A stretch of 64,000 nt of DNA, from positions 310,001 to 374,000 of the forward strand of contig NZ_CP045119.1 in NCBI RefSeq assembly GCF_011492945.1, given 5' to 3'. The notes beneath the pieces are model-generated. The model worked only from the letters and a program-made list of their open reading frames with translations, was not told the DNA's origin and did no database searches. Both the position numbers and the translations under genes were made by a program. Shown piece after piece: positions 1-64,000 of this stretch. The DNA is from Rubrobacter tropicus (GTDB lineage Bacteria > Actinomycetota > Rubrobacteria > Rubrobacterales > Rubrobacteraceae). Numbering within the stretch: the stretch's first letter is position 1; every line of letters starts with the position of its first letter.

Positions 1-284
1 AGCGGCATTACCAGCGTGATCAGGGCGTTTGTCAGGCGGCGGGCGTCCTCCTCGCCGTGGCCCGTGATGCGGTCGACCAGGACCGGGATGAAGATCGAGT
101 ACAGGATGCCGCCCAGAAAGAGCTCGTAGATCAGGCTCGGCAGGAGCACCGCGAGGGCGTAGGCGTCCGCCACCACGGCCGTGCCAAGAACCGCGCCCTG
201 CGCCGCGATGCGCACGTACCCCGTAGCCCGCGAGAGCACGGTCGCCGCGGAGATCGAGAGCATCGACCGCAGAACGCCGGTCAT
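1..284 (-). CDS. murJ: MurJ/MviN-type lipid II flippase, N-terminal part (runs off left edge)
   Basis: Reading the minus strand from the ATG at 284, the first ~94 residues begin MTGVLRSMLSISAATVLSR and continue with a G-Y-V-R-I-A-A-Q-G-A-V-L-G-T segment and a hydrophobic stretch ending near Y-S-I-F-I-P-V-L-V. This is the N-terminal signature of the MOP-superfamily flippase MurJ, which moves lipid-linked peptidoglycan precursor across the membrane. The rest of the gene lies outside the window. It is followed on its upstream side by a palindromic repeat block. Family assignment is from recognised N-terminal motifs only; a polysaccharide flippase of the same superfamily is the alternative. Confidence 0.8.
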   Translation of the reverse strand, partial: MTGVLRSMLSISAATVLSRATGYVRIAAQGAVLGTAVVADAYALAVLLPSLIYELFLGGILYSIFIPVLVDRITGHGEEDARRLTNALITLVMP

Positions 285-288
285 GGGA

Positions 289-548
289 GCACGCTGGCTT
301 CGCTAGCTTTCAGCGCGCTCCGCCCCAGGGGCTTCGCTCTCAGCACGCTTCGGCCTGCTTTGCGGCCCTCGCTCTCAGCCCGTCAGCTTCCTGCCGCGCA
401 GGGGCCGAGCGGGCAGCGTCATTCGCGACGATTCTGTTGACGGGTGGCGTGGCGAGTCCGGACGACTGGCTGACAAGCTGAGAGCGAGGGCCGAAGGTCC
501 GAAGCGTGCCGAAAGCGGAGGCGCAGCCGGAGCGTGCCGGCAAGCTCT
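289..548. repeat. MITE-like palindromic intergenic element, copy 1
   Basis: The gap between murJ and the binding-protein gene is filled by an imperfect palindrome. Arms at about 343-379 and 477-509 are reverse complements with a few mismatches; each has GCACGCTTCGG at its outer end and GCTCTCAGC at its inner end. They flank a ~95-bp core that recurs near 45.0 kb in the same orientation and near 56.85 kb inverted. No transposase is present. Open frames inside it are by-products of the repeat. Confidence 0.7.
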
Positions 549-1376
549 CTACGGTATCTCTTCCGGGGCGCGGCCGATCCACTTCTTGTAGATCTCCTCG
601 TAGGTGCCGTCTTCTTTTATCTCGGCCAGGGCCTGGTTGACGGGTTCGACGAGGGGGCTCTCTTTCGGCAGGGCTATGCCGTACTGTTCGCCCGTCGGGA
701 TGGTCTCCACGAGCTCAAGCTCTCCGTTGGACTCGTCGACCTTCTCCTGGGCGGCCGGCAGGTCGTAGATGACGCCGTCGATGACCTCGTTCTCGAGCGC
801 GGCGAAGGCGTCCTCGATGGTGTCGAAGGTGCGGACCTCTTCGACGTCGCCGGCGTTCAGGAGTTCCCCTGCTTCCGCCTGCCCCATCGTACCGGGCTGA
901 ACCCCCAGAACCTCTTCTTCCAGGTCGCCCGTGGACTCTATCCCGGAGCCTGCCCGGACCACCAGCGCCTCCTGCACGTTGTAGTAGGGATCGGAGAAGT
1001 CAACCTGCTGGCGGCGGGTCTCGGTTATGGTCATCCCGGAGATCACCGCGTCGAACAACTCCGAGCTGAGGCCCCGCAAGAGGCTGTCGAACTGGACGTC
1101 CCTGTACTGGACCTCGAGGTCCATCCGGTCGGCTATCTCGTTCATCAGGTCTATGTCGAAGCCCTTGGGCCCCGTGCGCGGGGCGAACTCGAAGGGCGGG
1201 TAGGCGACGTTCGAGGCGACGACTATCTTTCCGTCGGCAAGCGCCGGGCTGGTGGTCTCCTCCTGCCGCACGACGTCGGCCGGGGAAGACGCGTCGTCCC
1301 CGGCGCTGCATCCGGCCGCAAACGAGGCGCCCAGGACGAGCATCGCCGCGAAGAGCCTCACCAACCACCCTGTCAC
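549..1376 (-). CDS. Polar amino acid ABC transporter, lipoprotein substrate-binding protein (copy A)
   Basis: A 275-residue family 3 extracellular solute-binding protein. It has a short hydrophobic signal with a lipobox-like A-A-G-C at residues 20-23, so it is probably lipid-anchored outside the cell. The mature part shows the family pattern (V-A-S-N-V-A-Y-P-P-F-E-F, G-F-D-I-D-L-M-N-E-I, and the T-I-T-E-T-R-R element). The GTG start at 1376 follows a GGGAGGAAAG stretch. Its last 18 residues (YEEIYKKWIGRAPEEIP) nearly match the C-terminus of the other binding protein at 2250-3050, so the two are paralogues in one operon around a single permease. Ligand is unknown; polar or basic amino acids are typical. 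Confidence 0.88.
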   Translation of the reverse strand: MTGWLVRLFAAMLVLGASFAAGCSAGDDASSPADVVRQEETTSPALADGKIVVASNVAYPPFEFAPRTGPKGFDIDLMNEIADRMDLEVQYRDVQFDSLLRGLSSELFDAVISGMTITETRRQQVDFSDPYYNVQEALVVRAGSGIESTGDLEEEVLGVQPGTMGQAEAGELLNAGDVEEVRTFDTIEDAFAALENEVIDGVIYDLPAAQEKVDESNGELELVETIPTGEQYGIALPKESPLVEPVNQALAEIKEDGTYEEIYKKWIGRAPEEIP

Positions 1377-1508
1377 CCTGAGCTTTCCTCCCGCGTCTGC
1401 GACCCGGGGGTTCCTCCCGTCGTGCGGGCGGGCCGGGTGTGGCGTCTCCTGGACGCAATACTATTCATCAGGACCCACGAGGTCAAGATACTCGACGGGC
1501 GCCCTCCG

Positions 1509-2231
1509 CTACGCCACGCGGCGGTTCAGGCGCCGCTCGAGGCCGTTCGCCAGGTAGATCAGGGGCAGGCAAATAGCCAGATAGAAGAGCGCCGCCGCCA
1601 CCAGCGGCGTTGCGTTGGCCGTCGCCGACTGGAGCACCCGCGCCGAGCGCAGCAGCTCTTCGAGCCCTATTACCGAGACTATGGAAGTGTCCTTTATGAG
1701 CATCACGAACTCGTTGGTCAGGGGAGGAATGACGCGGCGGAAAGCCTGCGGGACGATGATGTGGCGCATGGTCTGGGCGTAGGTCAGGCCCGAGGCCCGG
1801 CCTGCCTCCATCTGTCCCTTATCTATGCTCTGGATGCCGGAGCGGAATATCTCCGCGACGTATGCCGCGCTGTTGAGGGTGAGCGCCACGAGGCCGGCGA
1901 AGAACAGGCTCTCGATGCGGATGCCGATGTTGGGCGTGGCGAAGTAGATGAAGATAATCTGGACCAACAGCGGCGTCCCCCGGAAGACGTCTATGTAGAC
2001 CTGGGCCGGGGCCGACAGAAGCTTCGAGCGGCCAATCTTCATCAGCGCGAGCACGAGGCCGAGGACTATCCCCAGAAGCTCCGCGCAGAGCGCGAGCACG
2101 ATGGTCACGAAGAAAGCCTGCAGCAGGGTGTCGAAGTTGTCGAAGATCACCCCGAAGTCCAGGTACTGCTCCTGGACGTTCGAGGGGCTGAAGCGGCTCG
2201 GGTCGAACTCCACGGGCCACTCGAAAGGCAC
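1509..2231 (-). CDS. Polar amino acid ABC transporter permease
   Basis: A 240-residue HisM/GlnP-type inner-membrane subunit with about five hydrophobic segments. It carries the cytoplasmic EAA loop (A-S-G-L-T-Y-A-Q-T-M-R-H-I-I-V-P-Q-A-F-R) that contacts the ATPase. The GTG start at 2231 has AGGAGGT six bases upstream. It sits between two binding-protein genes on the same strand. No ATPase adjoins it; the likely partner is the GlnQ-type protein at 8678-9409. Since only one permease is encoded, it probably forms a homodimer. Confidence 0.92.
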   Translation of the reverse strand: MPFEWPVEFDPSRFSPSNVQEQYLDFGVIFDNFDTLLQAFFVTIVLALCAELLGIVLGLVLALMKIGRSKLLSAPAQVYIDVFRGTPLLVQIIFIYFATPNIGIRIESLFFAGLVALTLNSAAYVAEIFRSGIQSIDKGQMEAGRASGLTYAQTMRHIIVPQAFRRVIPPLTNEFVMLIKDTSIVSVIGLEELLRSARVLQSATANATPLVAAALFYLAICLPLIYLANGLERRLNRRVA

Positions 2232-2249
2232 CGCGCTACCTCCTAAGCT

Positions 2250-3050
2250 CTACTCGGGGATCTCTTTGGGGGCGCGGCCGATCCACTTCTTGTAGATCTC
2301 CTCGTAGGTGCCGTCGTCCTTGATCTCTTGGAGCGCCTCGTTGACGTCCTGGCGCAGGTCGGAATCCTTGGGGAAGGCTATGCCGTACTGCTCGCCGGTC
2401 GGGATGACCTGCACGATCTCGAGGGCCCCGTCCGAGCCGTTGACCTCGTCCTGGGAGACGGGTAGGTCGTTGATGATGGCGTCTATCTGCCCGTTGTTGA
2501 GCGCGGCGAAGGCGTCCTCGATGGTGTCGAAGGTGCGGACCTCGCCGGTAATGTCGCCCCGGTCCTTGAACTCGTTCGCCTTGATCTCGCCGGTCGTCCC
2601 GATCTGGACGCCGACGGTGGCGTCCCCGATCTCGTCCACGGACCCTATGTCGGAATCGCTGGGCACGAGCAGGGACTGGTCGGCGTTGAAGTACGGGTCG
2701 GAGAAGTCTATGCGCTCCGCCCGCTCGGGCGTGATGGTCATGGCGGAGATCGCCATATCGTACTGGTTGTTGCGCAAACCGTTTATGATGCCGTCGAAGG
2801 TGACGTTCTGGTACTCGGGCGTGAAGCCGGCCCGCTTACCGATCTCGTCCAGCAGGTCTATGTCGAAGCCCACCGGCTCGCCATCCTTCTCGGACTCGAA
2901 CGGCGGGTAGGCGATGTCCGACGCGACCGTGACGTCCTCGCCCCCGCCCTGGCTACCGCCGCCGCCACCGCCGCAGGCGGCAACAGCCAGGGACAACACC
3001 GCAGCTAGAACGAAAAGAGGGAGGACCCTCCCGAATAAACTCTTCACCAT
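2250..3050 (-). CDS. Polar amino acid ABC transporter, lipoprotein substrate-binding protein (copy B)
   Basis: A 266-residue family 3 solute-binding protein. I take the ATG at 3050 as start because a GGAGAAGGG element precedes it and the product then opens with a normal lipoprotein signal ending A-V-A-A-C at residue 26, followed by a glycine-rich linker. An in-frame ATG at 3116 gives an unlikely hydrophilic extension. The ligand domain keeps the family motifs (Y-P-P-F-E, G-F-D-I-D-L-L-D-E-I, F-D-T-I-E-D-A-F-A-A-L). First gene of a binding protein - permease - binding protein operon driven by the promoter at 3134-3162. Confidence 0.9.
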   Translation of the reverse strand: MVKSLFGRVLPLFVLAAVLSLAVAACGGGGGGSQGGGEDVTVASDIAYPPFESEKDGEPVGFDIDLLDEIGKRAGFTPEYQNVTFDGIINGLRNNQYDMAISAMTITPERAERIDFSDPYFNADQSLLVPSDSDIGSVDEIGDATVGVQIGTTGEIKANEFKDRGDITGEVRTFDTIEDAFAALNNGQIDAIINDLPVSQDEVNGSDGALEIVQVIPTGEQYGIAFPKDSDLRQDVNEALQEIKDDGTYEEIYKKWIGRAPKEIPE

Positions 3051-3133
3051 AGAAACGCCCTTCTCCGTATCCGGCGGGACCCCCGAATGGCGTGGTCCCG
3101 AAAACCGACCGTTCATCGAACCGATATGAAGCC

Positions 3134-3162
3134 AATATAGTTTCGCGGCGTTCCCTGGTCAA
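3134..3162 (-). promoter_or_regulatory. Sigma-A-type promoter of the amino acid ABC operon
   Basis: On the minus strand TTGACC (3162-3157) is followed by a 17-base spacer and TATATT (3139-3134). This is a near-consensus housekeeping promoter about 85 bases upstream of the binding-protein ATG. Confidence 0.75.
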
Positions 3163-3178
3163 GCGCGGGGCGGTTACG

Positions 3179-3208
3179 TTGGCCGGCGAAGGGCGAGCGT
3201 GCTACGGT
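3179..3208 (+). promoter_or_regulatory. Probable promoter of the M20 peptidase gene
   Basis: TTGGCC (3179-3184), an 18-base spacer and TACGGT (3203-3208) lie 33 bases before the peptidase ATG, back to back with the ABC operon promoter. Confidence 0.45.
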
Positions 3209-3241
3209 GCCGGGGGCCGATCCGATCCCTGGGGGTACCCG

Positions 3242-4531
3242 ATGGATAACCTGGACCCGAAACTCATAGACGCCGTGAACCGGGAAGTCGAGGCCCGCCG
3301 CGACGACGCCGTGCGCCTCCTGCAGGAACTGGTCCGCGTCCCATCGACGACGGGCGAGGAGGGGGCCGTCCAGGAGAAGGTGGAGCACGCCTTCCGCGGG
3401 CGCGGCCTGGAGGTGGACGTGTGGGAGGCGAGGCCCGAAGAGGTCGAACCCTACCGCGACCACGTCGGGGAGCAGGAATGTTACGAAGGCCGCCAGAACG
3501 TGGCCGGGGTGCGCCGCGGGCGGGGAGGAGGCCGGTCCCTGCTGCTGAACGCCCACATGGATACGGTGGTGCCCGGGGACCCGGAAGCCTGGGGTCACGA
3601 CCCGCTCGGCGGCGAGCTCGTCGGCGACAGGATCTACGGCCGGGGCTCCTGCGACATGAAGGGCGGCCTCGTCACCCACCTGGCCGCGCTCGACGCCCTG
3701 GAGGCCGCGGGCGTCGAGCTGATGGGCGACGTCACGGTGGCGGCGACGGTGGGGGAGGAGAACGGGGGGCTCGGCGCCCTCTCCGCCGTGCTCCGGGGCT
3801 ACCGGGCCGACGCCGCCCTGATAACCGAGCCCACCCGGTTGCGGCTCGTGCCCGCCCAGGGGGGCTCTCTGGTCTTCCGCCTCACCGTCCCCGGCCGTTC
3901 GGCCCACGCCGCCGTCCGCGACGAGGGAGTCTCCGCGCTCGAAAAATTCGTGCCGCTCTTCGAGGCCTTGAGGGGGCTGGAGCGGGAGCGGAACTCGTCG
4001 CTTTCCCACCCGCTCTACGACCACCTGGAGAACAAGGCGCCCATAAACATAGGCGTCGTGCGGGCGGGAAACTGGGCCTCGACCGTGCCGGAGGGGCTCG
4101 TGGCGGAGGGGAGGGCCGGCCTGATCCCCGGCGAAGAGGTCGAGACGTTCAAGGAGCAAGTTCTCGAACTCCTCTCCGACGTCGCCAACAGGGACCCGTG
4201 GCTGCGCGAGCATCCCCCCGTTCTCGAGTGGTTCGGCGGCCAATTCGCGCCCTCCGAGGTGCCGCAGGACGCGCCCATCTGCGAGGCCGTGAAGCGGGCT
4301 CACGTCCTTGCGGCCGGGGAAGATCCCACCGTGGAGGGCGTATCGTACGGGGCGGATATGCGGCTCTTCATCCGGTTCGGGGGGACGCCGTGCGTGATGT
4401 ACGGCGCGGGCGACGTGCGGGACGCCCACGCGCCGGACGAGCACATAAGCGTCCCCGACCTCGTTACCGCGACGAAGACGGTGGCGTTGTTGATCTCCGA
4501 CTGGTGCGGCGTCGCCCGGCGGGCTATTTGA
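3242..4531 (+). CDS. M20 family metallopeptidase/deacylase (ArgE/DapE type)
   Basis: A 429-residue zinc amidohydrolase of the M20 family, which removes acyl groups from amino acid derivatives or cleaves small peptides in the cytosol. Metal ligands are visible in N-A-H-M-D-T-V (103-109), G-R-G-S-C-D-M-K-G-G (133-142) and the E-E pair at 172-173. The dimerisation lid follows (G-R-S-A-H-A-A), and the last metal His lies in D-A-H-A-P-D-E-H near the C-terminus. The ATG at 3242 is chosen because family homology begins there; the frame is open further upstream but encodes no recognisable sequence. Acetylornithine deacetylase, succinyl-DAP desuccinylase and peptidase cannot be told apart from sequence alone. 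Confidence 0.88.
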   Translation: MDNLDPKLIDAVNREVEARRDDAVRLLQELVRVPSTTGEEGAVQEKVEHAFRGRGLEVDVWEARPEEVEPYRDHVGEQECYEGRQNVAGVRRGRGGGRSLLLNAHMDTVVPGDPEAWGHDPLGGELVGDRIYGRGSCDMKGGLVTHLAALDALEAAGVELMGDVTVAATVGEENGGLGALSAVLRGYRADAALITEPTRLRLVPAQGGSLVFRLTVPGRSAHAAVRDEGVSALEKFVPLFEALRGLERERNSSLSHPLYDHLENKAPINIGVVRAGNWASTVPEGLVAEGRAGLIPGEEVETFKEQVLELLSDVANRDPWLREHPPVLEWFGGQFAPSEVPQDAPICEAVKRAHVLAAGEDPTVEGVSYGADMRLFIRFGGTPCVMYGAGDVRDAHAPDEHISVPDLVTATKTVALLISDWCGVARRAI

Positions 4532-4556
4532 CCGGGGCGCGGCCGGTCCATACAAT
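4528..4556 (+). promoter_or_regulatory. Strong sigma-A promoter of the APC permease-uspA operon
   Basis: TTGACC (4528-4533), exactly 17 bases, then TACAAT (4551-4556). The -35 box overlaps the TGA stop of the M20 gene, so the promoter is embedded at that gene's end. The spacer contains a GACCGG/CCGGTC inverted repeat that might also act as a weak hairpin. Confidence 0.75.
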
Positions 4557-4610
4557 TCACATCCTGTAGCCTTTGCTGCAAATTATCGACAACAAGAGAG
4601 GGGAACGCTT

Positions 4611-6041
4611 TTGGAGACGCCGGGCGCGCAACCCACCGTTGCCCCGAGTGCCGTGGAGCAACAGGAGGAGTTGGTACGCGCGATCAGCGCGCCGCTGCTC
4701 TTTTTTTACGTTCTCGGGGACGTGCTCGGGAGTGGCATCTACGCCCTGATCGGGGTGATGGCCGCCAACGTCGGCGGCGCGTTCTGGACCTCGTTCGTCG
4801 TCGGTGTGGCCGCCGCGATGCTCACGGGCTTCGCCTACGCCGAGTTGATCACCAAGTACCCCCACGCGGCGGGGGCGGCCATGTACACCGGCCGGGCTTT
4901 CAACAACCGCTTTTTTACCTTCCTGGTGGCGTTCTGCACGGTGGCCGCGAGCCTGGCCGCCACGGGCGCTTTGGCGCTGGCGTTCAGCGGGTACTTTCTG
5001 GAGCTTCTGGTGTCGCTGTTGAGCGTGCCGCTGCTTCTGGCGGCCCTCGTCTTCGTCGTGTTGCTTGCCTTCATCAATTTCCGCGGCATCTCGGAGTCCG
5101 TAAAACTGAACCTCGCCATGAGCGTCACCGAGATCGCGGGTCTAGCGCTGGTGCTCGGGGTCGGGATCGTCGTGTTTTTGACCGGCGGCGCGGACCTGGG
5201 GAGGCCCTTCGAGTTCAACGAGGGGGGCAACCCCGCGATACTGGCGCTGGCGGGCGCCACGCTCGCATTCTTCGCGATGACCGGCTTCGAGAACGCGGCG
5301 AACGTGGCCGAGGAGGTCCAGAACCCGAGCAGGGTCTACCCGCGCGCGCTCTTGGGCGGCATGGCGTCGGCGGGGATTATTTACCTGGTCATCGCGTTTA
5401 TCGCCTCGATGGTGGTCTCCACCGGCCAGCTCGCCGGCTCGGAGGTTGCGCTGCTGGAGGTGGTGCGGCAGGGCTTCCCGGCCTTCCCGGGCTGGCTGTT
5501 CGCGATCATCGCGTGCATCGCGATAACGAACACCTGCCTCGTCGCCCTGATAACGAACTCGAGGATCATGTACGGCATGGCGCGCGAGGGCGTGGTCCCG
5601 CGCATCTTCGCCCGCACCCACCTGTCGCGGCGCACGCCCTGGGTCGCCATCGTCTTCACCACGATCATCGCGCTGGTCCTGATCGTCGGCGTCGGGGAGG
5701 AGGGCGTCAACACGCTGGCGAGCGCCACCGTGGCGTTTCTCCTGGCGGTCTTCGCGCTGGTGTGCCTGTGCGCGCTGGTCCTGCGCCGCGACCGCGTCCC
5801 CCAGGAGCACTACACGGCGCCGACGGCGATACTCGCCCTCGGGGTGGCGGTGAACGTGGCCCTCTTGCTCTACGTCCTGATAACCGACATTCAGGGCCTC
5901 GCCTCGGGCGACACCGGCCTCAGGGAGAGCGTGGTCGTGGTGTGTTTGGTGATGCTGCTGATAGGGGTCGGGCTCTACTTCGTGAACAACCTGGCAAAAC
6001 GCAGGCTTGATTCGTCACGCAACCGCGGAGGAGGAGCATGA
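4611..6041 (+). CDS. APC-superfamily amino acid permease
   Basis: A 476-residue integral membrane protein with about 12 hydrophobic segments. It starts at TTG 4611 behind GAGAGGGGAACGC. The G-S-G-I-Y-A-L-I-G motif in the first helix is the APC/AAT substrate-binding loop, and the A-Y-A-E-L-I-T-K-Y-P-H-A-A-G-A-A segment after helix 2 is also typical. It most likely imports or exchanges an amino acid. Its stop overlaps the ATG of the uspA-type gene (ATGA), so the two are co-translated. Substrate is not predictable. Confidence 0.88.
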   Translation: METPGAQPTVAPSAVEQQEELVRAISAPLLFFYVLGDVLGSGIYALIGVMAANVGGAFWTSFVVGVAAAMLTGFAYAELITKYPHAAGAAMYTGRAFNNRFFTFLVAFCTVAASLAATGALALAFSGYFLELLVSLLSVPLLLAALVFVVLLAFINFRGISESVKLNLAMSVTEIAGLALVLGVGIVVFLTGGADLGRPFEFNEGGNPAILALAGATLAFFAMTGFENAANVAEEVQNPSRVYPRALLGGMASAGIIYLVIAFIASMVVSTGQLAGSEVALLEVVRQGFPAFPGWLFAIIACIAITNTCLVALITNSRIMYGMAREGVVPRIFARTHLSRRTPWVAIVFTTIIALVLIVGVGEEGVNTLASATVAFLLAVFALVCLCALVLRRDRVPQEHYTAPTAILALGVAVNVALLLYVLITDIQGLASGDTGLRESVVVVCLVMLLIGVGLYFVNNLAKRRLDSSRNRGGGA

Positions 6042-6493
6042 CCCACGCACTCGTCGCCACCGACGGCTCGGAGCAGTCGCTCAAAGCGGCCAGGTACCTG
6101 CGGGACCTCCTCGACCCTGCCTCGGTGGAGAAGATCACCATAATAGCGGTGGTCCGTCCCCTTGCCGCCGTCCCCTTCGCCAGCGACTTCGGGGAGGAGG
6201 AGCACGCCGCCCAGCAGGCCCAGGTAGACCCGACGGGATACTCGTTCCAGCGGGCGGCCAGGGAGGCCGTCGACCGGGTGGCCCTGGAGTTGCGGGACAT
6301 GACCCCGAACGTGGAGACGACCGTCCGCGCCGGCATGCCGGCGGACCAGATCGTGCGCGCCGCGGACGAGCTCGAAGCCGACCTCATAGTCATAGGTGGC
6401 CGCGGCAAGGGCGCGATGGAGGCAATAGTCCTCGGCAGCGTCGCCTACCGCGTCCTCCACCACGCCCCCTGCCCCGTGCTCGTCATGCGTTGA
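6038..6493 (+). CDS. Universal stress protein, UspA family
   Basis: A 151-residue single Usp domain. The nucleotide-binding signature G-G-R-G-K-G-A-M-E-A-I-V-L-G-S lies near residues 126-140, followed by the closing P-C-P-V-L-V-M-R strand, so this is the ATP-binding class. It overlaps the permease gene by four bases and has its own GGAGGAG site. Pairing of a transporter with a cytosolic Usp protein is common and suggests regulation of the permease by stress or energy state, but that role is inferred. Confidence 0.9.
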   Translation: MTHALVATDGSEQSLKAARYLRDLLDPASVEKITIIAVVRPLAAVPFASDFGEEEHAAQQAQVDPTGYSFQRAAREAVDRVALELRDMTPNVETTVRAGMPADQIVRAADELEADLIVIGGRGKGAMEAIVLGSVAYRVLHHAPCPVLVMR

Positions 6494-6523
6494 GCACGCC
6501 GCCCTTCGGGCAGCTAGTCAGCA

Positions 6524-6663
6524 CGCTACGCCCTACGGGCTCCGCTCTCAGCACGCATCGGCCTGCTCCGCAGGCCTCGCTCTCAGCCTGTCAGCCAAAA
6601 AGCTGAAGTGCTGACCGGCTGAAGTGCTGACAAGCTGACAAGCGGAGCCCGTAGGGCGTAGCG
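6524..6663. terminator. Long palindrome between convergent uspA and hisC (two-way terminator / repeat)
   Basis: Positions 6524-6546 and 6641-6663 are perfect 23-base reverse complements. The interior carries smaller GCTCTCAGC / GCTGACAAGC-type inverted segments of the same repeat family as copy 1. A second 9-bp hairpin (6660-6680) spans the hisC stop codon. It lies exactly between two convergent genes. Confidence 0.7.
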
Positions 6664-6667
6664 CTGG

Positions 6668-7726
6668 CTACGCCAGCGCTCCGAGCAGCCGGTCGTTCTC
6701 CTCGGGACCCCCGATCGTGACCCTGCTCCACCCGACCGGATAACCCAGGGCCTCGCCCTCCCGCACGAGCACGCCGGTCTTCTCGAAGAGCTGAGGCTTC
6801 GCGCCGACCATGACGAAGTTGGTGTGGGACGGGACGTACTCCAGGCCAGCCGTCTCGAACGCGTCCTGCACCCGCTCCCGCTCGCGTTTCATCTGCCGCG
6901 AGCGTTCCGCTATGGCCCCCGGCTGGCCGAGGGAGGCCGTCGCCGCCGCCTGCCCCGCCTGGTTCACGGAGAAGGGAACGTGTACCCGCCAGACGAGGTC
7001 GGCTAGCCGCTCCGGGGCGAGAGCATAGCCGACCCTGAAACCGGCGAGGCCGTGGACCTTGGAGAAAGTGCGGGTCGAGACGACGTTGTCGGACTCCAGC
7101 ACCAGGTCGTGGGAGCCCGAGTACAGCGGGTCGTCAACGAACTCGTAGTAGGCCTCGTCCAGGATCAGGAGCACGTCTTCCGGCAACGCATCCGCGAAGC
7201 GGCGCACCTCGGACAGGGGAAGGTACGTCCCGCTCGGGTTGTTCGGGTTGCACAGGATCACGGCCCGCGTCTCCCGCGTGACGGCGGCGAGCATCGCGTC
7301 GAGGTCGGCCCTGTGATGGTCGTCCAGGGGCACCTTCTTCGCGTCTAGCCCGACCACGCGGGCTGATGAGACGTAGAAAGGGAACGAGGGCCAGGGGATG
7401 ACGACCTCGCCTGGCCTGTCCAGGATCTGCATGAGGTCCACGAGCGTCTCGCTGGAGCCGTTGCCCACGACGATGTTTCCGACGGAGATACCAGGGTGGG
7501 CATGGGCTATGGCCTCGCGCAGGGGCGTCGCGTCGCGGTCGGGGTAGCGCCCGGCGCGGGAGAGGGTCTCGATTATCGCGGCGCGGGCCTCCGGCAGGGG
7601 GCCGAAGGAGAGCTCGTTCATCGTCAGCTTCACGTACTCCTCGGAGCCGTAGTCTACCGAGATCTCCTCCCGCAGCCGCGGCGGGTTGTACGGGCCAATA
7701 CCCTCGAGAACCGACCTCGTCTTCAA
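6668..7726 (-). CDS. hisC: Histidinol-phosphate aminotransferase-type PLP enzyme
   Basis: A 352-residue fold-type I aminotransferase of the HisC family, converting imidazole acetol phosphate to histidinol phosphate in histidine synthesis, or acting on aromatic amino acids. Visible features: the N-terminal K-L-T-M-N-E-L-S-F-G-P (Asn-Glu where N-E-N-P is usual), G-N-G-S-S-E, C-N-P-N-N-P-S-G-T, D-E-A-Y-Y-E-F, and the PLP lysine K223 in T-F-S-K-V-H-G-L-A-G-F-R-V-G-Y. The TTG at 7726 is chosen because GGATCGGAG precedes it and homology begins a few residues later; the frame runs upstream to 8017 but the extra N-terminus is nonsense and overlaps a divergent gene. Confidence 0.85.
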   Translation of the reverse strand: MKTRSVLEGIGPYNPPRLREEISVDYGSEEYVKLTMNELSFGPLPEARAAIIETLSRAGRYPDRDATPLREAIAHAHPGISVGNIVVGNGSSETLVDLMQILDRPGEVVIPWPSFPFYVSSARVVGLDAKKVPLDDHHRADLDAMLAAVTRETRAVILCNPNNPSGTYLPLSEVRRFADALPEDVLLILDEAYYEFVDDPLYSGSHDLVLESDNVVSTRTFSKVHGLAGFRVGYALAPERLADLVWRVHVPFSVNQAGQAAATASLGQPGAIAERSRQMKRERERVQDAFETAGLEYVPSHTNFVMVGAKPQLFEKTGVLVREGEALGYPVGWSRVTIGGPEENDRLLGALA

Positions 7727-7764
7727 GTTGACTCCGATCCCTGGCGTACTTCGAATGCCAGGCA

Positions 7765-7793
7765 AAGATAGCCTCCCGCAACCCAAACCGCAA
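7765..7793 (-). promoter_or_regulatory. Promoter of hisC
   Basis: Minus-strand TTGCGG (7793-7788), 17-base spacer, TATCTT (7770-7765), about 40 bases before the proposed TTG start. It also supports that start over the longer frame. Confidence 0.55.
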
Positions 7794-7813
7794 CGCCGGG
7801 CGTCGTTCCGAAT

Positions 7814-7819
7814 TACACT
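7814..7819 (+). promoter_or_regulatory. -10 box of the ankyrin lipoprotein gene (nearly leaderless)
   Basis: TACACT ends 10 bases before the ATG at 7830 and there is no Shine-Dalgarno sequence, so the transcript would start at or just before the start codon. A clear -35 box is not seen. Confidence 0.35.
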
Positions 7820-7829
7820 GTCCCGCAAG

Positions 7830-8630
7830 ATGAAGAACCTCCTGCGCCTGGTCCCCCTGATCCCCATCCTGGCCCTCCTCGCAACGATCTCCTGCGGCGC
7901 GAGCACCGGCGAGAACGCCAACCCCGAACCTCCAAACACCTCCGCCTCAGAAGTGGCAACGACCGCACCCGCAAAGACGGCGGCGGAAAACAGAACGACC
8001 ATGGGCGGGGAGGCCACCGTGAACGAAGACCTGGGGGCGGCCCTCGTCTCCGCGGCCGGACGCGGGGACGCGCGGTCCGTGAGTCGCCTCCTGCAACGGG
8101 GCGCCAGCGTCGAGGCCAGAGACGAGACCGGGAGAACCCCGCTCGTCGCGGCGGCCTACGGCAACCACCTGGAGGCCGCCGGGATCCTCGTAGACGCAGG
8201 CGCCGACGTCAACGCCAAAGACGAGACCGTCCAGAGCGCGTACCTCATCTCGACCAGCGAGGTCGGCGACGACCCGCGCCTGCTGGATCTCACCCTCAAA
8301 AACGGCGCCGACGTAAGGAGCCTCGACTCCTACAACGGGACCGGCCTCATCCGCGCCGCCGAACGTGGCTACCCGAAGATCATCGACCGCCTCCTCCAGA
8401 CGAACATAGACGTAGACCACGTAAACAACCTCGAATGGACCGCCCTCCTCGAAGCCATAATCCTCGGCGACGGCGGTCCCTCCCACGCCGAGGTAGTCCG
8501 GCTCCTTATCCAGAAAGGCAACGCCGACCCAAACCTCCCCGACGGAAACGGAGTAACCCCCCTCCAACACGCCAGGCAGAACGGCTACACGGAGATAGAA
8601 AAGGTCCTCGAAAGAGCCGGCGCGGAATAG
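7830..8630 (+). CDS. Ankyrin-repeat lipoprotein
   Basis: A 266-residue secreted protein. It has a charged start, a hydrophobic core and a lipobox-like A-T-I-S-C at the end of the signal, then a low-complexity Thr/Ala/Pro linker and four to five ankyrin repeats (for example G-R-T-P-L-V-A-A-A-Y-G-N-H, D-A-G-A-D-V-N-A-K-D-E). The last repeat reads N-G-V-T-P-L-Q-H-A-R-Q-N-G-Y. Ankyrin repeats bind protein partners, so an envelope scaffold role is likely; the partner is unknown. The ATG at 7830 is chosen because the signal peptide starts there. Its 3' end converges with the ABC ATPase gene across a perfect hairpin. Confidence 0.85.
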   Translation: MKNLLRLVPLIPILALLATISCGASTGENANPEPPNTSASEVATTAPAKTAAENRTTMGGEATVNEDLGAALVSAAGRGDARSVSRLLQRGASVEARDETGRTPLVAAAYGNHLEAAGILVDAGADVNAKDETVQSAYLISTSEVGDDPRLLDLTLKNGADVRSLDSYNGTGLIRAAERGYPKIIDRLLQTNIDVDHVNNLEWTALLEAIILGDGGPSHAEVVRLLIQKGNADPNLPDGNGVTPLQHARQNGYTEIEKVLERAGAE

Positions 8631-8679
8631 AGCCGGTCAGCCGGTCAGCACGCGCAGCGTGCTGACCGGCTGACCGGCT
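8631..8679. terminator. Perfect 23-bp hairpin between convergent genes
   Basis: Arms 8631-8653 and 8657-8679 are exact reverse complements around a 3-base loop. The hairpin starts right after the ankyrin gene stop and overlaps the stop codon of the convergent ATPase gene, so it can serve both strands. Its repeated AGCCGGTC/GTCAGCACGC words belong to the dispersed repeat family. Confidence 0.8.
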
Positions 8680-9409
8680 AGTGCACTATCTGGTTCAGAA
8701 AGCGCTTCGTGCGCTCGTTCTTCGGGTTGTCGAAGAAGTCGTCCGGGGTGCCCACCTCGATTATGCGGCCCTCGTCCATGAAGACCACCTTGTCGGCGAC
8801 GCGGCGGGCGAAGCCCATCTCGTGGGTGACGACCACCATCGTCATGCCGCCGCGGGCGAGGTCTGCCATCGCCTCCAACACCTCGTTAATCATCTCGGGG
8901 TCCAGCGCGCTCGTGGGTTCGTCGAAGAGCATGATCCTGGGTTCCATCGCGAGCCCCCTGGCTATCGCCACCCGCTGCTGCTGCCCGCCGGACAGGCTCT
9001 CGGGGTACTTGTCCGCCTGCTCCGGGATGCCCACCCGCGCCAGCAGCCTGGAACAGCGCTCGTCGGCCTCCTGTTTGGAGACGTTCTTGACGCGCAGGGG
9101 GGCGAGCTTTATGTTCTGGGAGACGGTCATGTGCGGGTAGAGGTTGAACTGCTGGAAGACCATGCCTATCTCCGAGCGCAGCTTGTTGATGTCCACCTTC
9201 TTGTCGTGGACCGGGAAGCCGTCCACCTCAAGCTCGCCGGAGGAGACCTCTTCGAGGCCGTTTATGCACCGCAGCAGCGTGCTCTTGCCCGACCCGCTGG
9301 GCCCGATCACGACGACGACCTCGCCTTCCTCGACGGTGAAATCCACGTCCGTGAGGACCTGGAAGTCGCCGAAGAACTTGTCCACCCCGCGGAACTCTAT
9401 GATGCCCAA
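8678..9409 (-). CDS. glnQ: Polar amino acid ABC transporter ATP-binding protein
   Basis: A 243-residue GlnQ/HisP-type ATPase that powers amino acid import on the cytoplasmic face. Walker [10 protein letters not shown] is at 36-44, Q-loop Q86, signature L-S-G-G-Q-Q-Q-R at 139-146, Walker B I-M-L-F-D-E-P at 159-165 and H-loop H196. It stands alone, between an ankyrin gene and a uracil-DNA glycosylase gene. The only matching permease and binding proteins in the window are at 0.5-3.1 kb, so it is their probable partner. Confidence 0.93.
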
Positions 9410-9476
9410 TCTCTCTCCCGAAACCCGTTAAACGTGCGGTGTAGAATAGCATAGCACCCCGATTCCAGGAGGAGTT

Positions 9477-10124
9477 TTGGACAGTCTCTTCGACGCAGCG
9501 GACGGCGGCGAGAACCGCGAAAAAAGGCTCGAAGACCTCGCGCGTCAGGTCTCCGTCTGCACGAAATGCGACCTCGCGATGACCCGCACGAACACGGTCT
9601 TCGCCAGCGGCGACCCGCACTCCCCGCTGATGCTCGTCGGCGAGGGGCCGGGGGAGAACGAGGACGCCACGGGCCTGCCCTTCGTCGGCCGGGCCGGCAA
9701 GCTCCTCGACGACATCCTCGCCGCGGTGGACCTCACCCGCGACCAGGTCTACCTGACGAACACCGTCAAGTGCCGGGCCGCCGTGGCGGAGGGCGGCCGG
9801 ATGAGAAACCGACCGCCGAAGACCACGGAGATCCGGGCCTGCAACCCCTACCTCCAGGGCCAGATGGAGGCGGTAAAACCCGAGATCGTGCTCTGCCTCG
9901 GCGGCCCCGCCGCGAAGACCCTCATAGATAAGGATTTCAGGATCACGAAAGACCGCGGCAAGTGGTACGACCTGGACAACGGCGCGAGGGCGATGGCGAC
10001 CTTCCACCCGGCCTACGTCCTGCGCCAGCGCGGCGACGACCTCGACAACACCAAACGCCTGGTCTGGAAAGACATCCAGAACGTCTACGCCGAATACCAG
10101 AAGGCGATGGAAGAGCGGGGATAA
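9477..10124 (+). CDS. Family 4 (iron-sulfur) uracil-DNA glycosylase
   Basis: A 215-residue DNA repair enzyme that removes uracil from DNA. Four cysteines suited to a 4Fe-4S cluster are at C28-x2-C31, C99 and C122. The active-site motif G-E-G-P-G-E-N-E-D (55-63) and the C-terminal H-P-A-Y motif (177-180) define the UDGa/family 4 type. The TTG start at 9477 follows AGGAGGAG. It diverges from the ABC ATPase gene. Confidence 0.92.
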   Translation: MDSLFDAADGGENREKRLEDLARQVSVCTKCDLAMTRTNTVFASGDPHSPLMLVGEGPGENEDATGLPFVGRAGKLLDDILAAVDLTRDQVYLTNTVKCRAAVAEGGRMRNRPPKTTEIRACNPYLQGQMEAVKPEIVLCLGGPAAKTLIDKDFRITKDRGKWYDLDNGARAMATFHPAYVLRQRGDDLDNTKRLVWKDIQNVYAEYQKAMEERG

Positions 10125-10156
10125 TCCCGTATTGAGGCTTCAGGTATCAGGTAAGG

Positions 10157-11053
10157 TCATGCGCCGTGCCTGTGGTCGGCGATGACTTCCTCGACGGTGC
10201 GCTTCGCCAGGGCGACGAAATCCGGGTTCGTTTTGGCGTAGTACGGGATGATCATGGCCGCCTGGTGGAGCGCGAAGCCGCGGGCCCGGTTCCACGCGCC
10301 GTCGTCGACGTCGAGGGCGTCGCGAAACGTTTCTCGTCCGGCACGGCCGAAGACGCTCCAGGCGGGGATCACGTCGGCGGCGGGATCCCCGACCCCGACA
10401 CCGCCGAAGTCGATCACCGCGTGGAGCCGGCCTTCGCGAACGAGCAGGTTGGGCCTGAGCAGGTCGCCGTGTATCCACACCGGCTCTCCTTTCCACGCCG
10501 GCGCTCCGAGCGCGCGTACCCAGGCTGCTGTGGCCGCCTCGACGTCTATGATGCCCCCTGCCGACCCGACCGCCGCGCGTGTAACGGCGTCTAGCTCGCG
10601 GAGTGGCTCGCGCCCGCCGCGGGGCGCCCCGGCGACGGGATCTATCCGGCGCAACTCGGCCACGAACCGCGCGAGATCCACGGCCGCCTGGTGTTCGTCT
10701 ACGAGCCCATCCGAATACGGCTGGCCGTCGATCCACCCGTAGACCGCCCAGGGGAAGGGGTACGAGGCCGCAGGGTGGCCCATCGCAACCGGCTCGGGGA
10801 GGCGCAGCGACAGGCGTGGAGCGAGCTTCGGGAGCCAGAGCCACTCTTTGTCCAGGTCTTTCGCCCACTCCTCCACGCGCGGCAGCCGCGCGTAGAGGTG
10901 GTCGCCGAGCCGGTAAATGGCGTTCACCGTCCCCGTCGACCGGACCGCGCTGATCGGCAGGTTCGCCCATTGCGGGAACTGCGCGGCGAGCAACCGCCGG
11001 ACGAGAGGTTCGTCGGTGTGGACCTCGTTGGCGTGCATCTTGCCTGTGGGCAT
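10157..11053 (-). CDS. APH/choline kinase-like phosphotransferase
   Basis: A 298-residue kinase-fold protein. Key motifs are the catalytic loop H-G-D-L-L-R-P-N and the metal-binding I-D-F-G-G-V-G-V-G-D-P-A-A-D. The N-terminal R-S-T-G-T-V-N-A-I-Y-R-L-G segment is the ATP-binding region. These define the aminoglycoside phosphotransferase (PF01636) family, whose members phosphorylate many small alcohols; resistance cannot be inferred. The ATG at 11053 has AGAGGG six bases upstream; a TTG six bases earlier lacks correct spacing. Confidence 0.85.
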   Translation of the reverse strand: MPTGKMHANEVHTDEPLVRRLLAAQFPQWANLPISAVRSTGTVNAIYRLGDHLYARLPRVEEWAKDLDKEWLWLPKLAPRLSLRLPEPVAMGHPAASYPFPWAVYGWIDGQPYSDGLVDEHQAAVDLARFVAELRRIDPVAGAPRGGREPLRELDAVTRAAVGSAGGIIDVEAATAAWVRALGAPAWKGEPVWIHGDLLRPNLLVREGRLHAVIDFGGVGVGDPAADVIPAWSVFGRAGRETFRDALDVDDGAWNRARGFALHQAAMIIPYYAKTNPDFVALAKRTVEEVIADHRHGA

Positions 11054-11183
11054 AGGCAACCCTCTTCGCGTTGGACTCGTTGCATGGCGGCGTCGTAAAC
11101 ATTCTCATACCAGAATTCGACCTTGCCTGTTATGATGGCTCGCAACAGTAGTCTGAAACCGTCGCGGAAGGGCCCTACAAAAC

Positions 11184-12245
11184 GTGGTAAGCACAGTCTC
11201 CGACAGCCGAATGATGGATAGCACAGACAAGAACATCCTCAACCTTATCCAGCGCGAGGTGCCGCTGGAACGGGAGCCGTTCGCGGCGATAGGGCGCGAG
11301 TTGGGGATAGGCGGCGACGAGGTGATCCGCCGCATCGAGGCGCTCAAGAGGGGGCGTGTGATCCGTCAGATCAGCGCGATCTTCGACACCCGCGTCCTGG
11401 GCTACCAGTCGACGCTCGTGGCCGCCACGATCCCGGCCGACAGGCTGAACGAGGGCGCCAAGGCCATAAACTCCCACCCCGGCGTCTCCCACAACTACGA
11501 GCGCAACAACGAGTTCAACCTCTGGTACACGGTCGCCGTACCGCCCGACTCCCGCCTGGGCCTCGAAGGGACCGTCGACGTGCTGCACCACATTAGCCGC
11601 GCCGAGAAGACGCGCATCCTGCCCACGTTGAAGCTGTTCAAGATCGGGGTGACCCTCGACATGAACAAGGGCGCCACCGCCAAGAAGGAGGCCCCCCAGT
11701 ACGGCGAGGCCGACCGCCAGAGCGCCGACCGGAACGTCTCCGAGGACGACAAGGCGGCCATAAGGGCCTTGCAGGAGGACGTGCCTCTCACCCCGCGGCC
11801 TTTCGACCTCTGGGGCAGGCAGGTCGGGCTCTCCCCCGAGGAGCTTCTGGAGCGGGCGCACGATTTGAGGGAGCGCAAGATCATGCGCCGATTCTCCGCC
11901 GTCCTCTACCACCGCAAGGCCGGCTTCCGGGCGAACGCGATGGGCGTCTGGAAGGTCCCCGAGGAGCGGATAGAAGAGGTCGGAAACGCCTTCGCCCAGT
12001 TCCAGGCCGTGAGCCACTGCTACGAGCGCCCGACCTACGAGGACTGGCCCTACTCCGTGTTTTCGATGGTCCACGGCCGCAGCGTCGAGGAGTGCGAGAC
12101 CGTCCTGGACGCGATGGCCGAGGAAACGGGCCTCACCGAGCGAGACTCCCTCTACTCGACCCGCGAGTACAAGAAGACGCGCGTCAGGTACTTTACGCCG
12201 GAGATGGAGGCGTGGGAGCGGCTGTACGCGGGCGTGTTGAGGTAA
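11184..12245 (+). CDS. Two-domain Lrp/AsnC-like siroheme decarboxylase (AhbA-AhbB / NirDL-type fusion)
   Basis: A 353-residue protein made of two tandem copies of an AsnC-type HTH plus RAM-like domain (about 13-160 and 186-353). Both copies carry the S-H-N/C-Y-E-R signature (102-108 and 277-283), which in AhbA/AhbB and NirD/L enzymes belongs to the siroheme/heme site. Those proteins decarboxylate siroheme to didecarboxysiroheme in the alternative heme or heme d1 route and are usually two subunits; here they are fused. No other heme gene is in the window. A plain Lrp regulator is the alternative but would not normally be duplicated. GTG 11184 is used; ATG 11211/11214 are possible. Confidence 0.72.
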   Translation: MVSTVSDSRMMDSTDKNILNLIQREVPLEREPFAAIGRELGIGGDEVIRRIEALKRGRVIRQISAIFDTRVLGYQSTLVAATIPADRLNEGAKAINSHPGVSHNYERNNEFNLWYTVAVPPDSRLGLEGTVDVLHHISRAEKTRILPTLKLFKIGVTLDMNKGATAKKEAPQYGEADRQSADRNVSEDDKAAIRALQEDVPLTPRPFDLWGRQVGLSPEELLERAHDLRERKIMRRFSAVLYHRKAGFRANAMGVWKVPEERIEEVGNAFAQFQAVSHCYERPTYEDWPYSVFSMVHGRSVEECETVLDAMAEETGLTERDSLYSTREYKKTRVRYFTPEMEAWERLYAGVLR

Positions 12246-12372
12246 GGTTTTGAGGCATTAGGGGTGCGGTGCGCGGCCCAAGGCCCAGAGTCGTGACTTG
12301 GGTTAGCCGCGGGGCATCGCTACCACGTCACCCTCTCTCTACCACCCCTCAAAACCTGAGAACCTCAAAACC
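12243..12372. repeat. Inverted AGGTTTTGAGG / CCTCAAAACCT words in an intergenic gap
   Basis: AGGTTTTGAGG at the end of the siroheme decarboxylase-like gene is mirrored by two CCTCAAAACC copies just before the TSUP gene. The spacer has no gene. It resembles other short palindromic debris in this window. Confidence 0.4.
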
Positions 12373-13116
12373 TTGCTGACCTGGAGCTTGTTGGTGGCGC
12401 TCGTCGCGGCTTTGCTGGCGGGGACGGTTACTGGGCTTACGGGGTTCGGGCTGGCGCTCGTCAGCACGCCCTTGCTTCTTTTTGTTTACGAGCCTCGGAC
12501 CGTCGTGGTGCTGACGGTGTTCTTTTCTATCTTCATCAATATCGCGGTGGTCTGGGATTCGTGGCGGGAGGCGCGGCGGGCGCTCGCCCTGGCGCTGCTG
12601 TTGCCTTCTGTGGTTGGGGTGGTGCTCGGGGCCGAGGTGTTGCGGGTGGTAGACCCCGTTTACATTCGGCTGGCGGTTGGCTTGGTGGTCGTGTTCTCGG
12701 CCTTGTTGCTGGTTCGGGAGGTGCGGTTGCCCGGGGCCGGGACGCGGTGGGGACCTGTCGTGGCCGGGTCGGCTAGCGGGGCGCTCTCGACTTCTACCGG
12801 GCTCGCCGCCCCCCCGATAGTCTTGCTGCTCGCTTCGCGGAGGCTTCCGAAGGCGGAGTTTCGGAGCACGAGCGCCCTATATTTTCTCGCGATGAGCCTG
12901 GTCGGGTTGGTAGTGCTCGGGGGGCGGGGGTTGATCGAGGCGGGCGAGGTCTCGCTCGGCGCGGTACTCGTGCCCTCAGCCCTCGTCGGCAAGGTCCTGG
13001 GCACCGCCCTGTTGAAGAGGGTCTCCGAGAGGGCTTTTCGGGCTTTCAGCCTCGGTTTGGTCATCATGACCGGCACTTTGGGCGTCGCGACGGCGTTGTG
13101 GGCATTGATCGGCTAA
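12373..13116 (+). CDS. TSUP/TauE-SafE family membrane transporter
   Basis: A 247-residue membrane protein with about eight hydrophobic segments. The opening T-G-L-T-G-F-G-L-A-L-V-S-T-P-L-L and an internal repeat of it (S-A-S-G-A-L-S-T-S-T-G-L-A-A-P-P) are typical of the TauE/SafE/YfcA family, which exports sulfite, sulfoacetate or related anions. The TTG at 12373 lacks a clear ribosome site; a TTG/GTG five to seven codons later follows a TGGAG. Proximity of a sulfite oxidase and a SulP transporter favours a sulfur oxyanion substrate, as inference. Confidence 0.8.
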   Translation: MLTWSLLVALVAALLAGTVTGLTGFGLALVSTPLLLFVYEPRTVVVLTVFFSIFINIAVVWDSWREARRALALALLLPSVVGVVLGAEVLRVVDPVYIRLAVGLVVVFSALLLVREVRLPGAGTRWGPVVAGSASGALSTSTGLAAPPIVLLLASRRLPKAEFRSTSALYFLAMSLVGLVVLGGRGLIEAGEVSLGAVLVPSALVGKVLGTALLKRVSERAFRAFSLGLVIMTGTLGVATALWALIG

Positions 13117-13129
13117 CCCCGGGCCGGCG

Positions 13130-16100
13130 TTACGGCGAGACGACGGCCAGCAGGTCGCCCGGTTCGACGTTGGTGCCCGAGGAGACGACCACCCGCTCGA
13201 CGGTGCCGGCGATGGGGGCGCCGATGGACGACTCCATCTTCATGGCCTCCATCACCCCGAGCTGCTGGCCGGCCTCGACCTTCTGGCCCTCTTCCACGCC
13301 GATGGTCACGACCCCGGTCATGGGGGCGGCGACGTGGCCCTGCTCCGCGGGGTCGGCCTTCTCGCGCCTGGGGACGTCGGGTTCCAGCGAGCGGTCCTGG
13401 GCGTCCACGGGCCTCGGCTGGCCGTTGAGGGTGACGAGTAGCGTGCGGATGCCGCGGTCGTCGGCCTCGGTCACGGCCTCCAGCTCCACGTAGAGCCTGA
13501 CGCCGGGCTCGAGGTCGACGGCCAGCTCCTGCCCGGTCTCCAGGCCGTAGAGGAACTCCTTCGTCGGCACGACGGAGACGTCGCCGTACCGCTCCTCGGC
13601 CGACCTTTTCTCGGCTGTAGGGCCTGGAAGCAGGATCTCATCGAGCGCGCCCCGCCGTTTCGGGTCCGCGCCGGTCCCCCTGGGAGAGAGCGCGGTGCGC
13701 TGTTCGTCCGAAAGATCCAACGCGGGGTCGGCCGCCTCTCCTTCTCTTCCGGAGAGGGCCTTGGAGCGGAAGGGCTCGGGCCAGCCGCCGGGCGGCTCGC
13801 CCAGCTCGCCGCGCAGGAAGCCCAAGACGCTGCCGGGGAGGTCGCGGGAGGCGGGGTCCTCTTCCAGCTCTTCGGGGTCGAGGCCGGAGGAGAGCAGGTA
13901 CAGGGCGAGGTCGCCGACTACCTTGCTCGTGGGGGTCACCTTGACGAGGTTGCCGAGCAGGTCGTCGCAGCGGGCGTAGAGGCGCTCTATCTCCTCGAAG
14001 CGCGTCCCGAGGCCCATCTCCCTGGCCTGCTGGCGGAGGTTGGAGAGCTGGCCGCCCGGGATCTCGTGCCGGTAAACCGTCCCCGTGGGGCTCCTCAGAC
14101 CCGCCTCGAACGGCGCGTAGAGCGTCCTTACGGCCTCCCAGTACGGCTCGAGGTCCGCCAGCGCATCGAGGGAGAGCCCCGTCTCCCTCCCCGTATGGTC
14201 CGTGGCGGCCACGACTGCCGAGAGCGAGGGCTGGCTGGTCATGCCGGAGAGGGGTGCCGCCGCCCCGTCCACGGCGTCCACGCCAGCTTCGGCGGCGGCG
14301 AGGTAGGTGGCGAGTTGGCCGCCCGCGGTGTCATGGGTGTGCAGGTGGACCGGCAGGTCGTGCTCGCGCCTCAGGGCCGAGACGAGCGTCCTGGCCGCGG
14401 GCGCCCTCAGGAGCCCGGCCATGTCCTTGATGCAGAGGACGTGGGCGCCCATCCTGGCGAGCTTTTCGGCGAGGCGCAGGTAGTAGTCGAGGGTGTAGAG
14501 TTCTTCGCGCGGGTCGGAGAGGTCGCCGGTGTAGGAGAGGGCGCCCTCGGCGAGGCCGCCCTCCTCCAGCACGGCCTCTATGGCCGGGCGCATCCTGGCC
14601 GGGTCGTTGTTGGCGTCGAAGACGCGGAAGACGTCCATGCCCGTGGCGCGGGCCTCGGCGACGAAGGCGCGGACGACCTCGGAGGGGTAGGTGGTGTAGC
14701 CGACGACGTTCTCGCCCCGAAGGAGCATCTGCAGGCAGACGTTTGGAAGGGCCTCCCTGAGGCGGGCGAGACGCTCCCACGGGTCCTCGTGCAGGAATCG
14801 CAGGGCAACGTCGAAGGTGGCCCCGCCCCACACCTCGCAGGAGAGGAGCCGGGGCAGCTCGCGGGCCACGTGCGGGGCGGCGGCGAGCATGTCGAAGGTG
14901 CGCATCCTGGTCGCGAAGAGCGACTGGTGGGCGTCGCGCATGGTCGTGTCCGTGACCAGCAGGGCCTCCGAGTCGCGCATCCAGCGCGCGAAGCCTTCCG
15001 GTCCGAGCTCTTCCAGGCGCTGGCGGGTGCCCGCAGGCGGTTCCGTATCCGCGTCTGCGGGGAGCTTCGTGGTCGGGTCGGGGACGGCGGGGGGGTGGCC
15101 GTGGGGGCGGTTGACAGTCGCGTCGGCGAGGAAGGTGAGGAGGCGGCTCGCCCGGTCCTTGCCGGTCGCGACGGCGGTCAGGTGGGGGCGTTCGTCCACG
15201 AAGGCCGTGCTCACGCGGCCTGCGAGAAAGTCCTCGTCGGCGAGCACGGCGCGCAGGAAGGCGACGTTGGTCGCCACACCCCTCACCCGGATCTCCGCGA
15301 GCGCCCGCCGCGCCCGCCTGGCCGCCGCGGGAAGGTCCGAGCCGCGGGCGGTGAGCTTGACCAGCAGCGAGTCGAAGTACGGGCTGACGACCGCGCCCGC
15401 GTGGGTGGTGCCGCCGTCCAGCCGGATGCCCGCCCCGCCCGGCGAGCGGTACGCGGAGATGCGTCCCGTGTCCGGCCTGAAACCCTGCGCCGGGTCCTCC
15501 GTGGTCACCCGGCACTGCAGGGCCACGCCCCGCTGGCGGATGTTCTCCTGGGAGAGGCCGAGGTCCCCCAACGTCTCGCCCCCGGCGATGCGCAGCTGGG
15601 CGTGGACGAGGTCGACGTCGGTGGTCTCCTCCGTGACGGTGTGCTCCACCTGTATGCGCGGGTTCATCTCTATAAAGGCGTACCGGCCGTCCTCGCCGAC
15701 GAGGAACTCGACCGTTCCGGCGTTCCTGTAGCCCACGGCGCGGGCGAACCGGACGGCGTCGTCGCAGAGGCGGTCCCGCAGGGCGGGGTCGAGGTTCGGC
15801 GCCGGCGCTATCTCGAGCACCTTCTGGTGGCGGCGCTGCACCGAGCAGTCGCGTTCGTAGAGGTGGACCACGCCGCCCGCGGCATCGGCGAGCACCTGCA
15901 CCTCGACGTGGCGCGGACGGACGATGGCCCGCTCCAGAAAGACGGTCCCGTCCCCGAACGCCGCCTCGGCCTCCCGCGTCGCGGTCCTCACGGCTTCCGG
16001 CAGGTCTTCAGGGCGTTGCACGAGGCGCAGGCCCCTGCCGCCGCCCCCGGCCGCCGCCTTCACGAAGATCGGGTAGCCGATGCCCTCCGCGGCGACGGCG

Positions 16101-16531
16101 GCCTCGTCGGGGTCGGAGACCGGATCCGAGGCCGCCACGACGGGGACGCCTGCGGCCTCGGCCTGCGTGCGGGCCTGGATCTTGTCTCCTGTAAGGGAGA
16201 GGACCTCGGGCGGCGGGCCGACGAAGACGATGCCGGCCTCCTCGCAGGCGCGGGCGAGTGCCGGGCTCTCGGAGAGGAAGCCGTAGCCGGGGTAGACGGC
16301 GTCGGCGCCGGTCTTGCGGGCGGTCTCGACCAGCGTCTCGACGTCCAGGTAGGCCCTGACGGGGTGGCCGGATTCGCCGATCTCGTACGCCTCGTCGGCC
16401 TTCTGGCGGTGCAGGGAGTCCCGGTCGTCCGGGGTGTAGACGGCGACCGTGCGGATGCCGAGCTCGTAGGCGGCCCGGAAGGCCCGGATCGCGATCTCCC
16501 CCCGGTTTGCTACCAGGACCTTCTCTAGCAT
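13130..16531 (-). CDS. pyc: Pyruvate carboxylase, single-chain
   Basis: An 1133-residue biotin enzyme that makes oxaloacetate from pyruvate and bicarbonate to refill the TCA cycle. The order is biotin carboxylase (1 to ~450; ATP-grasp loop A-G-G-G-G-R-G at 161-167 and H-Q-K-V-L-E), carboxyltransferase (from ~520; D-T-T-M-R-D-A-H-Q and the metal-site H-L-H-T-H-D), tetramerisation region, then biotin carrier domain with E-A-M-K-M at the C-terminus and biotin lysine K1098. Length is normal for PycA. It lies 25 bases downstream of the sulfite oxidase gene on the same strand and may be co-transcribed. Confidence 0.96.
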   Translation of the reverse strand: MLEKVLVANRGEIAIRAFRAAYELGIRTVAVYTPDDRDSLHRQKADEAYEIGESGHPVRAYLDVETLVETARKTGADAVYPGYGFLSESPALARACEEAGIVFVGPPPEVLSLTGDKIQARTQAEAAGVPVVAASDPVSDPDEAAVAAEGIGYPIFVKAAAGGGGRGLRLVQRPEDLPEAVRTATREAEAAFGDGTVFLERAIVRPRHVEVQVLADAAGGVVHLYERDCSVQRRHQKVLEIAPAPNLDPALRDRLCDDAVRFARAVGYRNAGTVEFLVGEDGRYAFIEMNPRIQVEHTVTEETTDVDLVHAQLRIAGGETLGDLGLSQENIRQRGVALQCRVTTEDPAQGFRPDTGRISAYRSPGGAGIRLDGGTTHAGAVVSPYFDSLLVKLTARGSDLPAAARRARRALAEIRVRGVATNVAFLRAVLADEDFLAGRVSTAFVDERPHLTAVATGKDRASRLLTFLADATVNRPHGHPPAVPDPTTKLPADADTEPPAGTRQRLEELGPEGFARWMRDSEALLVTDTTMRDAHQSLFATRMRTFDMLAAAPHVARELPRLLSCEVWGGATFDVALRFLHEDPWERLARLREALPNVCLQMLLRGENVVGYTTYPSEVVRAFVAEARATGMDVFRVFDANNDPARMRPAIEAVLEEGGLAEGALSYTGDLSDPREELYTLDYYLRLAEKLARMGAHVLCIKDMAGLLRAPAARTLVSALRREHDLPVHLHTHDTAGGQLATYLAAAEAGVDAVDGAAAPLSGMTSQPSLSAVVAATDHTGRETGLSLDALADLEPYWEAVRTLYAPFEAGLRSPTGTVYRHEIPGGQLSNLRQQAREMGLGTRFEEIERLYARCDDLLGNLVKVTPTSKVVGDLALYLLSSGLDPEELEEDPASRDLPGSVLGFLRGELGEPPGGWPEPFRSKALSGREGEAADPALDLSDEQRTALSPRGTGADPKRRGALDEILLPGPTAEKRSAEERYGDVSVVPTKEFLYGLETGQELAVDLEPGVRLYVELEAVTEADDRGIRTLLVTLNGQPRPVDAQDRSLEPDVPRREKADPAEQGHVAAPMTGVVTIGVEEGQKVEAGQQLGVMEAMKMESSIGAPIAGTVERVVVSSGTNVEPGDLLAVVSP

Positions 16532-16556
16532 CGCGTCCCTCCCGCTTTAGACCCTG

Positions 16557-17657
16557 TCAGCCGCCGACCCGGACGGAGACTTTGTGCCGGGCGTTGTTGG
16601 CGTAGCCCTGGAAGTTCCAGACCTCGTCGACGGTCTCCGGCTGCGTTTCGCCCCCGGAATCCGTCGCCCGCGCCACTATCTCGCACGGTCCCGGCCCCGG
16701 CTTCAGGGTCGCCTCCCAGAAGAGCCACGTCGCCGGTCCGCCCTCTTCGGTCAGGGCGGCTTCGGTCCAGGTCTCGCCCCCGTCGGCTGACACCTCCACC
16801 CGCTCGACGCGCCGGTCGCCGCCGGTCAGGGCGTATCCTCGCACGCCGACGGCGTCTTGCGCCAGGGTCTCGCCGCTCTGGGGGGCGCAGATCACGCAGT
16901 TCAAGGGGGTCTCGCCGAGCATCTCGCCCTCGGAGTAGTCCGCGGTCTCGGCGGTCACGTGCGGCGGGAAGAGCTTGTACTCGACGGCCTGGTAGTAGTT
17001 GTCCGACGGCCCGGCCTGCAGCCTTACCTCCGAGAGCCACTTCACGCTGCGAGCCCCCACGTACCCGCCTACTACGACGCGCAGCGGGAAACCGTGCTCG
17101 GGCGCCAGGGGCCCGCCGTTCATCTCGTAGGCAAGCAGCACGTCGTCCGACGTCGCCTTACCGAGGGGGATAGAGCCGCCGAAGAGTTCGCCGGTCCCGG
17201 CCTCCACGTCCCTGTCGAGGCCCGTGAAGGCGGCGTGGCGGGCCCCGCCCTTGATCCCCGCCTCCCCGAGGACGTCGCGCAGGAGGGTGCCGCCCCAGCG
17301 GGCGTTGCCGGCGGCGCCCGTCTCCCAGGCCACTTTGCCCGGTATGGGGCTCTTCTCCATCAGCTCCGAGCGGCGGTTGCCAGCGCAGTAGAGGGTCGAG
17401 GCGAACTCCGTTTTGGGGAGGCCCTTGATCTCCCCCAAAGACAGCTCCAGCGGTCTCTGCACGAGGCCCGAGACCTTCAGCCGGTACGTACCCGGGTCCA
17501 CCTCCGGCACGTCGCCGTGGTTGCGGACGTAGAAGGCGTCGGTCGGGGTGACGAAGCTCGCCCGCAGGAGATCCGGCGGGGTCTCCGCGTTGTGCGGGTG
17601 GTCCTTGCGGACCGTTGTGTTTCGGCCTTCTCGGAAAGGCCGCACGGACTCCGCCAC
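16557..17657 (-). CDS. Molybdopterin sulfite oxidase-family enzyme without heme domain or signal peptide
   Basis: A 366-residue protein with a sulfite oxidase Moco domain (~30-230) and a C-terminal dimerisation domain (~245-366). C91 in T-L-Y-C-A-G-N-R-R is the molybdenum ligand, and G-G-Y-V-G-A-R-S-V-K-W-L closes the cofactor pocket. There is no cytochrome b5 domain and no twin-arginine signal, so it should be cytosolic and pass electrons to another acceptor. The GTG at 17657 has GGAGG upstream. Oxidation of sulfite to sulfate fits the nearby TSUP and SulP transporters. A related nitrate-reductase-like activity is possible. Confidence 0.88.
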   Translation of the reverse strand: MAESVRPFREGRNTTVRKDHPHNAETPPDLLRASFVTPTDAFYVRNHGDVPEVDPGTYRLKVSGLVQRPLELSLGEIKGLPKTEFASTLYCAGNRRSELMEKSPIPGKVAWETGAAGNARWGGTLLRDVLGEAGIKGGARHAAFTGLDRDVEAGTGELFGGSIPLGKATSDDVLLAYEMNGGPLAPEHGFPLRVVVGGYVGARSVKWLSEVRLQAGPSDNYYQAVEYKLFPPHVTAETADYSEGEMLGETPLNCVICAPQSGETLAQDAVGVRGYALTGGDRRVERVEVSADGGETWTEAALTEEGGPATWLFWEATLKPGPGPCEIVARATDSGGETQPETVDEVWNFQGYANNARHKVSVRVGG

Positions 17658-17660
17658 GGT

Positions 17661-17810
17661 CTAGGCCTCCGTCTTCGGGGCGTGTCGGCGGCCGGAGAAC
17701 GGGATCGCGGACTCCACCGAGATGAGGTGGGCCGGCGTCGCCTCGAGGGCGTCGGAGGTCTTCGCCATCGCCGCCTCGCTCAAAGCCGCGATCCCGGGCA
17801 CTCGCTCCAC
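17661..17810 (-). CDS. Small protein of unknown function, 49 residues
   Basis: A short frame fits exactly between the UxaA large-subunit stop (17814) and the sulfite oxidase GTG (17657), leaving only three bases on each side. It begins at GTG 17810 and ends ...F-S-G-R-R-H-A-P-K-T-E-A. It is soluble, without motifs I recognise. Tight packing suggests translation, but it could be the remnant C-terminus of a lost gene. Confidence 0.45.
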   Translation of the reverse strand: MERVPGIAALSEAAMAKTSDALEATPAHLISVESAIPFSGRRHAPKTEA

Positions 17811-17813
17811 GCC

Positions 17814-18965
17814 CTACGCGCTCCTGTAGAGCTTGGTCATAGTGAACTCCCTGTGCCCGAGCGCCTCGGCCGACGTAACACGCCCGTTCGCCGTGCGCGT
17901 CAGGTACTCCATCATCAGCCCGCCGGCCTGCGGCAGCGTGAGCTCCCGGCTCAAGAGCCCGCTAACGTCCACGTCGATGTGCTCGGCCATGGTCTTCACG
18001 GTGTTCGGGTTTCCGGACACCTTTATGACGGGGACTATGGGGTTGCCGATGACGTTCCCCTGGCCCGTGGGGAACATGTGCAACACCGCCCCGCCTGCCC
18101 CCATCAGCGTGACGTGCTCCGCCGCCGCCGACGAGCTGTCCATGAAATACAACCCGGGACCGTTTTGGGGCGACTGCGCCGGCGCGAGCACCCCGATGAT
18201 CTCCTTCGTCCCCGTCTTCTCGATGTTGCCGAGCGCCTTCTCCTCGATGGTCGAGAGGCCGCCGGCGATGTTCCCCTGCGTCGGCTGCGAGCCCAGGAGG
18301 TCCTCGGACTGCGTCTCGATGAGCTCGACGTAGTCGTCGTAGACCCTCCGGAACTCTTCCTTCAACTCGGGAGTCGCCATCCTCCCGGCGATCAGGTGCT
18401 CCCCCCCGGTAAGCTCCGAGGTCTCCCCGAAGAAGACGGTCCCGCCCTCTTCGACGAGCCTGTCCACCGCGACGCCGACGGTCGGGCAGGAGGCGAGGCC
18501 GGTCGTCGTGTCCGACTCCCCGCACTTGATGCTGACCACGAGATCCCCCAACTCGACCGGCTCCCGGCGGAGCTCGGAGGCCCACTGGACGAACTCCCTG
18601 GCCTTCCACGAGGCCCGCCTCACGGTCTCGAGGTCGCCGTGGCCCTCGATGGAGAACGCGGCGACGGGCTTGCCCGTCTCGGCTATGCCGTCTGCTATCT
18701 TCTTCGTCCAGTTCTCCTCGATGCCGACGACGATGACCGCGGCGACGTTCGGGTTCGACCCGGTCCCGATCATGGTCCTGAAGTGCAGCGCGAGGTCCTC
18801 CCCGTACTGCAACCGCCCGTACGAGTGGGGCAACGCCATCGTCCCCTTGATGTGCGCCGCCACGGCCTCGCACGCCGCGTTTGAGATGTCGTCCACCGGG
18901 AGTATGACCACGTGGTTGCGAACCCCGACGCGGCCGTTCTCGCGCCTGTAGCCGTGGAGTTCCAC
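17814..18965 (-). CDS. UxaA family sugar-acid dehydratase, large (catalytic) part
   Basis: A 383-residue protein of the altronate/galactarate dehydratase C-terminal family (PF04295-like). Such enzymes dehydrate sugar acids to 2-keto-3-deoxy acids with iron. Conserved segments are the opening [27 protein letters not shown], the G-L-Y-F-M-D-S-S region and [14 protein letters not shown]. The GTG at 18965 has GAGGTGG upstream; the frame is open to 19082 but that part overlaps the partner gene. It follows the small SAF-domain gene by two bases, so the pair forms a split UxaA. The exact substrate is unknown. Confidence 0.85.
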
Positions 18966-18967
18966 GC

Positions 18968-19246
18968 CTACCACCTCGCGCTCTTCAGGTTGTGCGTGTG
19001 GACGTAATCCCCGACCTCGATGTCCTCCGTCGCCTTCCCGATCCTGACGCCGTACTCCGTCACGTCCCCCCCGGCCTCGCAACCCTCGACCGCGATCTTG
19101 TGCCCCAGGGGCACCTCCCCCCGCGCCTCGACCTCGACCATCGAGTCGTCGTCCATGTACACCCCGACGACCTTCTCCCCGGCCTCGATGTCCGAAGTCG
19201 CCACCCCGACGTGGTCGCCCCCCTTGTGGATCAGAAACCTATGCAC
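18968..19246 (-). CDS. UxaA family dehydratase, small SAF-domain part
   Basis: A 92-residue SAF domain equivalent to the N-terminal part of altronate/galactarate dehydratases. It has [10 protein letters not shown], a G-H-K-I-A-V segment and a closing G-D-Y-V-H-T-H-N. The GTG at 19246 has GGGAGGAGG just upstream and the longer frame to 19453 has no homology. It is coupled to the large subunit two bases downstream. Confidence 0.85.
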
Positions 19247-19271
19247 CCGACCTCCTCCCACAGAGCCTACA

Positions 19272-19289
19272 GGTAATACCAATCTTACC
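19272..19289. promoter_or_regulatory. Possible GntR/FadR-like operator ahead of the uxaA genes
   Basis: GGTAA (19272-19276) and TTACC (19285-19289) form an inverted repeat that contains TGGTATTACC on the minus strand, close to the FadR-subfamily pattern TNGTNNNACNA. It lies 26 bases before the small-subunit start. No GntR gene is in the window. Confidence 0.3.
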
Positions 19290-19529
19290 GGAGCGGCTTC
19301 CTTGGCGTGCGGGCGGCGGAGAGTAGTAGACTTGCGGGCACACAGGAAGGGGAAGGCGTGCCGGACTTTACAGAGGGTGAGAGCGGCTCCCGTCCCAGAG
19401 GCCGCGCGTCTATCGCGGCGCGCATCGCTCTTCTGGGCTCCAACGGCCGGCACGGGCCACGCTGGGCGGGGTGATGTAGGTGGTCTCCGGCGTCCCGCGA
19501 ACGGGTCCTCGTCGGAGGTTTCGGGGCAG

Positions 19530-21215
19530 ATGAAGCGGGGCCTGCCGGCGGCCTTTCCGTTTCTCGGGTGGCTCGGGGCCTACAGGCGGGCCGACCTGCC
19601 GCGGGACCTCTCGGCGGGCCTGGTCGTCGGCGTGATGCTCGTGCCCCAGGCGATGGCCTACGCCCTGCTCGCTGGGCTGCCGCCCGTCTACGGCCTGTAC
19701 GCCTCCATCGTCCCCACGGTCGCCTACGCCCTCTTCGGCACCTCGCGCCACATGCCCGTCGGCCCCCCGGCCCTCATGGCCCTGCTCACCTTCTCGGGCG
19801 TCTCCGCGCTGGCGGAGCCGGGATCCGGCGAGTACGTCGGGCTGGCCCTTCTGCTGGCGCTCATGGCGGGGGTCTTGCAGCTCGGGCTCGGGCTTTTGCG
19901 GCTCGGTTTCGTATCCAACTTCATACCCCTGCCGGTGCTCAGCGGGTTCGTCTACGCCTCGGCCGTCGTGATCTCGTTGAGCCAGGCCGCGAGCCTGCTC
20001 GGCATCCCGGCCGGCTCCGAGAGGTCGACGCCCGGCATACTCTCCTCACTTGCAGGGCGCATCGGCGAGACGAACCTCCCGACGCTGGCCATCGGGGTCG
20101 GCGGCATCGTTGCGCTGGTGGCGATGGCGAAGCTCCTCCCCAGGGTGCCGGGCGCGCTCGTGGTCGCGACCGTCGCCACGGTTATCGTGTACGGGCTCGG
20201 CCTGCGGGGGATGGGGGTCGAGGTCGTAGGGGAGATACCGGCCGGTCTTCCGGGCCTGTCGGTGCCGCCGCTGGGGCTGGAGACGGTGCGGGGGCTGCTG
20301 CCCGCGGCGCTGGCCGTGGCGCTGGTCGGGTTCGTCGAGTCCGTGTCGGTGGCCAAAGCCGTGGCGGCCAAGGAGCGCTACAGGCTAGAGTCGAACGCCG
20401 AGCTTCGGGGGCTCGGGCTCGCAAACATCGCCGCCGCCTTCACGTCCGGGATGCCGGTGGCCGGGTCGTTCTCCAGGACGGCGGTCCAGTACGGGGCCGG
20501 GGCGCGGACCCAGTTGGCCTCGGTGGTAACTGCCGGGGTCGTGGTGCTCACGCTGCTGTTCCTTACGCCGCTCTTCTACTACTTGCCCGACGCGGCGCTC
20601 GCCGCCGTGATCCTGGTCGCCGTCTTCGGCCTGTTGGACTTCCGGCAGGCCAGGCGCATCTTCGAGGTCAGCCCCGTGGACGGGGCCGCGCTGGTCATCA
20701 CGTTCCTGGTGACGCTCTTCGTCGGGGTCGAAGAGGGAATACTCGCCGGGGCGCTCTTTGCGCTGCTTGCTTTCTTGCGGCGAACCGCGTACCCGAACGT
20801 CACCCAGATGGGGTTCGTCCAGGAAGAGCGGGCGTATCTCGACGTGGAACGGTGGCCCGCGGCGGAGACCTATCCGGACGTCCTGATCGTACGCTTCGAC
20901 GCTGCGCTCTACTACGCCAATATCCCGTACCTCGAGGAGAAGCTCATAGAGCTCGTCGCGGAGAAGCCGGAGGTCGAGTGGATCGTCATAGACTGCCGCG
21001 GCGTCAACGCGATCGACGTGACCGCCGTCGAGGGACTGGAAGCGCTGGTTCAGGGCTACCGTTCGCGCGGCGTGGGCATCCTCCTCACCCACGTCAAGCT
21101 CCTCGTCCGCGAGCGCCTCGCGGGCGCCGGCTGGTCCGAGAAGTTCGGGGACTGGACGCTACGCTCCACCAACAGGGACGCCGTGGCGTACGCGAGATCG
21201 CGCGGGGGTGCATAA
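19530..21215 (+). CDS. SulP family anion transporter with STAS domain
   Basis: A 561-residue sulfate permease-like protein. About ten to twelve membrane segments begin after [15 protein letters not shown], with the SulP hallmark [15 protein letters not shown] and [11 protein letters not shown] cytosolic STAS domain follows from ~440 ([27 protein letters not shown]). The ATG at 19530 has GGAGG upstream; the longer frame overlaps the divergent uxaA gene. Sulfate is the likely substrate given the sulfite oxidase and TSUP genes, but bicarbonate transport is possible in this family. Confidence 0.9.
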
Positions 21216-21249
21216 TCTGCGGGTTGGAACCCACACGAGGAGGCGGAGA

Positions 21250-22050
21250 GTGGCGACTGTAAGGGTAGGGGTGCAGATCCAACCGCAGCACGCGGAGTAC
21301 CGGCAGATGCGCGACGCGTGGCTGAGGGCCGAAGAGATGGGGGTGGACACCCTCTTCAACTGGGACCACTTCTATCCGTTGTACGGGGATCCGGACGGCA
21401 AGCACTTCGAGTGCTGGACGCTCTTGGCGGCGATGGCCGAGGCAACCGAGAGGGTCGAGTTCGGGGCGCTCGTGACCTGCAACTCGTACCGCAACCCGAA
21501 CCTGCTCGCCGACATGGCCAGGACCGTGGACCATATCTCCGGCGGGCGGCTCATACTCGGGATGGGCTCGGGCTGGTTCCAGAAGGACTACGACGAGTAC
21601 GGCTACGACTTCAAGACCGCGCCCGACCGCCTGCGCGACCTCGACGCGGCGATGCCGGTGATCGAGGAGCGGCTCGGCAAACTAAATCCGCCGCCCACCC
21701 GCGAGATCCCGGTCCTCATAGGCGGCGGTGGGGAGAAGGTCACCCTGCGCATCGTCGCCGAGCGCGCCCACATCTGGAACGGCTTCGGCAATCCCGAGCA
21801 GGCCGGGCGCAAGAGCGGCATCCTCGACGACTGGTGCGCCAAGGTGGGCCGCGACCCGAACGAGATAGAGCGGTCCATCCTGGGCGACCCGGGCCAGATC
21901 ATAAAGAACGCCGACGCCTACGTGGAGAACGGCATAACCCACCTGATGCTCGGCTTCACCGGCCCGGACTACGACCTCGACCCGCTAAAGGAACTCGTCT
22001 CCTGGCGCGACGGCTACCGCGAGCGCAACCCGGAGGTTCTGGCGGGGTAG
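21250..22050 (+). CDS. LLM-class, probably F420-dependent, oxidoreductase
   Basis: A 266-residue luciferase-like TIM-barrel protein. Typical parts are the first strand [48 protein letters not shown] and the later [10 protein letters not shown]. These are hallmarks of F420-dependent LLM enzymes common in actinobacteria. The GTG at 21250 has GGAGGCGGAG directly upstream. Substrate unknown. Confidence 0.86.
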
Positions 22051-22084
22051 GGCGGGTGTTTTCGGGCGGGTTTGAAACCCACCC

Positions 22085-22630
22085 CTACGCGTCGTGGGGA
22101 CTCTTTTTGCGGCCGAGGAGCGCGGCCGGGGTCGGGAAAGGAACGGTGCTGACCATCAGGACGCTCGTGGCGGCGAGCGCTGCCAGGATCAGGAGCGGCG
22201 GCGGGCCGAGGGCGGCCAGAATGGATATGAAGAGGCCGGCCGGTGGTATGGGGAGGCCGACGAAGCGGTCGGGCCCGCCGACGAGCGGGAAGCGGGCCAG
22301 CCTCAGTGCGCCGCAGACGAAGAAGGCCAGGCAACCGGCTATGCCCGCGACCGGCAGGACGTGCAGGACCGCCGCGTAGGCGGCGAAGGCCGGCGCCGCG
22401 CCGAAGGAGACGACGTCGGCCAACGAGTCGAGGTTCTTGCCGAACTCGGAGAGCTGGCCTTCCTCGTCGCACCCGTTCCGGGCGATGGCGCCGTCCAGCA
22501 GGTCGAGGGCGGCGGCGACCAGGATGAAAGCCGCCGCGTAGAGGAAGTCGTCAGAGGCGGCGAACAGCAGCGCCACAAAGCCGGAGGCAAGGTTGCCGCA
22601 GGTGGCGAGGTGGGGGAGGGCCGACCGCAC
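22085..22630 (-). CDS. pssA: CDP-diacylglycerol-serine O-phosphatidyltransferase (phosphatidylserine synthase)
   Basis: A 181-residue membrane enzyme. The CDP-alcohol phosphotransferase motif runs from D-L-L-D-G-A-I-A-R through S-E-F-G-K-N-L-D-S-L-A-D, holding the metal aspartates. It transfers a phosphatidyl group from CDP-DAG to serine. About five further hydrophobic segments follow. The GTG at 22630 lies two bases after the decarboxylase stop with GAGGAG in the end of that gene. It is the third gene of a methyltransferase-psd-pssA operon. Confidence 0.9.
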   Translation of the reverse strand: MRSALPHLATCGNLASGFVALLFAASDDFLYAAAFILVAAALDLLDGAIARNGCDEEGQLSEFGKNLDSLADVVSFGAAPAFAAYAAVLHVLPVAGIAGCLAFFVCGALRLARFPLVGGPDRFVGLPIPPAGLFISILAALGPPPLLILAALAATSVLMVSTVPFPTPAALLGRKKSPHDA

Positions 22631-22632
22631 GG

Positions 22633-23271
22633 TCAGCGGGGCTCCTCGTAACGGGCGAGCGGGGTGAGGCCCGCGCGGATTTTGTCGCCGGGGCCCACCA
22701 GCGGCTCGGCGGTTCCGGCCGGGAAGAGGACGTCCGTGCGGCTTCCGAGGTGGATCAGGCCGAGTTTGCCTCCCGACTCTACGCGCTCCCCCGCTTCGAC
22801 CCACGTGGAGATACGGCGCGCGATGAGGCCGGCTTTCTGGATCACGACGACGGGACCTCGACTGCCGGAGATCTCGATCCTGTTCCTCCGGTTCTCCTCG
22901 GAACGCTTGAAGAGCGCCGGGTAGTACCCGCCGCCTATCTCCTCTATCTCTTCTACGGTGCCGCCCACCGGGCTCCGGTTGACGTGGACGTTGTGCAGAG
23001 AGAGGAAGGTGCTGATCCTCGTCGCCCTGCCACCCGGCATCGCCGGATCGTAGACCTCGTCCACCTCCCGAACCAGCCCGTCGGCGGCCGCGTAGAGCAC
23101 GTCGGGCAGGCGGTCGATCTCCCGCTCGGGGTCGCGGAAGAAGGCGAGCATCCCGCCCGCCGCCAGCACGCCGAGCCAACCCGACCGCCTGCCGGCGAGC
23201 AGGAGTAAGAGACCCAGGATCAGGGGAACCAGCACGTAAGGCCTGGCCGCCTCCCAGCCGCGCCGGGTCAC
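22633..23271 (-). CDS. psd: Phosphatidylserine decarboxylase, short (archaeal/Psd-A) type
   Basis: A 212-residue proenzyme with two N-terminal hydrophobic segments. The H-N-V-H-V-N-R-S-P site and the self-cleavage region L-I-H-L-G-S-R-T-D-V are present; cleavage between G and S gives the pyruvoyl group. It decarboxylates phosphatidylserine to phosphatidylethanolamine. It starts at GTG 23271, overlapping the upstream methyltransferase stop by four bases (GTGA). Confidence 0.92.
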   Translation of the reverse strand: MTRRGWEAARPYVLVPLILGLLLLLAGRRSGWLGVLAAGGMLAFFRDPEREIDRLPDVLYAAADGLVREVDEVYDPAMPGGRATRISTFLSLHNVHVNRSPVGGTVEEIEEIGGGYYPALFKRSEENRRNRIEISGSRGPVVVIQKAGLIARRISTWVEAGERVESGGKLGLIHLGSRTDVLFPAGTAEPLVGPGDKIRAGLTPLARYEEPR

Positions 23272-23813
23272 GAGACCTCGCAGGAGAACAGAACGGCCGG
23301 AGGGACGTTCAGGGGGGAGAGGCGGCGCCGGATCTTCGGGAACCGCCGCTCTAGCTCCGGCAGGACCGTCTTCGAGTACTGGAGCACGAGAAAGACCCCG
23401 CCTGGCGCGAGGGCCTCGCGGGCGGCGTCCAGGAGGTTCTGCCCGACGGGGGCTGGCAGGGTCGAGAAAGGGAGGCTCGAAACAACGACGTCGGCCTTCT
23501 TTCCGAGCGCTCCCAGGTGCCCCAGGACGTTTTCAGCGGAGGCGTTGACCACCTCGAGGCGCCTGTCGGGGAGCCGGCGGGCGACCGCCGCCGCCAGGGC
23601 GCCGTCGACCTCGTAGGAGAGAAAGCGGGCGTCGGGGGCGAGGCGTCTCAGGATGCCCTCCGTGTAGACGCCGGTGCCGGCACCGAACTCGACAACGACG
23701 TCCGCCGCTCCGAGGTCGGCCATATCGAGCAGGTCTTCCACGGCCCGGCGCGAGGTCGGCCAGACCGCGCCCACCGTCCGCGGGTGCCGGAGCATCGAGA
23801 GCCCGAAGAGCAC
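23268..23813 (-). CDS. Phospholipid N-methyltransferase-like SAM enzyme (PmtA type)
   Basis: A class I methyltransferase of about 181 residues. The start region L-R-H-P-R-T-V-G-A-V-W-P-T-S-R matches the N-terminus of phospholipid N-methyltransferases and ribosomal KsgA-like relatives. SAM motif V-V-E-F-G-A-G-T-G-V-Y-T and V-V-S-S-L-P-F-S-T-L-P follow. With pssA and psd directly downstream, methylation of phosphatidylethanolamine towards phosphatidylcholine is the natural reading. I place the start at GTG 23813, behind CTAAGGAGG; the frame is open to 23906, but a good promoter overlaps that upstream TTG. A generic methyltransferase is the alternative. Confidence 0.75.
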   Translation of the reverse strand: MLFGLSMLRHPRTVGAVWPTSRRAVEDLLDMADLGAADVVVEFGAGTGVYTEGILRRLAPDARFLSYEVDGALAAAVARRLPDRRLEVVNASAENVLGHLGALGKKADVVVSSLPFSTLPAPVGQNLLDAAREALAPGGVFLVLQYSKTVLPELERRFPKIRRRLSPLNVPPAVLFSCEVS

Positions 23814-23905
23814 GCGCCTCCTTAGGTCCTCCGCGAAGCCTCTGGGGTTCTCTTTACTCAGGGTCTTGCCTTTCGTGATCCAACCGAACGACCGGCGAAG
23901 AGGCA

Positions 23906-23934
23906 AAAATACAGCCTGGAACGTGCGGGATCAA
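23906..23934 (-). promoter_or_regulatory. Promoter of the phospholipid operon
   Basis: Minus-strand TTGATC (23934-23929), 17 bases, TATTTT (23911-23906). The predicted transcript starts near 23899, downstream of the in-frame TTG at 23906, which argues for the later GTG start. Confidence 0.55.
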
Positions 23935-23992
23935 GCAGATGGGGTGAGACGCTTCGCTGTCTTTCTGTTTCCGCGCGCTTAGAATCAGCGCC

Positions 23993-25393
23993 GTGTTAGA
24001 GAGATGGAGAACTCAAAAAGAGGGCCGGCGCGGCCGCGCCGTCGTCATCGGCGCCGGCATTTCGGGCCTGCTCTTCGCGCGGGTGCTCTCGGAGGCCTTC
24101 GACCGCGTAACGGTAGTCGAGCGGGACGCGCTGCCGGAAGGGGCGGTCGCCCGCAAGGGCGTCCCCCAGGCCCGTCACCTGCACAGCCTCGCGGCGCGGG
24201 GCTCGCGGATACTGGAGGAGCTCTTCCCCGGTTTCGACGCCGAGCTGGCCGCCGCCGGATGCCCGCTTCTCGACCAGGCCTCGGATGCCGTCACGGAGTT
24301 CGCCGCCGGACGCCTGCCGCGCTTCCGCTCGGGCATCACCATGCGAGCCGCCAGCCGCGCCCTCATCGAACGCCGGATCCGCGCCCGCCTCGAAAGGGAG
24401 CCCGCGATAGCCTTCTTGCCCGGCCGCGAGGTCGTGGGGCTCCTGCCTGGATCGAAGGGCGTCTCCGGCGTTCGGATGCGCCTCAGGCAAGACGGTTCCG
24501 TCGAGAAGCTGGCCGCCGACCTCGTCGTGGACGCGAGCGGCGCGGGCTCCCGGGTGCCGCGCTGGCTGGAGGAGATGGGCCACGAGGCCCCCAAAGAGAC
24601 GGTGGTGGACGCCCGGCTCGGCTACGCGACCCGCTGGTACAGGGTGCCAAAAGACTTCCCGGGCGACTGGACCGGCGTCGCCGTCCTGCCCGGATGGCCC
24701 GAGACCACGCGCGGCGGCACGTTGCGGAGGGTCGAGGGAGACCTGTGGACGGCCGTCCTGATCGGGACCGGCGGAGACTACCCGCCCACCGACCCCGAAG
24801 GGTTCGCGTCGTTCGCGAGCTCCCTGCACAGCCCCGTCATCCACGACGCCATTAGGAGCGCCGAACCGGCCTCCCCCGTCTACGGCTACCGCCGCACCGC
24901 CAACCGCCTGCGCCACTACGAGAAGGTTGACCTGCCGGAAAACCTCCTCATAGCCGGCGACGCGGCCTGCGTCCTGAACCCCTCCTACGGCCAGGGCATG
25001 ACCGCCGCAGCCCTCTCCGCGGCGGCGCTGCGCGAATGTTTGAACAAAGGCACGTCGAACCTATCCCGCCGCTTCCAGCGCCGCCAGAGAAGGGCCGTGG
25101 CCCCCTGCTGGACGGCCACAACCAACAGCGACGCCCAGTGGGCCACGAAGGGCGTCGAAGACCTGAACCCCGCGCGGCGAGTTTTGTACAGGATCTCCGA
25201 GGAGGTGATGAACCTCGCCGTCGAGCGCGAAGACGTGGCCCGCACCCTTCTCGGCGTCAAGAACGTCATCCAACCGCCGGCGGCCCTGCTTCGCCCCGGC
25301 ATCCTCGTTCCCGCCCTGGCACGCGCCGCGATTCGGACTTCGGCCGACCCCGCCCGACCCCCGGCAGAAGACAGGCTGATAGCCGACCGCTAA
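23993..25393 (+). CDS. FAD-dependent monooxygenase-like oxidoreductase
   Basis: A 466-residue flavoprotein. The dinucleotide fold V-V-I-G-A-G-I-S-G-L-L-F-A sits at 17-29, a D-A-S-G-A-G-S-R-V-P segment lies mid-protein, and the second FAD motif N-L-L-I-A-G-D-A-A-C-V-L-N-P follows. It resembles PHBH-type or geranylgeranyl-reductase-like enzymes; the substrate is unknown. The GTG at 23993 is preceded only by TAGAAT (23980-23985), seven bases away, with no Shine-Dalgarno, which points to leaderless expression. The C-terminal third is rich in basic residues. Confidence 0.82.
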   Translation: MLERWRTQKEGRRGRAVVIGAGISGLLFARVLSEAFDRVTVVERDALPEGAVARKGVPQARHLHSLAARGSRILEELFPGFDAELAAAGCPLLDQASDAVTEFAAGRLPRFRSGITMRAASRALIERRIRARLEREPAIAFLPGREVVGLLPGSKGVSGVRMRLRQDGSVEKLAADLVVDASGAGSRVPRWLEEMGHEAPKETVVDARLGYATRWYRVPKDFPGDWTGVAVLPGWPETTRGGTLRRVEGDLWTAVLIGTGGDYPPTDPEGFASFASSLHSPVIHDAIRSAEPASPVYGYRRTANRLRHYEKVDLPENLLIAGDAACVLNPSYGQGMTAAALSAAALRECLNKGTSNLSRRFQRRQRRAVAPCWTATTNSDAQWATKGVEDLNPARRVLYRISEEVMNLAVEREDVARTLLGVKNVIQPPAALLRPGILVPALARAAIRTSADPARPPAEDRLIADR

Positions 25394-25423
25394 AAGCGTA
25401 GCCCAAAGGGCGCGGCGTGCCGA

Positions 25424-26578
25424 CTAGCTGATAGCCCGCTCCAGGTCCGCGACGAGGTCCTCTTCGTCCTCGATACCCACCGAGAGCCGGAGGAGGCCAT
25501 CCGTGACGCCCCGCGCCTCGCGCTGCTCTTTCGGGATCGCTGCGTGGGTCATGCTGGCCGGGTGCGTGATGAGCGACTCGACCCCGCCCAACGACTCGGC
25601 GAAGTGGAAGATCTCCGTCTTCTGGACCGCGGCGTGGGCGGCCTCGGTGCCACCCTTGAGGGTGAAGGAGACCATGCCCGAGAAGCCGGACATCTGGCGT
25701 TTGGCGAGGTCGTGCTGGGGGTGGGTCGGGAGGCCGGGGTAGTTGACGGTCGCGACCTGCGGGTGGTCTTGCAGGTAGCGGGCCACGGCAAGGGCGTTCT
25801 CCTCGTGCTGGCGCATTCGGACGGCGAGGGTCTTCAGTCCCCTCAGCACGATCCAGGAGTCGAAAGGCCCCGGCACGCCGCCCGCGGCGTTCTGGTAGAA
25901 GGCCATCCTCTCGCGCAAATCCGAATCCGAAGTTACCGCCGCCCCCCCCACGACGTCGGAGTGGCCGCCCATGTACTTCGTCGTCGAATGGACGACGATG
26001 TCCGCGCCCAGCGCCAGAGGTTGCTGGAAGTATGGGGAGGCGAAGGTGTTGTCGACGGCGACGGTCGCCCCGCGCCCGTGGGCCATCTCGGAGAGCAGGG
26101 CTATATCCGAGAGCGTGAGCATGGGGTTGGTCGGCGTCTCGATCCAGAGCATCTTCGTCTCGGGGCGGAGGGCCGCCTCGACGGACCCGGGGTCGGTGGT
26201 GTCCACGAAGGTGAAGTCGAGGCCGTTTGACTTCTGGAGCACCTTGTCGAAGAGGCGGTAGGAGCCGCCGTAGAGGTCGTCGCCCGCCACCACGTGGTCG
26301 CCGGGGGAGAGGAGGCTCATCACGGCGGTCGTGGCCGCGAGGCCGGAGGCGAAGGCCAGGCCGTGTTCGGCGCCTTCGAGGGCTGCTACGCACTGCTCCA
26401 GAGCGCTTCGGGTCGGGTTGCCGGTTCGGCTGTACTCGTAGCCCTTGTGCCGGCCCGGGGCCTCCTGGGTGTAGGTGGAGGTCTGGTAGATCGGGACGAT
26501 GGTTGCCCCCGTCGACCGGTCCGGCTCCTGCCCGGCGTGGATCGCCCTGGTGGCGAAACCTTTCTCCCTGTCGCTCAT
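25424..26578 (-). CDS. metB: Cys/Met metabolism PLP enzyme (cystathionine gamma-synthase/lyase type)
   Basis: A 384-residue enzyme. Y-S-R-T-G-N-P-T-R near 49-57, D-D-L-Y-G-G-S-Y-R, D-N-T-F-A-S-P-Y, and the PLP lysine K201 in H-S-T-T-K-Y-M-G-G-H-S-D-V-V-G-G are all present. It either makes cystathionine from an activated homoserine or splits it to cysteine. Its ATG overlaps the stop of the upstream beta-synthase-like gene (ATGA). That pairing favours a reverse transsulfuration lyase role, but metB and mccB types cannot be separated here. Confidence 0.88.
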   Translation of the reverse strand: MSDREKGFATRAIHAGQEPDRSTGATIVPIYQTSTYTQEAPGRHKGYEYSRTGNPTRSALEQCVAALEGAEHGLAFASGLAATTAVMSLLSPGDHVVAGDDLYGGSYRLFDKVLQKSNGLDFTFVDTTDPGSVEAALRPETKMLWIETPTNPMLTLSDIALLSEMAHGRGATVAVDNTFASPYFQQPLALGADIVVHSTTKYMGGHSDVVGGAAVTSDSDLRERMAFYQNAAGGVPGPFDSWIVLRGLKTLAVRMRQHEENALAVARYLQDHPQVATVNYPGLPTHPQHDLAKRQMSGFSGMVSFTLKGGTEAAHAAVQKTEIFHFAESLGGVESLITHPASMTHAAIPKEQREARGVTDGLLRLSVGIEDEEDLVADLERAIS

Positions 26579-27594
26579 TCGCCCTCCCCGAAGACGCGGT
26601 ACGGCTTGTCGAGATCCTCCTGCGTGGCCGACGAGTTGGCGAGCACCCACCCGTCGTCGAAGACCTTGGAGACGTAGTTGCGGCCGGTGTCCGGCAGCAG
26701 CACCACGACCACGGCGTCCTCCGGCAAGCCCTTTGCCGCCCTGATGGCGCCCACAGCCGCCATGCCGCAGGAGCCGCCGACGAAGAGGCCCTCCTCGGAC
26801 ATCAGGCGGCGGGTCATGAGGAAAGACTCGCGGTCGTCTACCTGTATGACCTCGTCCACGACCGATCCGTCGTGGTTCTCGGGGTAGAAGTCCTCCCCCA
26901 CGCCCTCGACGGCGTAGGAGTGGACGTTGTCTGGATCGGAGAAGATGGAGCCCTCCGGGTCCACGCCGACGACCTTTACCTCCGGGTTCTGCTCCTTGAG
27001 GTATCTTGCGGTCCCGGTGATGGTGCCGCAGGTTCCCATCCCGGCCACGAAGTGCGTGATGCGGCCCGCCGTCTGGCGCCAGAGCTCGGGGCCGGTCGTC
27101 TCGTAGTGGGCCAGAGGGTTCGCCGGGTTCTCGTACTGGCCCGGCTTGTAGCCGCCCGGTGTCTCGTTCGCGAGCCTCTCGGCGACCTTGTAGTAGCTCT
27201 CCGGGTCGTCGGGCGGCGCCGAAGGCGTCACGACCACCTCGGCGCCCAGGGCCTTCAGGAGGTCCTGCTTCTCCTTGCTCGCCTTCTCGGGCATCACGCA
27301 GATGCACCTGTAGCCCTTGACGGCGGCCGCGAGCGCGAGCCCGGCGCCCGTGTTGCCGCTCGTCGGCTCGACGACGGTCCCGCCGGGCTTCAGCAGGCCC
27401 CTTTCCTCGGCCACCTCGAGCATCTTCAGGGCCGGCCTGTCCTTCACCGAGCCGCCCGGGTTCATGTACTCGACCTTTGCGAGGAGGGTGGCCCCGATCC
27501 CCTCGTCCCGCGCCACGCGTCCGAGCCGCACCAGCGGCGTGTTTCCCACTACTTCCAGCACGTTCTCGTAAAACTCCATAGGCTCTGTTTTCAT
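26575..27594 (-). CDS. Cystathionine beta-synthase / cysteine synthase-like PLP enzyme
   Basis: A 339-residue fold-type II PLP enzyme. The PLP lysine K51 sits in P-G-G-S-V-K-D-R-P-A, the substrate loop is E-P-T-S-G-N-T-G, and the phosphate loop G-M-G-T-C-G-T-I-T-G is present. It lacks the C-terminal CBS-domain pair of many beta-synthases, but it is longer than a typical CysK and ends with V-F-D-D-G-W-V-L-like sequence seen in beta-synthases. Start at ATG 27594 or ATG 27579. With the downstream gene it forms a two-gene transsulfuration unit. Confidence 0.83.
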   Translation of the reverse strand: MKTEPMEFYENVLEVVGNTPLVRLGRVARDEGIGATLLAKVEYMNPGGSVKDRPALKMLEVAEERGLLKPGGTVVEPTSGNTGAGLALAAAVKGYRCICVMPEKASKEKQDLLKALGAEVVVTPSAPPDDPESYYKVAERLANETPGGYKPGQYENPANPLAHYETTGPELWRQTAGRITHFVAGMGTCGTITGTARYLKEQNPEVKVVGVDPEGSIFSDPDNVHSYAVEGVGEDFYPENHDGSVVDEVIQVDDRESFLMTRRLMSEEGLFVGGSCGMAAVGAIRAAKGLPEDAVVVVLLPDTGRNYVSKVFDDGWVLANSSATQEDLDKPYRVFGEGE

Positions 27595-27631
27595 GCCGGT
27601 AATGTACCATCCTGCCCCATCCGGGCGCCTG

Positions 27632-27637
27632 TATAAT
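27632..27637 (+). promoter_or_regulatory. Consensus -10 box of a leaderless gene
   Basis: TATAAT ends eight bases before the ATG at 27646, so the transcript should start at the start codon. The divergent beta-synthase gene shares the AT-rich patch (TTATAC on the minus strand). No good -35 box is seen for either. Confidence 0.5.
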
Positions 27638-27645
27638 CCCCGCCC

Positions 27646-28551
27646 ATGGAGACCATCTGGAAGAGCGAACGCGTACCCGGCGAGCCCGGGATCTCCGTAA
27701 ACCGCGCCGGAGACGGCCCGGACCCCGTCATCTGCCTGCACGGCATAACGGCCCAGCACCGCGCCTTCACCGCGGCCGCGCGGCGCGTAGGACCCGTCCG
27801 CGGCCTCGCCGGGGTGGACCTCCGCGGGCGCGGCGACTCGGACAAGCCGGACTCCGGCTACGGCCTCGAGGCCCACGCCAACGACGTCGTCCGCGTCCTC
27901 GATCATCTCGGCCTCGAACAGGCCACCATGGCCGGGCACTCCATGGGCGCCTTCGTCGCCATAAAGACGGCCCTGATGTTCCCAGGCCGCGTCCGCGCCC
28001 TCGTCCTCCTGGACGGCGGCTGGCCCCGGACGGAGGTGCCACTCCAAGAAGACATGACCGAAGAACAACGGCGCGAGGCGGAGGCGATCCGCGAGGGCCT
28101 CGCCCGCGCCTTCTCCCGCCTCGACATGGTCTTCGAGACCCCGGACGACTACCTGAACTTCTGGTTCCCCGACCAGAACCTCACCATGAAGGACCTCCCG
28201 CCCGACCTCGCCGACTACTACCGCTACGACCTGCAAAAGGTGGAGGGCGGCTACAACCCGAAATGTTCTTCGGAGGCCGCGAAACAGGACTCGCCCTCCG
28301 TCACCAAAACCAGCCCGACCATCGAGGAGATGCGTGCCGTAGGATGCCCCGTCGCCCTCGTCCGCGCCTCGGAGGGTTTCTTCCCCGGCAGCCGGCCGCT
28401 CATCCCCGACGAGACCCGCGACGCAATGGCCGGGGCGCTCGACATCCGCGCCGAGATGGTCCTGCCAGGCGCCAACCACTACACGATGATGTGGCCACCG
28501 TACACACGGCAGTGGGATGACCTTCTCCGTTCGGATGAGTGGTACCGCTAA
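27646..28551 (+). CDS. Alpha/beta hydrolase
   Basis: A 301-residue hydrolase-fold protein. The oxyanion L-H-G-I-T is at 31-35, D-L-R-G-R-G-D-S-D follows, the nucleophile S99 is in G-H-S-M-G-A, and a C-terminal H in G-A-N-H-Y-T completes the triad. There is no signal peptide, so it acts in the cytosol. It is expressed from an apparent leaderless promoter. Substrate unknown; family covers esterases, haloalkane dehalogenases and C-C hydrolases. Confidence 0.87.
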   Translation: METIWKSERVPGEPGISVNRAGDGPDPVICLHGITAQHRAFTAAARRVGPVRGLAGVDLRGRGDSDKPDSGYGLEAHANDVVRVLDHLGLEQATMAGHSMGAFVAIKTALMFPGRVRALVLLDGGWPRTEVPLQEDMTEEQRREAEAIREGLARAFSRLDMVFETPDDYLNFWFPDQNLTMKDLPPDLADYYRYDLQKVEGGYNPKCSSEAAKQDSPSVTKTSPTIEEMRAVGCPVALVRASEGFFPGSRPLIPDETRDAMAGALDIRAEMVLPGANHYTMMWPPYTRQWDDLLRSDEWYR

Positions 28552-28985
28552 GGACGTGCGCTTCGCGCTCGTAGAGTCTGCCTACGGGTTTTCGGAAGGG
28601 CGGCGAAGGTCAGATCCCTGCACCTTCTTCGCGAAGGCAACGACCGAAGAGCAGGAGGCCGGCACCCGGATCGAGTGCGTGAGTTATGACGATGGGGATA
28701 TTCGAAAGCGCGTGCCCCGAACAGACGACGATTGTGGTTTCTCTGCGGATACGGTTGCCCGGGCTCATAGCCTTCCCGGAAGCGGCGTGAGAGCTGGCTC
28801 GCCGGCCGAGTAGCTCGGGGAAGGAGCGAAGTACGGCTGCCCCCGGAAGCCGCCACGCTCGGGGACGGTGTTCCTTCGTCGGGGGACCCGTTTCGCCCGC
28901 CGCGCGACGCTTCGCCTCCGCACTCGGTGGTGTGGGTGTGCTGTTCTGGCGGATGCTGCAGCCGAAAGGGTGCGTTCGGCGCGGG
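28552..28985. other. Gene-free convergent gap
   Basis: This 434-base stretch lies between the ends of the hydrolase (+) and the sensor kinase (-). A 98-codon plus frame (28517-28813) overlaps the hydrolase end and has unlikely composition. I see no RNA gene, strong hairpin or repeat here. Confidence 0.5.
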
Positions 28986-31900
28986 TTAGCTAGCGCCCTT
29001 CGACAGCTCCTGTTCGAGCGCCGCGCGGACGCGCTCGTACTCTGCCTCTAGTCGAGAAAGCAGGCTCGGAGCGGCCGAAACGTCATTAGAACGGCCCATC
29101 CCCTCGAGCTCTCCGCAAATAGCCTCCATCGCCACGGCCCCCATGTTCGCGCAGCTTCCTCTCAGGGTGTGCGCGACCCGCTCGACGGGGCGGGCATCCC
29201 CGGCTTCCACGGCGTCTCGCAGGGCCACGAGCTGCGGCGCTACGCTGGCCAGGAACAACTCGGTCAGTTCGCCGAGGATGTCTGGCTCGCCCTCCACCTG
29301 CAGCTCTCGCAGGCCCGCGAGTACGCCCCGGTCCAACGGACCTTGCTCCGAGTCCTTCCCGGCAGAGGCGTCATCAACCGCGGCGGCCTCGACTCCCGGG
29401 TCTCCTTCCTCGGGGACCCACCGTTCAAGTACCTTCAGGAGTTCCTCGGATTTCACAGGCTTCGGGACGTAGTCGTCCATACCGGAGGCCAGCGCCTTCT
29501 CCTTGTCGCCTTGCATCGCGTTCGCGGTCATGGCGATGATGGAAGTGTGACGACCGACGCTCTCTCGGCTCCGGATCTCGGCGGTCGCCTCGTAGCCGTC
29601 CATCTCCGGCATCTGCACGTCCATAAGCACGGCCGCGTATGAACGGCGGGAGAGCGCTTCGAGCGCTTCCAGACCGTTCGCGACCACGTCGGTCTTGTAG
29701 CCCAGCTTCTCGAGCATCCTTACCGCGACCTTCTGGTTCACCGGGTTGTCCTCCGCGACGAGCACGTGGGCCCGCCAGGGCCGTCCGAGGGAACGGAGAT
29801 TCGCATCGTCTGATCGGGCGGCGATGGACGCTTTGTGCGGCGGGGCCGAAGTCGTGTCCGCTGGGCGGCCCATCGCCGTTGCGATGGCGTCGTAGAGCTT
29901 GGACTGCCTCGCCGGCTTTGCGAGGTAGGCCGAGAAGCCCGCATCTAAGGCCTGCTCCGCTACGCCACGCAAGTTGACAGAAGTGAGTAGTATGAGTCGG
30001 GTGGAGGCTATCGCTGGATCGGCCTTTATCGTGCGGGCGAGCTCTATGCCGTCCATGCCCGGCATGGCCAGGTCGAGGACCGCCAGTTCGTAAGGCTCGT
30101 TCCGCCGTGCGGCGTCTCTCAGGATCGTTAGGGCGCTCGGGCCGTCTTCGGCCGCACCGTTCTTCATGTCCCAAGAGACGACTTGCTGGTGCACTACTCT
30201 GCGGTTGGTCTCGTTGTCGTCGACGACCAGGATCTTTAGGCCGCCCAGATCAGCGTATCGATTCCGAACGGTCCGGGCGCCGAGCGGCGACCTTTCCAGG
30301 TGCGCGGTGAACCAGAAGGTGCTCCCCCTGCCCGGTTGGCTCTCCACCCCGATCTCTCCCCCCATAAGCTCCACCAGCTGCCTGGAGATGGCGAGGCCGA
30401 GGCCCGTGCCGCCGAAGCGGCGCGTCGTGGAGGCGTCCGCCTGGGTGAAAGGCTGGAACAGGCGCGCTTGCTGCTCTTCGCTCATCCCTATGCCCGTGTC
30501 CTCTACCTCGAATCGGGCCGTCACCGTTCGGGAGGTTTCCTCGGCCATCTCGACGCGCAGGATCACCTCTCCCCGCTCGGTGAACTTTATGGCGTTGCCG
30601 ATCAGGTTGATCAAAACCTGCCTCAGGCGTCCGGGGTCGCCCCTGAGGGCCGTCGGCATCCCGGGGTCGACCAGGCTCGCCAGTTCCAGGCCCTTGGCGT
30701 GAGCCCGCTCGGCGAGCAAGCTCATTGTCTCCCCGACCGTGGCCTCCAGGTCGAAGTCGAGCTTCTCGAAGTCCATGCTCCCGGCCTCGATCTTGGAGAA
30801 GTCCAGGATGTCGTTGATGATGACCAGCAGGTTCTCGGTCGACGCCCTCACCGTCTCGGTGTACTCGCGCTGCTCCGCGTCGAGCGGCGTGTCCAGGAGG
30901 AGCTCGGTCATGCCTATGACGCCGTTCATGGGGGTGCGAATCTCGTGGGACATGTTCGCCAGAAACTCGCTCTTGGCCTTGTTGGCCGCCTCGGCCTCGT
31001 TTCTGGCCACCTTCAGCTCGTCGATGACGGCTTCTAGCTGCGAGGTACGTTCCTCGACCCGTTCTTCGAGTCCCTCGTTGAGGTGGCGGATCTCCGCCGC
31101 GGCCCGCTCGTTGTTGCGCATGAGGCCCATCATGCGGAACAGCACCAGCAAAAAAAGCACGACCGAGCCCCCCGCGATCACGGGCACGCTCAGCGGCGCC
31201 CCCCGCGCCGCCTGGACCGCGAGCAGCCCGGGGGCCGTCAGGGAGGCCGCCGCGAGTAGCGCGAGGCGTCGACGCGTGAGCCTGGTCTCGGGATCCGGCG
31301 CGACGCCGTCGGAGAGATCCACCATCGACGGGTGCAACGCGGCGGTACCCAGAAAAACCAGGAAGAGCATCTCGAGGGCGTCGACCGGGGTTCCGGTTTC
31401 GTAGGTGCCCGCCAGCGTCGACACGGTGTAGGCGGCGTCGAAAGCCAGCGTGCACGACACACCCGCGACCAGCGGGTAGTAGGCGAACGGGCGTTCGCCG
31501 GAGACGAGCAACATCCGCACCACGAAGGCGAGCAGCAGAACGTCCATGAGCGGGTAGGTCACGGAGACGAGTTGCTCGAGCCGGGTGAGCGACTGGTCCT
31601 CGAAGAACGGCCGCATCAAGAAGACCCACGCGATAACCCCCACGCCCACGGCGACGATTATGGGATCGATGACGCTGGCCCTGTCGCGAACGAACCTGCG
31701 CTGCTGGAAAAGCAGCAGGGCGCCGGCCGCGCAAGGGTAGCTGGCGATGAGCAACGCGTCGGCCAGGGAAGGAAACGGGGTCCTCCCCAGGGTGACCTCG
31801 TAGTAGACGAACGTCACGATGCCGAGGACGAAGAACAGCGTGCCGAGGGTGAAGAGGTACCAGGGCAGCGGACGCTTCGGCCGGTGCATGAGGATGCCGG

Positions 31901-32063
31901 CCACGAACGCCCCCAGCGCCGCCAGGTTGAAGAGCGGGCGGAGGGTGTCCTGCGCGGCCGGTGACGGGAGGAAAAAGTACGCGACCGTCGCGAGAGCGCC
32001 CACGATCAGGTAGACGAGCCACGCCCGCGACCGCCCCCCCTCACTCTTCCACGCGCTGATCAT
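28986..32063 (-). CDS. Membrane-bound hybrid sensor histidine kinase with two receiver domains and HPt
   Basis: About 1025 residues. Roughly nine membrane helices form an integral sensor (to ~330), then a coiled coil leads to the HisKA domain with H373 in [10 protein letters not shown]. The ATPase has [16 protein letters not shown] and G-G-T-G-L-G-L-A-I. Two receivers follow with phospho-aspartates D664 and D815, and an HPt domain has H965 in V-A-H-T-L-R-G-S. This is a complete BarA/TorS-like phosphorelay in one chain; the final response regulator is elsewhere. The ATG at 32063 is chosen from where the first helix begins; the frame is open to 32276 and the ribosome site is weak. Confidence 0.9.
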
Positions 32064-32457
32064 GCTTGAGTCGGGCGCCCTTCGGCTCCGAGAAAGAAGG
32101 ACGGCATAGACTCTATCTCTCCTTCGGCGGCCCGGCTGCCTCCCCGTGAGTGAGGTCCGTGGCTTTGTGCCCCCGCCTCGCGGCGGGTTTACCTTTTCCA
32201 GGACGCCCGACATTGTACATCGTGGCCGGGGGTCGCGCCGTGCGACACGCGGGTGTTTGTGGCGACATGGGGTCATGGTACGCCAAGTAGCTTGGTTCGC
32301 ACGGTAAGTGGCCGGTTACGTGAACGCGGCAAGCATCCTCCCGAAAGGCTCGTGCTATTCTTCATGCGAAAGGCCGCGCGTGCGGGAAGCGGGGGCCGCT
32401 TGCTGTACGCCGCGGCAGCGCTCGCGTGACGCGGACAAACTATCCTGGAGGGGGAAC
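32064..32457. promoter_or_regulatory. Divergent regulatory gap between sensor kinase and FAAL fusion
   Basis: A 394-base region. On the minus strand TACAAT (32217-32212) is a plausible -10 for the kinase and would give a ~140-base leader. On the plus strand TATTCT (near 32356) and TATCCT (near 32438) are candidate -10 boxes for the FAAL gene, without convincing -35 boxes. No gene is apparent. Confidence 0.35.
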
Positions 32458-35400
32458 ATGGTGCTGCACAAAGGCGGCCGTCAAGAGGTGCCCGACGACC
32501 TCCGCCCGCCCTTTCCCGACGACGAGGTCGAGCCCGACACCCTGATAGATCTGCTCGTGCACAGGGCGTCGCACCAGGCCAGGGACCAAGCTTTCATGTT
32601 CCTGGAGGATGGGGAATCCGCGGGGGACTTCGTGGATTACGCGGGTTTGGACGGGCGGGCCCGGGACGTGGCCGCGAGGCTGCAAGCTCTGGGGGTCGAG
32701 ACCGGGGAGCGTGTCCTCCTGTTCTACCCCCCTGGCCTTGACTACGCCGCCGCGTTCCTCGGTTGCCTGTACGCCGGGGTGGTGGCCGTGCCCGCCTACC
32801 CGCCGCGGCTCAACCGCCCCATATCCAGGCTGCGCTCCATCGCCACGGACTCGGGCGCGACCGTGGCGCTTGCCCCCTCTCCCGTCCTGTCCAACCTGGA
32901 GAAGCGGCTCGCGCACGCCCCGGAGATGAGGTCGCTGCGTTGGCTGTCCACCGACGACGGCGAAGACCGGGCCGAAGCGTGGCGCCGGCCCGAGGTGGAC
33001 GCCGATACGCTTGCTTTTCTGCAGTACACGTCGGGTTCTACTTCCTCGCCCAAAGGAGTAATGGTCACCCACGGCAACCTGCTGCACAACCTGGCCCTGA
33101 TCTACCACGGTTTCGGGCACTCGGCGGGCAGCCACATGGTGAGTTGGCTGCCCCCCTACCACGATATGGGGCTGATCGTCGGGATACTGCAGCCGCTCTA
33201 CGGGGGCTTCCCGGCCACCCTCATGCCGCCCGCCTCCTTTATGCAGCGACCCCTTGGCTGGCTGCGGGCCATCTCCCGTACGGGGGCCGACAGCGCCGGC
33301 GCGCCCAACTTTGCCTACGACCTCTGCGCCCGTGTGATCACCCCCGAAGAGCGGGCGACCCTGGACCTCAGCGGCTGGAAGTTGGCCTTCAGCGGGGCCG
33401 AGCCCATCCGGCGGGAGACCCTGGAGCGGTTCGCGGAGGCCTTCGCGCCCTGCGGTTTTCGATGGGAGGCGTTCTACCCGGCCTACGGCCTCGCGGAGGC
33501 GACCGTGTTCGTGTCGGGGGGAAGGAGGCAAGATCCGCCCGTGGTGCTCCCCCTCGAAGGGGCTGAGCTCGAGCGGGATCGGGTGGCCGTCGCCGCGTCG
33601 GATGGAGGCCAGCGTTCGATCGTGGGCTGCGGGCGCGCTCCGGCCGACCAGGAGATCGTCGTGGTCGATCCCAAAACCCTGACCGTCTGCCCGCCCGACC
33701 GCGTGGGAGAGGTGTGGGTGTCGGGTCCCAGCGTCGCCCAAGGGTACTGGGGGCGGCCCGAGGAGACGAAGGACACGTTCGGGGCTTACCTGGCGGATAC
33801 GGGCGAAGGGACCTTCTTGCGGACCGGCGACCTGGGGTTCTTGCACCACGGGGAGCTCTTCATCACGGGGCGGCTCAACGACCTCATCATCGTCCGTGGA
33901 CGCAACCACTACCCGCAAGACATAGAGCTTACGGCGGAGCAGAGCCACGCGGCCCTCCGTCCGGACTGCAGCGCCGCTTTCTCCGTGGACATCGACGGGG
34001 ACGAGCGCCTGGTGATCGTCCACGAGCTGGAACGCAGCCACGTGAAGAACGTGGATGCCGACGAGGTGGCCGCGGCCGTGCGCAGCGCGGTGGCGGATCT
34101 TCACGAGTTGGAGGCCCACACCATCGTCCTGGTCAGGACCGGGAGCATACCCAAAACATCCAGCGGCAAGATCCAGCGCCGCGCGACCCGGGCCGCCTAC
34201 CTGGAAGGCTCCCTGCCCGTCGTGGCCACAGACGAACTGTCTGACGACGCGGGTCGGCAAGACACCGAAGAGGAGGGAGATCCGGTCGCGCCCGAGGTTG
34301 CCGGCGAAGCAGATCGCGTACTGGACACGGTCGGCGATTTCGTCCGACGAAGGGGACGAACGGAGCCCGTGCGGCCCTCCGACTCCCTGCGGGGGGATCT
34401 GGGGCTCGACTCGCTGGCGATAGCAGAGATGCTTATGGACTTGGAGTCCGCCTTCGAGGTGCGGATGGGCGATTCGGTTATCGCCGACTCGCGAACGGCG
34501 GAAGACGTAGTCGGCGAGGTGCTCAGGGCCCGCCAGACGGACGCGGGGGGGCCGTCGGAGAGCGACGGGATCGCCGGGCTGCAGGAACGAATATTCCGCC
34601 AGATCCCCCAACTCGGCGCGGTCGTGAACGAGCAGGACGGTCGGAGCGTCAAGATCGGGGGGCGGTGGTGCGCTGATTTCGCGTCCGCGAACTACCTGGG
34701 TCTGGACCTGCACCCGGAGGTTCTGGCTGCGATCCCCGATGCGATAAGACGCTGGGGCGTGCACCCGAGTTGGACGCGGGCCGTGGCCTCACCGCAGATC
34801 TACGACGACCTGGAGCGGGAGCTCGCCGACTTCGTCGGTGTCCCGGACGTACTGGTGTTCCCGACGATCACCCTCCTACACAGCGGCGTCTTGCCCGTCC
34901 TTGCGGGCGCGGACGGCCTCATTCTCCTGGACCGGGCCGTGCACACCTCCATGCAGGAGGCGGCCTACCTCGCCAAAGCCCGGGGCACGGCCGTGGACTG
35001 GTTTGACCATAACGACCCCCAGGACCTCGAACGGGTGCTGGAACTCCACCGAGGGCGGCCACGAAAGATAATAGCCGTGGACGGTGTCTACTCGATGTCC
35101 GGTGCGTATCCCCCCCTGCCGGAGTTCGCGAGGCTGGCACGCAAGCACGAAGCCAGGGTGTACGTGGATGATGCCCACGGTATCGGCGTGGTTGGCGAAA
35201 ACCCCACGCCTGACAACCCGTACGGGGATTGGGGCAACGGCATCGTCCGCCACCTCGGTCTGCGCTACGGCAGGGAGATAGTCTACGTCGGCGGCATGTC
35301 GAAGGCGTTCTCTTCGATGGCCGCTTTCGTCAGCTGCTCGGACGAGGACGAGAAGCGTCGTCTGGCCATGGCCTCGACGGCGGTCTTCTCCGGGCCTTGT

Positions 35401-35805
35401 CCCACGGCGAGCCTGGCGAGCGCCCTTGCGGGCCTCAAGATCTCGCGGAGGGATGAGGGATCCGCCATACGCCGTCGCCTGTTGCGCCTTACCAGAGATC
35501 TGGTCGACGGGGCTCGCGCGCTGGGCTTCGCCGTCGACAACAACGAAAGGTTTCCGCTCGTCGGCGTGAGGATCGGCGACGTGGACGCCGTCATCAGAGC
35601 CTGCAACGTCCTGTGGGACCACGGTATCCTCTTGACGCCCGCCTTGTACCCCGCGGTGCCCATGGACCGCGGCGCACTGCGCTTCACGGTCACCGCAGCC
35701 AACACTGAAGAGCAGGTCCAGCGGGCGATCGAAGGTCTGCGGAGGGTTCGCGAAGAGGTATTCCCGCACGGGCATCCTTCAGCGCTCGCCGCGTCGGCGG
35801 AGTAA
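32458..35805 (+). CDS. Fatty acyl-AMP ligase - acyl carrier protein - alpha-oxoamine synthase fusion
   Basis: An 1115-residue three-domain enzyme. Residues ~20-600 are an FAAL adenylation domain (Y190-T-S-G-S-T-S-S-P-K-G-V; W-E-A-F-Y-P-A-Y-G-L-A-E-A-T typical of FAALs). Residues ~615-695 are an ACP with phosphopantetheine serine S652 in G-L-D-S-L. Residues ~705-1105 are a PLP-dependent alpha-oxoamine synthase (D-D-A-H-G-I-G-V; PLP lysine K949 in M-S-K-A-F). Together they should activate a fatty acid, load it on the built-in ACP and condense it with an amino acid with loss of CO2, giving a long-chain alpha-aminoketone such as 3-ketosphinganine. ATG 32458 follows GGAGGGGG. No tailoring genes adjoin. 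Confidence 0.9.
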   Translation: MVLHKGGRQEVPDDLRPPFPDDEVEPDTLIDLLVHRASHQARDQAFMFLEDGESAGDFVDYAGLDGRARDVAARLQALGVETGERVLLFYPPGLDYAAAFLGCLYAGVVAVPAYPPRLNRPISRLRSIATDSGATVALAPSPVLSNLEKRLAHAPEMRSLRWLSTDDGEDRAEAWRRPEVDADTLAFLQYTSGSTSSPKGVMVTHGNLLHNLALIYHGFGHSAGSHMVSWLPPYHDMGLIVGILQPLYGGFPATLMPPASFMQRPLGWLRAISRTGADSAGAPNFAYDLCARVITPEERATLDLSGWKLAFSGAEPIRRETLERFAEAFAPCGFRWEAFYPAYGLAEATVFVSGGRRQDPPVVLPLEGAELERDRVAVAASDGGQRSIVGCGRAPADQEIVVVDPKTLTVCPPDRVGEVWVSGPSVAQGYWGRPEETKDTFGAYLADTGEGTFLRTGDLGFLHHGELFITGRLNDLIIVRGRNHYPQDIELTAEQSHAALRPDCSAAFSVDIDGDERLVIVHELERSHVKNVDADEVAAAVRSAVADLHELEAHTIVLVRTGSIPKTSSGKIQRRATRAAYLEGSLPVVATDELSDDAGRQDTEEEGDPVAPEVAGEADRVLDTVGDFVRRRGRTEPVRPSDSLRGDLGLDSLAIAEMLMDLESAFEVRMGDSVIADSRTAEDVVGEVLRARQTDAGGPSESDGIAGLQERIFRQIPQLGAVVNEQDGRSVKIGGRWCADFASANYLGLDLHPEVLAAIPDAIRRWGVHPSWTRAVASPQIYDDLERELADFVGVPDVLVFPTITLLHSGVLPVLAGADGLILLDRAVHTSMQEAAYLAKARGTAVDWFDHNDPQDLERVLELHRGRPRKIIAVDGVYSMSGAYPPLPEFARLARKHEARVYVDDAHGIGVVGENPTPDNPYGDWGNGIVRHLGLRYGREIVYVGGMSKAFSSMAAFVSCSDEDEKRRLAMASTAVFSGPCPTASLASALAGLKISRRDEGSAIRRRLLRLTRDLVDGARALGFAVDNNERFPLVGVRIGDVDAVIRACNVLWDHGILLTPALYPAVPMDRGALRFTVTAANTEEQVQRAIEGLRRVREEVFPHGHPSALAASAE

Positions 35806-36042
35806 ACGGCCGGGCCGCTCCTTGTCGAGAACGTCTCCTCGACCCGCACCCAAGGGCGGGCCAAGGCGCGGCCCAAGGCCATTGCCGGCGTCGGCTACAG
35901 AGCGATCCGCCGGCAAACCTCTCCACGATGATGTGGGAGCCGAATGCCACCAGGTGGGTTATCTTCTTGCGCTCGGATGATTGGACTCAGTGAACGTTCG
36001 ACAGTCCTGTTTACGCAGCCCCTGACGCCCGAAGCCTACTCT

Positions 36043-36525
36043 TTAGTTTTCGGGCGAGGGTGGCGCGAGCTTGCCGCTTCCTTCTTCGATCTGGCGCCGG
36101 ATGGATTCGAGGGTTGCGGCGAGTGACTCTTCGAGAAGGTTGCGGTCGTCGCTGGACTCCTCCTGGATCTCACCTTCTACGGACCGCGGGCCGAAGGAGA
36201 GGTGGACGGTTACCTCGCTCTGGCCGTCTCCTTTCCCGGACACCTCCAGCCGGCCCGAGTAGTCCCGGCCGGTCTCGGCGCCCCAGCGCATCGTGCGGGC
36301 GTCGGCGTCCACGTCGAAGTAGCCCTCGCTCTCGAACTCTCCTCTGTCCGGGATCTCGACGTGCATCCGCACCTTTTCACCGGGGTTGTCTCCCGCCGAT
36401 GCCCCGTCGATGCCTGCGTCTTTTATGGGCGGCAGGTACTTCGGGAGGTTCTCGACGTCGGAGACCCAGGCGAACACCTCGTTCGCGGGGGCGGCTATCG
36501 TCTCGCTCTGCTCGTACTCTCGCAC
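36043..36525 (-). CDS. SRPBCC/START-like domain protein
   Basis: A 160-residue cytosolic protein with the polyketide cyclase/dehydrase pattern: Y-E-Q-S-E-T-I-A-A-P-A-N-E-V-F-A-W-V-S-D-V-E-N in pieces, a beta-rich middle and a long C-terminal helix (L-E-E-S-L-A-A-T-L-E-S-I-R-R-Q-I). Such domains bind hydrophobic ligands. GTG 36525 is preceded by AGGAGG that touches the stop of the gene before it, so translation is coupled. Last gene of the stress-type cluster. Confidence 0.82.
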   Translation of the reverse strand: MREYEQSETIAAPANEVFAWVSDVENLPKYLPPIKDAGIDGASAGDNPGEKVRMHVEIPDRGEFESEGYFDVDADARTMRWGAETGRDYSGRLEVSGKGDGQSEVTVHLSFGPRSVEGEIQEESSDDRNLLEESLAATLESIRRQIEEGSGKLAPPSPEN

Positions 36526-36534
36526 CCCGTCCTC

Positions 36535-36897
36535 CTAAACCCTTGTCGCCCTGTCCGTCAACGCGTCGCCTTCTTTGCCGAGCAAGACGCCGAGTTGCGA
36601 GAGTTTGCGGCCTACCTGCTCTCCGACCTCGGCGCCGGCCACCCGCTCGACCTGGTCCCCCAAAGACATCAGCAACGCGCCGACGCTTACGGGGTCGAAA
36701 CCGTCGGGGTCCAACTGGGCCTTCAACTCGGAGAGGGTCTCCGCCACCGCGCTCAGGCCCGGGTCGCCGGAGGCCGCGAGCCTCTCCTGCCAGGCGGATA
36801 TCTCGGGCAACGCCGCCGACACGCCCAGGCGCACCACGCCTTCTCCCAGCGAAGCCACCGTAAGGTCCAGCGCGCCGCCGATGTCGTTCTCCGCCAC
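36535..36897 (-). CDS. Small acidic helical protein of unknown function
   Basis: A ~120-residue soluble, mostly helical protein starting at GTG 36897 behind GAGGAG (V-A-E-N-D-I-G-G-A-L-D-L-T-V). The frame is open to 36987 but lacks a better ribosome site. It sits between the MscS-like channel and the SRPBCC gene on the same strand. No family recognised. Confidence 0.6.
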   Translation of the reverse strand: MAENDIGGALDLTVASLGEGVVRLGVSAALPEISAWQERLAASGDPGLSAVAETLSELKAQLDPDGFDPVSVGALLMSLGDQVERVAGAEVGEQVGRKLSQLGVLLGKEGDALTDRATRV

Positions 36898-37046
36898 TCT
36901 CGTCTCCTCATCGCCAACGGATACCGTCGCGAACCATTGTGCCCCGCGGGATCGCCCCGGCACTGTGGCAGAGAACACCCGGAGCAAGAGAAAGGCGGGA
37001 CCCGAAGGGCCCAGCCCGCTCTGGACGCCACGGGTTTCGTTTGGCG

Positions 37047-37766
37047 CTACTCCTTGCGGGGGGTGGGACGGGCGGTCGGCCTGTCCTCGGCGGAGCCGTC
37101 CTGCCGCTCTATCTTTTCGCGGGCTTCGCCCCTACGGGCGTAGGCGCTCTCGACTATGTCCTGGGCCACGTTGCGGGCGCCCCAGCCGAAGGCTATGGCC
37201 GCGGCGAGGGCGACGGCGCCGAGCACTATCAGGAACGTGGGGGCGGTGAGCTGGACCGCGATCCCGAGCTGCGTCAGCGCCGCGAAGATCGCGTACACCA
37301 TGATCGCCGCCTGCGCCACGGTGCCGAGCACGTCGATACCGGTGGCCCCGCGCACCAGCCCGGCGACGAACTGGGCCAGAAGGCCGGCCAGTACCAGGAT
37401 CAGGACGGCCGCTATGATGTTCGGGATGTAGGCGATGAGCTGGCTGAAGACCGCCGAGACCTGCTGGATGCCCAGGGCGTCCGTCGCCATCGTGATCGCG
37501 ATGATGAACACGAACCAGAAGACCAGCTTGCCCAGAATGGTCGCCGGCGTCTGCCTGGTGTCGGCCCTGTCGAAGTACTGCTTTATGCCGCTGCGCTCCA
37601 TCCAACCGTCGAAGCCTATGCTCTTCAAGACCCGGCTGACGACGGCCTGCAGGATCTTGGCCACGACGTAGCCGATGATCAGTATGATTATCGCGCCGAT
37701 GAGCTGAGGAATGAAGGCGAAGAAGGCGTTCAACCCCTGGGACAGGGACTGGGTTACTGACTGCAT
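37047..37766 (-). CDS. MscS-like / CmpX-type membrane protein with conserved TM helices
   Basis: A 239-residue protein with about five membrane segments in repeated pairs, first I-P-Q-L-I-G-A-I-I-I-L-I-I-G-Y-V-V-A-K and then Y-I-P-N-I-I-A-A-V-L-I-L-V-L-A-G. This is the conserved TM helix repeat (PF05552) seen in mechanosensitive-channel-like proteins. The full MscS beta domain is missing. A role in osmotic or membrane-tension response fits the neighbouring aquaporin, but is inferred. Confidence 0.8.
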   Translation of the reverse strand: MQSVTQSLSQGLNAFFAFIPQLIGAIIILIIGYVVAKILQAVVSRVLKSIGFDGWMERSGIKQYFDRADTRQTPATILGKLVFWFVFIIAITMATDALGIQQVSAVFSQLIAYIPNIIAAVLILVLAGLLAQFVAGLVRGATGIDVLGTVAQAAIMVYAIFAALTQLGIAVQLTAPTFLIVLGAVALAAAIAFGWGARNVAQDIVESAYARRGEAREKIERQDGSAEDRPTARPTPRKE

Positions 37767-37807
37767 TCGTTTGTTTCCTTTTTCTGTTCTTGTCTACGCA
37801 ACAGCGA

Positions 37808-37838
37808 GGGCGGCGGGGTCTCGAAGACCCCGCCGCCC
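37808..37838 (-). terminator. Strong hairpin after the TIGR04086-like gene
   Basis: Arms 37808-37821 and 37825-37838 are perfect 14-base reverse complements with a 3-base loop, just downstream of the membrane protein gene (stop at 37855) and before the channel gene. It probably ends or attenuates transcription within the cluster. Confidence 0.7.
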
Positions 37839-37854
37839 CTGTGACGAATCCTTG

Positions 37855-38490
37855 TTACGGTCGCGCCTGGCCGGTCTTCGCGCCCTTGGACCCGCCGAGG
37901 GCCCCGCCGAGGAACGGCGCGAGGAGCACGAGGATGCCGCCTATTATGGCCGCGATGCCGAGCCCCTCGGGCACGCTCGTCGGGATCGCCTGCGTGAGGC
38001 CCGGCGGTACCGCGCTTGCGAGGGCGTCACCGAAGACCCCACCGAGCACGCCGCCCGCGACGGCGAAGATTATCGCGACGATGAGGGCGAGGAGGGCCAC
38101 CAATAGGCCGTGCTTGGCCCCTGAACGGCTCGCCATCCTGCCGGCCACGTAACCGCCGATCAGGAACGCCAGGAACAGGGTGATCACGGCTCCCACGATG
38201 CTGGATATGCCGCCCCCGGATGCCCCGAGACCTAAAGCCGCGATGAGCCCGCCCACGATGGCGCCGACGATGCCGGTGAGGATGAACCCGGCACCAAGCG
38301 CCGCGAGCCAGCCGAAGACGACGCTGGTCCAACTCGTGCCCAGCTCGCTCTCCCTGCGCTTCCGATCCGCCTCGTGGTCCCGGCGTGCCTCGCCCACCCT
38401 GCGCGGGCCGGACTCCGTCCCTCCGCCGGAGCGCGCGTCGTGCTCGTCCACCTTCGGCGCGTTCTGGTTTCCTCTGTCTCTGTCGGTCAT
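37855..38490 (-). CDS. Small membrane protein, TIGR04086/YrzE-like
   Basis: A 211-residue protein. The first ~50 residues are charged and probably disordered; then five to six hydrophobic segments rich in Gly/Ala/Ile follow (G-W-L-A-A-L-G-A-G-F-I-L, G-G-Y-V-A-G-R-M). The G-x-x-A-G-R-x-A pattern is typical of TIGR04086-type proteins. ATG 38490 has AGGAGGC upstream. Function unknown. Confidence 0.7.
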   Translation of the reverse strand: MTDRDRGNQNAPKVDEHDARSGGGTESGPRRVGEARRDHEADRKRRESELGTSWTSVVFGWLAALGAGFILTGIVGAIVGGLIAALGLGASGGGISSIVGAVITLFLAFLIGGYVAGRMASRSGAKHGLLVALLALIVAIIFAVAGGVLGGVFGDALASAVPPGLTQAIPTSVPEGLGIAAIIGGILVLLAPFLGGALGGSKGAKTGQARP

Positions 38491-38519
38491 TCTCGTGCCT
38501 CCTGGTTCGCGAATCGTCG

Positions 38520-39479
38520 TTACGACGGGGTCTCGGCCTGGGCCATGGTGCGGTCGTAGAGGAACGCCGCCAGCACGCCGCCGATGATCGGGCCCAGGAT
38601 GTAGAGCCACGCGCTCGTCAGGTCGCCCGCCACGAGCATCGGCCCGAGCGCCCGCACGGGGTTGACCGCGCCGCCGGTAACGGGCCCCGCTATGAAGACC
38701 CCGACGGCGAGCGCGAAGCCCACCGCGATCGGGGCTATGGGCGCCGGCGCCCTGTCGTCCGTCGCTACCGCCATTACCACGAAGACGAGGATGAAGGTTA
38801 TGAGTATCTCCAGAAGGAAAGCCTGGAGATCCCCGACCCCCTGCGCCGGGTAGGTCGCGGCCAGCTTCGCCTCGACCCTGCCGGGCCCGCCGAACGCGAG
38901 CCAGGTGCCCAAAGCGCCGAGCACGGCCCCGACGAGCTGCGCCCCGATGTAGAAGGGCACGGACTTCCACGGGAACTTGCCCGTGGCGGCCATGCCCAGC
39001 GTTACGGCGGGGTTGACGTGGGCGCCCGAGACGTGGCCCACGGCGGCCACCACCGCCGCAAGCGCGAGGCCGAAGGCGAGGGCTATCGCCAGCGAGTCGT
39101 AGGCGGCGCCCGCCGTCGGGAGGTTCAGGATGGCGCCGACGGCGACGGCCGTACCGCCGAAGACCAGGATGAAGGTGCCGACGAGCTCGGCCAGAGCGGC
39201 GCCGAAGATCGGGTCGCTCGTGCTGCTGCCGTAGAGGCCGTCGCCCTTGAGCTCCTCTTCCCTCTCGATGAGCGCCTCTTTGGCGGCGCGGCGCATCTCT
39301 TCCCTGGTGGTGCGATCTCCGCCCGCTCCTGCCGCGCCGCTGCCCGTCCGGGCCTCACCCGGCGCGCGGCGCCGGACGTCCGGGGATGGATCGTACCTCT
39401 CCCCATTCTCCCCGTCGGTGGCGAGGCGCGAGGCCTCCGCACGCCGCAACTCTTCTCGTCTGTTTCCTTCTGAATCCAA
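38520..39479 (-). CDS. Aquaporin/glycerol facilitator (MIP family) with long charged N-terminus
   Basis: A 319-residue protein. Residues 1 to ~85 are a charged tail; the channel has six helices. The first pore motif is N-P-A in H-V-N-P-A-V-T-L-G, the second is N-P-V in A-V-N-P-V-R-A-L-G-P, a variant of the usual N-P-A. It conducts water or small solutes. TTG 39479 follows GGGGGACGG. Its place in a stress cluster with a channel-like protein suggests osmotic adaptation. Confidence 0.86.
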   Translation of the reverse strand: MDSEGNRREELRRAEASRLATDGENGERYDPSPDVRRRAPGEARTGSGAAGAGGDRTTREEMRRAAKEALIEREEELKGDGLYGSSTSDPIFGAALAELVGTFILVFGGTAVAVGAILNLPTAGAAYDSLAIALAFGLALAAVVAAVGHVSGAHVNPAVTLGMAATGKFPWKSVPFYIGAQLVGAVLGALGTWLAFGGPGRVEAKLAATYPAQGVGDLQAFLLEILITFILVFVVMAVATDDRAPAPIAPIAVGFALAVGVFIAGPVTGGAVNPVRALGPMLVAGDLTSAWLYILGPIIGGVLAAFLYDRTMAQAETPS

Positions 39480-39526
39480 ACGTCCGTCCCCCTTCGGTGG
39501 TCTTGGTCGTGTTTTCGGTCCGTTCT

Positions 39527-39772
39527 TTACTTGAGCGCGCTCGGTATGAGGACCTGGCGCTCGGTGTCGAAGTACAGGCTCTCGCTCGACTGGATCAGCT
39601 TGATCAGGACCTTGGTGTCCTGGGCGACCGGGCGGATAACGTACTCCTCCGCACCGTTGTCCAAAACGAACTGGAGGGAGAACTTGCCCGGCTCTCCATC
39701 GCCCTGCTCGCTCCAGTTGGCGTGTATGTCGGTTACCTGCCTGACCTTGATGCCCTGCGCGTTGTCCGCCAT
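39527..39772 (-). CDS. 81-residue protein of unknown family (tandem paralogue 1)
   Basis: A soluble small beta-rich protein with V-R-Q-V-T-D-I-H-A-N-W-S-E-Q-G-D, P-G-K-F-S-L-Q-F-V-L-D-N-G-A-E-E and a closing E-S-L-Y-F-D. It is about 60% identical (49 of 81 by eye) to the gene immediately upstream. ATG start with an AGGAG site. No known domain recognised. Confidence 0.75.
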   Translation of the reverse strand: MADNAQGIKVRQVTDIHANWSEQGDGEPGKFSLQFVLDNGAEEYVIRPVAQDTKVLIKLIQSSESLYFDTERQVLIPSALK

Positions 39773-39812
39773 GGGTCGGACTCCTTCCGTTTCGCCTTGA
39801 TGAGTGCGTGTG

Positions 39813-40058
39813 CTAGGTGATGTCCCTGAACAGCAGGACGCCGCGTCCTAGGTCGAAGTAGAGACTCTCGCCCGCCGCGAACAGGTCCATCAGCACGTCC
39901 GCGTCCTCCGAGGTCGGACGGATCACGCGCTCCTCGGCGCCGTTGTCCAGGACGAGCTGGAATGAGAACTTGCCGGGGGCCTCGTCCCCCTGCTCGCTCC
40001 AGTTCGAGTGGATGTCCGTAACCTGGCGGACCTGTATCTTCTCCGTGTAGTCGCTCAT
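39813..40058 (-). CDS. 81-residue protein of unknown family (tandem paralogue 2)
   Basis: Same length and same motif blocks as its downstream neighbour (I-H-S-N-W-S-E-Q-G-D, V-L-D-N-G-A-E-E-R-V-I-R-P). It begins at ATG 40058 behind AAGGGG. The two copies arose by tandem duplication. Their place next to DUF2382 proteins hints at a stress role. Confidence 0.75.
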   Translation of the reverse strand: MSDYTEKIQVRQVTDIHSNWSEQGDEAPGKFSFQLVLDNGAEERVIRPTSEDADVLMDLFAAGESLYFDLGRGVLLFRDIT

Positions 40059-40112
40059 GGAACCCCTTTCCTATCCGGGACGGACCTCGAAGATCCGCCC
40101 TTCTGCTTTCCG

Positions 40113-40568
40113 CTACCGCGCGCCCCTGGTGGTCTGGTCGTCTATCTCGACCTCTTCCTTGCGGAGGTCCACCTCGACGACCTCCTCTTCCTCGACCACC
40201 CTCTTGCGCAGCCGGATCTCCTCTTTCAGCACGACCCGCTTGGTGACCACCACCTCCTCCTCGAAGACCTGCACGACGACCTCTTCGTCGCCGAACTCGA
40301 ACTCGGCCCCCGAAACCTCCCTGTCCATCTGCACCCGCTCGACGTCGACCTGCTCGCGCCTCTTGGGTACCCGCACCTCCTCGCGCTCGGTGTGCACGCT
40401 CTTCTTGACGTTCACGGAGCCGGCCTCGCGCTGGCGGACGCCGGCGCGGAGCTCCTCCTCGGAGCGTTGAACTCTTAGATCTTCGTGCTCCGTACCACCG
40501 CGCTCGTCCGCCGTCGTACCCTCGGGAACGTCCCCCGGCGGCCGTTCGTCGCGCTCTTCATTGATCAA
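40113..40568 (-). CDS. DUF2382 (YsnF/AvaK-type) stress protein, single domain
   Basis: A 151-residue, highly charged protein with the DUF2382 repeat pattern (L-R-V-Q-R-S-E-E-E-L-R-A-G, then alternating E/V/R strands to the end). It starts at TTG 40568 behind GAGGAGG. YsnF-type proteins belong to general stress regulons in other bacteria. It shares its motif order with the longer protein upstream. Confidence 0.85.
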   Translation of the reverse strand: MINEERDERPPGDVPEGTTADERGGTEHEDLRVQRSEEELRAGVRQREAGSVNVKKSVHTEREEVRVPKRREQVDVERVQMDREVSGAEFEFGDEEVVVQVFEEEVVVTKRVVLKEEIRLRKRVVEEEEVVEVDLRKEEVEIDDQTTRGAR

Positions 40569-40605
40569 AACGGACCTCCTCAGGCCGAGAACCGACCAAA
40601 GCGAA

Positions 40606-40636
40606 GGGGATGCGACGGACTACCCGCCGCATCCCC
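40606..40636 (-). terminator. Hairpin downstream of the PRC-barrel/DUF2382 gene
   Basis: GGGGATGCG (40606-40614) pairs with CGCATCCCC (40628-40636), 19 bases past the stop of the minus-strand gene. Loop 13 bases. Likely partial terminator before the next DUF2382 gene. Confidence 0.5.
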
Positions 40637-40654
40637 CAGAACAAGGTTTCGACC

Positions 40655-41569
40655 TTACCTGTCGAGGCCGCTGCCCCGCTCGGTGGCGTCTTCGACGTCG
40701 ATCTCCTCGCGGCGGACGTCGTCCTCGACGACCTCGGTGTCCTCCACCACGTCCTTGCGCAAGCGCACCTCCTCCTTGGCCACGGCCCGCTTGTCGGTGA
40801 CGACCTCCTCCTCGGTCACCGGCACCGAGACCTCCTCCTCGCCGATCTGGGCCTCGGTCGCCTCGCCGGAGACGGGCACCCGCTCGACGCTGACCTCCTC
40901 GTGCTTGACCGGGACCTCGATGCGCTCGCGGTCGGTGCGCACGCGCTTGCGGACCCTCATGGCGCCCGCCTCGCGCTCGCGGGTGCCCGCCCGGAGCTCT
41001 TCTTCGGAGCGCTGCACCCTCAGCTCGTCGCGGTCCTCGAGGTCGTCGCCGCGGCTCTGGTTGACGCCCTCGTCGTTCGAGTCGTGCTCGCGGAACTCGC
41101 CGGTCTCGGTGTCGCCCATGCTCATGCCCGCGCCCACGGTGCCGGCCGAGGTCGAGCCGGTCGTGCCGGCGCCGGAGTGCTCCGCGCCCTCGTCGCCGTA
41201 GTACTCGCCGTAGGAGCCGCGGTCGTCGGTGCCCGTGGCGGCGCCGAGGCCGTAGTAGGAGCGGATCTCGCCCTCGTACTCGGGGGTGATCTCCCGGTCG
41301 TCGTCGAAGGAGGGGCCGTTCTTGACGGTGTCCTTGTCAGAGGAGACGGTGATCGTGCTGTTCGCCTCGTCGGTGGTGGCCATGTCGGCCGGGATCAGCG
41401 TGGAGCTGGTGCCCAGAAAGCCCATCTTCACGCCGAAGTACTCGGGCTGGTCGTTCTCGTCGAGGAACAGGTCGTCGACCTTGCCGATCTTGCTCCCGGA
41501 GTTGTCGTAGACGGTGTAGCCCGCGTACCTGTCCTCTATCGCCGTGAAACCGTCGCTGCGATTCTCCAT
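40655..41569 (-). CDS. PRC-barrel + DUF2382 stress protein
   Basis: A 304-residue protein. A PRC-barrel lies at about 8-85 (G-Y-T-V-Y-D-N-S-G-S-K-I-G-K-V-D-D-L-F-L), a low-complexity acidic/Gly linker follows, and a DUF2382 domain fills ~185-300. The ATG at 41569 is preceded by GGAGGC; the longer frame to 41740 is not credible. It is the first gene of the minus-strand cluster and diverges from the HTH-MEDS regulator. Confidence 0.87.
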   Translation of the reverse strand: MENRSDGFTAIEDRYAGYTVYDNSGSKIGKVDDLFLDENDQPEYFGVKMGFLGTSSTLIPADMATTDEANSTITVSSDKDTVKNGPSFDDDREITPEYEGEIRSYYGLGAATGTDDRGSYGEYYGDEGAEHSGAGTTGSTSAGTVGAGMSMGDTETGEFREHDSNDEGVNQSRGDDLEDRDELRVQRSEEELRAGTREREAGAMRVRKRVRTDRERIEVPVKHEEVSVERVPVSGEATEAQIGEEEVSVPVTEEEVVTDKRAVAKEEVRLRKDVVEDTEVVEDDVRREEIDVEDATERGSGLDR

Positions 41570-41952
41570 TGCTCTGCCTCCTTCGTAGGATTTCGGCCTC
41601 GTACTTTTGTCGAAGCCTGACCTTGCGTACTTGTCCCGCCAATGGTGTCCGGGATTACTTCGACCTCTACCCCTCGAAACGTTCACGCAAAAGCGATTTC
41701 GCGCCCAACTCAAATAAATGGACCGAAAGGTGCAGGCCACCCGTCCGAAAACACTCCCGGTGCTACACGCCAGAGTTTTGCCTTCGCACCTCCTTTTTCC
41801 GTCTCACAACGCGCTCGACACTGTGCTGTCCGGTATCGTTACGCCCAAAGGTTTACATTCAAGTAGTGTAAAGTCAAGTAAAGTCCATAAAAGTACAATA
41901 AAGAAACTGCTATGATCTGTCTCCGGGTAGGCAGAGAGAAGGTTGGGAAGAC
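41570..41952. promoter_or_regulatory. Divergent regulatory region with five phased 10-bp direct repeats
   Basis: Within this 383-base gap, AAGT recurs exactly every ten bases at 41861, 41871, 41881 and 41891, with AAGA at 41901; several units end in TA. They lead straight into TATGAT (41911-41916), a good -10 for the HTH-MEDS gene, and cover the place of a -35 box, where no consensus is seen. The area is AT-rich against a GC-rich background. One-helical-turn spacing fits head-to-tail binding by a BldC/MerR-like protein. No clear promoter is visible for the divergent stress genes. Confidence 0.65.
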
Positions 41953-42711
41953 GTGGGCAACGTTTCTAACGGGAAAAAGGATCTGCTGGACGTGGCGGAG
42001 GTGTCCGAGTACCTGGGGGTTGGATCTGTAACGGTCTACCGCTGGTGTCGGGAGGGCCGTCTGCCGTGTTTGAAGGTCGGAAAGTCCTGGCGCATAAGGC
42101 GTGAGTCGTTGGAGGATTTTCTGAGCCGGGGGGAGCGACCGACCACGCTCGTCGGGCAGTTGCGGCAGTACCTGGCGGTGCCCGACAGCGTGATCGCCAT
42201 AGCCCAGACCACGGAGTTGTTGCACCAGCTCGACGCCGCTTTCCTGCAAGTGGGGGAGGCGCACGGGGGGTTGCTCGTCAAGTTCCACGGTGGCGAGCCG
42301 ACTTCCAACGAGAATGAGTTGCGGGCGGAGTTGAACCGGGCCGGGCTCGACGTGCCCCGTCTGGAGAGCGAGGGTCGCCTGGTCTTCGTCGCCGAGAAGG
42401 ACCCGAAGGTCCCGCGGGCCGACGCCCTGCGACGGTTCATCAAAGAGCAGGCGGCCGAAGGTCGCACCATCTGGGCCACATTCGACTGGACGCAGAGTGC
42501 GAGTCTGGAGGAGGCGCTGGAGCAGCAGGAGGCGTTGACGGAGATCGCCAACGCCGGCCAGCTCGTCATCAAGACGGCCCTGCTAGAGCGGGTGACGGAC
42601 GAATGGACAGCCGAGGAGCGGCGCCGGGCGCAGGCGGCGCACGCCGGCATGATCTGGCTCTCCGAGGCCGGCCTCTCGCTGAGTCGCGTCACGCCGTTGT
42701 CCGCGGGATAG
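41953..42711 (+). CDS. BldC/MerR-type HTH protein with MEDS/DcmR-like sensory domain
   Basis: A 252-residue regulator. Residues ~10-58 form an excisionase/MerR-type winged helix (L-L-D-V-A-E-V-S-E-Y-L-G-V, T-V-Y-R-W-C-R-E-G-R-L-P, G-K-S-W-R-I-R-R). The rest (from ~75) is an alpha/beta domain resembling the MEDS/DcmR sensory fold seen in regulators and in redox or one-carbon sensing proteins; this part is less certain. GTG 41953 follows GGGAAGAC. It diverges from the stress cluster and its own promoter holds phased repeats, so autoregulation and control of that cluster are likely. Confidence 0.75.
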   Translation: MGNVSNGKKDLLDVAEVSEYLGVGSVTVYRWCREGRLPCLKVGKSWRIRRESLEDFLSRGERPTTLVGQLRQYLAVPDSVIAIAQTTELLHQLDAAFLQVGEAHGGLLVKFHGGEPTSNENELRAELNRAGLDVPRLESEGRLVFVAEKDPKVPRADALRRFIKEQAAEGRTIWATFDWTQSASLEEALEQQEALTEIANAGQLVIKTALLERVTDEWTAEERRRAQAAHAGMIWLSEAGLSLSRVTPLSAG

Positions 42712-42725
42712 AAAAAGGAGGAAGG

Positions 42726-43100
42726 GTGTCGACCAGAGAGCGTGGGGGAGTTGGTCCCGTGTACTGGCTGATCTCGGGCGCCTCGGGGCGAGACGGCGTG
42801 TTCGTGCTGGACCTGGCGGGGCTTGGCCGGTCCCTGCCCGTCTTCAGCTTCAAAGAGGAGGCCGAACTTTTCCTGGCGCTCGGGGGCCTGGGCGAGGGCT
42901 GGCGGGCCGTGGAAAGCGGGGCCGGCGATTTCCTGTCCCTGTTCTTCGGGCCCGCCGCCGACGTGAAAAGCGTGGTCCTCGACCCGTTGCCCAACATGTT
43001 CCGCGACAGCACGGCGGGCCTGGTGGGCCTGAGCCTCGGTCGTTTTATGGACCGTTTCCTCGGCGTATCCGGGGCCGACGTCGTGCCGGAGCCGGGTTAA
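42726..43100 (+). CDS. Unknown 124-residue protein coupled to the HTH-MEDS gene
   Basis: A soluble protein starting at GTG 42726 behind AGGAGGAAGG, 14 bases after the regulator stop. It has P-V-Y-W-L-I-S-G-A-S-G-R-D-G-V-F-V-L-D and F-K-E-E-A-E-L-F-L. The compact layout suggests an operon and perhaps a partner of the regulator. No family recognised. Confidence 0.7.
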   Translation: MSTRERGGVGPVYWLISGASGRDGVFVLDLAGLGRSLPVFSFKEEAELFLALGGLGEGWRAVESGAGDFLSLFFGPAADVKSVVLDPLPNMFRDSTAGLVGLSLGRFMDRFLGVSGADVVPEPG

Positions 43101-43167
43101 TCCCTTAACGAACTAACTGCGCCTGGCGTGCGATACTAGGCGCGTCCGGAAGTTTAGGGGAGGTCTT

Positions 43168-43314
43168 TTGACGGCGGAGTTGTGGCAGTTTGCGGCACTG
43201 ATCGGGGTCTTCCTCATGGTTGCCGTGTTGTGGCTCTGTATCATCTACCTGCCGGCGCGCACCATGGAGTACTCGGAGGCCCGCCGGTCGAAGACGCGCG
43301 ACGAACAGAGCTAG
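43168..43314 (+). CDS. 48-residue single-pass membrane protein
   Basis: A short frame starting at TTG 43168 behind GGGGAGG. It begins M-T-A-E-L-W-Q-F, has one membrane helix (A-A-L-I-G-V-F-L-M-V-A-V-L-W-L-C-I-I-Y-L) and a charged tail (S-E-A-R-R-S-K-T-R-D-E-Q-S). Good ribosome site, clear helix and charged tail make it likely real. Function unknown. Confidence 0.65.
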   Translation: MTAELWQFAALIGVFLMVAVLWLCIIYLPARTMEYSEARRSKTRDEQS

Positions 43315-43388
43315 TCAGCCTGTTAGCACGCTCCGGCCTTCGGCCTCCGCTCTCGGCCTGTCAGCTTCTTCTCTCGCTGACCGCTTTG
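43315..43388. repeat. Fragment of the palindromic repeat family
   Basis: TCAGCCTGTTAGCACGCTCC and GCTCTCGGCCTGTCAGC words match one arm of the MITE-like element. It lies between the small membrane protein and a convergent gene. Confidence 0.5.
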
Positions 43389-43817
43389 TCATCCCGGCCC
43401 GCGCCTCGCGCGGAAAGCTCGCTCCCTCCTCGCTTCCACAGCCTCCCGCAGCAACTCGTCTAAAGGCCTGCCGGACTCCGCGTGTGCGTCCAACACCTCG
43501 CTGAACTCCAGCACCCGGTCCCTCGTCCCGACCTCTCCCAGGAAACCGGCCGCCTCGTCCGTTTCCACGCCCTCCCGCGCGGCGAACTCGCGCACCACGC
43601 GGTTCATCAGGTCCATCAGGAGGCGTCGGGTCTCCTCCTCTCCGTCGCCGACCGGCCGTCCGGAGATACGTTCCTCGAACTGACGGCCGAAGATGACGGC
43701 GGCCGAGACGATCCGGCGCCGGTCCTCGGGCGAAGCCTCCTCGCCCCACGCCAGGCGCATAGTCTCTTCCCGTAACTGGTTCAGGTACGCGACGGTAGCG
43801 TCGCCCATGTCGGACAT
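43389..43817 (-). CDS. Unknown helical 142-residue protein
   Basis: A soluble, all-helical, charged protein (A-Y-L-N-Q-L-R-E-E-T-M-R-L-A-W-G, L-L-M-D-L-M-N-R-V-V-R-E-F). ATG 43817 follows GGAGTCGGGAG. It diverges from the VOC gene. No family recognised. Confidence 0.65.
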   Translation of the reverse strand: MSDMGDATVAYLNQLREETMRLAWGEEASPEDRRRIVSAAVIFGRQFEERISGRPVGDGEEETRRLLMDLMNRVVREFAAREGVETDEAAGFLGEVGTRDRVLEFSEVLDAHAESGRPLDELLREAVEARRERAFRARRGPG

Positions 43818-43891
43818 CTCCCGACTCCTCTCGCCGGCGGCGCGGACATGGTATCACCGGGTACCTCGAAGACCGAAACAGGGGGCAAAGC

Positions 43892-44629
43892 GTGTTGACC
43901 CGGCTTGACCATCTGGTGATCCTCGTCCAGGACCTGGACAGGGCCACCGAAGATTACGAACGTCTAGGCTTCAGGGTCATACCCGGCGGAGAGCACGCCG
44001 ACGGCCTCACCCGCAACGCCCTCGTGCCGTTCGGCGACGGCACCTACCTCGAGCTGGTCGCCTTCATAGATCCCGAAGACGACCAGGACAACGTCTGGGG
44101 CTGGCGGGAGTTCCTGCCCCACGAGGGCCTCATCGATTACTGCGCCGCCTCGGACGGGCTGCCTGAAGACGTCCGGCGGCTCCGGGACCTCGGCTTCGAG
44201 GTTGACGGCCCGCACGAAGGCGGCAGGAGGCTGCCCGACGGGCGGAAGATCCTGTGGCGCAGCGCCAGCTTCGCGCAGGGCGAGAGGGTCCTGCCGTTCA
44301 TGATCGAAGACCTCACGCCAAGAGAGACGCGCGTCCCAACCGGACCCGACACCTCCCACCCGAACGGCGCGACCGGCATCCGGAGGTTGGAGATTGCCGC
44401 GTCCGATGCGCAGGAAGCCACCAAAAACCTCGCCGCCCTGGCGGCGGTCGAACCGGAGCATCTCAAGCTCGGAGCCTGCGAACTCTTCCCGGTGGACATG
44501 TGCACAGAGCAGGGGCCCGGCCCGGTGGCGGTAGAACTTTCGACGGCCCCATCCGAGAACATCGGGGCGTTGGACCGGAGCCTCGCCCACGGCGTCCGGT
44601 TCACGCTCTCCCCAGAAGCTGATAGCTGA
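43892..44629 (+). CDS. VOC / glyoxalase-like domain protein
   Basis: A 245-residue protein with a V-O-C-fold first half: L-D-H-L-V-I-L-V-Q-D-L-D-R-A-T, Y-E-R-L-G-F-R-V-I-P-G-G-E-H and Y-L-E-L-V-A-F. The pattern fits the Glyoxalase_3 subgroup (PF13468). H7 and E47-type positions could bind metal. Starts at GTG 43892. Substrate unknown. Confidence 0.8.
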   Translation: MLTRLDHLVILVQDLDRATEDYERLGFRVIPGGEHADGLTRNALVPFGDGTYLELVAFIDPEDDQDNVWGWREFLPHEGLIDYCAASDGLPEDVRRLRDLGFEVDGPHEGGRRLPDGRKILWRSASFAQGERVLPFMIEDLTPRETRVPTGPDTSHPNGATGIRRLEIAASDAQEATKNLAALAAVEPEHLKLGACELFPVDMCTEQGPGPVAVELSTAPSENIGALDRSLAHGVRFTLSPEADS

Positions 44630-44700
44630 GGGCTGATAGCCAACAGCTATTTCTCCTGTATCATTCTGCGGGACGCAGCGTACCACCGAGAGGGGAGAAC

Positions 44701-44910
44701 GTGAACGACGCGACGAAGCAGCGGGTGATCACCATAGTGGCAGCGGGCATCGCCTACCTCATAAGCTCGATGGTGACGAACCGCTACATAAACATCCCCG
44801 AGCAGCGCGGCCTCAAAGACGACGCGCTGGAGGCGATCCTCAAAGGCGCCACCACCGCCACCTCGACGATCCTCGCCTCCGTCCTGGTCCGCCGCTTCTT
44901 CAAGGACTAG
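44701..44910 (+). CDS. Small two-helix membrane protein, 69 residues
   Basis: GTG 44701 follows GAGAGGGGAGAAC. Two helices (V-I-T-I-V-A-A-G-I-A-Y-L-I-S-S-M-V and A-T-T-A-T-S-T-I-L-A-S-V-L-V) flank a charged loop. No family recognised; probably a single transcript with the VOC gene or alone. Confidence 0.65.
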   Translation: MNDATKQRVITIVAAGIAYLISSMVTNRYINIPEQRGLKDDALEAILKGATTATSTILASVLVRRFFKD

Positions 44911-45150
44911 AGCTTGTCAGCCCGCTGCGCCCTATGTGCTCCGCTTTCGGCACGCGTCGGGCCTGCTTCGCAGCCCCTCGCTTTCAGCAATCAGCTTTCA
45001 GCCGCGCAGGGCCGAACCGGGCAGCGCCGGGCGCGACGGTCCGGTTGTCGCTTGGCGTGGGGTGTACGGACGACTTGCTGATAGCCGACCGCTGAAAGGC
45101 GCGAAGCGCCGGGCTGAAAGCGTAGGCGAAGCCGGAGCGTGCTAAAAAGG
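44911..45150. repeat. MITE-like palindromic intergenic element, copy 2
   Basis: Arms at about 44950-44988 and 45113-45142 are imperfect inverted repeats (GCACGC...CGCTTTCAGC). The core between them shares several blocks with copy 1 in the same orientation, including CCGCGCAGGG, GGCGTGG and GGACGACT. It ends just before the SDR ribosome site. Confidence 0.7.
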
Positions 45151-45161
45151 AGGTCGGTGCT

Positions 45162-45914
45162 TTGGCGGGTCGTTTGGATGGTCGGGTTGCTATCGTTACG
45201 GGCGGGGGCGGGGGGCTCGCCGAGGGTATCTGTGGGAGGTTGTCGAGGAGCGGCGCGGCCGTCGTTTGCGCCGACGTCTCGCTCGAGAAGGCCGGACGGG
45301 TCGCCGGGCTGGTGTCGGAGGGGGGTGGACGGTCTCTCGCGGTCGAGGTGGACGTTTCGGACAAAGGGTCCGTAGAAGGTGTGGTTGAGCGGGTGGTCGA
45401 GGAGTTTGGCGGGGTGGACGTTCTCGTGAACAACGCCGCGATCTACCCCCGCAGGGCGTGGACGGAGATCGAGGAAGAAGAGTGGGATCGGGTGATGGCC
45501 GTGAACCTCAAGGGCTACTTTCTCTGCGCCAGGGCCGTCTATCCGCACATGAAGGAACGGGGCGGGAGCATCGTCAACGTCTCCTCGATCACGTTCTTCG
45601 TCGGGTGGACGCTCCTGATGGACTACGTCGCCTCGAAGGGGGGCATCGTCGGGTTCACGCGCACGCTGGCGCGGGAGATCGGGCCTGACGGGATCAACGT
45701 CAACGCCATAGCCCCCGGCGCCTTCCCCACGGACGCCGAGAAGATCCACCCGGATCAGGAGGGCTACAACCGCTGGGTCCTCGAACAGCAGTCCATCAAA
45801 CGCCGCGGCACGCCCGACGACGTTGGCAACCTCGTCGCCTTTCTCGCCTCGGAGGAGGCCTCCTTTATCTCAGGCCAGACCATCGGCATCGACGGCGGCT
45901 GGATGATGCGCTGA
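45162..45914 (+). CDS. Short-chain dehydrogenase/reductase
   Basis: A 250-residue classical SDR. The NAD(P) motif T-G-G-G-G-G-L-A-E-G is at 13-22, N-N-A-A-I follows, and the catalytic pair is Y155 and K159 (Y-V-A-S-K). C-terminal G-I-D-G-G-W is typical. TTG 45162 is backed by AAGGAGG. The stop overlaps the ATG of the DUF4432 gene, so both act in one pathway; sugar or sugar-acid oxidation is likely. Confidence 0.9.
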   Translation: MAGRLDGRVAIVTGGGGGLAEGICGRLSRSGAAVVCADVSLEKAGRVAGLVSEGGGRSLAVEVDVSDKGSVEGVVERVVEEFGGVDVLVNNAAIYPRRAWTEIEEEEWDRVMAVNLKGYFLCARAVYPHMKERGGSIVNVSSITFFVGWTLLMDYVASKGGIVGFTRTLAREIGPDGINVNAIAPGAFPTDAEKIHPDQEGYNRWVLEQQSIKRRGTPDDVGNLVAFLASEEASFISGQTIGIDGGWMMR

Positions 45915-47014
45915 TGCCCGACCTCTTCGGAGAGCGCCTCGGACGCGGGGACCTGATGCGCCGCATCGGCAGGTTGGATCAGGCAGCCGGCGTCAGGCTC
46001 GTCTCTTTGGGCGACGGCGCCGAGCGCGGCGTCAGGCTGCTGGAGTTCCAGACCGGTACGGGCTTCTCCTTCGACGTGGTCGTCGACCGCGCCCTGGATA
46101 TCGGGCGCTGCGAGATGGGCGGGCGCCCTTTGGGCTGGCTCTCGCCGGTGGGCTTCGCAGGTCCCTGGTTCGACGAGCCGGAGGGTCTGGGTTTCCTCCG
46201 CAACTGGGGCGGCGGCCTGCTCACGACCGCGGGCCTCGACCACGCCCTGTTCATGGCCGAGGACACCGCCGAACACTTCCACTACCCGCCGAAAGAGACG
46301 GAGAGCTACGGCCTGCACGGGCGCGTCTCGAACCTTCCGGCCAGGCTCCTCGGCTACGGGGAGCGGTGGGAGGGAGACGAGTGCTTCCTCTGGGCCGAGG
46401 GCGAGGTGCGCCAGGCCGCGGTCTTCGGCGAGAACCTCGCGCTGCGGCGGCGCGTCGAGGCCAAGGTAGGGGAATCGCGCCTCAGGATCCACGACGAGGT
46501 CGAGAACGCGGGCTTCGACCCGACGCCCCACATGTACCTCTACCACGTAAACGTCGGCTGGCCCGTCGTCGACGAGGGCTCCGAACTCCTTGCCCCGGCG
46601 CGCGGCGTCTCCCCCCGCGGCGACTACCAGGCCGAGGGCTACGAAAGGTTCCACGGTCCCCAAAGGGGTTACGTCGAGCGGGTCTTCGAGCACGACCTCG
46701 CCGCCGAACAAGGCGGGACCGTGCCTGTCGGAGTCGTCAATCGTAGATCTGGCCTCGGCTTCTACGAGGTCTACAGGCGCGACCAGCTACCCCACCACTT
46801 CGTCTGGCGGATGCTCGGGGAAGGAACCTACGTAGTCGGCGTCGAGCCGAGCACCAACCGCACCGCCGGGCGCCTGGACGCGAGGGAGCGGGGGGAGCTG
46901 ATCGAACTCTCCCCCGGAGAGGGTCGCACCTACGACCTGGAACTCGGCGCCCTCGACGGAAACGAAGAGATAAACCGCTTCGCACGGCGCGTTGAAGCCC
47001 TGCGCCCGGGATAG
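45914..47014 (+). CDS. DUF4432 aldose-1-epimerase-like protein
   Basis: A 366-residue protein of the galactose-mutarotase-like fold. V-V-D-R-A-L-D-I-G, G-L-H-G-R-V-S-N, Y-L-Y-H-V-N-V-G-W-P and V-G-V-E-P-S-T-N match the DUF4432 group; H and E residues in the first and last of these are the expected catalytic pair. Linked to the SDR by a TGATG overlap. Confidence 0.85.
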   Translation: MPDLFGERLGRGDLMRRIGRLDQAAGVRLVSLGDGAERGVRLLEFQTGTGFSFDVVVDRALDIGRCEMGGRPLGWLSPVGFAGPWFDEPEGLGFLRNWGGGLLTTAGLDHALFMAEDTAEHFHYPPKETESYGLHGRVSNLPARLLGYGERWEGDECFLWAEGEVRQAAVFGENLALRRRVEAKVGESRLRIHDEVENAGFDPTPHMYLYHVNVGWPVVDEGSELLAPARGVSPRGDYQAEGYERFHGPQRGYVERVFEHDLAAEQGGTVPVGVVNRRSGLGFYEVYRRDQLPHHFVWRMLGEGTYVVGVEPSTNRTAGRLDARERGELIELSPGEGRTYDLELGALDGNEEINRFARRVEALRPG

Positions 47015-47062
47015 GAGCGTACTGAAAGCTGATGGCTGAGAGCTGAAAGCTGAAAGCTCTAG
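47015..47062. repeat. Short array of AGCTGAAAGC-like words
   Basis: Several imperfect direct and inverted GCTGAAAGCT/AGCTGATGGC words sit between the epimerase-like and amidohydrolase genes, as at several other intergenic sites here. Confidence 0.4.
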
Positions 47063-47078
47063 AGAAAGCGAGCGTGGC

Positions 47079-48218
47079 GTGGCGGAGACGGTAGACCGAA
47101 CTCACGAACGCAAGGAAAGACTCGAGGACATCCTCGTCGTCGACTGCGACGTCCACGTCAGCGAGACGCCGGGCAAGCTCGCTCCCTACTGCGACATGCC
47201 CTGGCGGGTCTCCCTGGAGCATATCGAGAAGAACGAGCCCGTACGCTACCTGGACATCCCCGGCTTCTCTCCCGGAAACGCCGCCTACGAGGCCCGCTTC
47301 CCGACGGGCCACGAGGCCACCCGCGGCGTCGACACGCCCGCCCAGATGCGCCGCGAGCTCGACGCCATCCACGTGGACATCGGCATCCTCTTCCCCGACC
47401 ACCTCCTCAAGCTGCCCGTCATCACCCAGTCGGACTACGCCGCCGCGATCGCCCGCGCGTACAACGCCTGGCTTCTCGAAGAGTGGTGCTCCGTCGAGAA
47501 CGGCCTCCTCGGCTGCATCCTCGCCTGCCCCCACGACCCGGCCGACGCGGCGCGCGAGATCCGGAAGTACTCGAAAGAACCCGGCATGGTCGGCGTCTAC
47601 CTGCCGTGCGCCGGCCTCGACCCCTTGTGGGGACACCGGATGTACGACCCCATCTTCGAGGCCGCGGAGGAGGCGGACCTGCCGGTCTTGCTGCACAGCG
47701 TCACCGTCATACATCCCGTCTTCCCCTTCAACACCCACGGCTTCGAGACGGAGTTCGGGCGGCACATCTGCAGCCACACCTTCTCCATGATGGCGAACCT
47801 CGTCCACATGGTCACCACAGGCGTCCCCGTCCGCTACCCGAACCTGCGCATCGCCTTCACCGAGGCCGGCATCTCCTGGGTGCCTTTCCTGATGTACAAA
47901 ATGGACAAAGAGTACGTCGAGCGTCGCCGCGAGGTCCCTTTCCTGACCGAGAAGCCGAGCCACTACCTCAAGAAGATGTACTTCGCCACCCAGCCCGTCG
48001 AGGAGCCCGAGGACCTCGGGGACCTGGTGAAGTTGATGGACCTCTACGACGGCGAGGACACGACCATCTTTGCTTCCGACTGGCCCCACCACGACTTCGA
48101 CCACCCCATGAAGGTCCACCAGGTCCCGTTCACGAACGAGGTCCGCCGCAAGGTCTTCGGCGACAACGCCTTGCGGCTCTTCAACATCGACGCGAGAGGG
48201 AACCGGCTCAACCCGTGA
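47079..48218 (+). CDS. Amidohydrolase-2 (PF04909) metal-dependent hydrolase/decarboxylase
   Basis: A 379-residue TIM-barrel enzyme. The N-terminal metal motif D24-V-H26 (V-V-D-C-D-V-H) and the C-terminal S-D-W-P-H-H-D-F-D fit the ACMSD/gamma-resorcylate decarboxylase group, which includes C-C bond decarboxylases as well as hydrolases. Starts at GTG 47079. It is followed by a cupin gene. Related but not close to the pair at 58.6-60.8 kb. Confidence 0.87.
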   Translation: MAETVDRTHERKERLEDILVVDCDVHVSETPGKLAPYCDMPWRVSLEHIEKNEPVRYLDIPGFSPGNAAYEARFPTGHEATRGVDTPAQMRRELDAIHVDIGILFPDHLLKLPVITQSDYAAAIARAYNAWLLEEWCSVENGLLGCILACPHDPADAAREIRKYSKEPGMVGVYLPCAGLDPLWGHRMYDPIFEAAEEADLPVLLHSVTVIHPVFPFNTHGFETEFGRHICSHTFSMMANLVHMVTTGVPVRYPNLRIAFTEAGISWVPFLMYKMDKEYVERRREVPFLTEKPSHYLKKMYFATQPVEEPEDLGDLVKLMDLYDGEDTTIFASDWPHHDFDHPMKVHQVPFTNEVRRKVFGDNALRLFNIDARGNRLNP

Positions 48219-48260
48219 GCGGGTGGTCGGAGCGGTGGACCGGGGTGCGAGAGGAGGAGT

Positions 48261-48617
48261 ATGGAAGGGGCTGTGGACCTTGGGGGGATCTCGGCTGGCG
48301 CCCGGGGGACGGGAACCGTGTGGACGGAGCGGGAGGGACGGGACTTGAACGCCAACCTGGTCCGTTTCCCCCAAGGAGAAGGCGTCGGGGAGCACGTAAA
48401 CGGTGAGGTGGACGTCCTCTTCGTTGGCGTGTCCGGCTCCGGGGTCGTGGGGGTGGACGGCAGGGAGCACGCGCTGGAAGCTGGGGTCCTCGTCCTCGTT
48501 CCCAGGGGAGCCCGGCGGTCCACCCGAAGCACCTCGGAGAGTTTCTCCTACCTGACCGTACACAGGAGAAGGGGGCCGGTGCGCCTCCGCGCCGGCCGGG
48601 ATGGGCCGAACGCGTGA
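48261..48617 (+). CDS. Small cupin protein
   Basis: A 118-residue beta-barrel protein. N-L-V-R-F-P-Q-G-E-G-V-G-E-H-V-N and G-V-V-G-V-D-G-R-E-H resemble the two cupin motifs, with the usual histidine pair partly replaced. ATG 48261 follows GAGGAGGAGT. Probably a binding or sensor cupin rather than an oxygenase. Confidence 0.75.
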   Translation: MEGAVDLGGISAGARGTGTVWTEREGRDLNANLVRFPQGEGVGEHVNGEVDVLFVGVSGSGVVGVDGREHALEAGVLVLVPRGARRSTRSTSESFSYLTVHRRRGPVRLRAGRDGPNA

Positions 48618-48637
48618 GGCACCATCGGGGCGTCGGG

Positions 48638-49489
48638 TCAGGCGCGGTTCAGGGCCGCTGAGTGGTGGCGGATGTGTTCCTCCATAAAGGTCGAGATCGC
48701 GTAGTACGAGTGGTCGTAGCCCTCGCGGCGGTTCAGGGTTAGCGGCTGCCCGGACTCGGCGCAGGCCTCTTCCAGGGCTTCGGGCAGGAGCTGCTCTTCG
48801 AGGAACTGGTCCGAGAGGCCCTGGTCCACGAGGATGTTCCGTCCGTCGGGGAAGGGGTGCTCGCGCACGAGCTCGCTCGCGTCGTAGGCCTTCCAGGCCT
48901 CCCTGTCCCCTCCGAGGTAGCCCGAGAAGGCCTTCTCGCCCCAGGGGACGCGGGTCGGGGCCGAGACGGGGGCGAAGGCCGAGACCGAGCGGAAAAAATC
49001 GGGGTTCTTGAGGGCGCAGACGAGGGCGCCGTGGCCGCCCATCGAGTGGCCGAAGACGCCGCGGGCATCGGGGCCTGCGGGAAAGTTCTCTTCTACGACG
49101 GACGGCAGCTCCCTCGTGACGTAGGAGTACATCCCGTAGTGGCGGGACCAGGGCTCTTCCGTGGCGTCCACGTAGAAGCCCGCGCCGGTGCCGAAGTCCC
49201 AGTCGTCGTCTTCGCCGGGTATGTTGGCGTCGCGGGGGCTGGTGTCGGGCGCGACCAGCATCAGGCCGTGCTCGGCGGCGAGGCGCTGGGCCCCACCCTT
49301 GATCATGAAGGTCTCCTCCGTGCAGGTCAGGCCGGCCAGGTAGTAGAGGACGGGCACAGGCCCGTCCGCCGCCTGGGGGGGCGTGTAGACGGCGAAGCGC
49401 ATCTCGCCGTCGCAGGCGGAGGAGTGATGCTCGTGAAACGAGACGGTTCCGCCGAAACACGCGTGCCCGCCCAGGGTGTTGAGGTTCAT
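48638..49489 (-). CDS. fghA: S-formylglutathione hydrolase
   Basis: A 283-residue esterase-D family serine hydrolase. The nucleophile S149 is in G-H-S-M-G-G-H-G-A-L; L-A-G-L-T-C-T-E-E and Y-D-H-S-Y-Y are family signatures. It splits S-formylglutathione to formate and glutathione. ATG 49489 is preferred to the TTG 30 bases earlier because homology begins there. It follows the formaldehyde dehydrogenase gene on the same strand. Confidence 0.93.
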   Translation of the reverse strand: MNLNTLGGHACFGGTVSFHEHHSSACDGEMRFAVYTPPQAADGPVPVLYYLAGLTCTEETFMIKGGAQRLAAEHGLMLVAPDTSPRDANIPGEDDDWDFGTGAGFYVDATEEPWSRHYGMYSYVTRELPSVVEENFPAGPDARGVFGHSMGGHGALVCALKNPDFFRSVSAFAPVSAPTRVPWGEKAFSGYLGGDREAWKAYDASELVREHPFPDGRNILVDQGLSDQFLEEQLLPEALEEACAESGQPLTLNRREGYDHSYYAISTFMEEHIRHHSAALNRA

Positions 49490-49588
49490 TATGGCCCTTT
49501 CTGGAGTCTCTCTGGTCAAGCCTCGTCGGCGAGCCAGAGTAGATCGCCGACGAATCCTGAAGCCTGCAACCTGATGCCCGAAGCCTCC

Positions 49589-50698
<1,110 letters not shown>

Positions 50699-50863
50699 CT
50701 CTCCTCCTCCGTCTTCATCTACGGCCCAACACCTTAGCACGGGGCGGGGGCCGTCCTCGCGGATAGGAAACACGCGTCCCTGGCGCGGGGATGGCCACGG
50801 ACTTATGGTGATCCCGAACGGGCGCGACCCGGCGGTCGTCGGCGGGAGAGACGGGAGGCACGA

Positions 50864-51238
50864 GTGGCGAAGAGGCGCGAGGAGCACGTCGTGGGAGACC
50901 TTTCGGACTTCCCCGAGGGCATCCACAAGGTGGTCAAAGCCGGGCGGCGCGAGGTCGGGATCTTTAATATCAGTGGCGAGCTCTACGGCCTGCCCAACCT
51001 TTGCCCCCACCAGACGGGGCCGCTGTGCGCCGGCGTGAAGCCGACGACCGGCGCCCTCGTCTCCCGCAAGGAGAACGACTGGAGGTTCGAGTGGGTCCAC
51101 GAGGGCGAGGTCGTGGCCTGCCCCTGGCACGGCCTGGAATACCACGTCCCAACCGGCCGCTGCCTCGCCTACCCGAACGTCAAGCTCCGCTCCTACGAGG
51201 TCGTCGTCGAGGACGGAAAGGTGAAGGTCCGGCTCTAG
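50864..51238 (+). CDS. Stand-alone Rieske [2Fe-2S] protein
   Basis: A 124-residue protein with cluster ligands C47-P-H49 and C86-P-W-H89; extra cysteines C55 and C100 could form a stabilising bridge. There is no membrane anchor and no oxygenase domain. The spacing between the two motifs (36 residues) is longer than in typical ferredoxins. GTG 50864 has GGGAGG. It is co-transcribed with a small gene. Confidence 0.88.
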
Positions 51239-51240
51239 CT

Positions 51241-51495
51241 GTGGACCAAGACTCTTCAAACGGCCCGCAGGTGGACGGCCCGCTCGCCGTCAGGGAGGTG
51301 GAGGCTGCGTTCCTGGTGGTCCGCGAAGGGGACCCGGGGGACTGGTTGGCACGCTTCGAGAAGGGTGGCGGCTTCCCGGCCCGAGCCTGGGCCGAGAACA
51401 TGGTCGCGGTCTACAACCGGCGGTTGCGGGGTCGCGACGCCGGGCCCCCCACGCCGCCGGACGCGCGGCTGGACGGCCACCATTCTCCGACTTGA
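51241..51495 (+). CDS. Small protein after the Rieske gene, unknown function
   Basis: An 84-residue soluble protein beginning at GTG 51241, two bases after the Rieske stop. Sequence includes [21 protein letters not shown] and [13 protein letters not shown]. The tight coupling suggests it works with the Rieske protein. No family recognised. Confidence 0.6.
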
Positions 51496-51520
51496 CGCGG
51501 CGTCCCGACGCGGACGGGGC

Positions 51521-52417
51521 TTACGGTTTCGTCTGGCTCTCCGAGCGGGCGAGGAAGCCTTCTAGCGTGTCGAGGAAGCGTTCGGGTTCCTCGGCGAAGG
51601 GGTAGTGAGAGCTTTGCTCGAAGATCGCGAGCTCGGAGTTCGGTATGCCCGCGTGGATGTCGCGCTCCTGGCCCGCGGCCATGCCGTCGTAACGGCCGGC
51701 GGCCACGAGCGTGGGTACGTTTATACCTCCGAGGCGAGGGCGCAGGTCCCACGCGCGGAGCGGGCCTGGCTGTGGCGCGTTCGGTGGGCCCCACATGGCG
51801 GTATTCGCCTCCACGTCCATCTTCGAGAGCGCCCGGTTCAGCCAGTTGGGCCACGGGTCGAGGCGACAGGCGTGGCGCCGGTAGAAGAGGTCCATCGCCT
51901 CCCCGTACTCGGGGTCTTCGAACGTGCCGGCCGCCTCGTGTTTGCGGATTGCTTCCCGCGCGTCCCGGGGCAAGCCGTCGTAGAAGCCCTGCCGGCATTC
52001 GAGCATCGTTTTCCCGCTCACGACGGCGCCTACCAGGATCAGGCCCGCCGGAGGTTTCTCCGCCTCCAGGACGTGCTCCATGGCGAGCAGGCCGCCCCAC
52101 GAGTGGCCCAACAGGTGGACTTCGTCCAGCCCGAGCTCGCTCCGGACCACCGCGAGCTCCCCCAGGAAGGCACCCACGCTCCAAGGACCGGGGCCTCCCG
52201 AACGGGTCGAGTTGCCGCAGCCGAGCTGGTCGTAGAACACGACAGGACGCCCCCCGCGCGCCAGGTCCTCCAGGGGCTCCAGGCTGTCGTGGGGCAGGCC
52301 CGGTCCCCCGTGGAGCGCGAGCACCGGGAGCTTGCGCGCCCGGGAATCTGCCGGATCCCCAACCACCCGATACCAGATCCTGTTTCCCCCGAAACGAAGC
52401 GTGCCTTCGCCCGCCAT
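51521..52417 (-). CDS. Proline iminopeptidase-like alpha/beta hydrolase
   Basis: A 298-residue S33-type hydrolase. The oxyanion motif H-G-G-P-G is at 36-40 and the nucleophile S106 in G-H-S-W-G-G; a late S-S-H-Y-P-F gives the histidine. The H-G-G-P-G pattern is characteristic of prolyl iminopeptidases and tricorn-associated peptidases. ATG 52417 follows GGGAGGC. The frame extends upstream to 52810 without homology. Confidence 0.87.
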   Translation of the reverse strand: MAGEGTLRFGGNRIWYRVVGDPADSRARKLPVLALHGGPGLPHDSLEPLEDLARGGRPVVFYDQLGCGNSTRSGGPGPWSVGAFLGELAVVRSELGLDEVHLLGHSWGGLLAMEHVLEAEKPPAGLILVGAVVSGKTMLECRQGFYDGLPRDAREAIRKHEAAGTFEDPEYGEAMDLFYRRHACRLDPWPNWLNRALSKMDVEANTAMWGPPNAPQPGPLRAWDLRPRLGGINVPTLVAAGRYDGMAAGQERDIHAGIPNSELAIFEQSSHYPFAEEPERFLDTLEGFLARSESQTKP

Positions 52418-52490
52418 GACTGCCTCCCGTTGCCGCCCGGTTCCGGCCCCGCGCTTTACCCTGACCTTACCCCAACCCGCCAGGAACCTA

Positions 52491-52616
52491 CTAGAGCGGT
52501 CGCGGTGGCATTGAGCTACCGCGATCCGCGCCGTCGGCTTTTTGCTCCTGGCTGAAAGCCTACGGCTAAAGGCTGACAGCTTCGCAAAGAGGTTCGACCT
52601 CTCTGCAAACCGCTCT
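52491..52616. repeat. Inverted-repeat-flanked intergenic segment
   Basis: CTAGAGCGGT near 52490 and its complement ACCGCTCTAG near 52608 flank a short region holding GCTGAAAGCC/GGCTGACAGC words and an AGAGGT-TCG-ACCTCT hairpin (about 52588-52602). Confidence 0.45.
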
Positions 52617-52621
52617 AGGAT
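52593..52621 (+). promoter_or_regulatory. Possible promoter of the GarD/UxaA-like gene
   Basis: TTCGAC (52593-52598), 17 bases, TAGGAT (52616-52621). The -35 box lies in a small hairpin, so folding or a protein could modulate it. Confidence 0.4.
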
Positions 52622-52676
52622 AAACTGAACGGGAGATGGAATGCTCCGACGGGAAGTTATGGGAGGCGGTATTTCG

Positions 52677-55484
52677 ATGACGGGGACCGGGCAAACCTTC
52701 GGCTTTGATGAGGTGGGCCGCCTTCCGGCGCCGGGGGACAACGTCGCCATAGCCACCCGTCGCCTGGAGGCCGGGACGCGGGTGGAGCGCGGGGGATCGG
52801 AGTTCGTCATTCCTCATACCGTCCTCGAAGGGCACCGCTTTGCGGTCGAGGAGATCCCGGACGGAGGAGAACTCCTCTCCTGGGGTTTGCCATTCGGGCG
52901 CGCGTTGTCGGGCATATCTCCGGGCGACTACGCCTGCAACGAGAAGATCCTGCGCGTGCTCCGCGAACGGTTCGCCGCACTCCCGAACCGCCGCGAAGGG
53001 GAAGATCCCGAAGGCACCTCCGACCAGGGCGGGGGAAGGGTGCCCGGAGGCTACAAGAAGAACGGCCTCGACCTTCCCGATAGACCAAATTTTCGGGACG
53101 CCGAACTGGAACCGTACGTCCTGGACGAAGAGAACTTCCGGCCCGGCGAGCAGGTGCCGCTACACGACGAGCCCCGCACTTTCATGGGCTACCGGCGCGG
53201 CTGGGGTCGTGGCGTCGGCACGCGCAACTACGTGGTAGTGCTCGGCGTCAACTCGCGGCTCACGGGCTTCGTGCGGGCGCTCGAGTGGGAGATGAACGGC
53301 GTGTCGGACGCCTACGAGAACGTGAGCGGCATCGTCTGCGTCGCCCACACCGAGGGGGGAGAGGGCCGGACGCCCAACAACTTCGACCTTTTGCTGCGCA
53401 CCCTGAGCGGCTTCATGGTCAACCCGAACGTGGGGGCCGTGCTCGCCATCGACGGCGGCGACGAGGGTGCCGTCGCGAACGCGGCGCTCCGCCGCTACGC
53501 CGAAGAGAACGGCTACCCGCTGGACGACGTGCCGCACGAGTTCATGAGCCTGGAGGGGAGCTTTCGGGCCGATCTTGAGCGGGCAAAGTCTCGAGTAATG
53601 AATTGGATGGAGCAAGTCAACGCGCTTCGGCGGACGGAGGAGCCGCTCTCCGAGCTGAAGGTTGGGCTCCAGTGTGGCGGTTCGGACGCGTTCTCCGGCG
53701 TCTCGGCGAACCCCCTGGTCGGCTGGGTATCGAGGGAGGTAGTGCGCAACGGCGGGGCCGCGAACCTGGCCGAGACGGACGAGCTGATAGGGGCCGAGCG
53801 CTACGTCTTGAAGAACGTGAAGGACGCGGGGACGGCGAAGAGTTTCTTGGGGGCGGTCGAGCGGTTCAAGGAGAGAGTCGGTTGGCACGGGCACACGGCC
53901 GAGGACAACCCCTCTGGCGGCAACAACTTCCGCGGGCTCTACAACATCTCCATAAAGTCCATCGGGGCGGCCAGAAAGAAGGATCCCGATGTGAGGTTGG
54001 ACCACGTCATCGAGTACGCGGAGAGGATGGACGGGGGCGGCTTCTACTTCATGGACAGCCCCGGCAACGACCTCGAGAGCGTGGCGGGGCAGGTCGCTTC
54101 TGGCGCGAACATGATCTTCTTCACCACCGGCAACGGCTCCATCACCAACTTCCCCTTCGTTCCGACCATAAAAGTGGTGACCACCACCGGCCGCTACCAG
54201 CTCCTCTCCAAAGACATGGACGTAAACGCCGGTGCCTACCTCGACGGTACCCCCATGGACGGGCTCGGGCGGGAGATGTTCGAGCGGACCATCGAAGCCG
54301 CCTGCGGCGAGAAGACCGTGGGCGAGCGGGCGGGCCACGCCCAGGTCTCCATCTGGCGCGACTGGAAACAGACGGGGCCCGAACACCTGGAAGAGTTGGA
54401 GAACGCCCCCGAGCCCGACGGCGAGCCGTTGCCCGTGCGTAACAATGTTCCGGACGCGGACTTCTCCTTCGAGGCGATAGCGACGGATCGGGGCCCCGCA
54501 ACAGACCAGGTCGCGCTCGTGATGCCGACGAGCCTGTGCTCGGGCCAGATCGCCCGCCGCATAGCCAACCGCCTGAACGGGCGCGGCGCGGGCTTCGCCG
54601 GGGACAAGGTGACCCGCTTCGTCGCCCTCCCGCACACCGAGGGCTGCGGCGTCTCCGCGGGCTCGGCCGAGGCCATCTACTCCCGAACCGTCCTCGGCTA
54701 CCTCGCCAACCCGACCGTCAGGCTCGCCCTCCTTCTGGAGCACGGCTGCGAGAAGACCCACAACGACTACTTCGAGAACCGCCTCGCCGAGCGCGGCCTC
54801 GACCCTGACCGCTTCGGCTGGGCCAGCGTCCAGCTGGACGGCGGCATCGAAAGCGTGGTGGAGAAGGTGGAGTCCTGGTTCGCGGAGAACCTAAAGGCTT
54901 CAGGAGCTATCGAGTACGAGACCGCTGGGCCGGGCGCCCTGCGGCTCGGGCTCTACGCCGCGGGTCCCCTGCCGGACGAGGCGGCGAGGAGCCTCGCCGA
55001 GACGACGCTCGCCGTCGTCGGCGCGGGCGGCACGGTGGTCGTCCCCCAGACGGCGGCGGTGCTCGGTTCCGAGGTCTACCTGGACGCCGTTTTTGGGGGC
55101 CGCACCGTCAAGAATACCCTGGCTTACGGGCAGGCTTTCCGGGAGCCCGGTTTTCACGTGATGGAGGCGCCGACGGACCATTGGATCGAGACGGCCACGG
55201 GGCTCGGGGCGACCGGCGTGGAACTCATGCTGGCGCACGTCGCCGGACGGCCCTTGCAGGCGCACCGCATGATCCCGCTCGTCCAGGTCTCGTCCGATCC
55301 CGAGACCATCCGCAACCACGCAGACGACCTGGACACGCTCCTCGACGGAGACCCGGACGCATGGACGGAGAAGACGCTTCGGACCGTCTCCGAGGTCGCC
55401 TCCCGCGAGTACACGCCCAAGCTTCTCGCGGCGAACAACACGGACTTCCAGTTCACCCGCGGCCTGCTCGGCGTCTCGATGTAG
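52677..55484 (+). CDS. GarD/UxaA-type sugar-acid dehydratase, long fused form
   Basis: About 935 residues (ATG 52677 after GGGAGGC; ATG 52641 is possible). The order is a SAF domain (~10-100), linker, a UxaA/GarD catalytic region (~165-565, with G-R-G-V-G-T-R-N-Y, L-Q-C-G-G-S-D-A-F-S-G and G-F-Y-F-M-D-S-P-G-N-D) and then a second UxaA-like segment (~610-760, H-T-E-G-C-G-V-S-A-G and E-H-G-C-E-K-T-H-N-D) with a ~175-residue C-terminal part. Such enzymes dehydrate galactarate, altronate or related acids with iron. Typical members are about 500 residues, so this form is unusual. Complements the split UxaA at 17.8-19.2 kb. Confidence 0.83.
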   Translation: MTGTGQTFGFDEVGRLPAPGDNVAIATRRLEAGTRVERGGSEFVIPHTVLEGHRFAVEEIPDGGELLSWGLPFGRALSGISPGDYACNEKILRVLRERFAALPNRREGEDPEGTSDQGGGRVPGGYKKNGLDLPDRPNFRDAELEPYVLDEENFRPGEQVPLHDEPRTFMGYRRGWGRGVGTRNYVVVLGVNSRLTGFVRALEWEMNGVSDAYENVSGIVCVAHTEGGEGRTPNNFDLLLRTLSGFMVNPNVGAVLAIDGGDEGAVANAALRRYAEENGYPLDDVPHEFMSLEGSFRADLERAKSRVMNWMEQVNALRRTEEPLSELKVGLQCGGSDAFSGVSANPLVGWVSREVVRNGGAANLAETDELIGAERYVLKNVKDAGTAKSFLGAVERFKERVGWHGHTAEDNPSGGNNFRGLYNISIKSIGAARKKDPDVRLDHVIEYAERMDGGGFYFMDSPGNDLESVAGQVASGANMIFFTTGNGSITNFPFVPTIKVVTTTGRYQLLSKDMDVNAGAYLDGTPMDGLGREMFERTIEAACGEKTVGERAGHAQVSIWRDWKQTGPEHLEELENAPEPDGEPLPVRNNVPDADFSFEAIATDRGPATDQVALVMPTSLCSGQIARRIANRLNGRGAGFAGDKVTRFVALPHTEGCGVSAGSAEAIYSRTVLGYLANPTVRLALLLEHGCEKTHNDYFENRLAERGLDPDRFGWASVQLDGGIESVVEKVESWFAENLKASGAIEYETAGPGALRLGLYAAGPLPDEAARSLAETTLAVVGAGGTVVVPQTAAVLGSEVYLDAVFGGRTVKNTLAYGQAFREPGFHVMEAPTDHWIETATGLGATGVELMLAHVAGRPLQAHRMIPLVQVSSDPETIRNHADDLDTLLDGDPDAWTEKTLRTVSEVASREYTPKLLAANNTDFQFTRGLLGVSM

Positions 55485-55599
55485 GGTTGTCTCCGGGGAC
55501 TTTGGGCGACCGGGCCAAGAGGGGTCTCCCGTCTCCGGCGGTTGCGAGGCCGGAATAGCGCCCAAAGAAGCATAGATGACTTAGATTCCCGACCGCGTG

Positions 55600-55628
55600 T
55601 TGCGCGGCATCCGGGGTGTGGTTAGCAT
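55600..55628 (+). promoter_or_regulatory. Promoter of the MetX-like hydrolase
   Basis: TTGCGC (55600-55605), 17 bases, TAGCAT (55623-55628), 48 bases ahead of a GTG start with a strong ribosome site. Upstream, CTTTGGGCG (55500) and CGCCCAAAG (55559) form an inverted pair that may be a terminator for the previous gene. Confidence 0.5.
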
Positions 55629-55676
55629 CACCGTTGGTGAGGAGGGCGCGCGCCCCGCAAAAGGTGGAGGAGACAA

Positions 55677-56726
55677 GTGATCGAGAACCCGTTCTACACG
55701 CCGGAGTTTCACGGCCCCTACGAGCTGTTTTCGCTGGGGGATTTCGTGCTCGAAGAGGGGCAGACGCTGCGGGATTGCAGGCTCGCGTACGCGGCGTTCG
55801 GGGAGTTGAACGGGGCGAAGGACAACGCGATTCTGGTCCCGACGTGGTTCTCGGGGACGCACCAGATCCTGCGCGACCTCTACATCGGCCCCGAGCACGC
55901 CCTGAACCCGGAAGAGTACTTCGTAGTCGTCGTCAACCAGATCGGCAACGGCCTCTCGACCTCACCCCACAACACGCCGGGCAACTTCGCCTCGGGCCCC
56001 CGGTTCCCGAAGGTCAGGATCGGCGACGACGTCGTCGCCCAGGAGCGCCTGATGCGCGAGGCTTTCGGCGTCGAGGAACTCGCCCTCGTCGTCGGCGGCT
56101 CGATGGGAGCCCAGCAGACCTACGAGTGGGCCGTCCGCTTCCCCGAGAAGGTCAAGCGGGCCGCCCCCATAGCCGGGACCGCCAAAAACACCCCGCACGA
56201 CTTCCTCTTCACGCAGGCGCTCATGGACGCCATCACGATGGACCCGGGCTACGCCGGCGGCTGGTACGAGACGCCGGCCGACGTGCGCGAGGGCCTCGTC
56301 CAGCACGGGCTCGTCTGGAGCGTGATGGGCCTCTCGACGGAGTGGTGGAAGCAGGAGCGCTGGCGTCCCCTCGGTTTCGCCTCGGCGGAGGACTTCCGCG
56401 CGGGCTTCGTGGACGCGTACTTCAGCGTGCTCGACCCGAACAGCCTCCTCGCCCAGGGCTGGAAGTGGCAGCGCGGCGATGTCAGCCGCCACACGGACGG
56501 GGACCTGTCGGCCGCCCTCGGCCGCATCAGCGCGAAGACGTTCGTCATGCCCATAGGCGAGGACATGTTCTTCCCCCCGCGCGACTGCGCCGCCGAGCAG
56601 AAGCTCGTCCCGAACAGCGAGCTGCGCGTGATCGAAGACATCAGCGGCCACTGGGCCCTCTTCGGCTTCGAGACGACCTTTATGGAGCAGGTGGATCGGC
56701 ACCTCGGCGAACTGCTAGCGTCGTGA
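55677..56726 (+). CDS. MetX-like alpha/beta hydrolase
   Basis: A 349-residue protein of the homoserine acetyltransferase-like group. The nucleophile S142 lies in V-G-G-S-M-G-A-Q-Q-T; N-Q-I-G-N-G and the final G-H-W-A-L-F with its histidine are conserved. True MetX usually has a longer lid and a G-S-x-G-x-M-Q motif, so this is a related hydrolase or acyltransferase. GTG 55677 follows GGAGGAGAC. In this catabolic setting a hydrolase acting on acyl products is plausible. Confidence 0.82.
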   Translation: MIENPFYTPEFHGPYELFSLGDFVLEEGQTLRDCRLAYAAFGELNGAKDNAILVPTWFSGTHQILRDLYIGPEHALNPEEYFVVVVNQIGNGLSTSPHNTPGNFASGPRFPKVRIGDDVVAQERLMREAFGVEELALVVGGSMGAQQTYEWAVRFPEKVKRAAPIAGTAKNTPHDFLFTQALMDAITMDPGYAGGWYETPADVREGLVQHGLVWSVMGLSTEWWKQERWRPLGFASAEDFRAGFVDAYFSVLDPNSLLAQGWKWQRGDVSRHTDGDLSAALGRISAKTFVMPIGEDMFFPPRDCAAEQKLVPNSELRVIEDISGHWALFGFETTFMEQVDRHLGELLAS

Positions 56727-56771
56727 GCCCGGCTTCGCCGGTCAGCACGCCTCCTTCGGAGGCTTTCAGCC

Positions 56772-56938
56772 GGTCAGCACGCTTCGGCTTCGCCTCGCTT
56801 TCAGCGGTCAGCCAGTCGTCTCGACACGCCGCTCCCGGCGCTATCCGAACCATGCCGGGTTACGCTGCTCGGTCGCGTTATGCACGGCGAGATGCTGACA
56901 AGCTGAAAGCGAAGCCCGAAGGGCGAAGCGTGCTGACC
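56772..56938. repeat. MITE-like palindromic intergenic element, copy 3 (inverted)
   Basis: Arms 56772-56805 and 56902-56938 are imperfect inverted repeats starting GGTCAGCACGCTTCG. The core, read on the minus strand, shares GACGACTGGCTGAC and other blocks with copy 1. It separates the MetX-like gene from the convergent KduD-like gene. Confidence 0.7.
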
Positions 56939-56956
56939 GGCTGACAAGCTGAAAAG

Positions 56957-57727
56957 CTATCTCCCCAGCCAGCCCCCGTCGACGGGCAGGACCGAGCCGT
57001 GGATAAAGTCGCCCGCTAACGAAGATAGCAGGACCACGGCCCCTTTGAGGTCTTCGGGCTCGCCGTAGCGGCCCGCGGGGATACGGGCCAGAAGCGCCGT
57101 GGAGCGCTCTTCGTTCTCGCGGATTGCGCCAGTCAACTCGGTTGTGTAGTAGCTGGGTGCGAGGGCGTTGACGTTTATGCCTAGCGGGGCCCACTCGTTT
57201 GAGAGGGCGCGCGTGAGGTTGGCGATGCCGGCCTTGGAGGCGGCGTAGGACGGGACGGTTATGCCGCCTTCGTAGGAGAGGACGGAGGCTGTGTTTATGA
57301 TCTTTCCTCCGTCGCCCTGTTCGACGAAACGCCTGGCCGCCGCCTGGGAGAGGTAGAAGGCCGCCGAGAGGTTTACCTGGATGACGCTCTCCCAGTCGTC
57401 CTCCCCGAACTCCAGGGCCTGATCTCTCCTGATGATGCCGGCGTTGTTGACGAGTATGTCGAGGCGGCCCATCTCGGAGACGCAGTGGGCCACGATCTCC
57501 GCGGCACCTTCCGCCTTGGTCTCCAAAAGGTCGCGGTTCATGGCGTGGAACCGGCGACCGGTGGCGGCGACCTTCCCTTCCGTCTCTTCCATCGGAACTA
57601 TATCCAGGCCCACGACGTCCGCGCCGGCTTCTGCGAGGCCCAAGGCCATTCCCTGTCCGAGCCCACGCGCCGCCCCCGTGACCAGCGCGACCTTGCCGTC
57701 CAGCCTGAGGTCGTCAAGAACGCCCAT
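56957..57727 (-). CDS. kduD: KduD-like 2-deoxy-gluconate/5-keto-deoxyuronate SDR
   Basis: A 256-residue SDR. T-G-A-A-R-G-L-G-Q-G at 17-26 binds NAD, N-N-A-G-I-I-R-R is the KduD-type signature, and the active pair is Y161 and K165. It would reduce or oxidise deoxy-keto sugar acids, as in pectin/uronate breakdown. Its ATG overlaps the cupin stop (TAATG) and lacks a separate ribosome site, so translation is coupled to that gene. Confidence 0.85.
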   Translation of the reverse strand: MGVLDDLRLDGKVALVTGAARGLGQGMALGLAEAGADVVGLDIVPMEETEGKVAATGRRFHAMNRDLLETKAEGAAEIVAHCVSEMGRLDILVNNAGIIRRDQALEFGEDDWESVIQVNLSAAFYLSQAAARRFVEQGDGGKIINTASVLSYEGGITVPSYAASKAGIANLTRALSNEWAPLGINVNALAPSYYTTELTGAIRENEERSTALLARIPAGRYGEPEDLKGAVVLLSSLAGDFIHGSVLPVDGGWLGR

Positions 57728-58212
57728 TAAAAGCGGAGGTCCATCGGCTCGATGCCTTCCTGCTCGCAATAGTTGAGGTAGCGGTCGAGCTTGGAGAAGA
57801 CGTCGTCCTGGTAGATCGGGTTATCTTCGTCGTCGAGGTACTGGATCACGCCCTCCAGGATAAACAACGTCTGCATCTCCTCGACACCCTCGTCTACCAC
57901 GAGCGTGTGTATGTCGCCGGGTGGCTCGTAGACCAGGGTGCCCGGCCTGGCCACCCAATCGCGTTCGAGGTAGTGCCAGGAGCCCTCCAGGCAGAAGCCC
58001 ATCACCTGGCCTCCGGAGTGCCGGTGGCGGTTGATCCTGCCCGAGCCCCGGACTTTGAGGAGGTTGATCCAACGCCCCGTGGCGAGGTCGAAGCGAAGCG
58101 GCTTGAACCAGGCCCGCTCGCCCTGGGGCACCCAGGGGATCTCGTCCACATTTATTGCCTGGTCCGGCAACGCCCAGTCCTCGGTAAAGGACTTGAACCT
58201 CTCGTCTATCAT
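57727..58212 (-). CDS. 2,4'-dihydroxyacetophenone dioxygenase-like cupin
   Basis: A 161-residue cupin. The metal-binding region N-R-H-R-H-S-G-G-Q-V-M-G-F-C-L-E-G and G-D-I-H-T-L-V-V-D supply the His set. The opening (S-F-T-E-D-W-A-L-P-D-Q-A-I-N-V-D-E-I-P-W) is mirrored by the broken copy at the right edge of the window. Members cleave aryl ketones or are of unknown activity. Upstream promoter at 58280-58308 with an operator-like site. Confidence 0.82.
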   Translation of the reverse strand: MIDERFKSFTEDWALPDQAINVDEIPWVPQGERAWFKPLRFDLATGRWINLLKVRGSGRINRHRHSGGQVMGFCLEGSWHYLERDWVARPGTLVYEPPGDIHTLVVDEGVEEMQTLFILEGVIQYLDDEDNPIYQDDVFSKLDRYLNYCEQEGIEPMDLRF

Positions 58213-58235
58213 CGTCCCGCCTCCCTCGTACCGCG

Positions 58236-58254
58236 TCGTTTTATAGAACGAAAC
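58236..58254 (-). promoter_or_regulatory. Operator-like site, cupin/kduD arm
   Basis: Read on the minus strand this 19-base site is GTTTCGTTCTATAAAACGA. It matches the site at 58508-58526 on the plus strand at 15 of 19 positions and lies about the same distance past its promoter's -10 box. Confidence 0.55.
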
Positions 58255-58279
58255 CTCGTCTCATACAACAGCACGCAAC

Positions 58280-58308
58280 ATATTATACTCCCGGGCGAAC
58301 CGCGTCAA
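58280..58308 (-). promoter_or_regulatory. Promoter of the cupin-kduD operon
   Basis: Minus-strand TTGACG (58308-58303), 17 bases, TAATAT (58285-58280), close to sigma-A consensus. Confidence 0.75.
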
Positions 58309-58402
58309 TGCTACGTTCGTTCTCTCTCGACCGGCGTGGCGCAGCACACAGATTATCCATCTATTTGTTGCTCCAGGCTCACAAGGTTCGTGACTGCTTG
58401 CC

Positions 58403-58432
58403 GCACACCGTCGTCGCGCGACGGCGGTGTGC
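58403..58432. other. 30-bp near-perfect palindrome between divergent promoters
   Basis: Arms 58403-58417 and 58418-58432 pair at 14 of 15 positions (the other a G-T wobble), with no loop. It sits 19 bases ahead of the plus-strand promoter, so a dimeric regulator site is more likely than a terminator. The rest of the 365-base gap (58213-58577) holds only the promoters and operators listed here. Confidence 0.55.
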
Positions 58433-58450
58433 AAAGGACACGCGTGCTTG

Positions 58451-58479
58451 TTGACGACGATCTGCGTCCGTGCTACGGT
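58451..58479 (+). promoter_or_regulatory. Promoter of the amidohydrolase-Rieske-MHS operon
   Basis: TTGACG (58451-58456), 17 bases, TACGGT (58474-58479), about 100 bases before the first gene. Confidence 0.7.
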
Positions 58480-58490
58480 TCTTACGTATT

Positions 58491-58526
58491 TCGTAGAATA
58501 GTGTATCGTTTCATTCTACGAGACGA
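58491..58526 (+). promoter_or_regulatory. Operator-like site, amidohydrolase arm
   Basis: TCGTAGAAT (58491-58499) and ATTCTACGA (58513-58521) are a perfect 9-base inverted repeat, and 58508-58526 reads GTTTCATTCTACGAGACGA, matching the site in the opposite arm. Position about +20 suggests repression. The IclR gene at the end of the operon is the natural candidate regulator. Confidence 0.55.
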
Positions 58527-58577
58527 ACGGGAACGGAGCGAGGATCGCAGGGAAGCAGTCGAGGGGAAGGGGCAACC

Positions 58578-59690
58578 TTGGGCAGGACAGTGACACTGCC
58601 GGGTCGGGAGAAGCGGGGCAACATAGAGGGCGGCATCATCGACTGCGACGTTCACAACGCGGTGCCTTCCATCGAGTCCCTGTTTCCCCACCTGCCGGAC
58701 CGCTGGGTCGACTACATGGTCGAATCCGGCATTAAGACCATAGAGCCCAACTACTATCCGAAGGGCGTCCCCCTGTCGGCGCGTCCCGGATCGGAGCCTG
58801 CGGGGGGACCGGCGGGTTCCGACCTTGGGCTGTTGAGGGACCAGTTGCTAGATCCGTGGAACGTCCGGTACGCGATGCTCAACTGCGTCTACGGCGTTCA
58901 GCTGATCCAGAACCGCGAGTGGGCCATGGTCATGGCCAGCGCGCTCAACGACTGGCAAATTGCCGAATGGCTCGAAAAAGACGGGCGCCTGCGGGCTTCG
59001 ATCACAGTTTCGACGCGTGATCCGGGGACTGCGGCGCGGGAGATCGAGCGCGTGGGCGGCCATCCGGGCTTCGCGCAGGTGCTCTTGTTGGCCAGATCCG
59101 AGATGCCCTACGGCGAGCGCTACTACTGGCCGATCTACGAGGCCGCCGAGCGCCACGGGCTGCCGGTCTGCATCCACGCCGGCGGGAGCGCCGGCAACCC
59201 CATCACCTCGGTGGGTTGGCCTTCCTACTACATCGAGGATTATGTGGGGTTTGCCCAGGCTTTCCAGGCGCAGGTAGTCAGCATGGTCACCGCCGGCGTC
59301 TTCGCGGAGTATCCCGGGCTCCGGGTCGTGCTCGCCGAGGCCGGCATCACCTGGCTGCCGTCGCTCATGTGGAGGTTCGACAAGGACTGGAAGGGCATCC
59401 GGCGGGAGACGCCGTGGGTCAGCCGTCCGCCGTCCGAGATCATCCGGGAGCACGTGCGCCTCACCACCCAGCCGATCGACGAACCTTCCAATCCCGAACA
59501 TTTGCTCCAGGTCATAGACCAGATCGGGTCGGAGGAGATGTTGCTCTTCTCGACGGACTACCCGCACTGGCATTTCGACGAGCCGGAGGACGCGCTCCCC
59601 GTGAAGCTCCCCCCCGACCTGGAGCGCAAGATTTTTTCCGGGAACGCCCGCGCCTTGTACGGGCTGGACGACGCAACCAGCGAGCGGTAA
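58578..59690 (+). CDS. Amidohydrolase-2 enzyme A
   Basis: A 370-residue metal-dependent enzyme. D24-V-H26 in I-I-D-C-D-V-H and a late S-T-D-Y-P-H-W-H-F-D are the metal/acid motifs of the PF04909 group (hydrolases and non-oxidative decarboxylases). I-H-A-G-G-S-A-G lies mid-barrel. TTG 58578 follows GGAAGGGG. Clearly paralogous to the next gene (shared A-L/V-N-D-W-Q-I-A-E-W-L-E-K-D, E-A-A-E-R-H-G-L). First gene of a four-gene operon. Confidence 0.87.
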   Translation: MGRTVTLPGREKRGNIEGGIIDCDVHNAVPSIESLFPHLPDRWVDYMVESGIKTIEPNYYPKGVPLSARPGSEPAGGPAGSDLGLLRDQLLDPWNVRYAMLNCVYGVQLIQNREWAMVMASALNDWQIAEWLEKDGRLRASITVSTRDPGTAAREIERVGGHPGFAQVLLLARSEMPYGERYYWPIYEAAERHGLPVCIHAGGSAGNPITSVGWPSYYIEDYVGFAQAFQAQVVSMVTAGVFAEYPGLRVVLAEAGITWLPSLMWRFDKDWKGIRRETPWVSRPPSEIIREHVRLTTQPIDEPSNPEHLLQVIDQIGSEEMLLFSTDYPHWHFDEPEDALPVKLPPDLERKIFSGNARALYGLDDATSER

Positions 59691-59704
59691 AGGAGGCAAC
59701 CGCG

Positions 59705-60823
59705 ATGGTCGAGAAGTTGACAGAGAGAGCAACTGCGGGCCGGACCAGGGTTGGTGTGGTCGACGCAGATATACACAATGTCTTTCCGTCCCGGGAGGTC
59801 CTAAAGAGTTACCTGCCGTCGCGCTGGCAGAGGCACCTCGAGACGATCGGGCCGCGAGGGCACGACGGCTACATGTACGCTTCGACGAAGTACCCCAAGG
59901 TTTCCGCGGCCACCGCACGTACAGACGCGTGGCCGCCTTCCGGGTTGCCGCCGGGTTCGGACCTCGAGTTCATGCAGGAGCAGCACCTCGACGCCTTCAA
60001 CATCGAGTACGGGATCCTGAACTGCTTCGAGCACGTCGGGCACGAGCTCAACGACGAGTGGGCCGCGGCGATGGCGCGGGCCGTGAACGACTGGCAGATC
60101 GCGGAGTGGCTCGAAAAGGACGAGCGCCTGCGGGCCTCGATAGTGGTGCCTTTCGAGAACGCCGAGCTCGCGGCGGAGGAGATAGAGCGGGTCGGGGACC
60201 ATCCCGGCTACGTGCAGGTGCTCTTGCTTACCCGAACCCTGGAACCCCTGGGCCGGCGCAAGTACTGGAAGATCTACGAAGCGGCGGAGCGCCACGGCTT
60301 GACGATCGGGATGCACGCCAGCAACACGACCGGCGTACCGCCCACGCCCGTCGGCTGGCCCTCCTACTATCTGGAGGAGCACGTCATAGTTTCCCTGGCC
60401 TCCCAGAGTCAGGTGATCAGCCTCGCTTGCGAGGGCGTATTCGAGATGTTTCCGGACCTGCGCCTCGTGTCGATAGAGGGAGGGTTCGCCTGGCTTCCTC
60501 CGCTCATGTGGCGCCTGGATCAGAACTGGAAGAGGTTAAAAGAGGAGGTGCCGCACCTCAAACGGCCGCCGTCGGAGTACATCCGGGAGCACCTCTGGGT
60601 AACCACCCAGCCTATAGAGGAACCGGCCGACCCCAACCACCTCCTCCAGGCCATAGAGCACTTCGGGGCGGACGACAAGATCCTCTTCGCCTCGGACTAC
60701 CCGCACTGGGATTTCGACGACCCGAACAGGGCCTTTCCACCCAGGATGCCGAAGGAGCTGAAGCGCAGGATCTTCTCCGAAAACGCGAAGAAGCTCTACG
60801 GATTCGGCCAGGAGGGCGGCTGA
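59705..60823 (+). CDS. Amidohydrolase-2 enzyme B
   Basis: A 372-residue paralogue of enzyme A. Metal motif D22-I-H24 (V-V-D-A-D-I-H), M-H-A-S-N-T-T-G in the barrel and S-D-Y-P-H-W-D-F-D near the end. ATG 59705 follows AAAGGAGGC, 14 bases after the first gene. The two could form a hetero-oligomer or act on successive substrates. Confidence 0.87.
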   Translation: MVEKLTERATAGRTRVGVVDADIHNVFPSREVLKSYLPSRWQRHLETIGPRGHDGYMYASTKYPKVSAATARTDAWPPSGLPPGSDLEFMQEQHLDAFNIEYGILNCFEHVGHELNDEWAAAMARAVNDWQIAEWLEKDERLRASIVVPFENAELAAEEIERVGDHPGYVQVLLLTRTLEPLGRRKYWKIYEAAERHGLTIGMHASNTTGVPPTPVGWPSYYLEEHVIVSLASQSQVISLACEGVFEMFPDLRLVSIEGGFAWLPPLMWRLDQNWKRLKEEVPHLKRPPSEYIREHLWVTTQPIEEPADPNHLLQAIEHFGADDKILFASDYPHWDFDDPNRAFPPRMPKELKRRIFSENAKKLYGFGQEGG

Positions 60824-61282
60824 ATGGGCGAGCACGTGGTGGGGACGGTGGAGGAGATACCGCCCGGCGGGCGCAAGATAGTCGAGGTGGGCGGACGTTC
60901 CATAGGCGTGTTCAACGTGGGGGGTGAGTTCTTCGCCCTCCGGAACCAGTGCCCCCACCAGGGGGCCGAGCTGTGCAAGGGCGTCCTGTCTGGGTTCGTC
61001 CACGCCGAGAAGCCGGGCGACGTGACGTACGTCAGGAGGGGGGAGATCCTCCGGTGCCCGTGGCACCAGTGGGAGTTCGACATCAGGACGGGTCAATCCT
61101 GGGTCGACCCGGCAAAGGTCCGGGTGCGGCGCTACGAGGCCAAGGTCGCGCCCGGAAACACGCTGCTCTCCGAGCCTGGCGGCAGCAAGGAACTCGCCGA
61201 GGCCGGCCTGGAGAAAGGGCTTTACGTAGCGGAGACGTACGAGGTCTCGGTCGAACACGAATACATCGTTCTCAACCTGTAG
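60824..61282 (+). CDS. Stand-alone Rieske [2Fe-2S] protein with C-terminal extension
   Basis: A 152-residue protein whose ATG directly abuts the amidohydrolase stop (TGAATG). Cluster ligands are C43-P-H45 and C78-P-W-H81. About 30 extra residues at the C-terminus end in V-E-H-E-Y-I-V-L-N-L. No oxygenase alpha subunit is in the window. Its role may be electron supply to an enzyme encoded elsewhere. Confidence 0.88.
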   Translation: MGEHVVGTVEEIPPGGRKIVEVGGRSIGVFNVGGEFFALRNQCPHQGAELCKGVLSGFVHAEKPGDVTYVRRGEILRCPWHQWEFDIRTGQSWVDPAKVRVRRYEAKVAPGNTLLSEPGGSKELAEAGLEKGLYVAETYEVSVEHEYIVLNL

Positions 61283-61347
61283 CTTTCGTGACCGGTGGTC
61301 GGACAAGAGAGGGGACATCTAGTGCGTCTCAGGGAGGAGCAAGAAGC

Positions 61348-62691
61348 ATGGAAACCATAGAGAAGTTGGGTGGGGAAGACCGTGGGCAGACCGCGGACGT
61401 CAGGACCGTTGCCGTGGCGAGCATGGTGGGCACGACCGTCGAATGGTTCGACTTTTTCGGCTACGCTACGGCGGCGGCGCTGGTCTTCGGCCTCCTGTTC
61501 TTCCCTGGGGCCGATCCGCTGGTAGGCACGATGCTCGCCTTCGGGGGGATCGCGGCGGGATATCTCTCGCGTCCGCTCGGTTCCATCGCTTTCGGCCACT
61601 ACGGGGACCGGCTCGGACGCAAGACCATGCTGGTCGTGTCCCTCTTCGTGATGGGTGCCGCCACCTTCCTCATCGGGGTGCTGCCCACCTATGCCGCCAT
61701 AGGCGCCACGGCCGCCATTCTGCTGCTTGTGCTGCGCTTCATACAGGGGTTCGCCCTCGGCGGGGAGTGGGGCGGGGCCGTCCTCATGGCCGTGGAACAC
61801 GCCCCGCCCAACCGGCGGGGTTTCTACGGCAGCTTCCCCCAGACGGGGGTAGCCCTGGGACTGCTCCTCGCCACCCTGATCTTCCTCGCCATCGAGGCGC
61901 TCCCCGAAGACCAACTCCTGACCTGGGGCTGGCGCGTACCGTTCCTGGCCAGCGCCTTGCTCGTGGCCCTGGGCCTCTATATCCGGTTGAAGATCGTCGA
62001 AACCCCCGCTTTTCAGAGGGTCAAGGAGAGCCAGACCGAGGCCCGGGTGCCCTTCGTGGAGACGCTGCTCACCCACTGGAAGGAAGTGATACTGACCTGC
62101 CTCTCCTACCTGGTCATCGGCGGGATCTTTTACGTGATCTTCGTCTTCAGCCTGACGTACGGCACCGAGCAACTGGGGCTGGAGCGTAGCACCATGCTGC
62201 TCCTCACCGTCTTCTCCAGCATCTTCAGCTTCTTCGGGCTTTTGTTCTTCGGCCACCTGTCGGACAGGGTGGGGCGCAAGCGGGTGTATGTGGGCGGGAG
62301 CCTGCTCGTGATGGCGTCGGCCTTCCCCATATTCTGGCTTATCAACACGGAAGTGTTCGTGTTCATGCTGCTGGGATACCTGCTGGCCACCGCCGGGTTC
62401 TGCGCGACCTACGGACCGATGGGCACGCTCTTCTCCGAGGCGTTCGACGTGCGCGTACGCTACACGGGTATCTCCCTGGGGCTCACGATCGGGACGGTCC
62501 TGGGCGCCGCATTCGTGCCTATGATCTTCACCCAACTGCTGGCGAGTTTCGGCAGCTACTGGCCGATCTCCGTGTACCTGATCGCCGTAGCGGCGATCAG
62601 CGCCGTGGCCGCAACCCTGCTTCGGACGACCGGCTCGGACAAGATCGAGCGCCCGGAGGATGCCGCAAGAACGGCGGAACGAGTCCATTAG
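61348..62691 (+). CDS. MFS transporter, metabolite:H+ symporter (MHS) family
   Basis: A 447-residue 12-helix transporter. The opening S-M-V-G-T-T-V-E-W-F-D-F-F-G-Y and the loop G-H-Y-G-D-R-L-G-R-K are hallmarks of the MHS group (proline/betaine, shikimate, aromatic or dicarboxylic acids). ATG 61348 has AGGGAGGAG. As the last gene of the operon it probably imports the acid that the amidohydrolases process. Confidence 0.92.
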   Translation: METIEKLGGEDRGQTADVRTVAVASMVGTTVEWFDFFGYATAAALVFGLLFFPGADPLVGTMLAFGGIAAGYLSRPLGSIAFGHYGDRLGRKTMLVVSLFVMGAATFLIGVLPTYAAIGATAAILLLVLRFIQGFALGGEWGGAVLMAVEHAPPNRRGFYGSFPQTGVALGLLLATLIFLAIEALPEDQLLTWGWRVPFLASALLVALGLYIRLKIVETPAFQRVKESQTEARVPFVETLLTHWKEVILTCLSYLVIGGIFYVIFVFSLTYGTEQLGLERSTMLLLTVFSSIFSFFGLLFFGHLSDRVGRKRVYVGGSLLVMASAFPIFWLINTEVFVFMLLGYLLATAGFCATYGPMGTLFSEAFDVRVRYTGISLGLTIGTVLGAAFVPMIFTQLLASFGSYWPISVYLIAVAAISAVAATLLRTTGSDKIERPEDAARTAERVH

Positions 62692-62712
62692 AAGGGACAG
62701 CAGCCCCGACTG

Positions 62713-62750
62713 GGGAGACCGGGCCGGCATCGATGCCGGCCCGGTCTCCC
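62713..62750 (+). terminator. Perfect 19-bp hairpin, end of the MHS operon
   Basis: Arms 62713-62731 and 62732-62750 are exact reverse complements meeting at ATCGAT, followed by GTTCTTAA. Located 22 bases after the transporter stop. Confidence 0.85.
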
Positions 62751-62879
62751 GTTCTTAAAGCGAAGTGGCTCATAGCGGAGTTCATGAGCATTGATCCCCC
62801 TGGCCCGAAGGCCCCGGGTTGGCGACCGCCGTCCGTCCGGGAAGACGTTCCTGATGCCCGAAGCCTGAAACCTGTAGCC

Positions 62880-62913
62880 CGGCTCGCAGGAGGATCGATC
62901 CTCCCGCGAGCCG
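62880..62913. terminator. Hairpin at the end of the IclR gene
   Basis: CGGCTCGC...GGATC (62880-62896) pairs with GATCC...GCGAGCCG (62897-62913) with one mismatch. It begins just past the IclR stop (minus strand). Together with the previous hairpin it isolates two convergent units. Confidence 0.65.
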
Positions 62914-62916
62914 TTA

Positions 62917-63765
62917 TCAGGCGGTAGGGAGCCCGTCCCGCCGTTGTGTGTAGCCCAGACGGGTACTGATCTCTACGGCCGCGGCTCTCACCGCATCGGC
63001 GAGCTCGCCCTGAAGCAGGTGCTCCGGAAGCCTCTGCGTGGGACCGGAGACCGAGACGGCGGCGACCGTATTTCCGCCGGCCGCCCTGATCGGGCACGCC
63101 ACGCATCGAACGCCCGGCTCGCGCTCTTCGAGATCCAGGGAGTACCCTTGCGCTCTTATCTGTTCCAGTTCGCGTCGGAGGGCGTCGGGCTCGTATATGG
63201 TGCTGGGCGTGTGGCGCTTGAGAACCCCGTTGGCTTCCAGGACCTCGACCGGGTCGTAGTCGAGCTCGGCCAGCAGCGCCTTTCCGCTCCCTGTGCAGTA
63301 CGAAGGAACCGTCCGGCCGATCCTTGACGACATGAGCCCCAGGGCGTGGGTGGTGTTCAGCTTTTCGAGGAACACGACCCGCAGTTCGTCGTCTAGTACG
63401 GAGAGATGAACCGTCTCGTCGAACTCCTGGCGCAGGCGTTGCAGGGTGGGCAAGGCCTCGCCCCGGAGGTCGGTCTGTTCCAGATATGCCTGGCCGAGCG
63501 TGAGGCAGCGCACGCCCAGCCGGTACGAGTCCGAACCGGGTATGCGCTCGATCAGACCGGTACTCTCCAACGTGCGGACCATGCGGAAGATCGAGGCTTT
63601 CGCCAGATCGGAACGCCCGGCCAACTCGTTGAGAGAGGCCCCCCCGTCGCTCGTTCGGAGCAACTCGAGGATGTCTACCGCGCGGACCACCGCACGTACC
63701 TGGTAACCGTTCGTGCCGGGGGAGGTGTTTGTTCCGACTTCGCCCTTATTATTCGTCGTAGCCAT
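62917..63765 (-). CDS. IclR family transcriptional regulator
   Basis: A 282-residue regulator. The N-terminal winged helix (~24-85: A-V-D-I-L-E-L-L, L-N-E-L-A-G-R-S-D-L-A-K-A-S-I-F-R-M) is followed by the IclR effector domain (G-R-T-V-P-S-Y-C-T-G-S-G-K-A-L-L-A, E-P-G-V-R-C-V-A-C-P-I). ATG 63765 is used; the frame continues to 63837 but passes into the promoter. IclR proteins usually control nearby catabolic operons and respond to small acids; the convergent MHS operon is the obvious target. Confidence 0.9.
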   Translation of the reverse strand: MATTNNKGEVGTNTSPGTNGYQVRAVVRAVDILELLRTSDGGASLNELAGRSDLAKASIFRMVRTLESTGLIERIPGSDSYRLGVRCLTLGQAYLEQTDLRGEALPTLQRLRQEFDETVHLSVLDDELRVVFLEKLNTTHALGLMSSRIGRTVPSYCTGSGKALLAELDYDPVEVLEANGVLKRHTPSTIYEPDALRRELEQIRAQGYSLDLEEREPGVRCVACPIRAAGGNTVAAVSVSGPTQRLPEHLLQGELADAVRAAAVEISTRLGYTQRRDGLPTA

Positions 63766-63808
63766 TACGATCAAGTGTAACCTGTTTCCGGGACGGCCGA
63801 GGTAACGT

Positions 63809-63837
63809 ATATTATGTACTTGAGGAGGTTGAGCCAA
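63809..63837 (-). promoter_or_regulatory. Promoter of the IclR gene
   Basis: Minus-strand TTGGCT (63837-63832), 17 bases, TAATAT (63814-63809). It lies within the remains of a cupin gene. TACACT at 63779-63774, eight bases before the ATG, is a second possible -10. Confidence 0.55.
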
Positions 63838-63934
63838 CGCCCAGGAGCGTCCAGGAGACCTCGTCCTTGTTTATGGCCCTGTCCGGCAGCGCCGAGTCTT
63901 CGGTGAGCGTCTTGAGGCCCTCGCCGATCGTCAC
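63812..63934 (-). pseudogene. Truncated cupin (2,4'-dihydroxyacetophenone dioxygenase-like) relic
   Basis: From GTG 63934 the minus strand encodes L-K-T-L-T-E-D-S-A-L-P-D-R-A-I-N-K-D-E-V and then S-W, matching the first ~27 residues of the intact cupin at 57727-58212. It then runs out of frame. In a shifted frame R-W-L-N-L-L-K follows, matching the intact R-W-I-N-L-L-K some 20 residues further on. So about 20 codons were lost along with the frame, and the metal-binding part is gone. The start overlaps the stop of an upstream gene (GTGA). Confidence 0.75.
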
Positions 63935-64000
63935 TCCTCTTCTCCTTCTGGGTTTATGTACAAGACGGCGTCCGGGGGGCCGCCGATTTTGCGGATCTCC
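63931..64000 (-). CDS. C-terminal end of an unidentified gene (runs off right edge)
   Basis: Minus-strand frame ending E-I-R-K-I-G-G-P-P-D-A-V-L-Y-I-N-P-E-G-E-E-E then TGA at 63931. It overlaps the cupin relic start by four bases, so the two once formed a coupled pair. Too short to assign. Confidence 0.55.
   Translation of the reverse strand, partial: EIRKIGGPPDAVLYINPEGEEE

Follow-up and report, generated by a model that had tools for sequence, protein, structure and literature searches.

A fused FAAL-ACP-alpha-oxoamine synthase of Rubrobacter tropicus as a candidate signal synthase beside a membrane sensor and a c-di-GMP riboswitch

What is made by a protein that carries a FAAL adenylation domain, an ACP and an alpha-oxoamine synthase (AOS) in one chain, and which process does its product serve? 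The gene that raises this question lies at 32458-35805 (+) in the window, the 64,000-nucleotide stretch of the Rubrobacter tropicus genome analysed here, and encodes 1115 amino acids from an ATG start placed just after a ribosome-binding site read from the sequence (GGAGGGGG, 32447-32454, +); the mechanical ORF reaches back to a GTG at 32308. The three domains named in a preliminary description of the locus were confirmed by Pfam, by motifs and by FAAL alignments. Pfam matches exceeding the gathering score comprised AMP-binding (residues 37-431, E 6e-68), the DIP2-like AMP C-domain (474-589), PP-binding (621-686, E 7e-8) and Aminotran_1_2 (740-1093, E 2e-31). The FAAL domain (residues 25-600, 32530-34257, +) aligns end to end with solved FAALs, scoring 613 bits to 7r7e and 479 to 3kxw, and retains A3, A5, A7, A8 and A10, with the motifs TSGSTSSPKG, YGLAEAT, RTGDLG, RGRNHYPQDIE and SSGKIQR; full-length alignment and intact motifs together place it among the FAALs. 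The ACP (residues 621-686, 34318-34515, +) carries its phosphopantetheine serine, Ser652 (34411-34413), within GLDSL. The AOS domain (residues 720-1100, 34615-35757, +) has the PLP lysine, Lys949 (35302-35304), within GGMSKAF, together with a stacking His (DRAVHT), VDDAHG and a carboxylate Arg (ALRFTVTA), the Lys, Asp, His and Arg set of a fold-type I PLP enzyme of the alpha-oxoamine synthase family. All motifs checked in the adenylation, phosphopantetheine and PLP parts were intact, and a model of the AOS domain (pLDDT 80) found alpha-oxoamine synthases as its best PDB matches, namely ThAOS (Foldseek 2e-28), BioF and SPT.

The fusion is no assembly artefact, since a congeneric genome holds a full-length copy that is 73 % identical and a third copy exists, interrupted by a contig end. 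A search of a plasmid collection returned no full-length relative, and a promoter scan at the locus found nothing. FAALs reject CoA and pass the acyl group to holo-ACP (PMC8460268). That the chain may activate, carry and condense a fatty acid without CoA, as previously proposed, is supported by the identity of its domains, by motifs that are all intact and by AasR-AcpR-SPT, a precedent in which the functions are split.

To place the AOS domain we ran a profile of it (alignment A2) over 396 genomes of the phylum, together with a profile of the neighbouring membrane sensor domain (A1). The AOS hits were sharply set off, with 26 places at ≥ 356 bits and the next best at 217; the 26 places are 25 genes, as G143 contributes two halves of one gene on two contigs. 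In the tree this clade has support of 100/100 and is separate from BioF, KBL and SPT as well as from the FAAL-ACP-AOS proteins of Planctomycetes and cyanobacteria. SPT membership was rejected at 194, 183 and 130 bits against NCBIfam cut-offs of 640, 500 and 670, CqsA/LqsA membership at 108 bits against the cut-off of 428 for the autoinducer synthase model NF005526, and KBL and ALAS were likewise rejected at their curated cut-offs. The domain would work like SPT or CqsA and is a member of neither family. A search for a hidden ACP in the stand-alone members of the clade found no motif.

Divergently encoded from the synthase is a membrane sensor hybrid histidine kinase (28986-32063, -), its likely start being Met72 in the mechanical ORF (28986-32276), a choice based on homologues and on the position of a riboswitch. 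It comprises a polytopic membrane sensor domain (31068-32039, -), delimited by alignment A1, the survey and hydropathy, followed by HisKA and HATPase_c (30294-30977, -), two receiver domains (29427-30233, -) and an Hpt domain (29019-29270, -). The sensor domain, a candidate receptor for the AOS product, displays about 8-10 hydropathy peaks and falls in no Pfam family at cut-off, with a weak match to MASE5 only; its single-sequence structure model (pLDDT 52) was too poor to use. Further along the window, two neighbouring genes (40113-40568 and 40655-41740, -) encode mutually similar, highly charged products rich in Val, Glu and Arg.

The kinase had been described as one of few neighbours and orphan-like, which did not hold once relatives were compared: in an all-against-all comparison it was the N-terminal membrane domain (aa 80-403), rather than the kinase part, that recurred beside AOS homologues in other families. 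Among the 396 genomes, 24 of the 25 AOS clade genes have a sensor-domain gene, encoding a kinase or a GGDEF-EAL protein, within 5 kb on the same contig (median gap 118 bp), the chance of this in any one genome being about 2 % under a uniform model with generous assumptions; the linkage set spans nine families, members of one family not being independent. The single unlinked gene (G010) is 5′-truncated. The two genes may be divergent, on the same strand or fused, and in 12 of the 13 tabulated pairs that share a strand the gap lies between -80 and 114 nt. Sensor and AOS distances are correlated (r 0.57, 14 of 5000 permutations), a relation confounded by species history. About a third of the genomes of the phylum carry the sensor domain, mostly without an AOS of the clade, which indicates that specificity for an AOS-product ligand is not a trait of the domain in general. 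Taken alone, the linkage would also fit a sensor that detects another cue and either controls the enzyme or acts alongside it.

The part of the sensor proteins that varies is the output. The window kinase and that of L126 end in HisKA-HATPase-REC-REC-Hpt, most linked sensors carry PAS-GGDEF-EAL, four (L106, L111, L113 and L121, the last also with a LuxR-type regulator) have PAS-HisKA and one (L107) HisKA_3; the sensor tree requires at least four output switches, with the sensor domain itself kept. In genome G202 (L108, 4465-9372, +) sensor, PAS, GGDEF, EAL and AOS form one frame of 1635 amino acids. This frame is followed by a gene of 247 amino acids with a weak methyltransferase match below the Pfam cut-off. 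An MFS_3 exporter, 61-72 % identical to the reference copies, is found in 10 linked loci; the window locus has no MFS exporter and its genome only distant relatives of this one. A synthase, a candidate exporter and a membrane receptor with exchangeable outputs form the pattern expected of a signal system.

About 59 nt before the likely start codon of the window kinase is a c-di-GMP-I-GGC riboswitch aptamer (32122-32202, -), which Rfam RF03167 matches at 67.9 bits against a gathering score of 59. Such riboswitches also precede the sensor genes of L101, L102 (twice) and L126 (there RF01051), while the sensor genes of other families had no preceding c-di-GMP riboswitch. As kinase and synthase genes diverge in the window, the riboswitch there can act on the kinase only; in L101 and L102 the two genes share a strand and the synthase gene comes directly after that of the sensor, so the riboswitch may control both. 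The aptamers of L102 (5603-5683 and 5946-6026, -) stand in tandem before a sensor-PAS-GGDEF-EAL gene, itself followed by FAAL-ACP-AOS. In a related genus (L103, 593-2486, -) an SDR gene comes after a 5′-truncated AOS gene, and a kinase-type sensor with its riboswitch lies on a separate contig (L126).

We propose, with a probability of roughly 0.6, that the protein acts as a self-loading synthase of a signal, its aminoketone being the ligand of the adjacent candidate receptor in a circuit wired to c-di-GMP. The FAAL domain would adenylate a free fatty acid and hand the acyl group to the ACP in the same chain, on its phosphopantetheine, and the PLP domain would condense acyl-ACP with an amino acid, with release of CO2, to yield a fatty alpha-aminoketone. 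This compound, or a derivative reduced or hydrolysed elsewhere, would then be bound by the divergently encoded polytopic membrane sensor, which in the window would feed the HisKA-REC-REC-Hpt phosphorelay. The proposed wiring to c-di-GMP follows from the sensor of the relatives, which mostly drives GGDEF-EAL, and from the riboswitch before the sensor gene in this genus. The computed basis of this explanation consists of the domains with their intact motifs, the sharply bounded AOS clade, the linkage of that clade to the sensor domain, and the riboswitch; from it we infer substrates, product, binding of the product by the sensor and signalling between cells. An AOS that, across the sampled high-GC bacteria, is encoded nearly always beside a membrane sensor, and once fused to it, is probably the signal maker of an undescribed system tied to c-di-GMP.

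Of the two kinds of lipid product first suggested, the signal-like one is now favoured and the sphingoid base has lost ground, the AOS domain scoring far below the SPT models. Under the latter reading, which we consider unlikely, the aminoketone would be reduced and acylated to a structural lipid and the sensor would serve as a regulator or a sensor of membrane state. It draws on the FAAL/ACP/AOS trio of Rhodobacteria, which makes 3-oxo-sphinganine (PMC9386255), on the occurrence of that trio together with an epimerase in E. coli BL21, and on SDR genes beside AOS in three clade loci (L103, L104, L118) and two cyanobacterial ones (L002, L004). However, besides the SPT scores, no SDR, epimerase or acyltransferase adjoins the synthase in the window, L101 or L102, in line with the original observation that no such reductase or acyltransferase gene lies next to it, and the linked sensors mostly have c-di-GMP or kinase outputs, one of them being fused to the AOS. 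The chances are poorer still for a secondary-metabolite enzyme resembling the PigH-like ACP-AOS proteins, with the aminoketone as building block or end product and the sensor regulating the cluster: the FAAL-ACP part does cluster with FAALs that load NRPS/PKS, nearest to an Acidobacteria FAAL-ACP-condensation protein, but neither the locus nor the linked loci seen contain NRPS, PKS or tailoring genes, a sensor domain is what stays constant beside the AOS, and GGDEF-EAL receptors would make poor cluster-specific regulators. Activation of pimelate by the FAAL and its condensation with alanine, a BioW-ACP-BioF in one chain, is highly improbable: among NCBIfam models the AOS domain does match bioF best (225 bits), and no second BioF-like gene in the genome scores similarly, but the match stays below the cut-off of 426, no bioB over cut-off was found in the genome, and G042 has a separate true BioF (432 bits) in addition to its clade member.

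The one-protein route of the preliminary description calls for a qualification, as FAAL-ACP-AOS fusions of separate origin also occur in Planctomycetes (including Kuenenia bins), cyanobacteria and one Desulfobulbaceae bin. These proteins (L001-L008, L015, L018, L045) share the domain order and 37-42 % overall identity with the window protein, yet their AOS domains are nearer the BioF/SPT models, their FAALs fall in a different group and they have no linked sensor; they are not whole-chain orthologues. A single clade for the AOS domains of all FAAL-ACP-AOS proteins was rejected by the AU test (p 3.6e-6), which rules out one common origin. As the AOS domains, the AU test and the FAAL grouping all point to separate lineages, the fusion arose, on these sequence comparisons, at least twice; an acyl-loading arm was thus joined to an oxoamine synthase more than once. 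The AOS of Limnothrix (L002) may represent a third event. In L002 (9949-15985, +) and L004 (9914-14063, +) the cyanobacterial FAAL-ACP-AOS gene is followed by a common SDR gene (64 % identical), with a second FAAL gene nearby, and a planctomycete FAAL-ACP-AOS gene (L045, 9968-14936) adjoins an NAD-dependent epimerase gene, reminiscent of the epimerase of the E. coli BL21 spt locus.

More broadly, we regard it as marginally better than an even chance that the clade defines a high-GC lipid-signal system independent of Cqs/Lqs, in which dedicated polytopic receptors read the AOS aminoketone and can be joined to different outputs, for the most part c-di-GMP enzymes, with synthase, receptor and effector in one chain as the extreme case, and to which this genus adds a fatty-acid loading arm and riboswitch feedback. 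If true, high-GC Gram-positives would have fatty-aminoketone signalling like that of Vibrio and Legionella, of separate origin and with the receptor coupled directly to c-di-GMP, and about two dozen pairs of synthase and receptor, one of them naturally fused, would be at hand for testing ligand and output. No paper joining FAAL with oxoamine synthase or BioF, and none on actinobacterial AOS signalling, was found in the open-access literature, which is weak evidence of novelty in both cases.

Among known systems, PigH-like proteins of prodigiosin clusters have an ACP fused to an alpha-oxoamine synthase without a FAAL; the window protein shares that fusion and adds the FAAL. The closest counterpart in chemistry is the trio AasR-AcpR-SPT, known from Rhodobacteria and E. 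coli BL21, in which SPT produces 3-oxo-sphinganine together with an acyl-ACP synthetase and its dedicated ACP (PMC9386255), the synthetase being annotated as a fatty acyl-AMP ligase at the E. coli BL21 locus. Both arrangements place a FAAL-type acyl-ACP synthetase, a dedicated ACP and an AOS in series without CoA, but the trio is encoded by three genes and the window protein is one chain, with an AOS that the model scores do not place among the SPTs; the reductase and ceramide genes of the rhodobacterial pathway do not adjoin the window synthase, a comparison that covers the locus only. In organisation the locus resembles CqsA/CqsS of Vibrio, where the aminoketone product of CqsA binds to CqsS, a membrane kinase encoded next to it (PMC3376566), and LqsA/LqsS of Legionella: in each, as in the window, a PLP acyltransferase for a fatty aminoketone, here a predicted one, is encoded beside a polytopic membrane sensor kinase. 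Reports of CqsS-like receptors are confined to Bacteroidetes, Chlorobia and Proteobacteria (PMC4821796). The window AOS belongs to another clade than CqsA and LqsA and is fused to FAAL-ACP in this genus, its sensor, with about 8-10 hydropathy peaks, may differ from the six-transmembrane-helix domain of CqsS and LqsS, and the AOS-linked sensors, unlike those of Cqs and Lqs, mostly have GGDEF-EAL outputs.
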